The notes below the pieces were generated by a model. That model was not told where the DNA came from. It searched no databases and was given only the letters and a program-made list of their open reading frames with translations. Shown piece after piece: positions 1 to 64,000 of a stretch of DNA of 64,000 bases. This DNA is from Mytilinidion resinicola (taxonomy: Eukaryota; Ascomycota; Dothideomycetes; Mytilinidiales; Mytilinidiaceae). Position 1 is the first letter of the stretch. Each line of letters starts with the position of its first letter. The translations under genes were made by a program, and so were the position numbers. The DNA lies in the NCBI RefSeq assembly GCF_010093595.1, contig NW_022985438.1, positions 1 through 64,000 of the forward strand. Direction: 5' to 3'.

Positions 1-61
1 CTAGTTCTAGTCTAGTCTAGTTAATACTTTTGCTACTGCTTAGGGAGTACTAACTCGAGTT

Positions 62-135
62 TTATTACTAGTACTTATTCTATCCGCCTATCTATTTGCC
101 TATCTATCTATCCGTCCGTCCGTCCGTCTATCTAA
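62..135. repeat. CTAT/CCGT tetranucleotide microsatellite
   Basis: An imperfect run of CTAT and CTAC units passes into four CCGT/CCGT-like units and back to CTAT. It is a simple sequence repeat inside the RIP block; the CCGT-to-CTAT variation is compatible with C-to-T change. Confidence 0.7.
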
Positions 136-275
136 TAAGTTTCTACTACACCTATATCCGCATCCGCTTTTTTTTCCGCTTTTACTTCCTATCCCGCCTA
201 TATAAAAACTACTGCTAAAAACGCGTACTTAATAGCTTTCTGCGCCGCTATAGGCGCCTTCTAAAGGGGGGGTAC

Positions 276-301
276 TATTATAGTATTAACCGCGATATAC
301 T
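276..301 (+). repeat. Terminal fragment of the 410-bp LTR family, RIP-mutated
   Basis: The first ~25 bases match the start of the intact LTR at 63294 base for base once C/T and G/A transitions are allowed. They follow a G-rich tract (265-272), as a 3' LTR follows a polypurine tract. Similarity stops near 301, so only the LTR edge remains. Confidence 0.55.
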
Positions 302-954
302 ACTATACTGTAAGTATAGCTGCCTGCTAAGTATACTAGTAAACTTTACGTGCGCTATATCTTATATATAGATCTGCCTCTATTCTGCCTATTTTTAACT
401 TTTTACTAATTTTCTTAAGCTATTATAATAGCTATACGTAGCTATTTAAATCGTTTCTAATACCTGTTTATCTAGTGCTTATATATAATATATTGTTGTT
501 ATAATACTAGGCCTACCTAAATTTATAAAAATATATCCTATCTTCTATATTTTATTACTCCGTCCTGCTGCTCTGCAAGCTAACTACCTACTTAGCTAGG
601 AGTTACCTCTACCTAAACCTATTTAAGTTAAAAAAAAACTAAATAGTATATTAACTATATTAAAAGCATACGCCTAAACCAGCGCTAAAAGCAATATAAG
701 TACTTAGTCTAATAAACTAGATATAATAACCTATTCTAGCAACCTATTAATAACCTAAAGAATACTACTACTATAGCTAATTATTATTACTGCTACTCTA
801 AAGCTTATAATCCTGCGTTTAATAAGCTTTATTCTGCTAAACCCTAAAACCTTAATTAAAATTTAATTTATAGCTCTACTTCCGATAAATAGCTGTATAT
901 ATTATAAATAGCGCCTCCTACTTACTAAAAAACTTAGGTTTAGAAAAGGGGTAC
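302..954 (+). other. Probable 3' end of an LTR retrotransposon internal region
   Basis: This stretch lies directly upstream of a 3' LTR and ends with an A/G-rich tract (about 943-951) in the position of a polypurine tract. A short frame just before it reads LGLEKG, which resembles the last residues of copia-type polyproteins. The rest is too altered by RIP to assign. The copia assignment is weak. Confidence 0.35.
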
Positions 955-1364
955 TATTATAGTATTAACCGCAATATCCTACCTACTAAAATTCTGCCGC
1001 AGATTGCTATAACTCTAGCAATCTGCACCGGCCTACTACTATTAGCCGGCCTTTTACCCTGCCTGCCCTGCTCCGCTTCTATTTTACTTCCGCTTTCTAT
1101 TCTATCCTGCTCTAGCTACCTACCGGCTGCCCCCTTTTCCTATTACCTAATCTAGTAAAAACCTTGTGTATACGCATACTACGCGCCGAAATAGTATAAA
1201 GGCCGTACGCTATACGCTCGGCTACGCCCTTATATTTGGTAGCTTATCTCCCGTTTTCCTATTCCTTATATAACGTCTTAATTCTCTATATAGTATTATA
1301 TATAGCACCTAATTAACGCTTTTTTTTAAGCCCTTAACCTTTTATATATAGCGCTATTATAATA
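955..1364 (+). repeat. LTR, 410-bp family, RIP-mutated copy
   Basis: It is the same length and colinear along its whole extent with the unmutated LTR copies at 13364-13773 (inverse) and 63294-63703. The differences are mainly C-to-T and G-to-A transitions; the terminal TGTCACGG has become TATTATAG. A purine-rich tract directly upstream suggests it is the 3' LTR of an element lying to the left. It is inserted into a pogo-like transposase relic that starts immediately downstream. Confidence 0.85.
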
Positions 1365-2511
1365 ATAATAATCTAAGAAGTTAATACCTATAGATAGGCT
1401 ATCCCGCTATTTATTATTTTTTCGGGTAAGTACTACTTTTCTATATAGTATAAGGGTAATAATATACTACTAGACTAGGTTATAGCAGTAAGTAATAATA
1501 GCTGGACGATAAATAAGCTTAGTATTACCTGGCTATAGTATTTTAATAAATATATAAAGGATTGCACTATAGGTATATATTAGCTGCTAATTATTAATAG
1601 CTATAAAAGCTACCGCTTGCTTAAATTTAAAGAGATTTATAAAAAGAATAATATTATTACTTTCTATATACTAGCGTATTTATTACACCTACTGCAGCCG
1701 CTTAATATTAGCTGCTTTACGCCGTTAAAAAAGGTATACAGGCGCTAAATTAAGGACTTAATACGCTACTATATTAACTATATTATAAAGCTAGAGTTCT
1801 TACTAGTATTTAAAGCAGCCTTCTATAACTTAATTATAAAAAGTAATATTTGCGCAGGCTTTTAAGGCGCAGGCCTTATACTGCTTAATTTAGAAGCAGT
1901 ACTTTTAAAGCTTAATATTCGGCTTTATACGCTATTACCTCCTGTAATAGTAGAGGCTTAATAGGAATTAAAAACACTAAGCAACGCTTATAAGCTAGGC
2001 TCTTAATTAGCTTTAATTTATAATTATATTTAAAGGTATTAAAATAGCTCGCCTATAGCAATTTTTAATACGCTTAGCAGCTTTTCTAAAGGTGCTGTAA
2101 TAATAATATATTAAGCTATACTACTGTATAATATAGTTGCCAGCCTTTAAAAGGTAAATAAAGCCGCTATAAAATATAAAGCGCGTAAAAAAAAGCGGAT
2201 CTAGAAAGAAAAAACTCTAATAATAAAAGCAGGCTTTTAAATAGCTACTTAAAGGCTTAATAAAAACGCCTAAAGTAAAAGGCAGTAAGGTAAAGCAGAT
2301 TCTAGTAGGAGCGCGCGGCGCTATAAACGCTGCGGCGAGCTAGAGTATAATATTTATACGTGTAAAAATAATATAGAGGTTGCTATAGATTAGGCTATAA
2401 GTTATATATAGTTAATATCTATTAGCGTTATAAAGTAATTAACGTTTAAAGCCGGTTTTTATAATAAAGTAGACGGCTTACTTAGGTAAACAGCTTACTT
2501 ATAGAATACGT
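1365..2511 (+). pseudogene. 3' half of a pogo/Tc1-like transposon with DDE transposase relic
   Basis: The plus-strand frame, interrupted by TAG/TAA at former CAG/CAA/TGG sites, reads as the C-terminal half of a fungal pogo-type DDE transposase. Visible are a WTINKL-like stretch near 1500, the LLQPLNISCF motif near 1690 (the conserved 'HLLQPLDVGCF' region), and a basic segment followed by a decayed CCHC zinc knuckle around 2320-2370. The right terminal repeat carries a duplicated GCTTACTTA motif and ends GAATACGT at 2511, followed by the target dinucleotide TA. The catalytic N-terminal half is missing because the LTR at 955-1364 sits at the break; the other half would lie left of the window. 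The family is related to but distinct from the elements at 22827 and 33540. Confidence 0.75.
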
Positions 2512-3802
2512 TATTTTTATTATAAATACTATATATAGCTTTAGTACGCGCTACTAAGTTAAACTAGCCTTTAATAATTATAGAATTTTTATATAGGGCT
2601 TTTTACTAGTTATATAGTCGATTAAATCGCGTTTTAAGGCTAAGTATTCGGTTAATAAAGTTCCTTAGCTACTTCTAGCTAACCTAGCTAGCGCTATATT
2701 TAGTAAGTAGTATATTCGCTATATTATATATAGTATTAAAAGTAGGCGCAAACCTATATATATTTAGGTTTAGTATATATTTAATAATTACCTTTTTTTT
2801 AGTTATAGTAAGTTTTTTTAAATTAGGTTTATAATCGCGATATATAGACTTTTTAGCGCATTAGTTGCGTAGTATAGATTTAGGGATATTATATAGTAAT
2901 ATAGTATACTATATACTAGAAATCTATATAAAATTAATAAATAAAATAGTAAAAAAAAGGTTTTTTTTATTATATAGTAAAAAACCAGATAGTAAGCCTA
3001 TATTAGGAAACGGATACACCCTATTCGGGCAATCCGCGCCTTGCTTACAGTTTTTGCGCTTTACCTAACCTAGTAATCGACCTTAACAACCGCTATAAAA
3101 AGCCCTTCCTTCGCCGTTATTTTCTATCCCCTTTTTTAACCTTTTCTTTCTACTTTTATCCCTCTATCTACGCGGCTTTTACTTATACTAACTGCTATTA
3201 TTAGGCTTTAGCAAATCCTTTATAAGGTATTTTTCGAATTCCTACCGCAGCCTAATACTGCACTGCCTTATTTTATCCCTATTATTTATTATATATACTG
3301 CACTATTTAGCTTTATATACCTTTAGCAATTACTAGTACTACTAAATCTAATTCTTAGCTTATATTTATATATATATAGCAGCCCGCCCGCTTCTATTTT
3401 TTTATTTTTTTATATATTTTTATTTTTTATTTTTTACCTTTTACCTTTTTCTATTATATACTTTCCCTTTTTTACTTTTTCTTTTAGATCCCCGCTTATA
3501 TTATATTAGTAGCAGCTAAAGCTAAAAAGGCGAAACTTACTGCCTATTTATATAGCTATTCCCTGCTCCGGACTTACTAATACTAATTTACTATATACTA
3601 CTTTATTCCTTTTTTTAGTAAATAAATATATAGCTTTTATACTATTATTTTATTTCTAATACTTCTATACTGCGCCCCGCTTCTTTAGTTAAAATAGCTA
3701 GGCTAATCCCTTACTTACTACGCTATATCCCCGCTCCTAGCTTCTATTTCTAGCTTTTACTTTTAGTAGCTATAGTGTTTTCGCTAGCCCTATAGTAGTA
3801 GT

Positions 3803-3900
3803 AGGGTGCTCCGCCCTATATAAAGTATATAGTATTACTATAATATTATAATATAACTAGCAGCAGGCTAATACCTAAAAGCTAGCAGCTAATAGCTTAG
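3803..3900 (+). repeat. Direct repeat, copy 1 (about 95 bp)
   Basis: It begins AGGGTGCTC and ends in GCTAGCAGCTAATAGCT. A second copy lies at 4189-4286. Many differences are transitions. The nature of the repeat is unknown. Confidence 0.6.
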
Positions 3901-4188
3901 AAATAGTATTACTATAAACTATAAAAGGTAAATAGAACCCTTTTTAAATCCTACTTTAGCCGGAATAAGGCACTTTTTAGTAAATAGCGCCTATACTATT
4001 ATTTTAGTTCTAGTTATCTAGCCTTATATTTTCTAACTTTAGCTTTTTAGTAGAATATACTAGCTAATCCGCGCTTTATTAGCTGCGCTTTACTAAAGGC
4101 TAGATTTTTTAAAAATAATATAGTAGAGTATCTATATAAGGTATTAATTTTATTTATATAACTTTTACCCTACTATAATAGCCTCTGC

Positions 4189-4286
4189 AGGGTGCTCTAC
4201 CTTATATTAAGTATTTAATATAGCTATAATATTTTAATATAGCTAGTAGAGGGCTAATAACTAGAAGTTAGCAGCTAATAGCTAAG
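4189..4286 (+). repeat. Direct repeat, copy 2 (about 95 bp)
   Basis: Partner of 3803-3900, about 386 bp downstream. The pair could be termini of a short element or a local duplication; flanks do not decide. Confidence 0.6.
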
Positions 4287-5260
4287 TAGGTAAAAATACG
4301 GAAAGTAATTAGGCCTTTATAGCGCCTATATATCTAATATATAATAGCTAGGTTCCTAATAAAAATTATCTTAGAAACGCTAAAAGCGATAAATAATTTA
4401 ATACTATTATTTCTACCTTCCCTTTAACTAAGCCTTTATACTATAATATAGTATTTATATAAATATAAGGCTGTTTTAAAAGGTATTATTAGTAATAGTA
4501 TACTAAGTAATAGTTAGTAGCCTAAAAGAATAACTATATATATAAACCTCTAGATATAGCTTTATTTTCTAAGCTAGATAGCCCTATAGACCTCTATTAT
4601 AATAGCTATTATTAGTACTTTTCTAATAGCTACTTTACTTCCTATAAAATATATTCCTTTTAACCTTTTAGCACTTAAACGCAAGAACTCTAAGCTAAAA
4701 ATAAAGAAATCTAATATAATAGAGTATAACTTTTATAAAGATAAGTTCTATAGATATAATAGGGAGTAAATTAATATTAATAACTTATTACTCGGTTTAT
4801 TAAGCTCTAATATATTACGTTTTCTAAACCCAGGACCCCTTATTATAGTAGAAGCTACTAGCTCTTTAGGTTCGCTATATCTAGATATTTCTAGCTAATT
4901 CTAGCTAATATATATCTAGATAATAAAGGCGGCCTTAGTACTATTCCTTTTCTGTAGACCTAGTAGCCTAGCTAGGAAAAGCCTTACCTAACTACAAACG
5001 TAGAGGAGATAAACTTAACCAGAGATAGGTTATTTAATAGAAATAGTCTAGGTAGGTATATTAATAGTATTATAGCACTAATTTGCTAATTAATAATAGA
5101 ATTTGCTTTCGTTCTAGATATTATAGCTAAAGTAAGCCCTAGTATAGATAATATCTAATCTAGTAGTTAACCGCGAGAATATTAGGATAATAGCCGGGAT
5201 ATAGCTAGGATACGCGCATTTTCTATAGAGAACACGGCAGCCGCATATAATAGTAAGTAG

Positions 5261-6667
5261 TCCTCCTGCAGATTTAAGAAACCTATTTTAACGCCCTTTA
5301 AAGACATATTTTTGGATCAGAGCGCACCTTATAATAATGTCGCCATAAGAAGCCGGCCATCTGCACGCAAGCGGGAGTACGCCTTATTTGCCGATAATCA
5401 CACCTCAAAACTGGCCTTGGAAGACTCCCGTTCAGCAAAGCGGCAGTCAACCCAGCTACAGGCAGAGAGCCTTGCACGTAGTGCTATGTGCACACCAACA
5501 TCGACAACGACGCCGCCGGCGCCAGCGGCCGGCGGCAGCCCTTTCTCGCCTCTCAGAGTCAGCAATCCAAATGCTAGTGGCGGGGACAGTGGCGGCACAG
5601 ACGATGGCGCCGACACCTCCAACCAATCTCGAAGCGACCTCCTTGATTTACAGAATGGCGGTGATGGCGAACAACACGAGGGCGCGATAGAGAAAGACCT
5701 GCTGCATTCCTCAAGACAATCAGTCTCTCCGTCTGAACAAAGACCGCGCGATCAAGACTTCAGTCCGTATTCAGAGGAGGGTGGAGATAACAGCGACGCC
5801 AGCGATGGCGAAGTTGGGAGGAGCGATGAGGACGAACCCAGTCAGGCTGATGACTTTTCAGAGCGCGGCACGTCACAAACCGCTCTTAGACCACGGGATT
5901 GTAGCACAATGCGCACGACGACGTCTCGACAAGTGATCCCGCGCCAATCTCAACACCTGTCTAGGCCTGGAACAGACAGAGTGACTTGGTCTGGCTCCCC
6001 ACAAATATCCCCGCAAATATCCACTCCAAGAGCGACAGCTGTGAATGAACCCAGCATCAATCGTGGACCCAGCGCCAACCAGGCCTACCAGATAGCTGAT
6101 ATTACTCTTCACCCTGTGCCAAAGGCTGTGTCGATTGTAACAGCAACGGTCTGTTGCAAGGAGTCAAAATTGCCTCCAGACCTCATAACGCTTGACACCA
6201 GCATTTTCGGAGAGAGAGGTCACGTCATCCGTATGACCCAGTTATCGCAGGATTCATGGTTGTTACTGGGATGCTGATATGACGACGGTGCATCAGACTC
6301 ACGTCCTCATCGGAGCCGGACAGTGCTTAGTGCAGAGCAGAAGAGCAATTCTTACAGCGAAGCTGCGAATCATGACACAGACCATCAAGACAACCACATG
6401 GGCGAAGAGGATGAGGACGGGGACGAGGATACAGATGAAGACACAACGGAATACAAGCCTCATGCCATAGACCCTAATCCGAGGTTTAAGAGAGGCACAA
6501 TGCGCCTTCCCAAACGAAAGCGAGCAGCGTGGCTGGAGTCGGACGACGAGCGGTTACTCGCGTACAGGAGAAACATGGCCATGGAGTGGAAGGAGATATT
6601 CAAACGCTTCCCAGATCGGACCCCAGGCGCAGTACAGGTACGCTATCACACGCTACAAAAAAAATGA
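5261..6667 (+). CDS. Low-complexity protein with C-terminal SANT/Myb-like motif (5' end damaged)
   Basis: The clear coding stretch runs from about 5312 to a GTATGA donor at 6231. A 66-bp intron (6231-6296; branch GCTGAT, acceptor ATCAG) is predicted, followed by exon 2 to the TGA ending at 6667. Splicing removes an in-frame TGA at 6275 and keeps the frame. The N-terminal ~300 residues are acidic, Ser/Pro/Gln-rich and probably disordered. The last ~50 residues (from KRKRAAWLESDDERLL, then WKEIFKRFPDRTPGAVQVRY) match a SANT/Myb-like helix-turn-helix common in fungal nuclear proteins, suggesting DNA or chromatin binding. No ATG opens the frame: it continues upstream to a TAG at 5258, inside the RIP-coloured edge. 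The true start has probably been lost or lies in a mutated upstream exon, so the gene may be a pseudogene. Confidence 0.6.
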
Positions 6668-8015
6668 CCCATCGCCACAACATCGATGTATGTATCCTCT
6701 TCCCTCCAACGAAATTTCGAGGTGTAGTTGAGTCTGGCTCTCCTATTACCCCCACCTCCCGGCAAAAGAATTCCAGTGCGGATACTGTATCCAGCCAGCC
6801 GTCTGCCAAGGACAACCGGGTGACGACAAGCACTTCCTCACTGCGCGTTCCATCGACCCAAGGTCTACCACTAGAGCTAGAAGGAGCCCCACCATGACCG
6901 CCCAAGTCAAAGCCTTTGACACTCCGAACTCCAACACTGGAAGGACGTGAAAGTCAGGAGAGTGAGTCGCTCAAAGCATCGATCGCCTGTACTTTCAGGA
7001 ACTCTCTGCCTCTTGGACAGCGTTTGTCTTACGAGACCACTCCGGAGACCTGTAACGTACGCTTCGCTGAGGAGATTTCGAGGTGAAAAGAGTTAAGACT
7101 GGCTCTCCTATGCCTCAGCAGGAGGCCGCCGACCATCGCCCTTCGTAAATTCCTTCCTAGGCCGAGCTTTTCCAGTTGACTGCTCTCTGCATACAACTTC
7201 AGACCAAGGTTCCAGTCTTCGCGTCCATTACATCTATTGCTCCCGTCGTGTATACCACACCACCCTTCCTCCTTAATCTCCTTTGGACGATGCCGTGCCC
7301 GTACATTTTCATACTGGAGAGTACGATACAAATATTGAATGTTGGGTGGGATATCTCGTGCTCAGCAAAGTCTGCCTGCGTCACCGCTGGATATACAACC
7401 CTGTCGCCCGCCATCTTCTTTGTGGGGCCGGGGGATCAGCCCGAGATCTTCGAGCCTTCGAGCTGACTCTGGAGCTGGCGGTTGGCGAGGCCGAAATGGC
7501 GCAGTCATCGTCGAGCTTCTTACTTTAGGCGTGCGTCGCCAGTACAGTGAGGGTTAGGATAACTATGGGCGGAGGCGCGGAGGGCGATCTCGACTTCAAC
7601 GATTTCTTCGCATAGCGTAAGTACTTCCTGCCGGGCACGCTGCGAGCTCATGCGTTGTTGCTAAAAGAGAATACTAGTAACGTTCCGGAAATTCCTTTTA
7701 AGACTAAGTTTTTCCTAGTAGACTGCTCTCGGAATACAACTGCTAAAGATATAAGTCACTTATGCATTAGTTGGACAAGTCCGAAGTGGGGGCCAGTCCG
7801 TCGGATGAGACCTCTTCCCTCTTGGTGGCCAGTTCCCTAGGGGGCAGTGTGTCTTAATGCATTTATATCCATGCGGCAATGTTCTGACATTGGAACAGTT
7901 GACGACTACCGGCTAGCGATTGCTAGATTCTCCCCATAATGCTCGCTCCCTTGAGACCAACTGTAATCCAAATTAGAATTCTGGTGGAGCACTAAGAGAT
8001 GATGTACAAGAGCGT
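6668..8015. other. Intergenic, ordinary composition
   Basis: Several short overlapping frames exist on both strands, but none shows a recognisable motif, good start context or convincing splice structure. I see nothing assignable. Confidence 0.5.
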
Positions 8016-8155
8016 AGCTAAAAATAGAGGAGCGAGTTTAAGACTGGGTGCCAGAAACGGGATCCACAGTGGACACCAGAACGGGACCCTTTGAAACTTG
8101 GGCACAGCCGCACCTCAAATCCGATACCCTGCAGAATCCCGGCTTGGCTCTGGCA
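8016..8155 (+). repeat. Dispersed repeat A, copy 1
   Basis: About 140 bp beginning AGCTAAAAATAGAGG and containing CAGAACGGGACCCTTTGAAAC recur at 29513-29650 in the same orientation with scattered substitutions and a small deletion. It probably belongs to a transposon shared with repeat B. Confidence 0.75.
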
Positions 8156-8546
8156 CTGGGAGTAACACTCAAAGCGCCCAACTGCTACAGCTGGGCGTGT
8201 TAGTTTTTCAGATGGAGGGATCTTGATTATCGTTGGGGTGCTCATTCTCGTTCTCGTCTTTGGTGCGAGGCGATGAGGCTGAGCTAAATCGGCTGCGGGC
8301 TTGTGAAGCCTGGGCGCCAAGCAAACTTGCGAGAGCTCAGCTCTTGATTGCAACCCCTCATTCACCCTCAACGCTGGGCGAGCTGTTACAAGGTGTTGCA
8401 TTGCACGGCACAGCTACATGACACAGCCCGCGCGCGCTCAGCCTCCTGCTCGCAGAACCCAGCCTGCCTCCTCCCTTCTTCCACAACCTCCCTCCGACCC
8501 GCGCACTCGATTTGCTGCTCCCCGAATTAAACTCACCCATCCACAA

Positions 8547-8838
8547 ATGGCGTACCAAACTCTCGCCATCGCCAGTGCCACCTACAATGCCTTCGCAGGA
8601 CAATACAATGTAATGGCACACAACCGGGAGCCGGAGCGTGGCTTCTTCCTCACGTTCGTGGCACAGGTCCTTCAGACCCTCCGCAACGCCAGCCGCGCCG
8701 ACATCCCATCCAGCCCGGTGACACAGACGAAGTAAACCGTCCCCGCCACCCATTAGATTTCACTTTACCCGCAATTTGCTCATCCCCTTGACTAACTGAT
8801 CAAGGAACTTCGCCGCTTCTTCGAGGACTTTGATCTAA
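8547..8838 (+). CDS. Possible small protein, two exons
   Basis: An ATG in good context (CACAAATGG) opens 62 codons with no low-complexity bias. A donor at 8732 (GTAAAC), a CTAAC branch site and an acceptor AAG ending at 8804 would join it to a short second exon ending at a TAA (8836-8838), giving about 72 residues. I recognise no domain. It lies between repeats A and B, so it may be part of the same repetitive element rather than a host gene. Confidence 0.3.
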
Positions 8839-8845
8839 CGGCCGA

Positions 8846-9010
8846 CCGATAACCCTCGTCTTCCTGCCCTGCCTTGAAGCGCCTTCGGACAACCGCACGT
8901 AAAAAAGCTTCTGGCGCGCAGTCCCAGATTCGAACCCGATCTACACCGAGGGCTGCACAAATGAATACAATCATGGAAGCCGAAAAGGGCGGGGCGCTGA
9001 ACAGGACTGC
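8846..9010 (+). repeat. Dispersed repeat B, copy 1
   Basis: About 165 bp running through CTGCCTTGAAGCG and the segment around the ATG at 8961 recur in inverted orientation at 29316-29475. It holds the 5' end of the gag-like relic and, on the minus strand, a pol III B-box-like GTTCGAATC (8927-8935). Confidence 0.75.
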
Positions 9011-9670
9011 AGCGTAGTAGCCGAGAGTCGACGCGCCTCAAGAACTGCTGCCGCCGTCCCTCGTGGCCATGAAGCAAATGACTCCGCCCGCGGCAGGCCC
9101 ATCGTTCTCGAGCCCCCTCGCATTACAGAGACATCCCATGCCGAGATGCGGCAAGCTGCGAAGACTGCCGCTGCAGCTGTTCGCAATCGTGAGCTCAACG
9201 CCTCCACTGGCCAGCCTTACATTCTTGGATCGACCTCCGCTGACGATCGGGCTGCTCGTAACCGTGAGGCCAACACGTCGGCTTCCAGTACTCAGGCCAT
9301 TGTCCCCCGTCCATCCGATCGCGACCGCGGGCTGTCCCGGCTGGACAGCGCGACTCTGGAACTCTACCCGGCTGTGGAGGCAGCTCTCCGACAGAGTACT
9401 GGTGTTATGACTCCGCCGCCAACTATGTACGTCCCGCCCCTGTCTGGCGACATGCCCCCCCCCGCCTGCGCGTGCCCCGGCTGTTGCGCCTGCGCGTGCC
9501 CCGACTGTTGCGAACACTTGTAGCGCCCGCCGCGGCCGACATACCACTATTGATGTGTCTGGGGCTGCTGGCCGGCGCTTGCATAATCGCATCAGCATTA
9601 CGGTCCACGATACGGACGCTAAGGATGAGGATGAGGAGTATATGGGATCTGCGCGCCAGCTAGATGCGCC
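8961..9670 (+). pseudogene. Gag-like transposon protein relic
   Basis: The frame starts at an ATG (MNTIMEAEKGGALN) that is shared with the repeat copy at 29.3 kb. It is broken at once by TAGTAG, most simply from CAGCAG. A longer open part (9146-9523) contains DRGLSRLDSATLELYPAVEAAL and MTPPPT, a Pro/Ala-rich composition of the kind seen in fungal retroelement gag proteins. A 24-bp duplication at 9464 ends this part in a Cys-rich tail. Frameshifts follow. The superfamily is uncertain. Confidence 0.5.
9464..9511 (+). repeat. 24-bp tandem duplication
   Basis: Two adjacent 24-bp units (9464-9487 and 9488-9511) differ by one base. In frame they encode repeated ACACPxCC, inside the gag-like relic. 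Confidence 0.85.
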
Positions 9671-9828
9671 CACCCCCAAAAGTACCCCTGCGGATCTGCT
9701 TTGACTCTCTTTCTTCCCTTTGGTCTGCTCTTTTTGGTTCTTTTCGACACGGCCTGGATTCGATGGCTGCCTTTGCTCCTTCTCGATCGGCCCAATTGGT
9801 GCTTTTAATCAGCCGGTCACTCCTATAT

Positions 9829-10563
9829 TCATGATGGCTTTCCACACAGGACCGAGCTGCTCGATAGCTGCACCGCCATGCATCGCCAGTTCTCCTTCCC
9901 TTCCGTTGTTCGAAGTTCCGTTTCTATTGTCTGCCTGATCTTCCGCAGTTGCGCCTTTTCCCTGTCCTCCTCTTCGACTCTGGATGTGTCTACTGTGCAG
10001 TATAGAGTGTTGGTTGGCGTTGTTGACGTTGTGTGTGTGGAGACCGTTTGTAGGTTGCTTGGCTGGCTATATGGTGGCGTGCACGCCACGTTTGCGTATG
10101 ACGGTGTTCCGCTGGGGGTGGTCTGTATCTTAGATAGTCTCGTGTCCACCATATCCACCATTGCCTTGACTTCCGTCTTAAGCGCTTCTCTTTCCTGGGT
10201 GAGTGTTCTTGTTAACTCGTTGATCTGGTTGGCGTGTTCTTTAGACAGAGTTTCTATTCGTTTGGCGTGCTCTTTTTCTCTTTTTTCTATAGAAGCTTGG
10301 GTTTTCTGGTGAATTTCCTTCTGCTCGACGTGCCCTTGTTGGAGTTTCTCTAACAATCTTGCGACAACTTCACCTATTTGCGCGATTTTCTTTCGGTCTT
10401 CTTCCCTTTTCTTTTCGAGCTCTTTTATTATCTGGTATGTGTTCTCCACCATTAGCGCCATCTTGCTTGTTCCCGTGTTCCCTCCTTTTGTCGCTTGCGT
10501 CGCGGGTTGGGAGGCTTCAGGGGTGCGCGTGTCCGATCGGCTTGAGGTCTTTCTTTGCGTCAT
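9829..10563 (-). pseudogene. Truncated ORF1 of a LINE-type retrotransposon
   Basis: The minus-strand frame starts at an ATG at 10563 (MTQRKTSSRSDTRTPEASQP). It continues with a long charged coiled coil (about residues 30-140: YQIIKELEKKREEDRKK and repeated KEHAK/KEHAN), then a Thr/Pro/Ser linker and the segment RKIRQTIETELR...ENWRC. That layout (coiled coil, linker, small C-terminal domain) matches ORF1 proteins of ascomycete Tad-like LINEs. After ENWRCMAV the similarity seems to end and the frame runs into unrelated sequence to 9829, so ORF1 is cut short. No reverse transcriptase follows. Composition is not RIP-like. Confidence 0.6.
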
Positions 10564-10623
10564 ATGTTCCAGTGCGCAGGACGCGGGCAGAGACCATGCT
10601 AAACACAATCTTTCGGCCCGAGT

Positions 10624-12653
10624 CTATATTAAGTCAAATGTCAAAAGCTTCTGTTGGCCGTCAACATTTCGGCTAGCAGCCTCGCCCCACATGATTCCAT
10701 GAACATACGCTTCTCCAAGGAGCTCAAACCCTCTCTTCAATCGCCTAGAATGTACCTCTCGCCTTCTTAATACAAATGGAATGTTTCCACCTGAGAGTAC
10801 ACAGACTGTGTCGCGGCACTGCAATACAGCAGGCCCAATGCCTACATAGCCCTTGGAAGTGTAGAACAGCCTTCTTCCCCCACAGGCCTTTCCAGCCGCC
10901 ATGACAAAGTGAACATCATCTTTACGGAAAGACAACTGAGGCAAATGTCGGTCTACATCAGCTGCGTTGTTGCTGCAGAATGCAGCAAAGCCATCAAGAT
11001 GTTCTGATGCATCCTGATCCTGGACTATCACTCGGGTTGTAACAGCTACAACCTAGGATCAACAACTCATACGGTTCAACGGTCACCTACGTACAGACTT
11101 GGAGTTGCTGGCATAGTAGCTGCCTACATGCCTAGCCAGTTACAACTTCTACAGAGAGGGGTTGGGGTACGGTGGCCTACCCTGCCTAATGCTGCCTACT
11201 GCTGCCTCCAATTAGTGCTTCTGCCTATGCATACAGTCACTTCCTACGTAGTATATAGTTTGGCCTTCGGGCCCCCGAAATAAGACAGAGTTCACATCAA
11301 TTTTCAACCTGAGTCTATCATCCCATACCAATCTTTACCTGCCGTCAGGGTCCAGCAACCTACCTTTTCAAGGGGCTCTCCTGTTGGGTAAGGAATAGTT
11401 TTAGAACGCATCTTGGCTATTACTTCGACCAGCGCCGCAGTTTGCTCACCAGGCCTTTCTAACCCAGGAATCACATCCGCCACCTCCACAATAATGTCGA
11501 ATTCAATACCCGAAACACGGAGAACCCCACCCCACCTCCCCTTCCACTTGATTGAATGAGCCGGAAGGCATTCTGAGGCGGTAAATTTTTGGACTTTCGA
11601 ACCAAGTGGCGCCAACGTGTAACCGGTAGAGATATTCCACCTTGGAACCCAGGTTGGTCTCCGGACGCTAGATTGGTGTTGAACAGCGGATAGTACATCA
11701 AGCGTCTGCGTTCGTTTTAACGCATGTCTAGCAACCTTTCGATAGACCGACAGAGTGCGGCACTTTGTGTTGGGCTGCAAAAAGCAGTCTTTATCGGTCG
11801 CATCGATATCCACGGTATGAAACCCTAAGAGTGCGTATATGCGATCTTTTGGTTTCTCGCAATTGAGTTTTCGGGTTACCTGCAATATATACAGGAAGCT
11901 TTCGCGTCGAGAGTCGTTTCTATTGATGGACCACTTGTGGAATAGATACGCATGCAACATGCCAGACTCTGGATTACGCGCCATTTTGCCGCAGTGAAGC
12001 GTCCTTATCGAGGTGGAAGCTAGGCCAACTGTTTCCCATGAAATACTTGCCGCTCCCCAAAGCATTTCTGCAGAGGTTGCCATTGCGATTTCTTGAAAAA
12101 CCCATAGTCTTGAAAACCAGTCCAGACTGTAGAACGCTTCCACTGGGCCCCACCATGACAAGTTTCCGGGGGGAGGGATACCATTGGAGATGCTTCTAAT
12201 ACGATCGAGCGCCAGCTCGGCTTCGTCGGTGGTGTCTTCCCCAAGCCAAACAAGGACACGGGTAGCCTTGTTGTAGATTTCTCCCATAATTTTCATTTGG
12301 TCTGTTATCTCTCCCCGGTCGCTTTGGTTAATGCAGACGGCGTCGGCCCATATTAACCGTTGAGCATCGGGGAGGCGGAGACGGTTGAGGGCATTCATCA
12401 AATTGAGCCGGATTTTGAGAGGCTTCCCACAGCACCACAGGACGCCGCCATCTTGTTTGTCCCATCTGTAGGATAGAGCTTCGTATGATGGTGCTGAATC
12501 AAAGTGGACAATGTTAAGGTGACACGACAAAGGCTGGTCACTTCCTCGACTCGGGTGGATTACTATCAATCTTATGGTCCTTTGGCTTAGAGGTTTGTAC
12601 CGATAGTGGTCCGAATCAAAGCCATTCGTTCTGCAGCGTCTTGCGGGAAGCAT
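10624..12653 (-). CDS. HET-domain (heterokaryon incompatibility) protein
   Basis: Exon 1 runs from the ATG at 12653 to 11339. A donor GTAAAG at 11338 and an acceptor TTGTAG ending at 11046 define a 293-bp intron; exon 2 runs from 11045 to 10624. The joined frame is phase-consistent and gives 578 residues. HET motifs are clear: YEALSYRW (57-64), IWADAVCINQ (101-110) and KATRVLVWLGE (129-139). The C-terminal part contains GRRLFYTSKGYVGIGP and ends with the GEAYVHGIMWGEA block usual in this family. HET domains trigger a cell-death reaction after fusion of unlike hyphae; partners and specificity cannot be read here. The intron is unusually long and holds short GCCTAC-type repeats. The gene appears intact. 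Confidence 0.85.
11150..11235. repeat. Short GCCTAC-type repeats inside the HET gene intron
   Basis: Units of the form (T)GCCTAC(T/C) recur five or more times within about 85 bp. They may explain the intron's length. Confidence 0.5.
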
Positions 12654-13358
12654 CCGGGGAACTTTTGGGTGAACTTGTGCTATGTAGGATTTAGTGATTT
12701 TATAGAGTGCCCTGTCCTAGCAAATTGGAGCTTACCGTTTAGGTTCGCATTCTTCTTCTGGTCCCTAGCTCCTTTCTTTTCCCGTCCTTGTTTTGAGACC
12801 TTTTCAAGCCCGCGTCTTTCTGTAGGGTCACAGACACTTATTAGAGCTATCTCCCGAGACGATCGGATAGTGTGGGACATGATTCTAATCTGATTTACAA
12901 AAAATCTTAAGTATTGCTTTGGGTGTGTACTCAGAGGTGTGCACTTGGGATTGAAACGCTTTCACGGCTGCCTGGCAGCCTGGGATCTGCTGAGTAACTC
13001 GGCCGTCCCCCATCTAACTCGACGGGAACCCTCACTTCACTCGTCTACAGAATATCAACCACAGGCAAATTGACCAATCCGGTGGGTGCAATCAAATTTA
13101 CATCCTCTCGTTAGGGAAGTTCTACAGCTGGTTAGAATTTATTTTAGCGTTGTTGACGTGATGCACATACAGAGCCGCTTCCTTTGCAGTGAGTTTAGCG
13201 CGCTTGGCGGACGCTGGCTCATATATGCGTGTATACATGACTACCGCTAGTTAGGAGGGCAATATGCCAGTGTGACGTAGTTCCAGAGCCCCCTAGGAAC
13301 TAAACCCGCCCTCTTCTTCCCGCGATATTAAGATTTTGTAGCTAATATAGGTATAGCC
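12654..13358. other. Intergenic, upstream of the HET gene
   Basis: No gene is supported. The region should hold the HET gene promoter, but no specific element is evident. Composition turns TA-rich near 13320. Confidence 0.5.
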
Positions 13359-13363
13359 GGCGC

Positions 13364-13773
13364 TGTCACGATAGCGCTACACGCGAGAGGTCGAGGGCTC
13401 AAAGAGGAGCGTTGATTAGGTGCTATGTACAATGCTACGTGGAGAATCAAGACGTTGTGTAAGGGACAGGAAGACGGGAGACGGGCCACCGGATATAAGG
13501 GCGTGGCCGAGCGCGTGGCGTACGGCCTCTATGCCGTTTCGGCGCGTGGCACGCGTGTACGCGAGGTCCTTACCAGATCAGGTGATAGGAAAAGGGGGCA
13601 GCCGGTAGGTGGCTGGAGCGGGACAGGATAGGAAGCGGAAGCGAGACGGGAGCGGAGCAGGGCAGGCAGGGCAGGAGGCCGGCCAGCGGTAGTAGGCCGG
13701 TGCAGATTGCTGGAGTTGTAGCAATCTGCGGCAGAATTTCGGTAGGTAGGGTGTCGCGGTCGATACCGTGACA
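13364..13773 (-). repeat. Solo LTR, intact, with GGCGC target duplication
   Basis: The 410-bp unit starts TGTCACGATAGCG and ends ATACCGTGACA, giving inverted termini TGTCACG/CGTGACA. It is flanked on both sides by the 5-bp duplication GGCGC (13359-13363 and 13774-13778). It is the inverse of the LTRs at 955 and 63294. No internal retrotransposon sequence adjoins it, so it arose by LTR-LTR recombination. It is GC-rich and shows little sign of RIP. The short open frames inside it are not genes. Confidence 0.93.
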
Positions 13774-13778
13774 GGCGC

Positions 13779-14890
13779 CTATAATATATTAGATATTAAC
13801 TCTAGTAAGCCCGGTACTAAGTAAAGGTCGGTATAGCCCTCTACTAGAAATGCGCGATATATTAGTATAATAATTAGATTGCGACGGCGAGCTAGATAAG
13901 GACTAAGTTTCTAGTACTATAGCCTGGCTACTACCTCTAAAAGCGCTAAGATTAGCGGGTTGTTCTTAAGAGGTCCTATATCTTAAAAAGTGCCAACATC
14001 GCGAAAATATTTTAGCAGAAAGAATCTATAAAAGAAGTTAGATTAAAAGAGAAGGAAAGCTGTTAATATACCCCGGGGTAGTAGATATAGCTCGTGCTCC
14101 TATCTAAATATACTAAGAGACTAAGAGAGGAGGGAAAAAGAGGGCAACTTATAAGCATAAACGCGATCGATACGGCTATTGCGTAATATGCTACGGCCGC
14201 GATATAATACTATAGCAGAGCCGCTAAGCCTATAGCTGCCAGCAGCTGCCTTTTTAGAGATATATTTTTAAGGATTGCTAGAGATCTACTTAGTTAAATA
14301 GCATGCTAGTAGCGCCCTGCTATACTATAGTAGCGTTATCTAGATACACGTATTTTTTATTTCTCTATTAACAACCTATATTTTAAAAGGGTTAGCAATA
14401 TATTACTATTATCGACCTAGTAATAATATATATACCTTAATCTGCTATTACGTATACTTTATTATAGTATTTAGTGGACCTCTAATTAGTAACCTTTAAT
14501 TTACTTTATCACGGTATTTAGCGGACCCCTAATTAGCAGCCCTTAGTTTTCTTTAGCTAAATTAGCAACTATAGCTCCGGCTTTCTTTACTCTTATATTT
14601 TTTAATAAGCGTTCTACTACTTCCTTAATTAATTAGCACTATAGATTAATCCTTGCACACCTTCTTCCTTAATACTCCTTTATTTTACCACCTAGTTAGA
14701 TTAGTTAATTAGAGGTTTAATAAGGACATCGACTTCCTTTAGGGGGGCAATTATTATAGCTAATTAGGCTAAGATAGGTTATATAGCAGGTAGGCATAGA
14801 GGATAGGTTTATATAGATTCTCTTAGTAGGCCTAACCTGCCTCCTTACTCTTAACAATACAAATAGTACTACTAATTAGCAGGCTTCCAG
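13779..14890. other. TA-rich RIP block
   Basis: TA-dominated sequence with a few GC-rich islands (for example near 14075). No gene is recognisable. It contains the 32-bp direct repeat pair at 14467-14545. Ordinary composition resumes near 14890. Confidence 0.75.
14467..14545 (+). repeat. Pair of 32-bp direct repeats
   Basis: Units at 14467-14498 and 14514-14545 begin GTATTTAG and share GGACC and CTAATTAG. They differ at five positions, all transitions. Spaced repeats of this kind occur in the terminal repeats of the pogo-like elements in this window, so this may be a transposon terminus. Confidence 0.65.
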
Positions 14891-15113
14891 AGTCGCCCGT
14901 TCTACGTGAATCCCGTCAGATCCACCTCTATTACACAAGTCGTGATAGAATTCCAAACATTAAAACATGCGGTAGAAATTAAAGCACCAACGCGTCTTTT
15001 CCCTTAATATACACATACATCCTCCAAAGAACAAAAGAAAATCTCACAAAGTCCTCCCTCCTCCCGAGACAAGTTAAGTATCCAAATATCATACTCATTT
15101 CACGCTTGTAGTG

Positions 15114-15973
15114 CTAAGGACGACCGGGTGGTGGAGGAGGAGGTGGAAGTGATACGGGGGGAGGTAAAGACATGACCGGAGGAGGTAGAGACGAAACCGG
15201 AGGAGGCAAGCCCGTAAGAGGAGGCATTGCCTTCATACCAACACCTGCTGACATTCCTTGGGCTGCCGAGCCAGCCAACTCGATAAAACCACCCTGCTTC
15301 TTGAAGATGCTGGATATTCCCGCTGCAAATAAAGCAGACAATGAGAATATAAACCACTGTAAAACACTTAAGGCCGTTCCTGCCGTGATCTGGATTGTCG
15401 ATACTGACTCCACTTTGGTGATATACTCCATCGCAGCAGTCACCTGGCTAACAGTCAGGGCCGATGCTAAAGCAAGTCCAACTGAAGTCCATATGGCTGT
15501 AAGAGTGGCGCGTCTGAGTGATTGCCGTCGACTTTCTGCGTTCATTTTGCCCGTTTGCGCCGCTTTAAAGTGTCTTTTCAATAACAGGACTAGCAAGAGA
15601 CCGATGACGAGCAAAATGCCGGCGACAGCCAGTAGGTAAAGAATTATCTTGGACTGAACCGTAAGAGCGAAGGAAACTAATTCCTTTGAATCCGATACAT
15701 CACTGCTGCTGAGATTTCCGTTGAATATGAATTGGAGGACCCTATCAGCCGTCTTGCCAGAGCTTGATTGGCAGATCGAGTGGTCTGATACTGAAGCGCA
15801 GATGCCTACTTGTTCTTTAGTAGTGCTCACAAAATTTACTAAAAGGCAAGTATTACCAAAGTAGTTGACCCGCAATTCAGTTATGGAGGTCGTGCTATTT
15901 CTTGGCTGCAATTTGACTGCAAATATGTTTCCTATTCCTGGGGAGTTGGATACACACCTAGTAAGACTCAGGC
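15114..15973 (-). CDS. Fig1-like membrane protein with proline-rich tail (5' exon not resolved)
   Basis: The last exon reads from an acceptor at about 15974 (branch GCTAATC, TTCAG) to the TAG at 15114. It begins LTRCVSNSPGIGNIF, then ITELRVNYFG and GICASVSDHSICQSS, a Cys-containing ectodomain like that of Fig1 (calcium-influx and membrane-fusion regulator in mating). Hydrophobic helices follow: LYLLAVAGILLVIGLLLVLLL, an Ala/Thr-rich one (TAIWTSVGLALASALTV), and LSVLQWFIFSLSALFAAGI. The C-terminus is a Pro-rich cytoplasmic tail with repeated LPPPV. Known Fig1 proteins start with a further membrane helix, which must lie in an upstream exon (about 16.0-16.1 kb) that I cannot place. The function is assigned by family resemblance. 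No damage is seen in the exon. Confidence 0.6.
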
Positions 15974-15974
15974 C

Positions 15975-16600
15975 TGAATGCAGATTAGCTTAATGGCAAC
16001 TGTTAGAAAGACTTGGAGTGCTACCGTAGAAGAGTATAATGGGTATCGGAAGGAGATAGACCCAAAGGCGATAGTTGATATTTTCTAATTGTTAAGGTAA
16101 GATGGAGGCATTATCACACGGATGCGGCCCTGAAACTTACGCATGCGGTTGTGCACACTGTCCAGACCCATTTTGACGCAGTATGTTTGGTTTCTGAAGA
16201 TAAGCAATAAATTCTGCGTGAAATGAACGGTGGAACGGTGGAACGGTGGGATTGTCTTGCGAAGGTAGCTGAAAATACTATGTCCCTATTTATCTTGCTG
16301 AGTGACCGCAATAGGATATCTCTAGGAAGTGGTTTGAAATGCTACGATGGTACAGTGCCATATAGCACGCGCGCGGCTCTTTCTTGAAGCACTAAAATTA
16401 GATGCATGGTGCTTTGGAAAGGGTCCCCAAACCATTCTGCTGCAATGCTGAAGTTCTCCACAGGCAAGGAAGCCAGGCGCGTCGGCTATTGAGCCATCGA
16501 GAGTCAAAAAAGGTCACCCCTTGAGTCCATTTCAGAGACCCAACAGTATCATTCTGTTCCAAATTAGCAGTTTGGAGTTACAGAAATCATGAGATGCAGA
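15975..16600. other. Region upstream of the Fig1-like gene
   Basis: It probably contains the missing first exon and promoter of the Fig1-like gene; a GTAAGT donor-like site on the minus strand near 16136 is one candidate. A short run of GGAACGGT units lies at 16227-16252. Nothing else is supported. Confidence 0.35.
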
Positions 16601-16670
16601 CAGCTACGCCGCAGCCGATCAATGCGTTTTGAACACCAATGAATTTGCGGTAGCTGAGAGACTGTGAACC
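16601..16670 (+). repeat. 70-bp direct repeat, copy 1 of 3
   Basis: It contains GCTACGCCGCAGCCGAT, then AACACCAATGAAT and ends CTGTGAACC. Copies 2 and 3 are at 16736 and 17031. Confidence 0.8.
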
Positions 16671-16735
16671 ATCGAATGTTTGGTTCTGTTTCGAAGTAGC
16701 GCTTCAGGGTTTCCATAAAGTGGGAGTGATGCCAA

Positions 16736-16805
16736 CAGCTACGCCGCAGCCGACAGACGGGGTTTGAATACCAGTGAATCTGCGGTAATTAGAAGGCTGT
16801 GAACC
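16736..16805 (+). repeat. 70-bp direct repeat, copy 2 of 3
   Basis: Same landmarks as copy 1 with point differences. A linker with GTTCTGTTTCG, AGCGCTTC and GAGTGATGC precedes it and recurs before copy 3. Confidence 0.8.
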
Positions 16806-17030
16806 ATCATACGTTTAGTTCTTGTCAGTTCGCTGCTGAAAGACATCTCGCCATGTGGAACATCAGCTGTAGAGAACAAAGTTCAGCTCGACAGAACACA
16901 GCTGAGGATGGTCAGCTTGACAGAACGCAGCTGAGGACGCTCGCCACTCAGGAGGTCGCCACCCAGGGGGTGGCCACAGTTCTGTTTCGGAGAAGCGCTT
17001 CCGGATCCCAGAATTGTGAGTGATGCTAAA

Positions 17031-17099
17031 GGCTACGCCGCAGCCGATGAACGCGGTTTCAACACCAATGAATACGCGATAGTCCAAAAGCTGTGAACC
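17031..17099 (+). repeat. 70-bp direct repeat, copy 3 of 3
   Basis: Third copy. The longer gap before it (about 225 bp) contains other GC-rich sequence with its own short repeats (GCTGAGGA, GGTCGCCACCC). Confidence 0.8.
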
Positions 17100-18162
17100 C
17101 CGGGGCCATTGCGCGCGCTTGTTAGTCGATCGACCAAGTTCGTTTCGCCTTCTGGCCCGTCAGTTGGTGGCAGAGTGGTGTGGAGCTTGCTTCGAGGCTA
17201 ACTACTGTGCCGCAGAGCAAACCAACGGGGCTAACGAGCTGAAAGGGGAAATGGTCGGACTCATTGGGTGGTTCGCCAAGTCTGCAGCACAGCTCGCTGG
17301 CGGATTGCCCAGATTTGTACGATGGCTCTGAGGATGCTTTAGAGCGCGTTTGAGGCTTCGGTGTGGTTGTGTTGGTAGCCACTGGGCAATATTTGACGCC
17401 GAGCTGTCGCCGTCACCCCGGCGGATATATCCTAATTTGGAGAGCTCTTGAGGCCTCTAGCTCCGTTCTGGTCCTGAAAATGAGGGCCCACTCACGGGCA
17501 GACGCCGCGGCACAGCTGCTTCGCCTCATCCCATCGCAGTCCCCTGGAGGTTCTCACCCTTACCGCGTGCTCCTGTCCTAGAGAATGACTGCCAGTGGGT
17601 TCATGGACCTTACCTATTTATGACTTTTTGCTGACTTTGGAGCGAAAAGATGAGAATGTGGAGGTTTTGCCAGCGAAGAACGTTGCCCAGGTGGTCCATA
17701 AAACTACCTGGGTAGATTATTTTGCTTATCTAATCCTGATGTGCGGACGCGGGGCAGAGGTGGCCCAATCAGGGATGTCTTGGCTCGCTTCAGGGGCCCG
17801 TGCCCCTGGAGCCAGGCTGCAACCTCCAACCCGTACCACGCTCCCTTGATCTTTGCAACATCCACGCTTCACAAAGGCCACTTGATCTTGCCCATTCACC
17901 CAATTGCATTCAGCTCTATCATTTTCTCACCTTTGAGAATTCTTTATTCCCGCTTGTGCAAGTGCGCTATTCTAGTGCGTTTGATTGACTTTCCGATTGT
18001 CGGCTCCACAGCACAAACTCCTTCTTCAATCGCTGGCAATCCGCCCTTGGGATCAGTCCTGGATTCAGTCTCAAGTACGTCCTCTCGGACCCTCTAGAAC
18101 ATCCGTTAATTAGATCAACAGCTCCCGTCTCATTAATACCTTCCGGCTCTTCAACACCTCCC
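17100..18162. other. Intergenic upstream of the APH-like gene
   Basis: Short frames on both strands show no recognisable domain. The last 200-300 bases are pyrimidine-rich, as in many fungal promoters and 5' leaders. No specific element can be defended. Confidence 0.45.
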
Positions 18163-19138
18163 ATGATTCCCACGGACATAAACTTTGATGTTGAACACTC
18201 GACTTTCTTCCAGCACTATAATCAGTTGCCATCACCAGCTGAAGTCCGCTCGCAAGCATATGCCCAATATCTTGCTGGCAGTAGCTGGGGAGATAAGAGG
18301 AGAGATGTCTCTACTACTGGCTACAATCAACGTCCATCCCCAGCAGTGTTTGAGTCCATGGGTCTGTTTGTCAAATGGGGATCCGAAGTAAGCATCGCGG
18401 AGGGCCAATGCCTTTACACAATTCAACACTGCTTCAAAGATACTGTACCAGTTCCCGAAATCTACGGATGGCGTACAGACGGCAGCCAGGTCTTCCTTTA
18501 TATGAAGGCAATCAGTGGGAGGACTTTGGAACAAGCTTGGCCGGAGATGGAAGTGAATGATTGCTTGCGTATTTGTCGTGAGCTTCGGACAATTTTCGAT
18601 ACTCTACGCCAGCTGAAACAATACTCTTCGGATACGTTTGTTGGTGAGGAAGCTAGCATCTCCCTATCTAGTGGAATATCTAATCGCTTACACTAATTGC
18701 GCAGGCAGCATCGCACGGGGCCATCTTTACGATAGGGCAATCAACCCAAGGTACATGGCCGAAGCTGGGCCATTCGCCTCCGTGAAAGAGTTTCACGATT
18801 GGTTTACCTTTCTGCACAAGCGACCGATGCCTGACCCTCACACTGTACCCCCAGAGCCCTTCCGCCAAGATCTTCCTGATGATAGCGATATTGTTTTCAC
18901 ACATGGAGATCTTCATCCAAGCAATATTATTCTATCGCTATCTAGTCCGCCTCAAGTCGTTGCAGTCGTAGATTGGGAGCAAGCAGGCTGGTGGCCGGCC
19001 TACTGGGAAGATCGTAAAGCTCACTTCACGAGTGACTATTCAGGCGAATGGTCTGAGAAATATCTGCCAATGATTTTGGATCAGTACAAAACCACCTGGG
19101 ACGCATGGGACTACTACACGTCATCTATGGGATGCTGA
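18163..19138 (+). CDS. Aminoglycoside-phosphotransferase-like (APH fold) protein
   Basis: Exon 1 (18163-18643) and exon 2 (18705-19138) flank a 61-bp intron with donor GTGAGG, branch ACTAAT and acceptor GCGCAG. The joined frame gives 304 residues. The ATP-binding lobe includes VKWGSEV and a VFLYMKAISGRTLEQAW hinge region. The catalytic loop reads THGDLHPSNII (about residues 226-236), the Brenner-type HGDxxxxN, and the metal-binding site is VVDWEQAGWWP. These are the hallmarks of the large fungal APH family (PF01636), whose substrates are mostly unknown; antibiotic resistance should not be assumed. The gene looks intact and stands alone. Confidence 0.88.
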
Positions 19139-19964
19139 ATGTCACACTGCGCTGGTTCGAGATAGCTTAATTTTGGTCTCAAAATTCATGATTAGAGGGC
19201 CCCATTCTTTTCCTTCTTGCTAGATGCTTTGGTCTTCGGTTTTTGCAATGATGCTATTTACGGCAGCTTACGCGCTGTGAACGTTGTTTCTGGAGAGGAG
19301 CCGCTTGGCAGTTTGAAGAAGACAGTAACGGGGATGAGGGGAAATGGGGAAGGGGGAAGGGGAAGGGGGCGCACACGCGGCAGCACGGCCATACCGCCAG
19401 ACCTGCGAGGCGCTGCTCAACTGCTGAAACAGCTTAAGCTCATGAGTAATGAAAGCCTCCGTTTTAGTCTCTTTCGCGCCGCGGCACAGCTCTTCGCTAA
19501 ATTCAGTATGAGGTGAGGCACAGCACGTGCTTCGATTCAAAGTGGGTAGAGCAACGGCCGACGAGAGCGTATCATTATACTATGGAGTAATATGAGGTAC
19601 GTGTTGTGTCAGACAGTTGAGGCACAGCAAGTTCCTGTCTCTTTGGTGGAGGGCAGCGAAAGCCTGAGACGCCATCACAAGCCTCCGCCGTCCATACCAT
19701 GCTGCGATGCAAAATTAGCTTTAATCAGTTTCAATTGAACCGCGCGGGAAACGAAGATTCCTCACTTGCTAGTCTTCAAGGAGGTCAAGGATCGTTGAGA
19801 TACATAAGGCTCTCAGTCCATCACATCTGTTCAATCGCTATCCACCATCGTCTTGAATTTCGAATCTACATCTCCATCTACTGTATCTCACACTGTCTCA
19901 TCTCTGCTTGTCTATACTGTTATATCACATTGTCATTACATATCGTCCAGATCTCTTCCAGAAA
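19139..19964. other. Intergenic
   Basis: No supported gene. A G/A-rich stretch lies near 19336-19370. The segment before 19965 is rich in ATC/TCT and may be the 5' leader of the next gene. Confidence 0.45.
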
Positions 19965-20467
19965 ATGGCACGAACGATCTATTTGGCTGTCTTCACGAAT
20001 GGCCAGAGAGCCGCTCATTGGGCCATCTGGATTCCAACTACAGGGCAGGAGGTTGTAGGAAAGATGCTTCACGTCTCTGGATCCCCAGCCACTGGATTTT
20101 TCCTAGAATTCAAGCGCAACTACGACTTTCGATCGACCAACCGCCGTTATCAGGTGCTTCCCTTAGCACAAGTCCATGACCAATATGTTGTCGACACTCC
20201 AGGAGATACGTTGATCACGGAGACAACGGCCCGCGACCGTGTTGAATCAACGGCCACTGTCGTGCCGCCTCCAGGTCGCGCTGCCAATCCATTTGACCCA
20301 ATGGTATGAATATCCTCCGGTAATACCAACTTTACGATTGTTAACATTCTCTACAGGCCCCCAATTGCCAAAGCTAGATAGTTGCTTTTGTTGAGAGACT
20401 CATTGCCGACGGATATGTCACCGTCGATGCGCGCGTAGTTCTACAGAATGCGCCTAGAGTGTTGTGA
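19965..20467 (+). pseudogene. Small conserved fungal protein with a nonsense codon in exon 2
   Basis: Exon 1 (19965-20303) encodes 113 residues starting MARTIYLAVFTNGQRAAHW, with GKMLHVSGSPATGFFLEFKR, ARDRVES and PPPGRAANPFDP. A 53-bp intron (20304-20356; GTATGA, GTTAAC, CTACAG) leads in phase to exon 2 (APNCQS, stop, IVAFVERLIADGYV...VLQNAP). I believe this is a widespread uncharacterised fungal family in which a Trp follows NCQ-S; here it is TAG (20375-20377), a G-to-A change of the kind RIP makes. An alternative acceptor GCTAG ending exactly at 20377 would remove the stop and keep the frame, losing seven residues. Function unknown. Confidence 0.6.
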
Positions 20468-20587
20468 AGTACCAAGCAAGTGACTATTGGACTGATAGAC
20501 CTTACTTCCGCGGACAAGTCATGCGGGAGATTTGTGGGGGGCTTCAAGAAACGCACGAACTGTGTGCCTCGTCAAACGTCTTGTTTT

Positions 20588-20690
20588 CTGTATCTGTTGC
20601 TTGTTTCTGCTTGTTTCTGCTTGTTTCTGCTCATTTCTGCTTATTTCTGCTTACTTCTGCTTGGTTTTGCTTGTCTTTGCTTGTTTTAGT
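20588..20690 (+). repeat. 10-bp tandem repeat (TTTCTGCTTG)n
   Basis: About ten imperfect units of TTTCTGCTTG, with variants such as CATTTCTGCT and TTTTGCTTG, form a pyrimidine-rich minisatellite just downstream of the preceding gene. Confidence 0.9.
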
Positions 20691-21647
20691 CTATGTTTCT
20701 TTAAACTGTATCTGTATATCGTCGTGTTCATGTGCACCGTATCTAGCTAACGGATTTCATCTACATCATTGTCAGGTCGACAGTTAACGTATTCACTCCA
20801 GACTGCTATCTTGATGTCCTATCTGGGTTTTCTAGCCTCTAAGCCACCGGCATGCCATCAACAGGACCATCTGACATCAGGATCAGTGATATGTTTGTTA
20901 TTGAACGAGCTTAATTACGCAAATTAGCAAACTACGAGTCCTTGGGTGATACCTTTCGTACACATTGTGATGCGTGCTCCACGAATGGCGCATAAAAACC
21001 ACATTTAAACTTGCCTTGTCGGTATTATCGAAGTCGCGTATCGTACTCATCCCTTGCTCCCTTTAGATGATGACCATGAAATGCTCGAAGGGGCTGTACG
21101 GCCTGATCCATGCCCCGTTGAGAGCCTGGGGCTAACCCTCAAGGGAAGCTTCAGACGACATTGGAAACCGTTTGCCACTCGTAGCTCTACCCACGCGTAG
21201 ATAGTAAAGTGACGCAAATCAGCAAGCTTGGGCCGTCAGGTATTAGACTGTAAAATTCCTCGAGACTTATGGTCCTGAAACTGGAAGCCTAGCAGGCGAA
21301 GAGGCTCACATATGGGCCTTATGAGCCTTCTGAGTTAAAGTGAGAATCCCATTCTCGACATTCGCTATCGATGATGGGCCCAAGACTGGTTCCCAAAAGG
21401 CTGCTCAGTCTCAGCTCAGAATTCTCTCACTTAGCGCAGCTACGGCTCAGTTCCTAACACTGGAAAGGAACTTCTTGGGTGTTGCATATCGCGAGTTACA
21501 GAGTATGAATCAACGCCTAACTTTGGTAATGTAATGAGGATGACCAGCTATGCATGCGGCGAAGTATATTGACAAGAAATAAATTTAAAAGCCAATATAT
21601 GGCATCTACCCCATGGTCACTCTTCCACATACTCTACTCATCATCTT
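20691..21647. other. Intergenic
   Basis: Ordinary composition; no gene, repeat or RNA can be supported. Confidence 0.5.
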
Positions 21648-22120
21648 TTAATACTCAAGCAAGTTCTTGATTGCGTGATACACCCCTGATTAGATTAGCA
21701 AAGACCTGAGGGATGTAAGACAGGATCAAAGACTTACTCGTCACGTCAGGAATAATAAACTGCTCATAAGCCAGTCCCGTATGCGTCGCCCAACCCGCAA
21801 CTCTCTTCACCGGCGCCTCAAGTCTCGTAAACGCGCCCTCCTGGATCGTCGCCGCGACCTCTGCACCGACACCCGCATTTTGCATACTCTCATGGACGAC
21901 CATAGCGCGTCCCGTTTTCCGTACACTATTCAAAACTGTTTCCCGGTCCCAGGGATAGATGGTCCGCAAATCGATCAGCTCAATGCTGCACCCGAAATCC
22001 GCCTCGGCCTTTTTAATCGCTGCTTCACAAGTATAGAGTGGCGTGCCGTATGACACGATTGTCATGTCTGAGCCCGTTTTCAGGACCTCAGCTTTATCGA
22101 GGGGTAGGACGTAGCCATCG
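21648..22120 (-). pseudogene. 3' fragment of branched-chain 2-oxoacid dehydrogenase E1-beta gene
   Basis: The minus strand encodes, from about 22120, GYVLPLDKAEVLKTGSDM, VSYGTPLYTCEAA, LIDLRTIYPWDRETV, VVHESMQNAGVGAEVAA and AGWATHTGLAYEQFIIPDV. This is the transketolase C-terminal domain of the mitochondrial BCKDH E1-beta subunit (valine, leucine and isoleucine breakdown). A 52-bp intron (21737-21686, GTAAGT..ATCAG) joins in phase to a last exon ending VYHAIKNLLEY and TAA at 21650-21648, the proper C-terminus of the family. The N-terminal two thirds (mitochondrial signal and thiamine-diphosphate domain) are absent: upstream of about 22120 the sequence turns into a minisatellite. The remaining frame has no stop, so the truncation may be fairly recent. 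The functional copy should be elsewhere. Confidence 0.85.
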
Positions 22121-22221
22121 ACGATGGTCGAGAATATGTGATGGTCGACGATGTGTGGTGGTCGAGGATGTGTGGTGGTCGAGGATATGTGACGGTCGAG
22201 GATGTGTGACGGTCGAGGATG
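22121..22221. repeat. 18-bp minisatellite (GTGGTCGAGGATRTGTG)n
   Basis: Five to six units of about 18 bp, with variants in GTGRYGGTCGAGGATRTG, begin exactly where homology to the E1-beta gene ends. Slippage in this array may mark the rearrangement breakpoint. Confidence 0.85.
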
Positions 22222-22826
22222 GCTCACCTGAGACCCCTACATCAGTCAGCATGCTTGGCGCGCCAAGCCTCATCCAGAGGAGCCGGGCCTGGCGGGGTCC
22301 GCTCGCGTATCCCGCTCACTTGCAGCTCTCACAGTTCTGCATTCTATCCCAATACCACACAGCTTTCTGTCGATAGACTCTACCTAACATCCAACTTCCG
22401 TCTATTTCCAGCGGATGGAACTTCAAGCCTGCCAGTGGACAACGCCGCACAGACCTTCAACCCAACGCACTCGCTCAACTGCAACGTACTCGCTCCTTCA
22501 GCTGGAACCACAGACTGTACCTGCTGTCGTCGAGACAGTCGGGCGCATAGACTAGTCCGAATATATCACCACGCTCGGTCGCCAGCTCCACGCCTTTCGC
22601 CTATAGTCAAGCCATTAAGTTAATCGAGCTCAAGGCCATCCTTCCCAGTTTTATCGCCCGCTCTAAGCGTTGTACTCCTTCCTCTCAATACAAACCAATA
22701 TCCTTGAAGTCCAGCGGATATCTCCCGCTTCCCGGCTATATATAGAACTCAATAGAAATATAGTTAATAGCTATTAGGCTCAGCCGGTAACACCACCTTA
22801 GAGGGCTAAAACTTATAGGTTGTATA
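22222..22826. other. Transition from ordinary to TA-rich DNA
   Basis: The first ~400 bp are ordinary. One plus-strand frame contains LEPQTVPAVVETVGRID and may be a decayed repeat protein, but no start or family can be given. From about 22640 the sequence becomes TA-rich. Confidence 0.4.
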
Positions 22827-24675
22827 ACGTATTCCACCACCGAGCCGGCCAAACCACCGAGCCGGCCACTTTTCCTTGGCACAACCAACACCATGTGCGC
22901 GCAGTCAATTTATTCGCAACCAGCTATAGAACTTGTGTACGACACACTTAGATCAGATTCAGAAGAAGCTTCTTGATCCTTTTTGCACGTACGCGCATTG
23001 TGCCCAGCCTCTCCACAGTTTCCACAGCGCCGTTGAGCTGGTAGAGCCCTATTTGCACCATCTCTACTACCCACCTTTTTCCGTGGATTAGATGCTCCAG
23101 ACACTTTAGCAGCTACGTACAACGCTGCTGTACCATACTCCATTGTACCGCCAGTCTGGATTCGCTTTCTTTTACGACCTTTACGCTTGGTTATCTCTGC
23201 TAGTTGCTCTTCAAGCTCTTTAACCCGGGCTTTGATAAGCACATTTTCGTGTAGCATCTCTTCAGCTCCTTTAATAAGCTTTAAGAAGCCTTTTTAGGCG
23301 GTTGTTGGTAACTGTACAAAGGAATTGCTTACTAGCCTTAACTGTGATCCAAATTCGTACGTATTGCTTAGGGTCTTTAATTACCATAGTGTTTCTAGTA
23401 GGGGTGCTAGTAGTAGGGTCCGTAACCGTATATTAAGGCGATTAAGAACTACCTGTGCGTTAATAGGAACTAATCCAGAGGCCTTAAAGGCCTTCTTGCA
23501 GTTCTTATACGTAAACATATTAAAAAACGCGTTTTTAAAGGCTGGTAGGAAGCCTTCTTTATTAATATAGTAAACGCGTCGGCGTGCTAAGTCTTATATA
23601 TATTAAGAGTACTTTAGCTTTAATAGCGAGAAGTATACTATATTAAGTAGCTAAAGTATATGCAATAAATACGCAGGCATACAGAGGGTAAGGATTTATT
23701 ATTTAATATAATAATCCTTAAAATCTTAGTTAAGGTGGCTCTTATAGCCGTCTAAAATTAGCAACCTATATAACCCTACCTAACGCGCCTTTATATACGT
23801 GTTAAAGTGCTTTAACTACTTAAGACTAAGCTTATTATTAGTCCAGCCGTTCTTAGAGATAGAGAGCTTCTAATTATATAGTATTTCTACTTTCTTATAC
23901 TATATAGAGATATAAATACATCCTTTCTAGATAATAAATAGTAGGATTATATATCCGGCAGCGCAGATGCTCTAGATAACTGTAACCTACTCTTAGTTAC
24001 CTAGTTAAATAAAATTAGGCCTTATATATCTCTCTAAACCTGTAACAACCTTTATTATACTAATTATACCTATTTAAAAGCCAGTTTTATTAAAGTTATA
24101 GATATTATCTAGGTGGATACTATACTTAGCTATAGTCTCTTACATAAAAGTAAACTATATATTAATAACCTCTAGGTTTTCCTAGAGTATTCTTTAGCGG
24201 TTCTTTACCTAATTAAAAGCTATTTTAAGCTCCTTTATATAAGATATAAACTGTTAAGTCCAGTTCTTACCTACTAGTATCCCACTACGCGCAGCTAGTA
24301 CTTTATCTGCTATATCTGCCACCTTATATAACCGGGGCGCAAATCCTTACAAGTCTAGGTTAAAGATATATTATATAATTATATGCTCTTCGGTCGCAGT
24401 AAGCTTTAGGCAGTTTAGTTATAATTAAGGTTAAAATATAATTTCGTGGAGCCGATTAGAGAGCCGCTAATATTGTACGTTAAAGGCTGCTGCAGCGCGT
24501 TATATAGTCCTAAATTAACTAAAGGTAAAGGCTTAAAGCGCAAGATTAATACTGCCTTTTTACTAAAATAGATAATCGCTGCGTTGTTAATATATTGCTG
24601 TGTAAATATAGTATTGGTTATGCTAAGGAAAAGTAGCCGGCTTAGTAGTTTAGCCGGCTTAGTAGTGGAATACGT
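22827..24675 (-). mobile_element. Pogo/Tc1-like DNA transposon, copy 1 (1849 bp)
   Basis: The element starts ACGTATTCCACC, ends mirror-wise GGAATACGT, and is flanked by TA on both sides (22825-22826 and 24676-24677). Terminal inverted repeats of about 65 bp differ only by C/T or G/A transitions. The left repeat holds two perfect 14-bp copies of CCACCGAGCCGGCC three bases apart, probably transposase binding sites. The transposase lies on the minus strand and is degraded by RIP over most of its length. The left ~430 bp, including its C-terminus, are much less mutated. Confidence 0.92.
22910..24450 (-). pseudogene. DDE transposase relic with C-terminal zinc knuckle
   Basis: The only open part (22910-23257) is the C-terminus: a coiled coil (LIKARVKELEEQLAEI), a basic KRKGRKRKRIQ segment, and a CCHC knuckle CGNCGEAGHNARTC followed by a Ser-rich tail. 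Upstream on the same strand the frame is broken by many TAG/TAA. The start near 24450 is approximate. The domain order matches fungal pogo-like transposases. The ATG of the open part is internal, so this is not a small gene. A colinear copy lies at 33540. Confidence 0.75.
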
Positions 24676-24677
24676 TA

Positions 24678-27600
24678 TATATATTGTTAATTACAACTAT
24701 AAGCTGTATTTAATTACTTAGTTAGGGTTACCTAAGTACCCTAATTTTATAAAGTTTCCTAACCTTAAAAATATTAAGGTTTCTTCTATTTAGCAAAGCC
24801 TCTATATTGCTAAAACCTAGAGAGATTTAACTTTACTTAATTATAGTTCCCACGCGTTAATTAGAACTACTAATAATAAGGCTTTCCTAATTTTTAAACT
24901 TACCTATCTAGATAAGCAGTCTATTATACTTATATAGTATAAGTTTAAGATTCTTAATTAATTAGCAATACTTAAAGTACTTGTTGTTGCGGTTTATACC
25001 TAGCCTTTACTTAATAAAAAAGTTATTTATAGCTATTAGATAAAGATACTTTTTAAACTCTAACTACTAGATTTATAGTCCTATAGGAATAAAGTCTAGC
25101 ATGCTTTTTATCGTTTCTATTCTGCAGGCTATTATTATAGAAATATAAGTCCTAGCAATATTATAAAGAATAGAGGCGGAAAAATTACTTTAGTTAATTT
25201 TAGCTTTACAGGTTAACTAGAAAGTAATATCCTATTATATATTCTAAGTTAGGTATATACTAACGGCGTTTTCGATATTAAAACTAATATAGGAGCATTT
25301 AAAAGGTTTATATAGTTTTATATAGCTTCTACTACTTCTATAGTAGGTAAAATTAGTCTATAGCTAATATATATTAGGAATTTATTAAAATAATAACTGT
25401 TTTAATACTAAGTTATCTAATAAAATATAAGACCCTATATACCCTTATACTTATTTTCGCATTATTTTAATAACTATAAGGCCGGCGAGAGTATAGTAGA
25501 TATATATTGCTATATTAACTTTAAGCGCGACAGCTATATAGCTTAGAAAATAGTTACTAGCAATATAGGTATATATAGAAGTATAGATATTATATTTCCT
25601 TACTTTATAAGCGTAACTAAGCCTATCTAACCCCTTAGCAAGGTAATAAAGGAGCGTGTTATATAGCTATTTATCTAACTGCTGCACCTGCTGCTGCTAT
25701 ACCTGCTATATAAAGGAGAATAGTAGGGTTTAAAGGTATTACTTAGGAAAAAGGTGTCTAAAATCTATAGAGCTTTAGAAGTGCAATACTAGAATTAATT
25801 ATAAAACAACCTTGCTTAGTAAATTCTAAGTTATTATATTTTAATAAAGAAAGTAGTATACTATACCCCTAATTTCTAGATTAGTTCTATAGTTTATAGT
25901 CTATATACTAGCCCGAAAAATATATAATTAGTTGCTCTTTAATACTAGTATATTTAGGTGTACCTTGCTTACCGCAAGTTTTAACACCGCCTACTTTAAC
26001 TACGCAGCTGCAATTTAACTATTATCTAACCTCTTATATATATATATTAAAATTAATAATTTAAAATCGGTAAGTTGGAATTAGTAAGCCCTAAAGGTTT
26101 AGGTGCAGTAATAAATTTTATATAGAGAAAAGTAAGACAACCCGCTAGATTTAGACTAAGATATTAGTAAGTAAGCCTGTAAATAAATTAAGAGGATAGG
26201 GTATAAAAAGATTAAATAGCGTTCTATATTATATTAAAGTGCAAATATTAGGTTCTAATTAGCTAAAGAGTAATAAGTTATAAGTAAGAAGGATTAAGGC
26301 TTAGTTAAATATATATAGGCTTAACCTTTACAGGATTAGGCGGCAGCTTTTAAATAGTTTAGAGCTATATCTGCTAGTATAAATAGGCGGATAATCTAAA
26401 ATAACTATAACCCCCGGTCTTAATATATATATATATATAGTTTCCGGTAAAACTTATACTTTTACTTACCTATACTTACTAATAGATTCTGGAATTTAAA
26501 CGGAGTTAAGGCCGGATTATATTATAATTAAGGAATAAGCAGAGGCGCCCGGCGTAACCTAACAGCGTTCTATACTAAGCCTAAGCTAGGTTAAAGCATA
26601 CGGCTACTATAGACCCTGCTACCTTTACTAGTTAGGCAACTCTACTAACTCCACCGCGCTGCACCTCTACGCCGCACTAATATAGTTGTATTCTCTTAAC
26701 GTACTAAGCTATAACACCCTTAGCTAAGCAGCACAGCAGTATAGCAGCACGGCGGTAAGCAGCAGGTATAGTAGTAAGGATATCCTATTAAACTATATTA
26801 TCGGTTAAACTTTTCTAAAGGCCCTAGCTTATCTATTATAGAACTATTAGCGCTAACCCTATATATATTGCAGGATATAGTAAGCTGCGTACTAAAAAGG
26901 CGCTGCTCCCCGCCCGCCTCTTAAGTAGTCCCCTATTTTATTTATAATTACTAGATGCTTAAACTATAACTTTTAGGTCCACGCAAATATTAACGCCTAG
27001 AGCGGTTTTAACTAAATAAAGTATTGCAACTAGTATTAAAAAAGCAGAGGCTTAGCTATTATAGTAGATCCTAACCACCGGCGGTATTTTAGGATAAATT
27101 ATTAAAGATCTGGATAATAAAACAAGTATTAAGAGAGCTAGACTAAAGAAATACTTAAGCTACTCTAAACCTACCCTGTTTACTATATTAATAAATCCGC
27201 CGGCCGGCTACTTAAAACTTCCTTACTTAGTTAAAGAAAAATTGCTAAACTGCCTAAAATACCGCTAACTACCTTTACTATTGCGATTTAAGAACCCTTA
27301 AAAATATAAAGCTATTTACTAAATATAGTAGTCTAGACCTGTTGGACCTAAGGAATATATATACTATAAAATACTTATTAACTAGCGCTAAAGCTAATAA
27401 CGCTTTCTAGTACCCTAAACCTATCCCTTTTTCTAATTATATAATAAGCTTAAGCTAGTCTAGTTTTTAAAACTAATAATAGGGTTTAGTAAATCCCTTA
27501 AGCACTAAACCTACTATAAATATAATAAAGATAAAAAGTACTAGGGTTTATAACCGTGATTTTCAACAACACCTTATTAATAACGCTGTTTATCCTTATA
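24678..27600. other. TA-rich RIP block
   Basis: Apart from the kinase-like relic near 25 kb, I see no recognisable gene. A patch at 26450-26800 has more CG-containing sequence but no readable frame. The block ends abruptly near 27640. Confidence 0.7.
24760..25320 (+). pseudogene. Kinase-like gene relic (RIP-mutated)
   Basis: A plus-strand frame with many TAG/TAA can be followed for about 180 codons. Near 25130-25215 it reads YRNISPSNIIKNRGGKITL followed by VNFSFTG. This closely resembles the catalytic loop plus metal-binding loop of protein-kinase-like or APH-like enzymes (H-x-D-I-x-x-x-N ... I-D-F-x-F-A-G) once G-to-A changes are allowed (D to N, H to Y). It starts within about 80 bp of the transposon at 22827-24675, so the transposon may have split the gene. 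Family level only; no function is implied. Confidence 0.5.
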
Positions 27601-27674
27601 GTTATAGATATCTAGATAGCAGTATGCCTGCAAAGCTAAATAATTGGGGGGGGATTAACCAAAGATTAGCGTAA

Positions 27675-29084
27675 CCTTGGCCTTCTCTCTCGCCATCTAA
27701 ATTTACTGATAAAGAGTTTGAAAACTTTGTGCAGGCTGATGCGGATGCCGCCAAAGAAAAGCAGGTTTCAGAATCCGTGATTCCTATCATCGAGGGCAAG
27801 ATCGCGGACGCGAGATGCCGCTCAGGAGGAATCCCGTTCACCAATCTCGATCCTCTTACGGACGGCACGCTTAAACCCGGGAACCCAGACGTCTACTACG
27901 GCGCGCGCCCGGAACAGCTCGCTCGAAAAGTCCGCGACAAGCTTGGCGGCAGAATTATTCCTTCAACGCAGCACGACCTTCCCCTCGCGCCAAACTTTTT
28001 CCTGGCGGCCAAGGGGCCAGATGGATCTGCTGCTGTGGCCAAACGACAGGCTTGTTACGACGGCGTATTGGGAGCGAGAGGCATGAACAGTCTTCAGTCA
28101 TACGGGAAAGGCGAGCCTGTTTCTGACAACAACGCTTATACTATTACGTCGATTTACCACAATGGCCAGCTCCAGATGTACACCAGCCACCCCACTCAGC
28201 CATCTACTCCTGGGGGCCGTCCAGAGTACCACATGACTCAGCTAAATACTTGGGGAATGACCGGCAATCCCGAAACTTTTCGGCAGGGAGCTGGCGCGTT
28301 CAGGAACGCGCGAGATTGGGCAAAAGAGCAGAGGGACAAGGCGATTGAGCAGGCGAACGAGAGAGCAATGGATCAGACTCAGCCAGAACAGCCAGAGGGT
28401 CGCTCTGAATACCACATGACCCAGCTGAGATCCTTTGCTATGACCGATACTGCTGAGACTTTCCGACAGGGTGCTGGGGCGTATAGGAATTTAAGAGACT
28501 GGGCAAAAGAGCAGAGGGACGAAGCCATTCGACAAGCGAACGAGAGAGCTGACCCCGTTGAAGCTGAAGCACCAGCACCGACAGGTGATCTAGCGGGTGA
28601 TGCATCAGGCGCTAGCCCTGCTTCAAGTTTCGTGACAGCAGTGTCGGATACAGAAGCCTACACCACAAGTGGAGTGTTTCAGACGTCGCCGAATGGAGAT
28701 TCTAATACATGGGGGGACTTCGAGGAATCCGATAGTTCAACAGAGGAGCTGGATTACAGACCACCGGCTAAACGTTCCAGCAGGCGTTCTAAGCCCCCAC
28801 AGACCGAGCCAAAGCGACGCAACGCCGGTGAATCTACCGACGGCTCACACAGCCATGGACCCGTTTCGCAAAGCTCCCCGGCAAACGTTGCAACAACTCA
28901 GCAGCGCGAAGAGTGGTCATGGACAGATGGCAAATTTCAATGTCGCAAAGGGCAGACACTTGTAAAGGAGCAGAGCGATGCTCCGGCTGATGTGTGGGTT
29001 TACTATGATCAAGGCTGGCCTGGTCAAGGAGAGAAGAAATGGAGGCATTGGATGTCGGCCACGCGTGAAATCCTATATTCATGA
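27675..29084 (+). CDS. Fungal dispersed-family protein, N-terminus missing, internal duplication
   Basis: The open frame runs from just after a TAA at 27672-27674 to TGA at 29082-29084, with no plausible ATG near its beginning. It opens PWPSLSPSKFTDKEFENFV, continues with GGIPFTNLDPLTDGTLKPGN and LGGRIIPSTQHDLPLAPNFF, then RQACYDGVLGARGMNSLQSY and DNNAYTITSIYHNGQLQMY. I recall this as a common uncharacterised family often near fungal transposons (perhaps DUF7924-like). A block from GRPEYHMTQL to QANERA is repeated 61 codons later (GRSEYHMTQL to QANERA). The tail is Ser/Arg-rich and ends WSWTDGKFQCRKGQTLV...HWMSATREILYS. The upstream part of the gene lies in the RIP block and is lost, so this is probably a truncated gene. 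Confidence 0.6.
   Translation, partial: PWPSLSPSKFTDKEFENFVQADADAAKEKQVSESVIPIIEGKIADARCRSGGIPFTNLDPLTDGTLKPGNPDVYYGARPEQLARKVRDKLGGRIIPSTQHDLPLAPNFFLAAKGPDGSAAVAKRQACYDGVLGARGMNSLQSYGKGEPVSDNNAYTITSIYHNGQLQMYTSHPTQPSTPGGRPEYHMTQLNTWGMTGNPETFRQGAGAFRNARDWAKEQRDKAIEQANERAMDQTQPEQPEGRSEYHMTQLRSFAMTDTAETFRQGAGAYRNLRDWAKEQRDEAIRQANERADPVEAEAPAPTGDLAGDASGASPASSFVTAVSDTEAYTTSGVFQTSPNGDSNTWGDFEESDSSTEELDYRPPAKRSSRRSKPPQTEPKRRNAGESTDGSHSHGPVSQSSPANVATTQQREEWSWTDGKFQCRKGQTLVKEQSDAPADVWVYYDQGWPGQGEKKWRHWMSATREILYS
28215..28560 (+). repeat. In-frame tandem duplication, 183-bp period
   Basis: Two successive copies (about 28215-28377 and 28398-28560) encode the YHMTQL...FRQGAGA[FY]RN...RDWAKEQRD[KE]AI[ER]QANERA block. 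Divergence shows that it is not a recent duplication. Confidence 0.8.
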
Positions 29085-29315
29085 CGGCAGAGGTTTTCGT
29101 TGAATACTTGTTCATTCTGTTGAACTGTTAAATTCCGAGGGTAGTAATTCACTCGATTATCACAGCGCTATTTGCTTTGGGCGGGCATCGCCATTACGGT
29201 GAGGACTAGGATTAACGCAGGTCGAGTCACACGTGATGTCGCATCTGGATCAGCGCCATCTACAGCTTCCAAACGCCGCGAGGCAACAAGCCCGTCGGCC
29301 GGTTGCGCTGCTGGA
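29085..29315. other. Downstream of the truncated gene
   Basis: Probably the 3' flank of the preceding gene, running into the longer part of repeat B. On the minus strand the gag-like frame starting at 29362 (MNTIMETENGGALN) stays open to 29168. Confidence 0.4.
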
Positions 29316-29475
29316 GTCTTGTTCAGCGCCCCGCCATTTTCGGTCTCCATGATTGTATTCATTTGTGCAGCTCAGTAGAGATCAGTTCGAATCTGAAACT
29401 GCGAGCCAGAAGCATTTTTACGCGCGATCGTCCGTAGTCGCTTCAAGGCAGAGCAGGTAGACGAGGGTGGGGTTC
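29316..29475 (-). repeat. Dispersed repeat B, copy 2 (inverted)
   Basis: It is the reverse complement of 8846-9010 with about 15-20% differences. It includes the gag-like ATG (29362, minus) and, on the plus strand, a GTTCGAATC box (29385-29393) preceded by AGCTCAGTAGAG. Confidence 0.75.
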
Positions 29476-29512
29476 TGAGAGGGTCTGTTGACTGCCGGTG
29501 GAGGAGATGGGC

Positions 29513-29650
29513 AGCTAAAAATAGAGGAACGAGTTCAAGACTGGTGCCGGAAACGGGATCCACAGCGGGAACCAGAACGGGACCCTTTGAAACCTGGGCA
29601 CATCCGAAACCCTGCAAAATCCCGGCTTGGACCGGAGCCGACAGTTCCGG
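29513..29650 (+). repeat. Dispersed repeat A, copy 2
   Basis: Same orientation as 8016-8155. Here A directly follows inverted B, whereas in copy 1 about 700 bp separate A from B in direct orientation, so at least one locus is rearranged. Confidence 0.75.
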
Positions 29651-30316
29651 ACGAATATCGAACTCGGTTTTGAACCCGAGGATCAGCCGGTTCACCACTA
29701 CGAGATTGCATCACGATCGTGATTTCGTCGAGCCCTCTTGATAGCAAATCTTATCGTTCTCGCCGCCCACTTATCCATTACATCTCTTATTCCATAGCAC
29801 AAAGTCGCGGGCACCTTTTTTGTGAGGCTCGATTCCTCCGCTAGAATATGTATAGGACCATCTGAGCCAGGGCGTGGGCAGAAAGCCGTGTCTTGCTTAC
29901 GCTAGCCAAATATCTGCTTGTTATTCTCTGATTAGGCCTGCGTCCCTCAGGTCTCAGGTTCACGAATCATTATCTACAGGCAACGCTCAAGCTGCTTGGA
30001 ACTGGCCCATCTCCCTATCACGGCAAGAATCGATTCGTTCCCAGAAAGGAGAGCTTAAGTATTTGGGAGCTTGTCGTCCAGGTGTCAAAAAGGAAGGACA
30101 CGAAACGTTCAATATCTACCGATTCCCGGGACTATAACAGTCCGCAGACAAAGGAGCCCCAGGGTTCCATCACCAAGACGCTCCGCTAGAGCCCCGTTAA
30201 AATCTCTTTTCGCCCTAATGTCCAAATTGAACCTCATAGACAAGAGAAAGAGTAGAGAGTATGTCAAAGACAGTGCACCGAGGCGTTCTTCGAAGCTAAT
30301 ATCATTTATCGTCAGC
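29651..30316. other. Intergenic
   Basis: Ordinary composition. No gene or repeat can be supported. Confidence 0.45.
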
Positions 30317-30865
30317 TCAGGGCACTGAGCTGGCGGCTCCGCTGGCTGCTCGACTGGCTGGGCCGGCTCCTCCGCCGGCTAGCTCCTCTGGCTCCTTGAT
30401 ATGGGCGTCTTTAATTGCGACATCACAACATCGGTATTCCTGATAATCACACTGTTGATCGACCCAAATAACATAAGGGTTGAATTCCTCGATAGCTGAA
30501 TGGCGAAGGAGGACCCGGACCATTGATTCGTCGTCTTTGAGCCCAAGACCCGAAGCCTTCTGTGGCCAATAGGTAACGATATGGCGGTTTTGGTTAAGGT
30601 CGCATTTGCGTCTCTCGATAAAACGTTTAAGATCATTCGTATCCCGCGGGAACCAAGAGCGCCGGGTAGGATTTTCATTTCGGAAACCCATTTCAGGACC
30701 TCTGGATGGATTGTATCGCGAGACGATTTTGCTATCAAAGTTAGCTCTTATATTTGATCGTGTGAATGTACCAGGCTGACCGTAGTGTTCAAGTCTAGAG
30801 ATAGAGGCTCGCAATGTCTGGCCTTTGCCGTTATATTGTGTGGGAGATCTGCCAGCATGTCGCTC
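30317..30865 (-). CDS. Hypothetical protein, 3' part
   Basis: A minus-strand frame is open from 30865 to the stop at 30317. It reads SRLEHYGQPGTFTRSNIRA, WFPRDTNDLKRFIERR, GLKDDESMVRVLLRHSAIEE and NPYVIWVDQQCDYQEYRCCD, then an Ala/Gly/Pro-rich tail. The non-repetitive composition and Cys/Trp content suggest a real protein. No ATG begins the frame; an acceptor-like CAG near 30850 may mark the start of the last exon. I do not recognise the family. Confidence 0.45.
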   Translation of the reverse strand, partial: ERHAGRSPTQYNGKGQTLRASISRLEHYGQPGTFTRSNIRANFDSKIVSRYNPSRGPEMGFRNENPTRRSWFPRDTNDLKRFIERRKCDLNQNRHIVTYWPQKASGLGLKDDESMVRVLLRHSAIEEFNPYVIWVDQQCDYQEYRCCDVAIKDAHIKEPEELAGGGAGPASRAASGAASSVP

Positions 30866-31948
30866 TCATTCGGGGTAGTATTACTAGATGCTGGCAATTA
30901 GGTTTTTAATTTAGATTCCAGAAACTGACATTATTGTTTCGCCTCTGATATTAATGGGGCGCTTTCTTGTTGGTGGCGTATGGAGACGGGCAGGCGAAGG
31001 CGGGGTTGTTCAAACTGCTGCACTTGTTATGCAAGTTGCACGTCGTCTTATTCGGCGTCCTTGGTTCGAAATTTGTTCCAGCTGCTGCTAGTGGCGCCGA
31101 GAGACAGCCAAGTGAAGGCGGGTTGTTCCAGCCTGCGGCAACCCCAGGTCTTGAGCAAGTTTCTGGAATCTAAATTGCCGGCCAATCGCCAGCTTTTAGA
31201 AACCTTGTTAGAATTCGTTGGCACATTCACAGCAGATCATGGGTTTCATTCAGTCCGCCCTGGGAATGTATGGTCAGGATGAAGATGGCGGTCATGGGCG
31301 AGGGATGCACCATCGGAGGCGGGGTCGAGTCGCACCCCAACAGCCAGGCGGCGATGTCGGACCGTGACTGCTGGGGAGCATGCTGCAGGCGGTCAAGCGG
31401 GATGGGGACGGGACTACAGGTTGCGCGGATGTACAAGGATTTTTGTTTATATAGGGGGTTTACAATCAAGGAACGGAAGGCAGTAACTTGCGAGAGCTCA
31501 GCTCCTGCAAATGTGCTTGGCTAGGCAAAGGTAACCGTACGCTCTCTTCCCCCCTAAACGCAGCTTAGCGTATCCGGGCCGACTCCTCCGGCCAAGTCCT
31601 GCCGGAACATCAAAACTCAACCACGGACTTGCGCGCTTCTCTACACCAACATTCGTCCTCGAGCAGCCTTACGATCACGTTTAGTCAGCACCTAAGAGGC
31701 GTGGTCGGCCGACAGGCTTGAATCTCAGGTGCTTGTTGCTTTCATGAGCTATTTTCTCACTTTGGTCATGAGACGCGGTGAAGAATATCACACATAGAAA
31801 CTGGCATCCCATTGCTTGCTTTGGGCAAAGTAGCCAAATAACTGTAATTGCGTAGCTGATATTCATTCCAGAATAGCCAACCCAGACCGGCAGCTAGCTC
31901 TCAGAAGATATCCCCTTGCTGCATACCCTTGCCACGATAGCTTCTCAC
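30866..31948. other. Intergenic
   Basis: Several frames of 60-100 codons occur, but their overlap on both strands and lack of motifs argue against coding. Two similar GAAGGCGGG(G)TTGTTC stretches at about 30995 and 31115 hint at a small local duplication. Confidence 0.4.
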
Positions 31949-32212
31949 TCAAGATTCGAATAGATGAAGTCCCATAGCTCTAGCTTCAGACTCTGTCATT
32001 GTTCGCATGTACTCGTTCAAATAGGTTACTCCATCTTGGCGGCCTTCTGAGGTAGCATTGCCATCGGTTCGGTCATGGGTTCTGTCTACCTCTACATTGG
32101 TGCCGTTCGTATTTTGACCTCCGGCTTGGTCATTGCTCGCGTGGGCAGTGATCTGCTGGCCCCTTTGAGCAGGAGTGCTTGGAGCAGGAGGGTTCGACTG
32201 GTCGCCCGACAT
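31949..32212 (-). CDS. Small hypothetical protein (87 aa)
   Basis: The ATG at 32212 opens a hydrophilic, Asn/Gln/Thr-rich protein beginning MSGDQSNPPAPSTPAQRGQQ and ending LNEYMRTMTESEARAMGLHL plus three residues. The frame extends upstream without a better ATG. No domain is recognised. The C-terminal helix-like segment is the only part likely to be ordered. Confidence 0.4.
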   Translation of the reverse strand: MSGDQSNPPAPSTPAQRGQQITAHASNDQAGGQNTNGTNVEVDRTHDRTDGNATSEGRQDGVTYLNEYMRTMTESEARAMGLHLFES

Positions 32213-32870
32213 GGTATCAATCGATTTGCGGGAGATGGAGAAGGAGAGAGCACCGTCGATATCCTTCCTGCAGTTGGTGTAATAATCCAGGAAAGATGAT
32301 GACCTGGCGGCGTGAGCTGCTATCTGCAAGTGGTAGGCATCAGTTTGCTGTCGAAGAATAGCCGTGATGGTTTCTTACCTATGCAGAAAGGAGCACTTGA
32401 AAGCTTGCGCCTGCTAGTTACAGCACAATGTGCTAGCTGGGCGATACTAGTGGATGGTTGAATGGAGGGCAGCAACCTGTAAACGTGAGCACATCCCTTA
32501 GAAAAGGTAGATAGTTAATGTTTTCACGAACAGTAAGTGATTGGATAGGTTGGGGATGCTCTGGATGATTGCTTGGATGGAAGGGTGCTTCAAATATAGG
32601 AGGAAGCACTAGCCGTTAATCGTTGACAGGAACTACAGTTTTTTATACCTATCAACCCTTTGGCGTCCCCCACACCTTTCGCCCGCTCCTCTAGAATATC
32701 TTAGGCTCGGCTGCGGAAGCAACATGAAAGTCCTCTTAGAGCTGTAGGTAGAAAAAGGCTTGCAGATGGATACGCTCTCGGCAGACGCGATAGATCCGCA
32801 TTTATGAACGGGAAAACTCAGCATGACGGTGATGATCGACAGACCGCGCCTTATATTGTCTCGATTTTGC
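32213..32870. other. Intergenic, ordinary composition
   Basis: No supported gene. Confidence 0.4.
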
Positions 32871-33539
32871 TTAGGTGTATAAATTAAAGGCTTAATAAAG
32901 AAAAAGGCGTTTTGTATTAGCATCCTTTATAATAGAAGAGAAAGGTGGTTGGTTAATAAGTTGTTTAAAGTTAATATACCCCTTATATTGTGCGGCACGG
33001 TGGGTCGTGCGCGACCTAAGGACGGACGTTAGCTGCAAAAATACAACCTATAGGTAACTATAAATAGAGCAGGTAAAAAGTATAAGAGGTAGATTATAGG
33101 CTTAAATATAGAGCAACTTTACTAAACTGCGCTATAAGTAATTAGTAAAGTAGAGTTAAAAAAAGGGCGCTAAGTTAATAAAGTAGCTATTCTCAGGCGT
33201 TGGTAACAGGAAGTTCCCTGCTGCGGCGAGGGAGTGTTATATTATTGCGCGTAAGGACTTGCTTCTTAGCGCGCTAAATCTGCTGCTTTAATCCCCTGCT
33301 ATTAAGTTTCTTTAATTTATAGCAATATACTTCTTTATTACGCCTTAGTATTCTAGAAGCTAATAGGGATATAGGATCTTTTTAGGGCATGCTTAAAACA
33401 GCGATCTAAAGGATAAAGGCGAATTAAAGGGTCTACTCGAAACGCTTTAAGTAAGGCATAAATTGTTGCAATATATAGACAAAATTATTAAAAACAACCT
33501 GCTAGGCTGTATCGCGCTTAATAGAACGCATATTATATA
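32871..33539. other. TA-rich RIP block
   Basis: Mostly TA-rich, with a small GC-rich island at 32990-33030 (GTGCGGCACGGTGGGTCGTG) that might be an element terminus. No gene is recognisable. Confidence 0.55.
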
Positions 33540-35388
33540 ACGTATTCCACTACTAAGCCGGCTAAACCACCGAGCCGGCTACTTTTCCTTAGCATAACCA
33601 ACACCATATACGCGCAGTTAATTTATTCGCAACTAGCTATAGAACTTGTATACGATACACTTAGATTAGATTTAGAAGAAGCTTTTTAATCCTTTTTACA
33701 CGTACGCGCATTATGCCCAGCCTTTCCATAGTTTTTATAGCGCTGTTAAGCTAGTAGAGCCCTATTTACACTATCTCTACTACCTACCTTTTTCCGTGGA
33801 TTAGATGCTCTAGACACTTTAGCAGCTATATACAACGCTGCTATACTATACTCTATTATACCGCTAGTCTGGATTCGCTTTCTTTTACAACCTTTACGCT
33901 TAGTTATCTCTGCTAGTTGCTTTTTAAGCTTTTTAACCCGGGCTTTAATAAGTATATTTTTATATAGCATTTCTTTAGCTCCTTTAATAAGCTTTAAGAA
34001 GCCTTTTTAGGCGGTTATTAGTAACTATATAAAGGAATTACTTACTAGCCTTAACTATAATCTAAATTTATATATATTACTTAGGGTTTTTAATTACTAT
34101 AGTATTTCTAGTAGAGGTGCTAGTAGTAGGGTCCGTAACTATATATTAAGGTAATTAAGAACTACCTGCGCATTAATAGGAACTAATCTAAAGGCCTTAA
34201 AGGCCTTTTTATAGTTCTTATATATAAATATATTAAAAAACGCGTTTTTAAAGGCTAGTAGGAAGCCTTCTTTATTAATATAGTAAACGCATCGGCGTGC
34301 TAAGTTTTATATACGTTAAAAGTACTTTAGCTTTAATAGCGAGAAGTATACTATATTAAGTAGCTAAAGTATATATAATAAATGCGCAGGTATATAAAGG
34401 GTAAGAATTTATTATTTAATATAATAATCCTTAAAATCTTAGTTAAGGTGGCTCTTATAGCTATCTAAAATTAGTAACCTATATAACCCTACCTAACGCG
34501 CCTTTATATATATATTAAAGTACTTTAACTACTTAAAACTAAGCTTATTATTAGTCCAGCCGTTTTTAGAGACAGAAAGCTTCTAATTATATAGTATCTC
34601 TACTTCCTTATACTATATAGAGATATATATACATCCTTTATAGATAATAAATAGTAGGGTTATATATCCGGCAGCGCAGATACTCTAGATAACTATAACC
34701 TACTCTTAGTTACCTAGTTAAATAAGATTAGGCCTTATATATCTCTCTAAACCTGTAACAACCTTTATTATACTAATTATACCTATTTAAAAGCTAGTTT
34801 TATTAAAGTTATAGATATTATCTAGGTAGACGCTATACTTAGCTATAGTCTCTTATATAAAAGTAAACTATATATTAATAACCTCTAGGTCTTTCTAAAG
34901 TATTTTCTAGCAGTTCTTTACCTAATTAAAAGCTATTTTAAGCTCCTTTATATAAGATATAAACTGTTAAGTCCAGTTCTTACTTACTAGTATTCCACCA
35001 CGCGCAGCTAGTACTTTATCTGCTATATCTACCACCTTATACAACTAGAGCGCAAATTCTTATAAGTTTAGGTTAAGGATATATTATATAATTGTGTGCT
35101 CTTCGGTCGCAGTAAGCTTTAGGTAGTTTAGTCGTAATTAAGGTCGAAACGTAATTCCGTGGAGCCGATTAGAGAGCCGCTAATATCGTACGTTAAAGGC
35201 TACTGCAGCGCGTTGTATAGTCCTAAATTAACTAGAGGTAAAGGCTTAAAGCGCGAGATTAATACTGCCTTCTTACTAAAATAGATAATCGCTGCGTTGT
35301 TAATGCATTGCTGTGTAAATATAGTGTTAGTTATGCTAAGGAAAAGTAGCCGGCTTAGTGGTTTAGCCGGCTTAGTAGTAGAATACGT
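33540..35388 (-). mobile_element. Pogo/Tc1-like DNA transposon, copy 2 (1849 bp)
   Basis: It is colinear with and exactly as long as the copy at 22827-24675. It starts ACGTATTCC, ends GAATACGT and is flanked by TA (33538-33539 and 35389-35390). It is RIP-mutated along its whole length, including the C-terminal region that is nearly clean in copy 1; a shortened open frame (33746-33970) still shows the coiled coil and KRKGCKRKRIQ. The knuckle cysteines are partly lost. The two copies share the tandem GCCGGCT motifs in their terminal repeats. Confidence 0.9.
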
Positions 35389-35390
35389 TA

Positions 35391-37250
35391 CTATTTTTAT
35401 TATAAGTACTTTAGATAGTTAACACCTTTTAGGCCTTAGGATTACTACTTAATTTATCCTATATTTAATAGTTTAAAAGAAAGGCCCCTATATAGTAGTA
35501 GTTATTAGGAATAACCCTAAAGTTAAAAATTTTTGTATTTAGTAATATATATTATTATTTATCGCGCATTTTTAATCTATCCTAAATAAACTAACTTATA
35601 TATCCTAGTATAGCCTGTTTTTAGACCGTAATAGGGAACTAAAAATAGGACGTTTTAGGCCTGTTAAGATTTTTAGGTCTTAGTTTCCTATAGAGAAATA
35701 TCTAAAAAACCTTAAAATATTTACTAACTATATCTTTATACGCTTATAAAAAGAGACTTAAAATACCTAAACAAAATATTTTTCTTAGTATAGAGGGTTT
35801 CTTACTACCTAGGAATAGATATAAGGTTATAGTATTTATATATAACCTATAAAGCATAACTAAAACCCGGTCCCGAATTTAGTTTATTTGCCTAAAGTAC
35901 CTAGAAAAGGCCTGTAAAGGGGACTACTTTTTAACCTAGACTATAAGGTCTAAAAATAAGTCCCTATAATAAAAGGTAACACCGGAGCTAGTTTAACTAA
36001 AGGCTTTCTAAAAAAAGCTTAAATTAAAAATAGCTTTTATCTTAAACTGTTTTTAACTCCGGAGTTAACTAAGCTATTATTACTTTGCTATTTTCTAATA
36101 TATATATTCTTACGGCTATTTCCCTCTATATTTTTATAGCAGCCAGAACCGCCGCGGCAGATTTAAAGCCTAATAAGAAACCTTTAGGCTTTACCGCTTC
36201 CAGCGTGTATTCTTTTAGTTAGCTATAAGCAATAATCTAACTTAAATTTAGTGGCTTAATAGGAATAGAAGTAATTAGTTTTATAGCTATAGCGAAACCT
36301 AGGATAATTACAGGATCTCCTGTTAAAACCTTAGCTATAGTATAGAATACCTCTTAGCTATTAATTGCAGATATTACGAGTATAAAATATCGCCTATTTT
36401 TATATTTAACCGCGTTGTCTTCTTTAGGAAAAAATTCCAGTTAGGCTTATTTTTTAACTACTACCGGTTCTTTTTTATCTATAACAGCAACTATACTAGT
36501 ATTTTAGGGAAATAGTTAAAAACTAGTACCTCCTAACTTACTAGGTTTAATAGTAACAATTATAATATAACTAGTATTTTTTATTTAGTAGGGGAAAGTC
36601 TAAAGTATATAGTTAGATAGCTTAAAAAGCGCCTTAAATTTCGGATAGCATAGTAAGGTAGACCGGCCCCTTATAGCGGTACGTAACGGACAGCAAGCCC
36701 CTTCTTAATAGCTGCGGCTCTCTCTCCGCGCATTATTATATCTTCTTTTTTCTGCTTAGCTGCCTTAGGCAGTATATTAGGCTACAGCCTCTACTTAGAT
36801 AATATAATTAAGATTATCTCTCTCCTACTTCTTCTCCCTCCGGTAACGCGTAATACTTAACCCTGTAACTATCCTGCTCCCTACTACTATAATAGGGCTA
36901 TAATTTTATAGAAAAAGTTTAATATTAATTAGTACCCGTATTCTATAAACTAAAACCTGTATATATAACTAAGATAGTAAATCCTATACTTTTTAACTAT
37001 AGTATCTTTAACTAGTATTAGTAATTAATTAGTTAAATTAACCTTATTAATTTAATTAAGTTAAGTTACTTAACTTAACTTAGAAGATATAACTGCGTCC
37101 GACTTCCTAAAGTATACCCTTCGAAAAGTTCTAGTAATTAATTAATTAGGGTCCTAATTTAGTGCCCCTGTGTTTTTACTACCTCTGCAGCTTATTTTAG
37201 ATACCTAACTACCCCTCTACGCGATTAAGAAAGTGCTCCCCTTTAAATAT
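35391..37250. other. TA-rich RIP block containing repeat X
   Basis: Besides repeat X (35820-36650) no feature is recognised. A GC-rich patch at 36660-36730 is unassigned. Confidence 0.6.
35820..36650 (-). repeat. Dispersed repeat X, copy 1
   Basis: It matches 52830-53367 plus 59481-59845, the two halves of a copy split by the gypsy element. On the minus strand a RIP-broken frame can be followed (for example KYKNRRYFILVISAINS and LGFKSAAAVLAAIK). That frame suggests a protein-coding repeat, but I recognise no family. Confidence 0.7.
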
Positions 37251-37259
37251 AGTTAAATA

Positions 37260-38164
37260 ATTTAGTATAATTATACTAAAGCTCTTTATCGCCGTGGTTA
37301 GCTTTATTAGCATACCTGTAACTAAGGGTATCGGAACTACTATTATCTAAAACTTATATTACTTCGAAGTTTATATCTAGAGCGTTGCTAACCTACTAAA
37401 TAAAAGTATTACTCTTGCGCCTTATACAGGTAAATTAAAGGAAACCTATTATTTAAACCCTAATAGCAGGGGCATTTTGCTAAAATTATCTAAAACTCTA
37501 GTTCCCTTTAATATTACGCAGTTTAAGTATACTTATAACAGAACTAACCCTAATATTTATTATAATATTTTAAATATAGATAGTTATCCTTTTAAAGAAT
37601 AGGGCCTTAAGCTTTCTCTATTCTCTCCTAAGTATTCTTTTATCTCTTATAGTCCTGGCGTAGTAAACTACTTATAAGTTTATAATAAACTAAATAACAA
37701 CCTTACTACTAAGAGTTATAAAGTTTTAGCGGTTTTAATATTAATATTATGCCCGTTTCCTAAAAATCCGGCAGTATTAACCTAAATAACTAAAGTTACT
37801 AGTATAAAAAGGTTTATATACCTAATAAAGATATAATTTAAGGAATATACTTCTTTAGTACTAAGTCCTTTTTATACCGTGCTAAGTTTAGCCTATATAC
37901 TAATATCCGCAATATATAGTAAGGCTTCCCTATTTTATAGTAGTAGTAAAAAAAAGTATACTAGTAATATTATATACTATAACCTAGCTAGTAGCTATAG
38001 AGCTTACGGCTTTACTATTACTAATAGCGACTATATTATTATAATTATGCATAATACTTAGGATACTAAGAGTATAATATCTAACGGCAACCTATAGTAC
38101 AGCCAGAAGATTACGATTTTTAATAAGAAAACTAGCAAGATATAGCCTGCAACTATTAGAAATA
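37260..38164 (+). pseudogene. BYS1/thaumatin-like cell-wall protein relic (RIP-mutated)
   Basis: A plus-strand frame broken only by RIP-type stops reads FEVYI, SVANLLNKSITLAPYTG, ETYYLNPNSRGILLKLSK, NITQFKYTYNRTNPNIYYN and ILNIDSYPFKE. This is the pattern of fungal BYS1-domain, antigenic thaumatin-like secreted proteins (VYLWSV..ITL.PG..Y.E.Y..NP.GGGIS.K, then IYYDLS.I.G.PF). Cys-to-Tyr changes account for missing disulfide residues (VVNYL for VVNCx). A Ser-rich part follows to about 38160, where the transposon at 38165 interrupts; the frame may resume after 40012. No start can be fixed. Confidence 0.6.
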
Positions 38165-40011
38165 ACGTAATCTATAAGTTAGTGGCCCGCACAAGCTAGT
38201 AGCCCACCTAACTACGCTACCGAGGCCAAATATTCCGAATTACTCCACCACGAACAAATATATTTGATGCAGCTACATACTAGCTAGCTGCCTACCGCCT
38301 AGGGCACGTACGTGCATTGTGTTCTGTTGATTCGCACATGCTGCACCTAGGTTTTGCTCGCTGTGGCCGCTCGGCCGGTGGCTCTGCTGCCTCCTCTGCT
38401 GCCCCTTCCTATACAGGTTGTGCACGATCGGCTGCTTTTTCACCTGATAGAATACCCTTTCTAGCTATATACGTGCGCTTCCTTGCCTTTTTTTATTTCT
38501 GGCGCTAATTCTCTATGCGCAGCTTCTCATTTTCGCTTGCAAGCAGCACGGCGTTTGATATTGCTGTTTCGCACGCCTTGATAATTTGGCCAAGGGCCTG
38601 TTCTGCTGGACTTTGTGGGCTATGCATACGCCGCTGGCGATAGCGCTTTAGCAGGGCTGTCTGCTTTTGTAGCTCGGCGATATTATAGGGTGTTTCGGCT
38701 GTCCAGGATCCATTTAATTGTGGCCGTAGAGAGGGGGGTGGCGGTGTGTGATATCCGGCATGCAGCAATAATAGCACACGATCGGGGTTGTATAGAACTA
38801 GGCCAGTAGCTGCAAATCCCGCCCGTATATTGCCTGCATATAGTGCCTCCTGCCTGGCCTGCCTATATATAGGTAGGAATTCGTGTTTATTAATATAGTT
38901 AACACTGTAGCCTATAATCTATTCAACCAGGCGTCTATAGGACCGCTTTAGCACGGAGAAACAGCCAATATCTAGGGGCTGCAGCAGATACGATAAATGT
39001 GCAGGCATGCAGACAATAATAATATTATAATCCAGGCAGAATTAGTCGAATTCGGGGTTTATATAGCTATCGTGGCCGTCCAATACAAGCATCCGATGCG
39101 TGCTAACTGTGCGATCTTTTGTATACTTATGGAATAGTTTTAGCCAGGCAAGGCCAATTTCATTTATTGTCCAGCTATTCTTACTAACACCGATTAACTA
39201 TTCCTTTAGAATAACCTTGTACTAAGCGGCTTAGTGTATTATTGCTTTAAAGATAACTAGGGGTGGAATTTCAACCCCTATTGCATTAATACATTTAATA
39301 ATTATAACCTATTCTTAATTGCCCGGCTGTACAGTCCTAGGCCGGCCGGCACAGTCTGTTCCAGTAACAACCCGGGCAGTTGCAATAACACCTATTTAGC
39401 AGCCGGTCTTATTAAAATTCCAGGTGTCTTTATTAAGAATTCTATATTATATCTTAATATCTTGCACGCGTTTAAACCAGGCCCGGATAAGCACAGGATC
39501 TTCGCATTTAGCACGCTGATAGTCGTATTTGCGATTGAATTTGGATTTTAGGTTGTCATAGCGGCTGATGAAATTTCGCACCCAGTTCTGGCCGACAGTA
39601 AGGGGGGTATTCTATACAACGCGTTGGCTAGCTAGAATGCTAGCTATCTGCCGTACAGTAGCAATACGGGGCGGCATGCCACGCTGGTCCATCGACAGAA
39701 TCCTCTGTACAAGAACCTCTTCTTGTACAGGTGTAAGACGGCGATTTTTGGAGATAGCACCGCGTTGTGGAGGAATACCACGGGCGCGACGCGTAACCGT
39801 CTTTCTGGGCACATCGTATAGTTTCTCAACACCTCGGAAGGATGTAATTTGGCCGGTCTTATAGGCTTAAACGCCTAGAATAACTCTGCCTTCTTAAAAG
39901 ATAGCTTCTTGTTGTTGTGGTGCTGCTATTAGGGTGGTTATTAGACGACGCGTCGCGTGTTAAGTTAGGTGGGCCACTAGCTTATGCGGGCCACTAACTT
40001 ATAGATTACGT
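38165..40011 (-). mobile_element. Pogo/Tc1-like DNA transposon, second family (1847 bp)
   Basis: It starts ACGTAATCTATAAGTTAG and ends with the inverse ATAGATTACGT. Terminal repeats of about 55 bp are nearly perfect, each with two TAGTGGCCC-type motifs. TA flanks it at 38163-38164 and 40012-40013. It is GC-richer and less RIP-mutated than the elements around it, especially at 38290-38800 and 39490-39840. The transposase is on the minus strand. Confidence 0.93.
38290..39815 (-). pseudogene. Pogo-like DDE transposase, moderately degraded
   Basis: The N-terminus is seen at about 39812 (ISKNRRLTPVQEEVLVQRIL, DQRGMPPRIATVRQIA), then WVRNFISRYDNLKSKFNRKY, a CENP-B/psq-type DNA-binding region. The catalytic part includes DTWNFNKTG (first Asp), MLVLDGHDSY (second Asp) and LLQPLDIGCFSVLKR. 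The C-terminus has a 90-residue open stretch (38505-38777) with a leucine-rich helix and ends in a zinc-knuckle-like CSMCESTEHNARTC near 38300. Stops are few and of RIP type, so this copy inserted or last moved after the strongest RIP. Not functional as read. Confidence 0.8.
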
Positions 40012-41080
40012 TAAGTATATAGGTACTAACGCTACTTTATATATAAGTGGGAATATTAACCTTTTATAAGGCTTTTTTAATAAAGCCTTCTTTAGCGTTA
40101 ATAGCCGCGGCTACTCTAATATTTTTAAGTAGTAGATTAAGTAGAGCTCCGGCTTTTACGCAGGTATTTAGTAATACTATACTAGAATACAGGGATTCTA
40201 TTATAACTGCTAAGTGTTCTGCTATACTAAATAAGGATGCTTAAGCACCGGCATATCCTAAAATAAACTCTAGAGAATACTTAGTTAGATAGCCTTAATA
40301 AAAACTATTTTTACTTACTACTATTAGCCTTATATATAAAGTTAGGATAAAGTAAACTTAGTAGCAGTATTATAGGAAAAATATATTATCGGGATGCCCC
40401 TACTAATACTAAATTAAACTAGCTAGGTTTTTAAATAAACGTTTATAAAATCTAACTATATAGAGGTACTAGAATAGTATTGTAATTTAGATTAATATAG
40501 AACCTAAGCCCGTATCTAGCAAACTAAAAAGCTATTAGGATTTAGTAGTATAAGGCCTATATAATAGAGTTGCACGCCTATATAAAGCCGCTATAAAGAG
40601 CAAACCTATATTACTAAAGCTAAATAATAGAGATATACAGAGGTAGAAGAATAATCTTCTATTAGAAAAAATAGCTTAGTCTTCTCTTACTATTAATTAG
40701 CTTTTAGTGGATTTAGTGCGTATATAAAATAATTATTTATAATTAAGCTCGCAACTAATATAGCTAGTTTTTGCGCCTATTTCTAATAGAAAACCCTTAA
40801 CTATATAAGTTTTTATAATAGCTAGGCTCTAAGGAACTAAGCAGTAGCCTTCTAGACCTATTTTATAAGTATTAGCCGAAAACTACTTTTAGCTATTATA
40901 AGAAAACTATAAAGTTATTTTTAGAGATATATTAACCGCTATTCCAACTAAAAATATACCTATTAATTATGCTAATATGCCGCTATACTCTAGCCCTAAA
41001 GGCCTTACTTATTATACTAATATTTATAGCTAAAGGGAAACTATTAGAAATATAAGGTTTCTTGCTCTAGCTGGATACTA
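40012..41080. other. TA-rich RIP block
   Basis: The first ~200 bp may continue the BYS1-like relic. The rest shows no recognised motif. Confidence 0.5.
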
Positions 41081-41480
41081 CTAGTTTAATTAAGCTCGAA
41101 CGAGCTAGCTAAGCAAATTCAATCCTATAATATAGCCTAGCAAAGAAATTAGCGCTTCTTATTAGGCCTGTCTCTAAGGTTAACTATAACTGTAACCCGA
41201 ATATAGAATTTTATATTTAATTAAATAATAGCCTATCTAGCTTTACAACAATTATATTGCGCACCTTAAGAAATATTATATATAGAGAGGAAATTATAGT
41301 ATTATATAGAACGGACTATTTTAATTCTAGGAACAGCAATTACTTCTGCGCGGTATATAAGGACTATAGAGTAAACAGTTAAATTTTAGCTAGACCCCTG
41401 TCTTTAGCTGGTAATAAAGGCCGTATTACTCGACAATCTGCTATAGCCCTTAAGCAGCGGAAGTTTAAGATAAATATCTT
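41080..41480 (+). pseudogene. SET-domain gene relic (RIP-mutated)
   Basis: The plus-strand frame reads KVNYNCNPNIEF (41175-41211), then LRTLRNII, REEIIVLYRTDYFNSRNSNY and FCAVYK. This is the order of a SET lysine-methyltransferase C-terminal half: the N-H-x-C-x-P-N motif, the G-E-E-I-x-x-x-Y-G motif, then a Cys-containing post-SET segment. The missing residues are each explained by G-to-A or C-to-T changes. Only this part is readable; upstream and downstream extents are unknown. Confidence 0.55.
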
Positions 41481-42109
41481 CTTATACGCCCCGCTATTAA
41501 CCTTTTAAGCTAAGCGGGCTCGATTAGACTATTATAATCTAATACCGGCTACTGCTATATTTCGCTATCTAATATATAGGCTTTAAGTAGTATATATATT
41601 CTAAGGTCGACTATACCTTCCATACTATATTAGGAACTTATAACTCTAATACTGCTAATAAAGTTTACTTCTCCTTTAAGTACCCCTTCTTAAAATTCTT
41701 AAATAGACACTATTTTTTATAGATACTATTATATATAATTTAGTATCCCCTTATACTATCTATATTCTATTAGAAACCTATTATAAATTTACTAAAAAGG
41801 TTTTATAGACTTTTTATAAGGAGTATATAAAAAAGAAGTTTAATAGGAAAGTATTCCGTTTTATAACTATAATTAACTCGTGCCTAAGGTAATTATATAT
41901 AGGACTTTAACGTGCAACAAAAGTAATTATTAAGGACCTAGAAAAATTAATATTCTAAGGGTCTACTGTAAATATACATGCATTTTACTAATATTTTAAG
42001 TACTTTAACGTAAAAAAGTAATTAATTATAGATATTTTGCTGCTAAATTACCCTATAAATGCGATAAATAGAGAAAAAAAGTTTTAATAAAAATATCTTA
42101 GCAGTAAAA

Positions 42110-43200
42110 ACTAGTATTAATTACTCTTTTACACACTTCCTTTTCTTCTTCCTCCCTAATTGCGTTCTTAACTCCTCTAGCTTTACATCCCTTATAAGTA
42201 CGCAATCCCTACTTTCCTAAAGCTGCTTTATTAAGCTAATATTCTCCGCTTTAACAACTTTAAGCTTAGCCTGGCTTTCCGTATTAACCGGTACTATACT
42301 CTAGTGTATATTCTTTAAAAAATCTTCTTTTTTTTCTATCTCTTTTCTAAGCTTAGTAATTATCTTCTTTAATTCTTTAGTTTTTTATTCTAAGTAGATA
42401 TTTAGTTTATAGACCTTATTTACCGCTAATTAAAGTAAATTAAGCTGCTATATCTAGCTATCTAGCTGTTCTTTTAGTATTATATTCGCCTCTTATTCTT
42501 CTATAAGGTCCTATAGTATATACTAGTTTTTTTAAGCTAAGGTATTTTAAGCTTTTTAGTAGTTCCTAAGTTCCTTAATACGCAGTATATCTAAATACTT
42601 AAAATATTTACCCTAGTAGTCTATATATAAAGGAATTAGTTTAGTAGCTCTTTTAATAATTCTATAGAAAATATTAAAGTTCTAACTAGTATAATATATT
42701 TAGCCTTAGATTGTTTTAGCAAAGTTGTCCACGCTTAAAAGTTCTTGCTTTAGATTATTTAGATTCCACTAATACTCTAATTTCTCTCCGGGGACTAGCT
42801 TATATTAACTTATTCTAATTATATAATTTTAGACTTTTATAGTAGGCGTTTCCCGTTTATATAATATAATATAGCGTACACCTATTAATTGCCTCTATAA
42901 GCAGTTAAAAATTTAGTAACTATAAATAGCCTATACTATTTTCCGGGCTCTATACCGACTTAAAGTTGCCTTAATATAAACCTAGAGACTGCTATTATCT
43001 GCAACCCGTAAATCTAAAAATACGGTAAATCTAATTACTAACTTAAAACATTTGCAATCTATAATATCTAGCAGCCGACACATCTAATTTAAGCAGAAGC
43101 AAAGTTAACGGATATATTTAATATTATATTTAGTATACATGCCGGTTCTAGGTTTATTATTATAAATAAAGCAAACTTTAGAAGCTAACCAGGGTTTATA
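42110..43200 (-). pseudogene. Unidentified gene relic with C-terminal coiled coil
   Basis: On the minus strand a RIP-broken frame covers about 350 codons. It includes MCRLLDIIDCKCFKLVIRF, VADNSSL and ATLSRYRARKIVQAI. It ends with a charged heptad region (KTKELKKIITKLRKEIEKKE, AENISLIKQL) and a basic tail KKKRKCVKE before TAA. The consistent frame and strand argue for a former gene or transposon protein. I do not recognise it. Confidence 0.4.
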
Positions 43201-43339
43201 GTAAGCTTAAATCGATATTTATATTTAGTATTGCACCTAAAATTAAGAGAAATCTAGAAAATCCTAAGGAAGTAGTATAGTTAAGCTTGTAAGCGCTAAT
43301 ATATAATATAGTACACTTTATTCCCACTTTTTAACCGGT

Positions 43340-43920
43340 ACTAGAGGTAGCACTACTTTAAGTATACTACGCTGGTCTAATATTTAGTCTAAATACAAGT
43401 ATTATTAAAAAGACTTTTTTAAAGAAGTTCCTGCCTAGTTTATATATATGCCTAATATATTAGAAAACTGGAATTCCTGTTTATAGACGCTTAATAGCTA
43501 TTTACGTAAGGTTATATCTATAGTTTTCTCGCCGGACGGTAAAACACTGGCGTTGGCATTATCGGACTAAATAGTTAAGCTATAGAACGCCGGCTTAGGA
43601 AAAGTGCTGCAGACGCTTAAGGGCTATTTAGATTTATATAGTCTTTTATTCTCTAATATAGAGTTCTATCTCTTAACTAATAGAGGAGTGCTATTTCTTT
43701 CCAACTTTTCTAATAATATAGTAGCCTTTTATTATTAACTAGCTTCTCTGCTATTAATATCTGTAGAGCAAGATTAGATATATTATAATAGCGAAAGAAT
43801 TCTTTAGCTTCCTTCCGAATTTCGCCTTTATAGCCCTTAATCGGTCGCTGTTTATAGGGTGCTTTTTTGGTCGAGTATTAGTTGCAAACTTTATATTCTA
43901 ATATTTCTTAACCTCTACTA
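43340..43920 (+). pseudogene. STAND/NLR-type WD40 protein relic, C-terminal part (RIP-mutated)
   Basis: A plus-strand frame with RIP-type stops reads SIIKKTFLKKFL and NILENWNSC, then VISIVFSPDGKTLALALSD (near 43525), VLQTLKGYLDL, and ERILQLPSEFRLYSP followed by SVAVYRV (near 43800). This is the end of fungal NACHT- or NB-ARC-WD40 proteins: the linker before the repeats, one clear WD40 repeat, and the closing LWLPSEYRP motif. Such proteins include fungal incompatibility NLRs. The nucleotide-binding domain is not found; the DNA upstream reads on the other strand, so the gene is a fragment. Few WD repeats remain, which could reflect array contraction. Confidence 0.65.
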
Positions 43921-46900
43921 CTACTACAAATAATATCTTTTTATACTATTAGCGCAAGTGGTATTAATATATATATAGAGTTTAAGTTGCTTAAAGCTAA
44001 TATACCTATTAATTTTCTTGCTATAGGGGGTCTCTTACTACCTAGGGATATATATTACCTATAATTATATATAGGGATTATAGTAATATTAAATCTATTT
44101 AATAGATATACTAATAAAATATTCGAAATTACTAAGTTTTTCTCTATATTTTTAATCCTGCCAGCAGATCCTGTAAAGCTTTCTTTTAACACGCCTTCTT
44201 TCTATAATACCGTGTGCTTATAGTTTAAAATAGTAAAGTTTACTCTTACTTATATCTACTAGAAGAGCTGGCGCTAGTGCTAGCGGAATTAATAATAATA
44301 ATAGTGTATATATATAACACTAAGGGCTGTCTTTTCTAATAAGCTTCTAGCTAGCATATTTAATTTCTTAACAGAGCTTTTTTATAGCCCTAATATCTCT
44401 ATAAAAGGCGCGTTAGCAGGATTAACTATATTATATACTGTTTAATCGACGTCTATACTACTGTTTAATTAAATTAGAATAAACTAAAGTTCTAAAAATA
44501 GCTTATTACTCTAGTTAAACCTTACAGGATTTAAATAGCGGGTGTATAGTATAGTAGAGAAGTTACTCTTATAAAGGGAGATAGTAATATATTACCTATA
44601 TATTGGCCTAAAAAGTTAATTAAACTATTAGAGAGTTAGAGTTAATAATAGAAACTAACTAGATATTTCGGTTCTATAGCCGGCTAGCACGGGTTTTAAA
44701 TATAGCAGTATTATAGTAAGATTATAAATATAGATAAGTATATTAATATAAGCGAAAAGGAACCCGAGTAAGCTAGAATATTATGCGAAATTGTATTTCT
44801 ATATATAGAGGAAGACCTGCAACCTTAAGTACTTCTATATTAGAGTTAGTATAAATATAAATCCCTATAGCGCTCTAAAAGTTCCCTCTAAGAGCTTAAA
44901 TCTTTATATATCTATATTTATAATATCCTTGCCCTAGTGCTATTAGCTAGATTAATAATTCTGCCAGTTACCAGGAATATTAAAATTTAGCGCCTAAGCG
45001 TGCTCGGAATCCCGAGACTATATTTATTATATAGATCCGAATAAAAATGCCTTTTAATATCCTTTTAAGGCTTATATACTATAAAATATTTCCGTAATAT
45101 TCCGTTATTAAACCCGCGGCTTTAGGCTTTACTAGTTTTAGGGCTCGATTAATATATTATAGATTTACCGCTTTTATTTATATTCCTTTATCTATATATA
45201 GAGATTAAATATATATAGTTAATAGCTTATAGGTTTCCTAGGGTATAGTATAGAACTTCTTAAGAACTATTTATAAATCCGCTAAATAATAGTCCTAGTT
45301 AAAGGCATGTTATATAAATTAGATAAATATCTCCTTATTAAGGCCTTCTAATGCGCAGCTTACTTTCGCTTTTAAAAGGTGTTTATTAACTAAAACTCTG
45401 CGTAATTGTAAATAATAGGCTATAAGTACGGCGTAAACGGTGAAATTTTCTTTTTTATCTTTAATCCCGAATAAAAACGGGTAGTTAAGTATGCTAAATT
45501 TTATGGTTAGCTAGTCCTAGAAATTTCGCTTACTACTTATAGTTACCTTTTATATAGAAACGCTATAATAATATAATTTAGATAGCTCTAACTTTTATAT
45601 ATAACTTAGGTAAATTTCTTTAGCTACTAAATAAAACCCTAGGCTAACTTTAGTATAGTATACTAAGGCTAGATAAGCAATATTAAATATAGCCTAAGTT
45701 TAGCTCTAAGTATTTTTAATAGGAAATAGGTGCCCCTATTAGTGTAAGATAGAGCTTTCTTTAATAAAAAGGTAGCGGAAAAGGGGCTATACGTTGAAAA
45801 ATACTATATTTAAAAGATATATAATATTATTTTATAGTTCTATAAGTCTTCTATTAAGAGCTTTAATTCTAACTATTCTTTAGCTTCTTATTAGAACTAT
45901 TATAATTAGCCTTCTTACTTATAACTTTAAGATCTAGTTATAAAAATAGTTACTATATATCTTATTATTCTTATTTTAAAATCCTCTAAATTATTAACAA
46001 CGTAATATAAACAATAGAGATAGCGGGTATAAGCGGCTTATATAGGTAGACTAGTATTTAATTAGGGTAAAGAAACCCTAGAGCTCTATTTAGAAGCTTT
46101 ACCGCCGCTATATCTAGTTTATAATAGCTATAAAAGTAGGTTAGATAATAGTAATAGTTCCTATGCGGCTATCCAGATCTATAATAGTAATAATAATTAA
46201 GGTAGCTTAGAACGCCGTAGGTATAAGGCTTAAAACTTTTTTATAATAGTAAGTACTAAAGGTAAAGTTAATTATAGAGCTAATAAGCGCCTAGCTAGCT
46301 TTTTAGACTTTACTAGTAAGTATAATAGGTAGAAAAGACTAAGCGCAAAGCGCATAAAGTGCTTTACTAGGCAAGGATTATAGTTAGAAAGGCGCGGGAG
46401 CATATAAAGAGGTTAGAAAATTTACTTAGCTAGGCAAAAATTACAGCTAGAGAGGCGCGGAAGTATAAAGAAATTAACAAGCGAACTATTTAGTGTAATT
46501 AGAGTTAAGTTATACTATCTATTAACTTTACGTATTATTTCTACTAGAGATTTAATAAAGAAAGCAAAAATTAAACTATTTTTCTTTTACCTTCTATCTA
46601 TTTTTAAGCTAATTAAAGTCCGTTCCTAGGTAGCGTAATACCTACTATACCGTAAAATTTACGGGGTATATTAACTTTAGACACCTTAAACTCTATATAT
46701 ATATTAGTATATAACTATTATAACTTTATATAGGTTATATAAGTTACTATAGCTACTCTAAAGCTCTTATAACCCTTTCTACTAAAAAATTATATTTGCG
46801 CTATTGCCTTTACAACTAATTTACGGAGAGTTTTCTTTTATAGCGTAATAGAATTTCTTTATTACAACGCTATTATTACGCCCTTATTGCTTTTACTACT

Positions 46901-48409
46901 TATAAAATAGTTTTATTTAAGTATAAAAGTTTTACTACTATATTAGAAAGCAGTATTAGCCTTATAATTACTTTAGCACGCATATTTATATAAGGCCGCC
47001 ACCCTAGTCGGTACGTCTAATCGGAAGGAAGAACTAATATAGCTTAGATAATATAACCCGTATATTTTATATAATCTATATAATAGGTATCTTTAAATTC
47101 ACCTGTATAAAGCGCGAGGGTAATACTATTATTTAGGAGGTTGGCAACGCTTTAAATATAGACTTTAAAGTAGTATAAGTTTTTAATAAAGGCGGTTTTA
47201 ATACACTTAGTTATAGGTATATTAATAAGTTTAAGCACGACTATAAAGAGCCTTAGAGTAAGTATACTAAATTATTTAACCGTATTTTAAAACTTAGAGC
47301 AGTCTCTATATCGCGTGTAGAGTAGTAGTTAGTTATCTAAGCTGCGGAGGTAGTAAAGTTGCTGTAGGCTAAATTAGGACCCTAGTAAAGCTTTCTAAAA
47401 AGCATATTTTAAGCTTTAGAACGCAGTTATATCTTCTAATTAAGTAATAATCTCCTTTTTTATATAGTAAAAACCCCTCTATACCGAAATAACTCCAACT
47501 AATTATTATTTTAAGTCTTCTCTCGGGAGTTTATATACTTATTATTAATATAGCATTGTCTTTATAGCTATTTATCTCCGGGTTTAAGGCCTATAAAATA
47601 ATTATAATAGTTCTAGTAGTACTTTTAGTTAGTTTTCTTACGGTATAGAGAAGCGCTTTACTTGCTATATTATAAATATTAGAAGCTCTTTAAATTTCGG
47701 AGAAATAGTGTAAAAATTCTAAGTTATTAAGGAAAAATATCCCTTTAAGCGCTTTTTACTCTTAGCCTTTAGTAATAAGTATTCTATAGGAATTTACGCT
47801 AAGATATAATATTCGCTTACTAAACTCTATATTAAAACTTAAGCTATATTATTATTATTATTATTAAATTCTATTATACTGGTGTAGCTCCTATTAAGGT
47901 TTATACAGCTGTTCTATCTAGGCTAGTTTATAAGGAGAAACCGTTTGCTGCTATACAGCGTTCGGATAAAAACCCCGTCCTCTGTAGTATATAGCGCTGA
48001 GCGCTCTTTTTATTATTATATAGCTATTAGGGACACGTAGTAGATCTATTAAGTCTACTATAGAATAAGCTATTGTAATATATTTTCCTAAATCTGTCCG
48101 GGTTTTACAGTCTAGGTATATTATATCTAGCTAGCTAAATATATAGTAAGTTATAAATATAAAGCTACCTGCCTAGCTTTTTTACTATAGTTTTCTATAT
48201 AGAATACTTCTATAGTATCCGGCCTAGATTAAACTATTTCCCGCCTATATATACCTAATTTGCTCCTTAAGCCTATTTTATAGCTTATATCTACCTTTTA
48301 ATAAACTAATACGCGTATCCGTTTTTTTAGGCTATATAGATAGTATTACTAGCAAGGTATTAATCCTTTTTTCTATGCAATAGCCGCTAGTAAAACAGGA
48401 AGGCCGTAA

Positions 48410-48620
48410 AAAATATATATACTTCCTATTCTACAGAGGTGCTGTATAGGCCTAGCCTGCGCAGCTGTATAAAACGGGAAGTATATACGTATACTTCCTA
48501 CTATATCCTTACTATATAAAGGCACTATATAAGCCGGAGCTTATATAGCCGTGTATAAGAGGACTAAAATAGGAAAAATGCATGTATACTCTATATACTT
48601 CCTATTCTACTAGCGCTTAT
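48410..48620. repeat. Short dispersed TACTTCCTA repeats
   Basis: TATACTTCCTATTCTAC or a close variant occurs at about 48417, 48492 and 48594. Inverted partners (GGAAGTATA) form an imperfect palindrome near 48480. Confidence 0.45.
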
Positions 48621-51479
48621 TATAAGTCTACTAGGTATCTATAAAGGCTTAGAGCTAACTATTGCTACTATTATATACCACGCCCTACGGCCGCCAGCCC
48701 GGGCACTAGCAGCCCCTTCGCGTTACCTATAACGTTTTTACGATAATAGGCTAACCGTGTTTTATAGATAAAAGGTTACTATAATAACTCGACGCCGCGC
48801 AGCTATTACCTTTTATTATTTACTAACTAAACCGCCACTATTCTTACTTTTACTTTCCTAGTCCTTCTAGTTCCGGTATTATTAGGTTGCAGATATAAGG
48901 GCTTCTAATATAGCCGGTATAAAGGTGTTCTATTATCCTATTAAAATAAAAACCTATTACTTTGCTAGCAAATACAGGCACTAGGTGTAGCCCTAGGTTA
49001 GTATTCTAGGTAATAGGATATCGGATAGTTATAAACGATAACCCTCTATTTATCTTCCTATTATCTATAGGTATTAAGTTTAGTAGTAGTAAGCCGCTAA
49101 AACCCGTGAAAACTCTGCTATTCTGGCGGCGTTAAGGACGACGTTTCTAAAGACGACCTCTAGCTATAACGCAACGCCGCTGTACTAGTAATAAACGTAA
49201 TTCTTACTTTTATACGGGCCTTGCGGTTTAAACGAGACGGAAAGGAACGCCCGTACGATAATACGGGTTAAATCACGATTTTAGTATTCCTTTAAACTTA
49301 AGCTATATTATATTTATATACTATACTAAAAATAATTATAGTATAGTTCTAGAAGTAACTATAGGCAGCTATAGAACCTCTTATTTTTCGAGATATAAAG
49401 CCTTTCGGCCGTTATAATAATAGATTCTAGGTTGTCTTAGAAATAGACTAAAACGGATTCCGCTTTAGATAATACTTTTATTTTATATTACTCTACTTTT
49501 TATATCTCCTTAGCTATAAGTCTACTAGCTTTTTTAAAGAGCACTACTGTTAAGGTAATAATTACCGCCGTACTAATAGTTAATCTTATATATTCTTTAT
49601 ATTTACTAACTATTTAAGTCTTCTTAATTTTTTTATCCCTTTATTATCTAATTCTAAATATTATTTACTACGTCTCCCTTAAGAGGAACCTTTATCCTTA
49701 CTTTTTTTTATATTCTAAGACTTCTTCTCCTACTATGCGTTTTATATCTACTTTAACCCTATTACCGCCTATATTTACACTAACTATAATACCTTATATC
49801 TTGCGGAGATAGTAACTACAGGCAATAAATAGACTTATATAATCCTAACCGCCTTTCTAGAAACTGTTAGCACCTACTTTATTAAAGCGCCTACGCGCGC
49901 AGGACCTAAAAACTAAATTATCGAAAATATTAAGCACGTATCTAACTTTATACGCATTTAAGAATTGCGCTACACCGGCGGCATATACCTTAACTAGGAC
50001 GTTTTACCCTTACGCGATATAAAACTACTGCGCGAAGCGGGCTTCTAATTTATACAGGGCGGCAGCTAGGCTAGGGTCTAAATAACAGTATTATACTCGC
50101 AATAAAGGCATCTAAACTCGTGTATCTAATAGCGCGCGATAGCGCAAGTTGCTTTAATAGCGATTAGTTTACTAATATTAGATTACTTATAGCGCTAGTA
50201 GAGCGTTTTATAGTAGTACCAGGTGTTAACTATAAATAAAAAGGCGTTTAGTCCGTTGCACTAGCGACACGGTTAAAAAGCTATATAGCCGATATCCGGA
50301 TGCGCCTACTGCTACCTAACTAGCACGCCGCTACTAAAGAGCACGATCTGGTGCAGAGGTGCAGGATTAAAAAGTGGACTTTTCGGCACTATATTTACTG
50401 CATACTTTTTATTTAAATAGAATAGGCTATAAGGGTTTTTAAAATGTTATAGTAGAATATATATTAAAGAAAAATAGCAACTATACGCTTATAGGGTAGT
50501 AAGAAAGGCTTTTAATAAGTATATACTTAATTAGGCAAAATAGGTTAGGGTTAGTATTAAAATAGTAACTTACCTAGAATTAAGTCTCTGCCGGAGATAA
50601 CTTTTATTAATAAATAGACACTTTAGGTATTATCCTCGGCTAGTAGCCGTATTACTGCGCAGAAGCGTTTTTATTTATAATAAATACTAGTAATAGTGCA
50701 GGTCTAAGCCTTTATATAAGATTTAAAAGCGATAATAGAATAATAGTAGTACTATAGCAACAAAATTCGGTCGTATTATAATAGTATACTTAGGTAATAA
50801 CACGGCTTCGCCTATATAAGGGTTATTTATTACTAATAGCTATAACTATAACAGAACCTTATAGTATAAAAATAGGTATAGGTATACTTTTAAAACTAAC
50901 TTACGGTAATATATATAGATTTAAAGAAAAAGTTATAGGTAAGTTAGTATAAAGAAGATACTGTATCCGCCTTTAATAAAGTACTTTATTACTAAAATAT
51001 AAGTATCTAGCTTACTATAATACTAACTATCTAAAAAAAATACACGAAATTTAGTAAGCGCTAAGAAAAAGCTTAAAAAAAGTGTCGTTATATAAGAATC
51101 TAGAAAAGAAACAGCTAAATAAATATTAGGAGTTTAGTGTGAAAAGATAAACAACTGTATAAATAAGTAAATAAAGTAAATAAGTTAAAGTTAATTATTT
51201 TCGAGATTTACGCAATAATATAAATAATAGTATAATAGAGAAGAAAGTAGGTATATTCTAGGCGTAACCGAAGGAAAAGAAAGGATAGGCAAATAATTAT
51301 TAATATTCGGTGAATAAAGACAGCAAAAATATAAACAGCGCATAAGTAACCGGTTTTACTAATTTTATAACTTTTATACTTTTATACTAAAATTGGCGTA
51401 GACTTTGCGTACTCCTATATAATTATAAAATCACCCTTATTTTTTGCTTTAAGGTTTTTAAAGTTATTAATACCTGCAG

Positions 51480-52300
51480 CCTTATAGTAACTAATCCTAA
51501 AGTCCTTAATAGTATATATTAGCTGGGATTTAGTAGCAGTATTTACTTTAGACTTAGCGGATTAGCGCGCTAAGCGTGCCTTTATTAGGGTGGATTAATA
51601 TACTAGAGTAATTAGGGTAAATCGGCTTCTATAAAAATATTCTATAGTAAGCAATTACTTATAAAACTAGCGTGTTATATCTATAGTAAGGCCGATAGAA
51701 AAAGATTTACTAGTAGCTACCTATTTACCTAACTTAGCTTTATTATATCTATTCTTTGCCTTATAGGCGGCCAGGAAAATTGCTTTATTAGCAGCCTTCT
51801 TCCCCTATTTCGCGCGCAGGGCTTACTATAGTTCCTACCTTTTATCTAATTTTCTATTAAAAAGAAGCTAACTAATAAAAATATATATAATAGGCTAATA
51901 TTCTTCTACTAAGTCTAGGTTAATAAGGTCTAAATCGGCGTTAGAATTACTAGTTTCTACACTTTTAAAAGCAACTCTGTATATACTAAGGATATAGTAT
52001 TTAGTAAACCGGAAATTCCTATTATTTAAGCGTTTGTTTTTATACCAATTATTAATATTGCTAACCTTTTTAAACTTAGGTTACTTATTTTTATACTCTT
52101 TAGATTTAGTATAAGTATTAAGCTAATACTTAGCAGCACTTTTCTTTCTATATATATTAATATACCGAGTGCCTCTACTGCTAGTCCATCTAATAGTAAT
52201 TATATTCTTACTATACTAAGGGCCCGGCCTAGTATATAATGCGCAACTATACTTAGAATTTTTAGACTTATATTCTAAGTTAGAACTATCTAGATTAAGT
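51480..52300 (-). pseudogene. Unidentified RIP-mutated gene relic
   Basis: The minus-strand frame includes NLDLVEEYQPIIYIFISQLL, KAANKAIFLAAYKAKNRYNK, LGKQVATSKSFSIGLTIDIT and TIEYFYRSRFTLITLVYQST with only TAG/TAA-type breaks. The frame is too consistent for random sequence, but no family is recognised. The 57-bp tandem repeat at 52364 lies at its N-terminal side on this strand. Confidence 0.4.
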
Positions 52301-52363
52301 TAAAATAGTAGAGAATTTAGCTCTAATTTAATTTTAGTGCTGTTTACTTTCCCCTATTACTTT

Positions 52364-52500
52364 CCCTATTTTGCGTTACTATTAGGTTTACTATTAGTAT
52401 TTATACCTGCTAGTTTCTCTCCCTATTTTACGTTGCTATTAGGTTTGCTATCGGTATTTATACCTGCTAGTTTCTCTTCCTATTTTGCGTTATTCTCTAA
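52364..52500. repeat. 57-bp tandem repeat (2.4 units)
   Basis: Units begin CCCTATTTT.CGTT at 52364, 52421 and 52478. The period equals 19 codons, and copies differ mainly by transitions. A 69-codon plus-strand frame across it is a by-product. Confidence 0.85.
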
Positions 52501-52829
52501 ACTGTCTGCTCTATTAGTTATTCCTATAGCTTTACCGTCTTCCTAATTAATATCTATTTTATTAATCTCTTTATTTATATTTTTAGCTTGAAAATCCTTA
52601 TTATTTTTCTTAAGAAATGCTCTTAACTTAGCAGCTTATACTTTACTAAAGTTGCTGTTATTTTCCTGCAGTTTAGTAAGCGTATTTTTAGCTCTAGCCT
52701 TTATCTAGGCTATATCTAAGCTTTTACTAGCGTTATTTCTTTTCTTAGCTCTTTATAGAGGTATTTCTAAGATAGGCGTTTAAAAGGTGTAGAGTGTAAA
52801 ATACTTTCTATATATTTATAATTAGAATT

Positions 52830-53367
52830 AGTAAATTATAGTATTTATATATAATAGAGTGTATAAAACTAGGACCTATAAGCTAGATTTAGTCTATTTA
52901 CCTAAAGCACCTATTTTAGTATAGAGAGCAACTTTAAAACACGTCTAGAACTATTTTTATACCCTGCTTATATTAAGTAAGGCCTAAAAAAAAGCCCTAT
53001 AGTATTTCTAATAGAATTTAAGTAAGTAGGGTTTTATAGACCTATAGTATTATGCACCGGAGCAGGTTTAACTAAGCGCTTCCTATTCTAAAAAAAGGTT
53101 ACTTATAAACAGCTTCTACCTCTGTATACTTTAAACTTCTTTAATTCCGGAACTAACTAATTAGAAGCTATTATCTAATATATATATTTTTACGGCTATT
53201 TCCTTTTATATACTTTTAGCAACCGGGACCGCTATAGCAGATTTAAGGTCTAATAATAAACTTTTAGCCTCTGCTACTTTTAGTATACCTTTTTCTAGTT
53301 AGCTATAAGCTATAATCTATTTTAAATTCGGCGGCTTAATAGGAATAGGAGTAATTAGTCTTATAGC
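52830..53367 (-). repeat. Dispersed repeat X, copy 2, left part
   Basis: Colinear with 35820-36320. It ends exactly at the 5' LTR of the gypsy element; the rest continues at 59481. Confidence 0.75.
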
Positions 53368-53635
53368 TATTACGGCTTAAACGGTAAAGCTTACTATATA
53401 GCGTAACACGTAATATTAGGACCCGGTAAAAGGCCTTATTATAAGGGCCTATGCGAGCCTTAGCAGGAGTATACCTGCTAACCGCCGCCCTGCTTTTTTA
53501 TAGCTTCTTAAGCTATATCTTATTATTTAACCTGCCCGCCTGCTGTATATTATAGAATACGTAGTAAATTTAGTTATTACTTCTACCTATCTGCCCGAGC
53601 TAGCTAGGGTAATCCTACCGCCCGAGACCGTAATA
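53368..53635 (+). repeat. 5' LTR of the gypsy element
   Basis: 268 bp. It starts TATTACGGC (former TG), ends ACCGTAATA, and is colinear with the 3' LTR. Confidence 0.88.
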
Positions 53636-55019
53636 TTACGTAGCTCCTTACCCACCTAGCTATCTACCTGCACCGCCAACCTAATATCCTACTTTTTCCC
53701 CCTAGTTCTGCCGGACAGCGAATTCGTATTCGCTGCCTATATTATTAACCACGTATATAAATAGTATAAGTACTGCCGCTAAATATATAAATATATTAAT
53801 ACCGCCTAGGAAAGCCTTACTAAAAACTACTAAGCCGCACTCTATATATAAGCCCTAAAATTAGAAATTAAGGAATATAAATAATAGAATAACTAACTAA
53901 AGGCATAATTATAAGCTGTCTATAAATACTAGAAGAAAGAAATAAAGGAGCTTATAGATAAACTAGCTTTAGCCCTTACTAAAAGATAGAGAGCAATTAA
54001 TATAGCTATACCTACCGTCTGCACCGCCCTATAAACCCCGATGCTATAAGTACTAACTAAAAAAAATATAGCTAATACAGCACGAACGCCTCCGTCTACT
54101 TCTAATATATCTACTACTCCTGCCCGGCTTTTTAAAAAACAACCTAACCCTAATAAGTTTACAGGTAACTAAAAGAACCTCTACTGCTTCCTTTCTTAAA
54201 TCTATAAGAAAATAACTGTTAACTAAGACTGCTTTCCTAACCTCTAAAGCTAAATATCCTATATAAATAGTTATCTAAGTAGAAACCTATACGCCTAAGT
54301 CCTGCTGTATATTATAAGAGAAAACTATTAACTACCCGATTTTAAAGCTATTCTAGAACTCTTAGAATAAGTATATAGAGACCCTAACTAAGTCCGCAAC
54401 TCCTGTACTAAACTATTCCGCCTCTGCTAGAATAATAAAGAATTTAGCGTTTTCCTTACTAAATTCTAACGCCTAGCTTTAGAAGAAGAGCTCTTTAAGA
54501 AAGCTTTACTAACTTTTTTAGAAAAAGCTATTAACCGTAAACTAAAGGAAATACTACTCTACTATAAACCTTCTAGCAGGAAGTACTATATATTTATAAA
54601 GTTTCTTTAAGACCTAGATAACCGCCGCAAATAATATAAAGTATCTACTACTGCAACCCTAAGAATATACGCTAATATAAATTAAACCTATTAGGAAACA
54701 CCCGTTTCTATAGGAATATAAACTGCTATACCCTAGTTATTACTAAGAGCGTCCGGCGCTATAAAAATTATAGAAGTCTCCGGAGACCTAATAGATTTTT
54801 TAAAAGGTCGCTTAACTTAATATAAAAGAAAGGAATATTACTATTATAGATCTAAGAAATACTTTATCTATAACTACCTTTAGCCTAATAAACGCTTTAT
54901 CCGCTCCCGCTCTATTTATAAAAACGCGTTTTTCTAGAGCTTTTTACCGCCCTCTACTAAATATAAAACCTAGATACTGCTAAAACCTACTTCTCCCCTA
55001 TTTTTTGCTTTAATAAAAG

Positions 55020-55365
55020 TGTTATAATAGTGCTATAAGCAGGAGTTTAAGAGCTTAGGAGGAAGCTTTAATTAGATGCTAAATACGTTACTATATAGGG
55101 AATTAAGACATTGTGTAAGGAATAGGAAATCGAGAGCGCCGGCGAAGAAGATATGCCGGCGGAACATGCGTATAGCATAAGCTCGCGAGCTCTGTGCGAG
55201 ATTAGGTAACAACGCTACGTAATCTAGTCTATAACCTAGACTATAACCTAAACTAGGTTATATAATCTAGGCTACGTTCTAGGATATAATCTAGACTAGG
55301 AGCTAGACTAGACACGTAATCGGCGAATTATAGTAGGTAAGGTGTTACGGGTAGTTACCGTAATA
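55020..55365 (-). repeat. Nested solo LTR (346 bp) with AAAAG target duplication
   Basis: It starts TGTTATAATAGTGC and ends ACCGTAATA. The outer ~50-100 bases at each side align to the 410-bp LTR family in the minus orientation, but the middle differs and is shorter, so it is a related subfamily. AAAAG flanks it on both sides (55015-55019 and 55366-55370). It interrupts the gypsy polyprotein between gag and reverse transcriptase, so it inserted after the gypsy element did, and it shows RIP-type changes itself. Confidence 0.88.
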
Positions 55366-58300
55366 AAAAGGATTAAGCCTAATATAAGTTATAGCTAGGC
55401 TTATATACTGCGCACTATATAAGTATCTACTGCTACTATCTAAGGGATAACTATTAAAAAGAAATAGGTTATAAGAGCTAACCTGTTAATTATACCTGTA
55501 TATTTAGAATACTAGGGCTAGAGTATTCTAGCGCATAGTATAATTAATAGTGGCTGTAAAAGGAAAGCGCTAGTTAATAAAAACTGGGTAAAGTATTACT
55601 ATATCCTAATAATTCCGCTTAAGTACTTTTTTTACCTAGAACTGGCCGATAGAGGCAATTCTAAAGCAGGTAAAGTAACCTATACTATTTAGGTTTAATT
55701 ACGGATAAATAAATATTTAGAGACTGTTTAAATAGGGGTAACTAAACTAAGTTATTACCCGATTATTTTAGGAATCCTGTAGCTACGCCTATATAATCCT
55801 ATACTAGACTAGTTCTATAATATACTATAGTTTATAAGCTAGTACTATTATAAATACTATAATATACCGTAAAAAGCAACGCGTGTATAAGGAATTGCTA
55901 ATATTCTAAAAAAAAACTGCCTAGAGTACCTGCCGCCTGCACTAAAAAACCTAGAAGAGAAGAATATAGCACCCGTTTCCTTACGCGTATATAGCGCCTA
56001 CCTATAAAAAAAATATAAACTCTTTTCTATATTACTAGATAATATTAACTATATCCTATTTAAGAAAAAGGGCTTTAACCTAAACCGCCTGCCTAAAGAA
56101 CTATAAAAGTTTACTAATGTTTTTTCGCCTAAAAACACTAACTGCCTGCTACTACACCGCCTGTATAACTATAAGATTAAGTTAGAAAAAGGAAAAACGC
56201 CCTTTTTTAAACTTTTATACCTAATATCCTATAATAAGCTAATAGCTCTAAAAGAATAGGTAGTAGATAATCTAAAGAAAGAATTTATCCGCCCTAGCTC
56301 TTCGCCTGCTATATTACCTATATTATTTATAAAAAAGCCTAGAAAAGGCCTCTGCTTCTATATTAACTACCAAGCGCTAAATACTATAATAGTTAAGAAC
56401 CGCTACCTGCTACTATTAATAAAGGAAACTTTAAGCAACCTAAAGGGGATAAAGTACTTTATAAAGATTAATATTATATCTGCCTTTAATAACCTATATA
56501 TAAAAAAGGGTTAAGAATAGCTTACCGTATTCTAAACCCGACTAAAACTGTTTAAAACCTTAGTAATACTATTTAGGCTTACCGGAGCCCCTGTAATATT
56601 CCAATAATTTATAAATAATACTCTATAAAAGCATTTTAATGTTTTCTATACTACTTACCTAAATAGTATTCTAATTTACAGCTAGAACTAAACTAAACAC
56701 CTAGAGTATATCTATACTATGCTAAAACTACTATAAAAAGCAGGACTCTACGCAAAGATTAAGAAATGCGAGTTCTTTACTAAAGAAATAATATTTCTAG
56801 GCATTATTATAGGAGCTAACGGCCTGTAAATAGACCTAGAAAAGATTAAAGCTATAATAGACTAGGAGATACTAACTCGCCTAACTAATATATAAGCTTT
56901 TATAGGATTTAGAAACTTCTACTGCTAATTTATTAGAGACTTCTTAAAGATTATTACTCTGCTAGTACACCTAATAAAAAAGGGCGTTGCCTTTATATAG
57001 AATACTGCCTGTTAGAAAGCTTTTACTAAATTAAAAGAAGCCTTTACCTCTGTACCTGTTCTAGCACTATTTAACTAGAATAAGCCTATTATTATAGAAA
57101 TAGATATATTTAATTATATTTTAGCTAGCGTTTTATTATAGTACGGAGACGACGGAATCCTGCGCCCTATTATATTCTTCTTAAAGAAGCACTTAGTTGC
57201 AGAATGCAACTATAAGATATATAATAAGGAACTGCTTACTATTATTTAATACTTTAAAAAATAGAAACTAGAGCTTAAAAGCGCCGCCTTACCTATTAAA
57301 GTTATTACTAACTACTGTAATTTAGAGTACTTTATAATAATAAAACTACTAAACCGCCGCTAGGCCTGCTAGTCTAAATTCCTGTCCCGTTTTAACTTTA
57401 AAATTATATATTAACCTGGAAAACTTAGGGTAAAGCCTAATTCTTTAACTAGGAGGTTAGAGAACCTGCCTAAGAAAGGGGATAAACATCTTTACTACTA
57501 GAGCTAGATAATTCTAAAAAAATTAAACTTTAAGAATAAAATAGAAAAAAAAACTATAAAAAAAGTAACCTTTAAAAAAATAAAGCTAAAATAATAGCTC
57601 TAGCACCTATAAGAACCCGGTAAAAAGGCTTATTACTAACTTTTCTAGACAACGCCCTATAAGATAAATAAAAGACTAAGGGAGATATAGAACTACCTTT
57701 TATAATTACCGCCCTACTAAAAATAGTATATAAAAAAGACCCTATTCTACTATTAGTTCTAAAAGCCTTAGAAAAAGAATACCGCTATTATATAAAGCTT
57801 ATATTAGCTAAATACTAGAAAAAAGGTGGATACCTATACTATTAGAACTGCCTATATATACCCGACTATAATAAACTAAAAATAGAACTTCTATATATAT
57901 ACCACAGGAATACTATTACCGGCTACTTTAGAAAATCTAAAATAAATAGCCTAATAGCCTGCAGTTACTACTAGCCCGGAATACTACCTTATATAGACTA
58001 TTAGGTTAGGAACTGCTAGATATATAAGAAAACTACTCTATTATAAAAAGCCTACTAGGGTATTCTAAAGCTGCTGCCTATTTCTAAAAAAGCCTAGCGT
58101 AATATATTAATAGATTTTATTACGCACCTATTATATAGCGGAAAGTATAATATAATTCTTATTATAGTAGACCGCCTAACTAAAATAAAATACTTCCTTA
58201 CCTGTAAAGAAACCTGTAACGCGGAAGATATTATAAAACTTTTCCTAAAAAATATCTAGAAACTATACAGCCTGCCTGCCTCTATTATATCTAACTAAGG

Positions 58301-59212
58301 GCCCTAGTTTATAGCTAAATTCTAGAGATACCTAACTAGCTGCCTAAGAATTAACTACCTACTATTAACTATATACTACTCTAAAACTAATAGCTAGACT
58401 AAAAAAGCTAATACTATTTTAGAATAGTACTTATAGGTATATATATTCTATTTATAGGATAACTAGGCTAAATAGCTACCTTTAGCTAAACTGTTAATTA
58501 ATACTATAAATTCTAAAAGCACCTATATTTCCCTCTTTTTTATAAACTATAGCTTCCACCTATATTTAGGTTTTAAGCCGGTTAAACTATTAACCCGCCT
58601 GCTTACTAGAGATGCTAAGCGCTTTACTAAGCGTATAGAAAAGATTCTAGAATATTTAAAGTCTAAACTTACTGCCTTCTATACCTAATATAAGGATAAT
58701 ATAAACTATAACTATTGCCCTACTTATAACTATTAAGTTAACAACTTAGTATAGTTAAATACTAAGAATATTAAAACCCTCCGCCCCTAGAAAAAGCTAG
58801 ATTAGAAAAATCTTAGACTATTCCGCGTAGAGAAGGTTGTTAGCCCTTATATATACCGCCTAACCTTACTAAAAAGCATGCGCAACTATAATATTTTCTA
58901 TATTAGTTTACTAAAACCTGCCGCGAATAATCCGCTGCCCGGCTAGTATTAAGAACTACCGCCGCTAGTTAAAGTTAAAGGCTTAAAGAAGTAGAAAGTC
59001 GAGGAAGTTATCGACTTTTAATAGGAGCGTTGCGGTTATAGCCGCCCCCGCCTAAAGTATACAGTAAAGTAGACCGGATATAACAAAGTTATAGAAGCGC
59101 CCGCTAACTATTTAGAATATACTAAGGAAGCTATCTAGTTATTCTATCGCTGTTACCCTAAAAAGCCCGGTTTTTAGGCCTTAATAAAGTTCGGCTATAA
59201 AAAAAGGAGTAC

Positions 59213-59480
59213 TATTATAGCTTAAATAGTAAAGCTTACTGTATAGTATAACACGTAATATTAGAACCCGGCAAGAGGCCTTATTATAAGGGCCTATGCG
59301 AGCCTTAGCAGGAGTATACCTGCTAACCGCTGCCCTGCCTTTTTATAGCTCCTTAAGCTACGTTTTATTATTTAACCTGCCTGCCTGCTGTATATTATAG
59401 AACACGTAGTAAATTTAGTTATTACTTCTACCTACCTACCTAAGCTAGCTAGGGTAATCCTGCTGCCTAAAACCGTGATA
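59213..59480 (+). repeat. 3' LTR of the gypsy element
   Basis: 268 bp, preceded by a purine tract and followed by the ATAGC duplication. Differences from the 5' LTR are mainly transitions. Confidence 0.88.
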
Positions 59481-59845
59481 ATAGCTATAATAATATAGAG
59501 GATAATTACTAGATCTTCTATTATAACCTTAGTTATAGTATAGATTACCTAGCTATTAATTTTAGATATTACTAGTATAAAATATCGCCTATTTTTATAT
59601 TTAACCGCGTTAACTTCTTTAGCAAAAAATTCTAGTCTAGCTTATTCTTTAGCTACCGCCGGTTCCTTTTTATTCCTAATAGTAACTCTGCTAGTATTTT
59701 AGGGGACTAGTAAAAGACTAGTACTTCCTAACTTACTAGGTTTAATATTAGCAATTATAATATAACTAGTATTTTATATTTAATAGAGGAAGTTTATAGT
59801 ATATAGTTAAATAGCTTAATAAGCGCCTTAAAGTTTATAGATAGG
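59481..59845 (-). repeat. Dispersed repeat X, copy 2, right part
   Basis: Continues the alignment to copy 1 (36290-36650) after the gypsy insertion. Similarity ends near 59845. Confidence 0.75.
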
Positions 59846-61253
59846 ACTATAACTTTCTTAAAAAAGGTCTAGTATTTGCACTCGACTATAACCTATATAT
59901 ATAACTAAAATATAGTCGAGATAATAGTAAATCCGCCTTTTCCTTTATTTTAGAAGCGATATTTACTTATAGTTATAAAATAGGTATATAGATTATATAA
60001 TTACTATATAGAACGCTAGCGGCTAATACAGCGCTAGCGACCTATATTAGGCCGCTCCGCTTTTACCTTTTTTTTTTTTATATTACTACTTCTATAGTAT
60101 AGTAATATAACTGTTTCTAATTGCTATTTACCTATTAAGCGAGTTCTTATAGCTGTAAATAGAACAATTAATAGTATAATTAACGTCCCCTAGCGGAAAA
60201 CCCCCTGTACCGGAATAAATCTATTATTTAGGTATTCTAACTCTTTTCCTTATAATCCTATTAAATTATAGTTAGTATATTATAATTTCTGCCTAGGAAA
60301 CTAGTATATAGCTAAAAAAATACAACGCTTTTAATTATACTATCGATTATTTCTTTTAGAGCTATAATAGAATTCGGTTATACTATAAAAGAAGACTTTC
60401 TATATATTAGGCGTAAAGGCGATAATATAAATATAATTTTTAGGTATAAGGTATTCTAAATATTTAGGAGTAGCTATAGTATATAACTTATATAGAACTA
60501 TAGAAGATCTTAATATATATACTACCTTAAATAATCCGACGGCGTTTTAGCTGCTGATTTTAGAGGGTTATAATGCCGTTTTCTAAGGCTAACTTGCTAT
60601 AAAACCTCCCTAACCGCGCCGGCACGGGCACGAGCGCACGTCCCCCTCGGGTTTCCTCTATTAGTTAGCGTAGGCGCCAACAGTTAAAGGGATTCTAGAG
60701 CCCGTTTTATATCCTAAACGCAGCGGCACGCCTATAACCTTAGTCTATTCTTAACGCCCGCATTATATTAACCCAAACTAAGGCCGCTCTGCCTGCGGCG
60801 TACTTAAACCCTTCTGCTCTTTGTTAGCAATAGATCCGCGCACAAGGCCCGCTCTTTCTTATCTTTCCTCCGCTCTCTCTTATTTTTCCTCCACCTAAAG
60901 CCGCGACTTCAGGACATCGCGCCCGTTTTAAACACACGCCGCACTGCTCGTTAACCAACCCTTAGAACTCCTACCCTTACGGCGAAGTAGCACCCGTACT
61001 CTAACCTTCGGGTTATAGGCTCTGCCCCTGTAAGCTTAGGATATACAGCCTCTCCACGCGAAAAGGCCGTCTAGCCTCCTAATCGGCAGTGGCACGAGTA
61101 ACTATAAGGCCTTTTTGCACGCTATTAGGAAGCAAAAAGTGTTTAGACAGCATCCGAAGCCGAGAATACTCGGCTTACCGCTATAACAGAAACCTGGTTA
61201 CCGTTTACCACCACCTTATTTAACACCGCTCTGCTACTACAGCAGATTAGCGT
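59846..61253. other. TA-rich block passing into less mutated DNA upstream of the recombinase relic
   Basis: The first ~700 bp are RIP-like. From about 60600 to 61250 CG dinucleotides are much more frequent and strings such as GGCACGGGCACGAGCGCACG survive. No open frame is recognised. It is the 5' flank of the recombinase relic. Confidence 0.5.
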
Positions 61254-61411
61254 CTTCCTTTATTAAGCTCTTTTATTAAGCTCTTAGTTAAGCTCTTCCT
61301 TTATTAATATCTACCTTTATTAACCTCTACTTTTATTAACCTCTATTATTATCGACCTTTATTAACCTTTATTAACCTCTACCTTTATTAACCTCTACCT
61401 TTATCGACCTC
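61254..61411 (+). repeat. Minisatellite of ~15-bp CCTTTATTAACCTCTA units
   Basis: About ten imperfect units, the first few degenerate (TTATTAAGCTCT), lie 50-100 bp upstream of the start of the DUF3435-type relic. Confidence 0.85.
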
Positions 61412-61454
61412 TATATACTAATATACGCTATTATCTATTAGTTAACAATTTGTC

Positions 61455-63293
61455 TAAGGCGAGCAAGTATACGGAGTCTAATATAGATAATAGTATAGTG
61501 TCGGATACTAATCTAACCGATATTAATACTTATACTAATAAGGACAATAAGTATAACAAGCAATACGAAGGTATAGAGGATAGAGTATAGCTATTTTCTA
61601 ATAAAAACTATCCGCCTAAGTACTACCTCTAATAGCTGGAAATATTTAATAATTAAGAGTATATAAAAAAGGATTATAAGGACGGTACTACTCGCCTGCT
61701 AGATTATATAGAAAATTAGTAGAATTAGTAGGTTACTAGTTTCTATACTCTAGTATTAACCTGCGCTGGACTTAAGAATATAACGCTAATATAGTATAAA
61801 TACTAGATATACTTTAGAAAAAACAACTTCTATTCCTATATAACTGTGTCCGTCCGTATACTATATACTTTCTTTAACTAGCTACTTAGTTAGCGCTAAG
61901 GGAAGAAAGAAAGGAAACGTTAGGGTACTAAGTATACTAGCTCCCTTAGAATATACTGGAAGGTATATCGCCTGGTATATAAAAGAGCAACTAGTAGTAA
62001 AATAGATAGTAAAATAAACCGGAGCATATATAAGGTACTAAGAAAACTAGCTAAAAAGTATAACCTAAAAAAGGTAGGGTAAGATAAGGCCTGTATATAT
62101 ATAGAGGATTAGACTAAAGTACTATAAATAAACCTTATAATAACTAAAAAAAGATATTTTTATAAATAGTATAGGATATAAGCCTAGATCTACTTATAGC
62201 TTAGTAGGTTTACAGCAAATCGGCTATAAGCTATTCTTAGGCTCTGCTATTAATATATATAGGTTACCCTACTCCGGGATCTAAAAGGGGGGCCTTATCG
62301 GGTATTACTAGAGTTTACCTTTAAATTTATAAAGGAGTTCCTTAGGATAAAAGATATATAAGTCTATAAGTCTTCCTGCTAATATCTATATATTTTTAAG
62401 GAAATACTAATTTTAGCAAGGAATACCTTCCCTTTCCCTAAAATTATCTATAATAAATCCCTTATCTTTAGTCTATATATTTCCTTTCTTAAAGTGCTTT
62501 TCCGTAATTAGGTGTTTACAGCATATAATCTAATATCCGAAAAGGAATTAAGCAGGCTCTATATTCTACTAGGGCGCAATAAGCTACTATTACGCCTTAA
62601 TAGTAAATTAGATAATATTCTAGTACTTCGGCAACCTATAAAAACCCCGAACGGCTAGGCTATTTCTTCTAATTAGCCTCTTTAGTACTCCACGTTGCTG
62701 CCTTAGATTAGAGTACTAGAAGAGATTATAGGGTTTACCTAAATTACCTATCCCTATTTATTAAGATATAATAAAGGGAAGGCCTTTAATAAAAATAGTA
62801 AGCTTAGCCTAAGCTATTATTAGGAAGATATAGAATTAATATAATATATAGGTAATATTAGCAAGGCTATATAAAACCTTATAATAACGCACCGCGATAT
62901 CCGGACGTTTTTAAAACACTATCTTTTACGAAAGATTACTATAGATATATAAGCTATTATATAAGGTATTTAGCCCTAAAATATAATAATATAAGCAGCT
63001 TATACTATAAGTCGTTTAATTAATACCCGACGGCTATAACAGCTTACTCCGGAACAATCTATATTAGTAAACAATTATCCTGCCGTTTAATACCTGCTCT
63101 AAAAACAAAAGAAACTTAAATATACCTTTTAAAATGCTATAAAACATCTAAAGTATAAAGAGCTTAGTTGCAAAATTAATTAGGAAAGGCAGCGCCTGCG
63201 AGATGCCCTTCTTTAGGATATTAAAGAACGTTAGGAGTATAAGCAACCTGTGCGTGATGTTAAGCAGCAACTTGCCGGTATTAAAGTTAAAAC
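61455..63293 (+). pseudogene. DUF3435-type tyrosine recombinase (Starship captain family) relic
   Basis: A single plus-strand frame, broken only by TAG/TAA at former CAG/CAA/TGG sites, covers about 610 codons from a decayed start near 61460. Family landmarks appear in order. An early core-binding segment reads ILYTFFN, then SSLRIYWKVYRLVY. The first arginine box is FTANRL.AILRL near 62220. FPFPKIIYNKSLIFSLYIS spans about 62430-62490. A second box is YPYLLRYNKGKAF near 62760. The catalytic block HRDIRTFLKHYLLRK (62890-62935) has the expected His, Arg and Tyr. The end reads ERQRLRDALL and VRDVKQQLAG. DUF3435 proteins are the tyrosine recombinases that mobilise giant fungal Starship elements, though many copies are solitary. 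The LTR starting at 63294 cuts off the C-terminus. Confidence 0.8.
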
Positions 63294-63703
63294 TGTCACG
63301 GTATCGACCGCGACACCCTACCTACCGAAATTCTGCCGCAGATTGCTACAACTCCAGCAATCTGCACCGGCCTACTACCGTTGGCCGGCCTCCTGCTCTG
63401 CCTGCCCTGCTCCGCTCCCGTCTCGCTTCCGCTTCCTATCCTGTCCCGCTCCAGCCACCTACCGGCTGCCCCCTTTTCCTATCACCTGATCTGGTAAGGA
63501 CCTCGCGTACACGCATGCCACGCGCCGAAACGGCATAGAGGCCGTACGCCACGCGCTCGGCCACGCCCTTATATCCGGTGGCCCGTCTCCCGTCTTCCTG
63601 TCCCTTACACAACGTCTTAATTCTCCACGTAGCATTGTATATAGCACCTAATTAACGCTCCTTTTTAAGCCCTCGACCTCTCGCGTGTAGCGCTATCGTG
63701 ACA
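63294..63703 (+). repeat. LTR, 410-bp family, largely unmutated; probably a 5' LTR
   Basis: It starts TGTCACGGTATCGACC and ends GCGCTATCGTGACA, and is the reverse complement of the solo LTR at 13364-13773 with few differences. The bases next to it are not a duplication (AAAAC versus CTAAT). A gag-like frame follows, so it is best read as the 5' LTR of an element running off the window. Frames inside it are not genes. Confidence 0.85.
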
Positions 63704-64000
63704 CTAATACTATAACTAGGTTGCTTCCTAGCCGCTCTATTCCACCTTTGAAAAGCTTATTTAGCATGCCTAATAATACCCCCTCTACTAGCCCTTTTGC
63801 TATTAGCGCCTCCCTAAACCTAAATACTACTACTGCCAGCTATATCCCGCCTAACCTAGCCTTGCCGCTGTAGAGTAGCAACCTCTAGTCCTAGAATACT
63901 AACCTAGGCCGGGATAATTACTTCTAGCTTTTACTAGAAATAATAACTATACTCCTAGGTTCTAGAATAGCTATAATATAGCAGTTATTAAAGCCTTTAA
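63704..64000 (+). pseudogene. Start of a retrotransposon internal region (gag-like), RIP-mutated, cut by the window end
   Basis: The ATG at about 63759 opens MPNNTPSTSPFAIS, then after RIP-type TAGs NTNLGRDNYF and LLEIITILLGSR. This resembles the N-terminus of copia-type gag (L-x-G-x-N-Y-x-x-W). A copia assignment is tentative. The mutated body contrasts with the clean LTR beside it. Confidence 0.45.

Follow-up and report, generated by a model that had tools for sequence, protein, structure and literature searches.

Does the wrecked recombinase gene near the right end of this stretch mark the edge of a dead Starship whose body lies further to the right, or is it a lone relic? An earlier sequence-only reading had put forward both possibilities. 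We approached the question through the single genome from which the stretch was taken, 47,124,854 bases of Mytilinidion resinicola in 44 contigs, which are called C1, C2 and so on here. The window is the whole stretch of 64,000 nucleotides that was analysed (C2:1-64000), and positions without a contig name refer to it. DUF3435 recombinases are numerous in this genome, with at least 40 matches in a six-frame search with PF11917. In the literature, no report treating Mytilinidion resinicola together with Starships was found.

Results

The recombinase gene and its mutations

The sequence-only reading had named a DUF3435 recombinase frame containing the box FLKHYLLR, and the profile search bore this out. 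The plus-strand frame from 61255, with stops read as X, matched PF11917 significantly (214 bits, E 4.8e-63). In the six-frame search the domain appeared in two plus-strand parts, the first at 62101-62802 (132 bits) and the second at 62851-63293 (87.4 bits over 62851-63327). FLKHYLLR lies inside the second part, and the column of its tyrosine holds Tyr in 37 of 38 homologues and a gap in the remaining one. A profile search of PDB sequences with the recombinase gave weak matches only, the best recombinase among them being XerA (E 0.14), and nothing passed E <= 0.001 in Foldseek, where Cre came closest (1.7e-3). The captain pseudogene occupies 61423-63293 (+) and lacks its C-terminal zinc-finger-like part. 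The start codon is altered in the window, and the start was placed at about 61423 by visual comparison with the C1 copy and with the Met column in the homologues. Homology to the best copies ends at 63290-63293; past this break point, the C1 captain has a further ~165 residues, which include a C2H2-like motif.

When 60520-63293 was compared with the unmutated C1 copy, 444 differences were found in 2760 aligned positions. The claim that the gene had suffered RIP agrees with their types, which are C>T or G>A in 433 cases, reverse transitions in 7 and transversions in 4. Apart from the RIP-type changes, the two captains are nearly identical, with 11 other differences in the 2760 positions. The changed C residues were distributed by context as CA 129/193, CG 64/173, CT 18/223 and CC 8/207; the bias is towards CpA and extends to CpG. 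The bias was likewise seen in the copies on C7 (459/468) and C4 (321/364). The regional RIP index CRI is 1.31 for the captain and 1.07 for 63.7-69.0 kb, and the interval 69-84.3 kb of C2 has values between -0.26 and -0.63. Between 62047 and 63291 there are 33 in-frame stops. The earlier statement that the frame is interrupted only by transition-type stops holds for 30 of them, where C1 has a CAA, CAG, CGA, CGG or TGG codon and the change is purely C>T/G>A, but not for the other three, which are also present in C1 and lie in intron-like stretches (GTAAGT and GTAAGC donors, by eye). The recombinase gene of the window is wrecked by RIP.

The left terminus

The edge of the element had been predicted within 59.9-61.25 kb, and a left terminus common to nine copies in the 47-Mb genome was found at 60520. 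A query made of the 361 bases at the start of the C1 copy gave ten genome matches. Nine, among them that of the window, are of about full length, and the tenth covers 96 bases; a DUF3435 match lies 1-2 kb downstream in all nine long ones. Eight copies aligned by eye begin alike, with TACTACCTTAAA...GACGGCG and some variation. TAC stands at the left edge in 6 of the 8 copies viewed; in the window it forms the target-site repeat of the left junction at 60520-60522 (+). The captain is placed at one edge and points inward, from this terminus towards a gene that begins at about 61423 on the plus strand.

The left flank at 59900-60519 (+) is a RIP-mutated repeat, here called repeat A, which was the target of the insertion. 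As query, it matched C12:1131005-1131637 over its entire length (86%) and C10:644497-644963 over query positions 164-620 (88%). Both matches stop at one common base and are followed by an uninterrupted TACTAAG. Beyond the left junction point, repeat A reads TACTAAGTATAAG elsewhere in the genome, and an empty site at 60519 would read AATATATA-TACTAAG.

An imperfect terminal inverted repeat has its left arm at 60528-60543 (+), where 13 of 16 bases match between the C2 ends. In the C1 element the two arms agree at 14 of 16 bases, of which two are within TAC, and 4 of 2000 shuffles reached this score. Terminal inverted repeats are frequent in Starships, not universal. The conserved 5' leader of the element, shared among the copies, extends over 60520-61254 (+) and has a GC content of 0.49 vs 0.30 in the flank. 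A less mutated stretch had been noted at 59.9-61.25 kb; the GC-richer leader is indeed less mutated, but this condition is limited to 60520-61254. The upstream minisatellite that had been reported was recovered by TRF as tandem arrays at the gene start, at 61253-61414 (+), with periods of 12 to 52 bp; the array with the 52-bp period lies at 61313-61414 and shows 90% matches. Because the C1 copy has a related array in the same position, we consider that the minisatellite is part of the leader of the element.

A complete sister element and the right termini of the family

The left flank of the C1 copy, C1:2165600-2166935, is a high-copy repeat. Among the 40 listed of 94 candidate matches to this flank, C1 included, all reach within five bases of the insertion point. 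Uninterrupted copies of the target were found on C4 and C20, and when the part past the insertion point was used as query, the best non-self match was C1:2225180-2226515, beginning one base from the junction. Since both halves of the split target flank it, the C1 element is C1:2166936-2225179, with a length of 58,244 bp. TAC is present at both junctions, and the target, to judge from its copy number and sequence, is probably a retrotransposon. The sister on C1 is a complete, unmutated Starship cleanly inserted in a repeat. Accordingly, the family carries cargo and is not gene-sized. The empty-site comparison suggested earlier could thus be made inside one genome, and it shows the insertion of 58,244 bp instead of a gene-sized unit. 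In the parts of the C1 element that were read (first 16 kb and last 2.7 kb), the captain is RIP-free, and its in-frame stops lie in likely introns.

With the last 490 bases of C1 as query, 13 right-terminus matches were found genome-wide. Of the 9 viewed, 8 have TAC after the terminus, and the ninth, on C29, has TAG. For two of the eight, reaching TAC took an extension of the match by 3 bases (C22) and 10 bases (C8); four other matches stop short of the terminus. The junction reads TTTACTA in 6 of the 9, where TT is the element end and TACTA the flank. A correctly ordered and oriented right terminus lies within 100 kb of three of the nine long left termini (C1, C2 and C22), and 10 of the 13 right-terminus matches have no partner. 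On C22, a right terminus (C22:385008) and a left terminus (C22:468348) are correctly oriented to each other and lie about 83.3 kb apart; from these paired termini, C22:385008-468348 is a third Starship of the family. The right terminus of the C7 copy was not found in C7:1655601-1660600, where C7 enters repeats. The window itself holds a second right terminus of the family at 2980-3164 (-), 76% identical to C1 and followed by TAC. It belongs to a separate relic with its body to the right, for which neither a left terminus nor a captain was found on C2.

One Starship or two on C2

When the contig was extended to the right, as had been proposed, cargo matching C7 was found as far as C2:74787, followed at C2:84293 by a right terminus of the family. 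This terminus is 94% identical to C1 over 482 bases, and 89-96% by piece across 2.68 kb. On the one hand, both termini could belong to a single Starship of 23,774 bp (C2:60520-84293), the right flank of which was replaced later by a rearrangement. The termini are correctly ordered and oriented, no other family terminus motif was found between them, and the length falls within the range of 15 to ~700 kb given in the part of PMC12134995 on Starship size. On the other hand, the outer flanks are different repeats, repeat A on the left and repeat B on the right, each interrupted precisely at TAC, which is the pattern of two separate insertions. On C4 and C28, where repeat B is uninterrupted, it reads AATTAT/TACTAAATTATAG. 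The right 2.68 kb shows 191 differences from C1 in 2647 positions; these are of mixed type, and 94 are not RIP-type, against 11 non-RIP-type changes in 2760 positions on the left (Fisher p 9e-19). Because the divergence from C1 is unlike at left and right, the two ends of C2 differ in their history. In addition, C2 has two Myb-like genes, at 72151 and 80143. A family right terminus near ~75 kb of C2, by the first Myb-like gene, was searched for with up to 8 mismatches, and none was found.

Given the different flank repeats, the unlike divergence and the two Myb-like genes, two fused Starships are favoured, and we regard a single Starship with a replaced flank as possible but clearly the less probable account. 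The terminus at C2:84293 would then be that of a second Starship which became fused with the first, although we are less sure of this. A misassembly at the repeats could also have produced the arrangement.

The Myb-like protein has 28 matches in the genome. In eight of the 13 right-terminus matches (C1, C2:84293, C2:2980, C22:385008, C22:55255, C8, C10 and C4), a Myb-like gene is found 3.0-8.4 kb inwards from the terminus, and all eight genes point inward. The five matches on C5, C6, C29, C35 and C7 have no such gene inside; for C6, one lies 1 kb outside. The eight placements may represent co-inherited blocks, not independent events. The gene 3 kb inside the second right terminus of the window (5948-6664, +) has 72% protein identity to that 3.4 kb inside C2:84293, and the interval 5593-7111 accompanies the right terminus at 2980-3164. 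The counterpart on C1 is C1:2221043-2221756. Software for Starships lists a Myb class among Starship-related genes. In the literature, the combination of Starship, captain, DUF3435 and Myb gave no paper, no transposon paper with the word Myb was among the matches listed, and in part of the matches for SANT in the Starship literature neither SANT nor Myb occurred as a whole word. The family may be bracketed by the captain on the left and an inward Myb-like gene on the right, perhaps a marker or binder of the right end, with C2 being two fused Starships; we put this forward as a speculative proposal that is, as a whole, unlikely. The recurring right-edge gene nevertheless offers a handle for locating right ends.

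The LTR at the end of the captain and the cargo beyond it

The captain is followed by a solo LTR of 410 bp at 63294-63703 (+), TGTCAC...GTGACA. It is bordered by AAAAC on the left, where the captain lies, and by CTAAT on the right, where cargo-gene sequence lies. The left side is native captain sequence, which reads GTTAAAAC/CGATAT across the break in C1 and C7. The right side is native sequence that runs unbroken in C7, C31 and C1, and the ORF on C1 has a Zn2Cys6 match and a weak C2H2 match. A single LTR insertion leaves equal flanks. Because the flanks are unlike and each is native to a different sequence, the LTR is best read as the scar of an LTR-LTR deletion, in which the interior of the element and the C-terminal tail of the captain would have been lost. 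The break point in the C7 captain is C7:1731354, about 60.4 kb from the C7 match of the cargo gene. The description of the captain as cut by an LTR is therefore right in that the captain stops at 63293 and the LTR follows, but the event was not a simple insertion; it was most probably an internal deletion, of about 60 kb by the C7 map.

It could be argued that the LTR inserted once in the captain and that the tail was lost separately, without LTR-LTR recombination, considering that a single LTR remains and that a solo LTR of the same family is present at 13364-13773. However, a single insertion would give equal 5-bp flanks like the GCGCC beside that solo LTR, not the AAAAC and CTAAT at 63294, and the two sides of the latter match the native captain and the native cargo gene right up to the break; we consider this course of events rather improbable. 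The solo LTR at 13364-13773 is on the minus strand, is 98% identical to that at 63294 and has GCGCC on both sides. More copies lie at 962-1376 (81%) and C2:86056-86458 (97%).

To the right of the scar, the surviving cargo starts with a partial Zn2Cys6/C2H2 factor gene at 63704-64000 (+), with 91% identity to C7, 86% to C31 and 76% to C1, and it runs past the window. On the strand of the C7 captain (minus), C7:1670976 to 1660033 has 87-91% identity to C2:63703-70500 and 83-84% to C2:74001-74787; for the part between, C2:70501-74000, the comparison covered the spacing, which is 3.5 kb in both. The C7 Myb-like match (1662100-1662663) falls at the position of the Myb-like gene of C2. C2:63704-69 kb was also considered as the body of an LTR retrotransposon, a candidate that was dropped since the sequence continues past the break in C7, C31 and C1 (in C1, the Zn2Cys6/C2H2 gene). 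C2:63704-84293 contains ten ORFs of at least 160 aa, found per 10-kb piece, and five of these match Pfam: Myb-like (C2:72151-72720, -, ORF to 72705; and C2:80143-80856, -), APH (C2:73502-73999, -), DUF7770 (C2:75128-75724) and PDDEXK_12 (C2:77770-78312, -).

Of the usual companion genes, which also include ferric reductase and NLR genes, the two that were searched for, DUF3723 and patatin, had no match in C2:60520-84293. The DUF3723 and patatin companions are frequent in Starships, not required. Nine DUF3723 loci, grouped from 20 matches, were found genome-wide. Four of them (C5, C11, C13 and C17) have a DUF3435 match at a distance of 6-36 kb and sit on its inner side, one is on the wrong side at 22 kb (C12), and four have no nearby DUF3435 match. 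Patatin was set aside as a Starship marker, its 25 genome matches including none within the C1 or C2 elements. Elsewhere in the window, a HET-domain gene (11304-12653, -, 92.8 bits) lies within a GC-rich island.

Discussion

We conclude with good confidence that this part of the window is the left, captain-bearing edge of a derelict Starship. The suggestion of a dead Starship with its body to the right is supported by the terminus at 60520, the 58,244-bp sister on C1, the C7-matching cargo and the terminus at C2:84293. The opposite suggestion of a lone relic, a gene-sized or Crypton-like DUF3435 unit of ~3.8 kb, spreading independently and mutated by RIP, is very improbable: although the C1, C7 and C4 copies share just ~3.8 kb at the left end and then diverge, 6 of the 9 long left termini lack a paired right terminus and 'solo' DUF3435 genes are said in a part of PMC12134995 to be commoner than captains, the C1 copy is a cargo-carrying element whose 58,244 bp are enclosed between the halves of a single retrotransposon, which rules out the lone unit for C1, and the same right terminus recurs on C2 and C22, properly ordered and oriented to the left terminus.

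The derelict edge probably arose as follows. A live captain, acting as a tyrosine recombinase, would have moved the element into TAC-containing targets, and a family element inserted in this AT-rich repeat with its left terminus at 60520. Today a single LTR, the flanks of which differ, joins the captain to a cargo gene whose sequence is unbroken in C1, C7 and C31. An LTR in the captain would have recombined with another in the cargo gene, with the loss of the ~60 kb between them if the ancestor was like C7. Beyond the scar, cargo matching C7 survives as far as C2:74787, and at C2:84293 lies a family right terminus that may, less certainly, have been brought in by fusion with a second Starship.

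Such a scar shows that LTR recombination is able to gut a Starship from the captain inward, and similar scars could explain DUF3435 genes that look 'solo' and far ends that are hard to find. One fungus holds a bounded family in which an unmutated 58-kb Starship with an internal empty site stands beside RIP-mutated siblings that share its captain. The derelict captain edge is of a known kind, here firmly shown via the unmutated sister and with an unusually full anatomy.

Starships of the DUF3435 captain superfamily in Pezizomycotina are defined, with their size range of 15 to ~700 kb, in a section of PMC12134995, and their direct repeats, inverted repeats and target sites are described in a portion of PMC12153272. 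The family described here is like them in its inward captain at the 5' edge, short direct repeats, imperfect inverted termini and cargo, with paired termini that are 58.2 kb (C1, cleanly within a retrotransposon), 83.3 kb (C22) and 23.8 kb (C2) apart. Unlike live Starships, the window copy is dead: it carries stops, its C-terminal part is gone, its interior is deleted, and its right end is possibly that of another element. Cryptons also use a tyrosine recombinase with a similar supposed cut-and-paste movement and, according to a passage of PMC12134995, differ from Starships in having no variable cargo; the C1 element, 58,244 bp with other genes, departs from them in this respect.

The junction resembles that of the Phoenix family, for which part of PMC12257634 gives the direct repeats ATTAC and TTTACT, and a passage in PMC12153272 gives the target core TTACTA for Janus of Aspergillus fumigatus, a member of this family; here TTTACTA is found in 6 of 9 right junctions, and the likeness is one of junction sequence alone. 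Because Hephaestus likewise uses TTAC, as an excerpt of PMC12153272 states, a placing in the Phoenix family is only a lead. RIP-mutated derelict Starships are represented by Prometheus in Paecilomyces, treated together with cargo swapping in a section of PMC11623301, and RIP-mutated captains by Frontier and Limos in part of PMC12257634; RIP and Starships are also treated in Verticillium, in portions of PMC12289983. As far as these sections describe them, Prometheus, Frontier and Limos have a captain region with C>T/G>A changes, as the window has. Unlike in those three, a single assembly here contains an unmutated sister together with RIP-mutated siblings, and the interior of the element was lost at an LTR scar.
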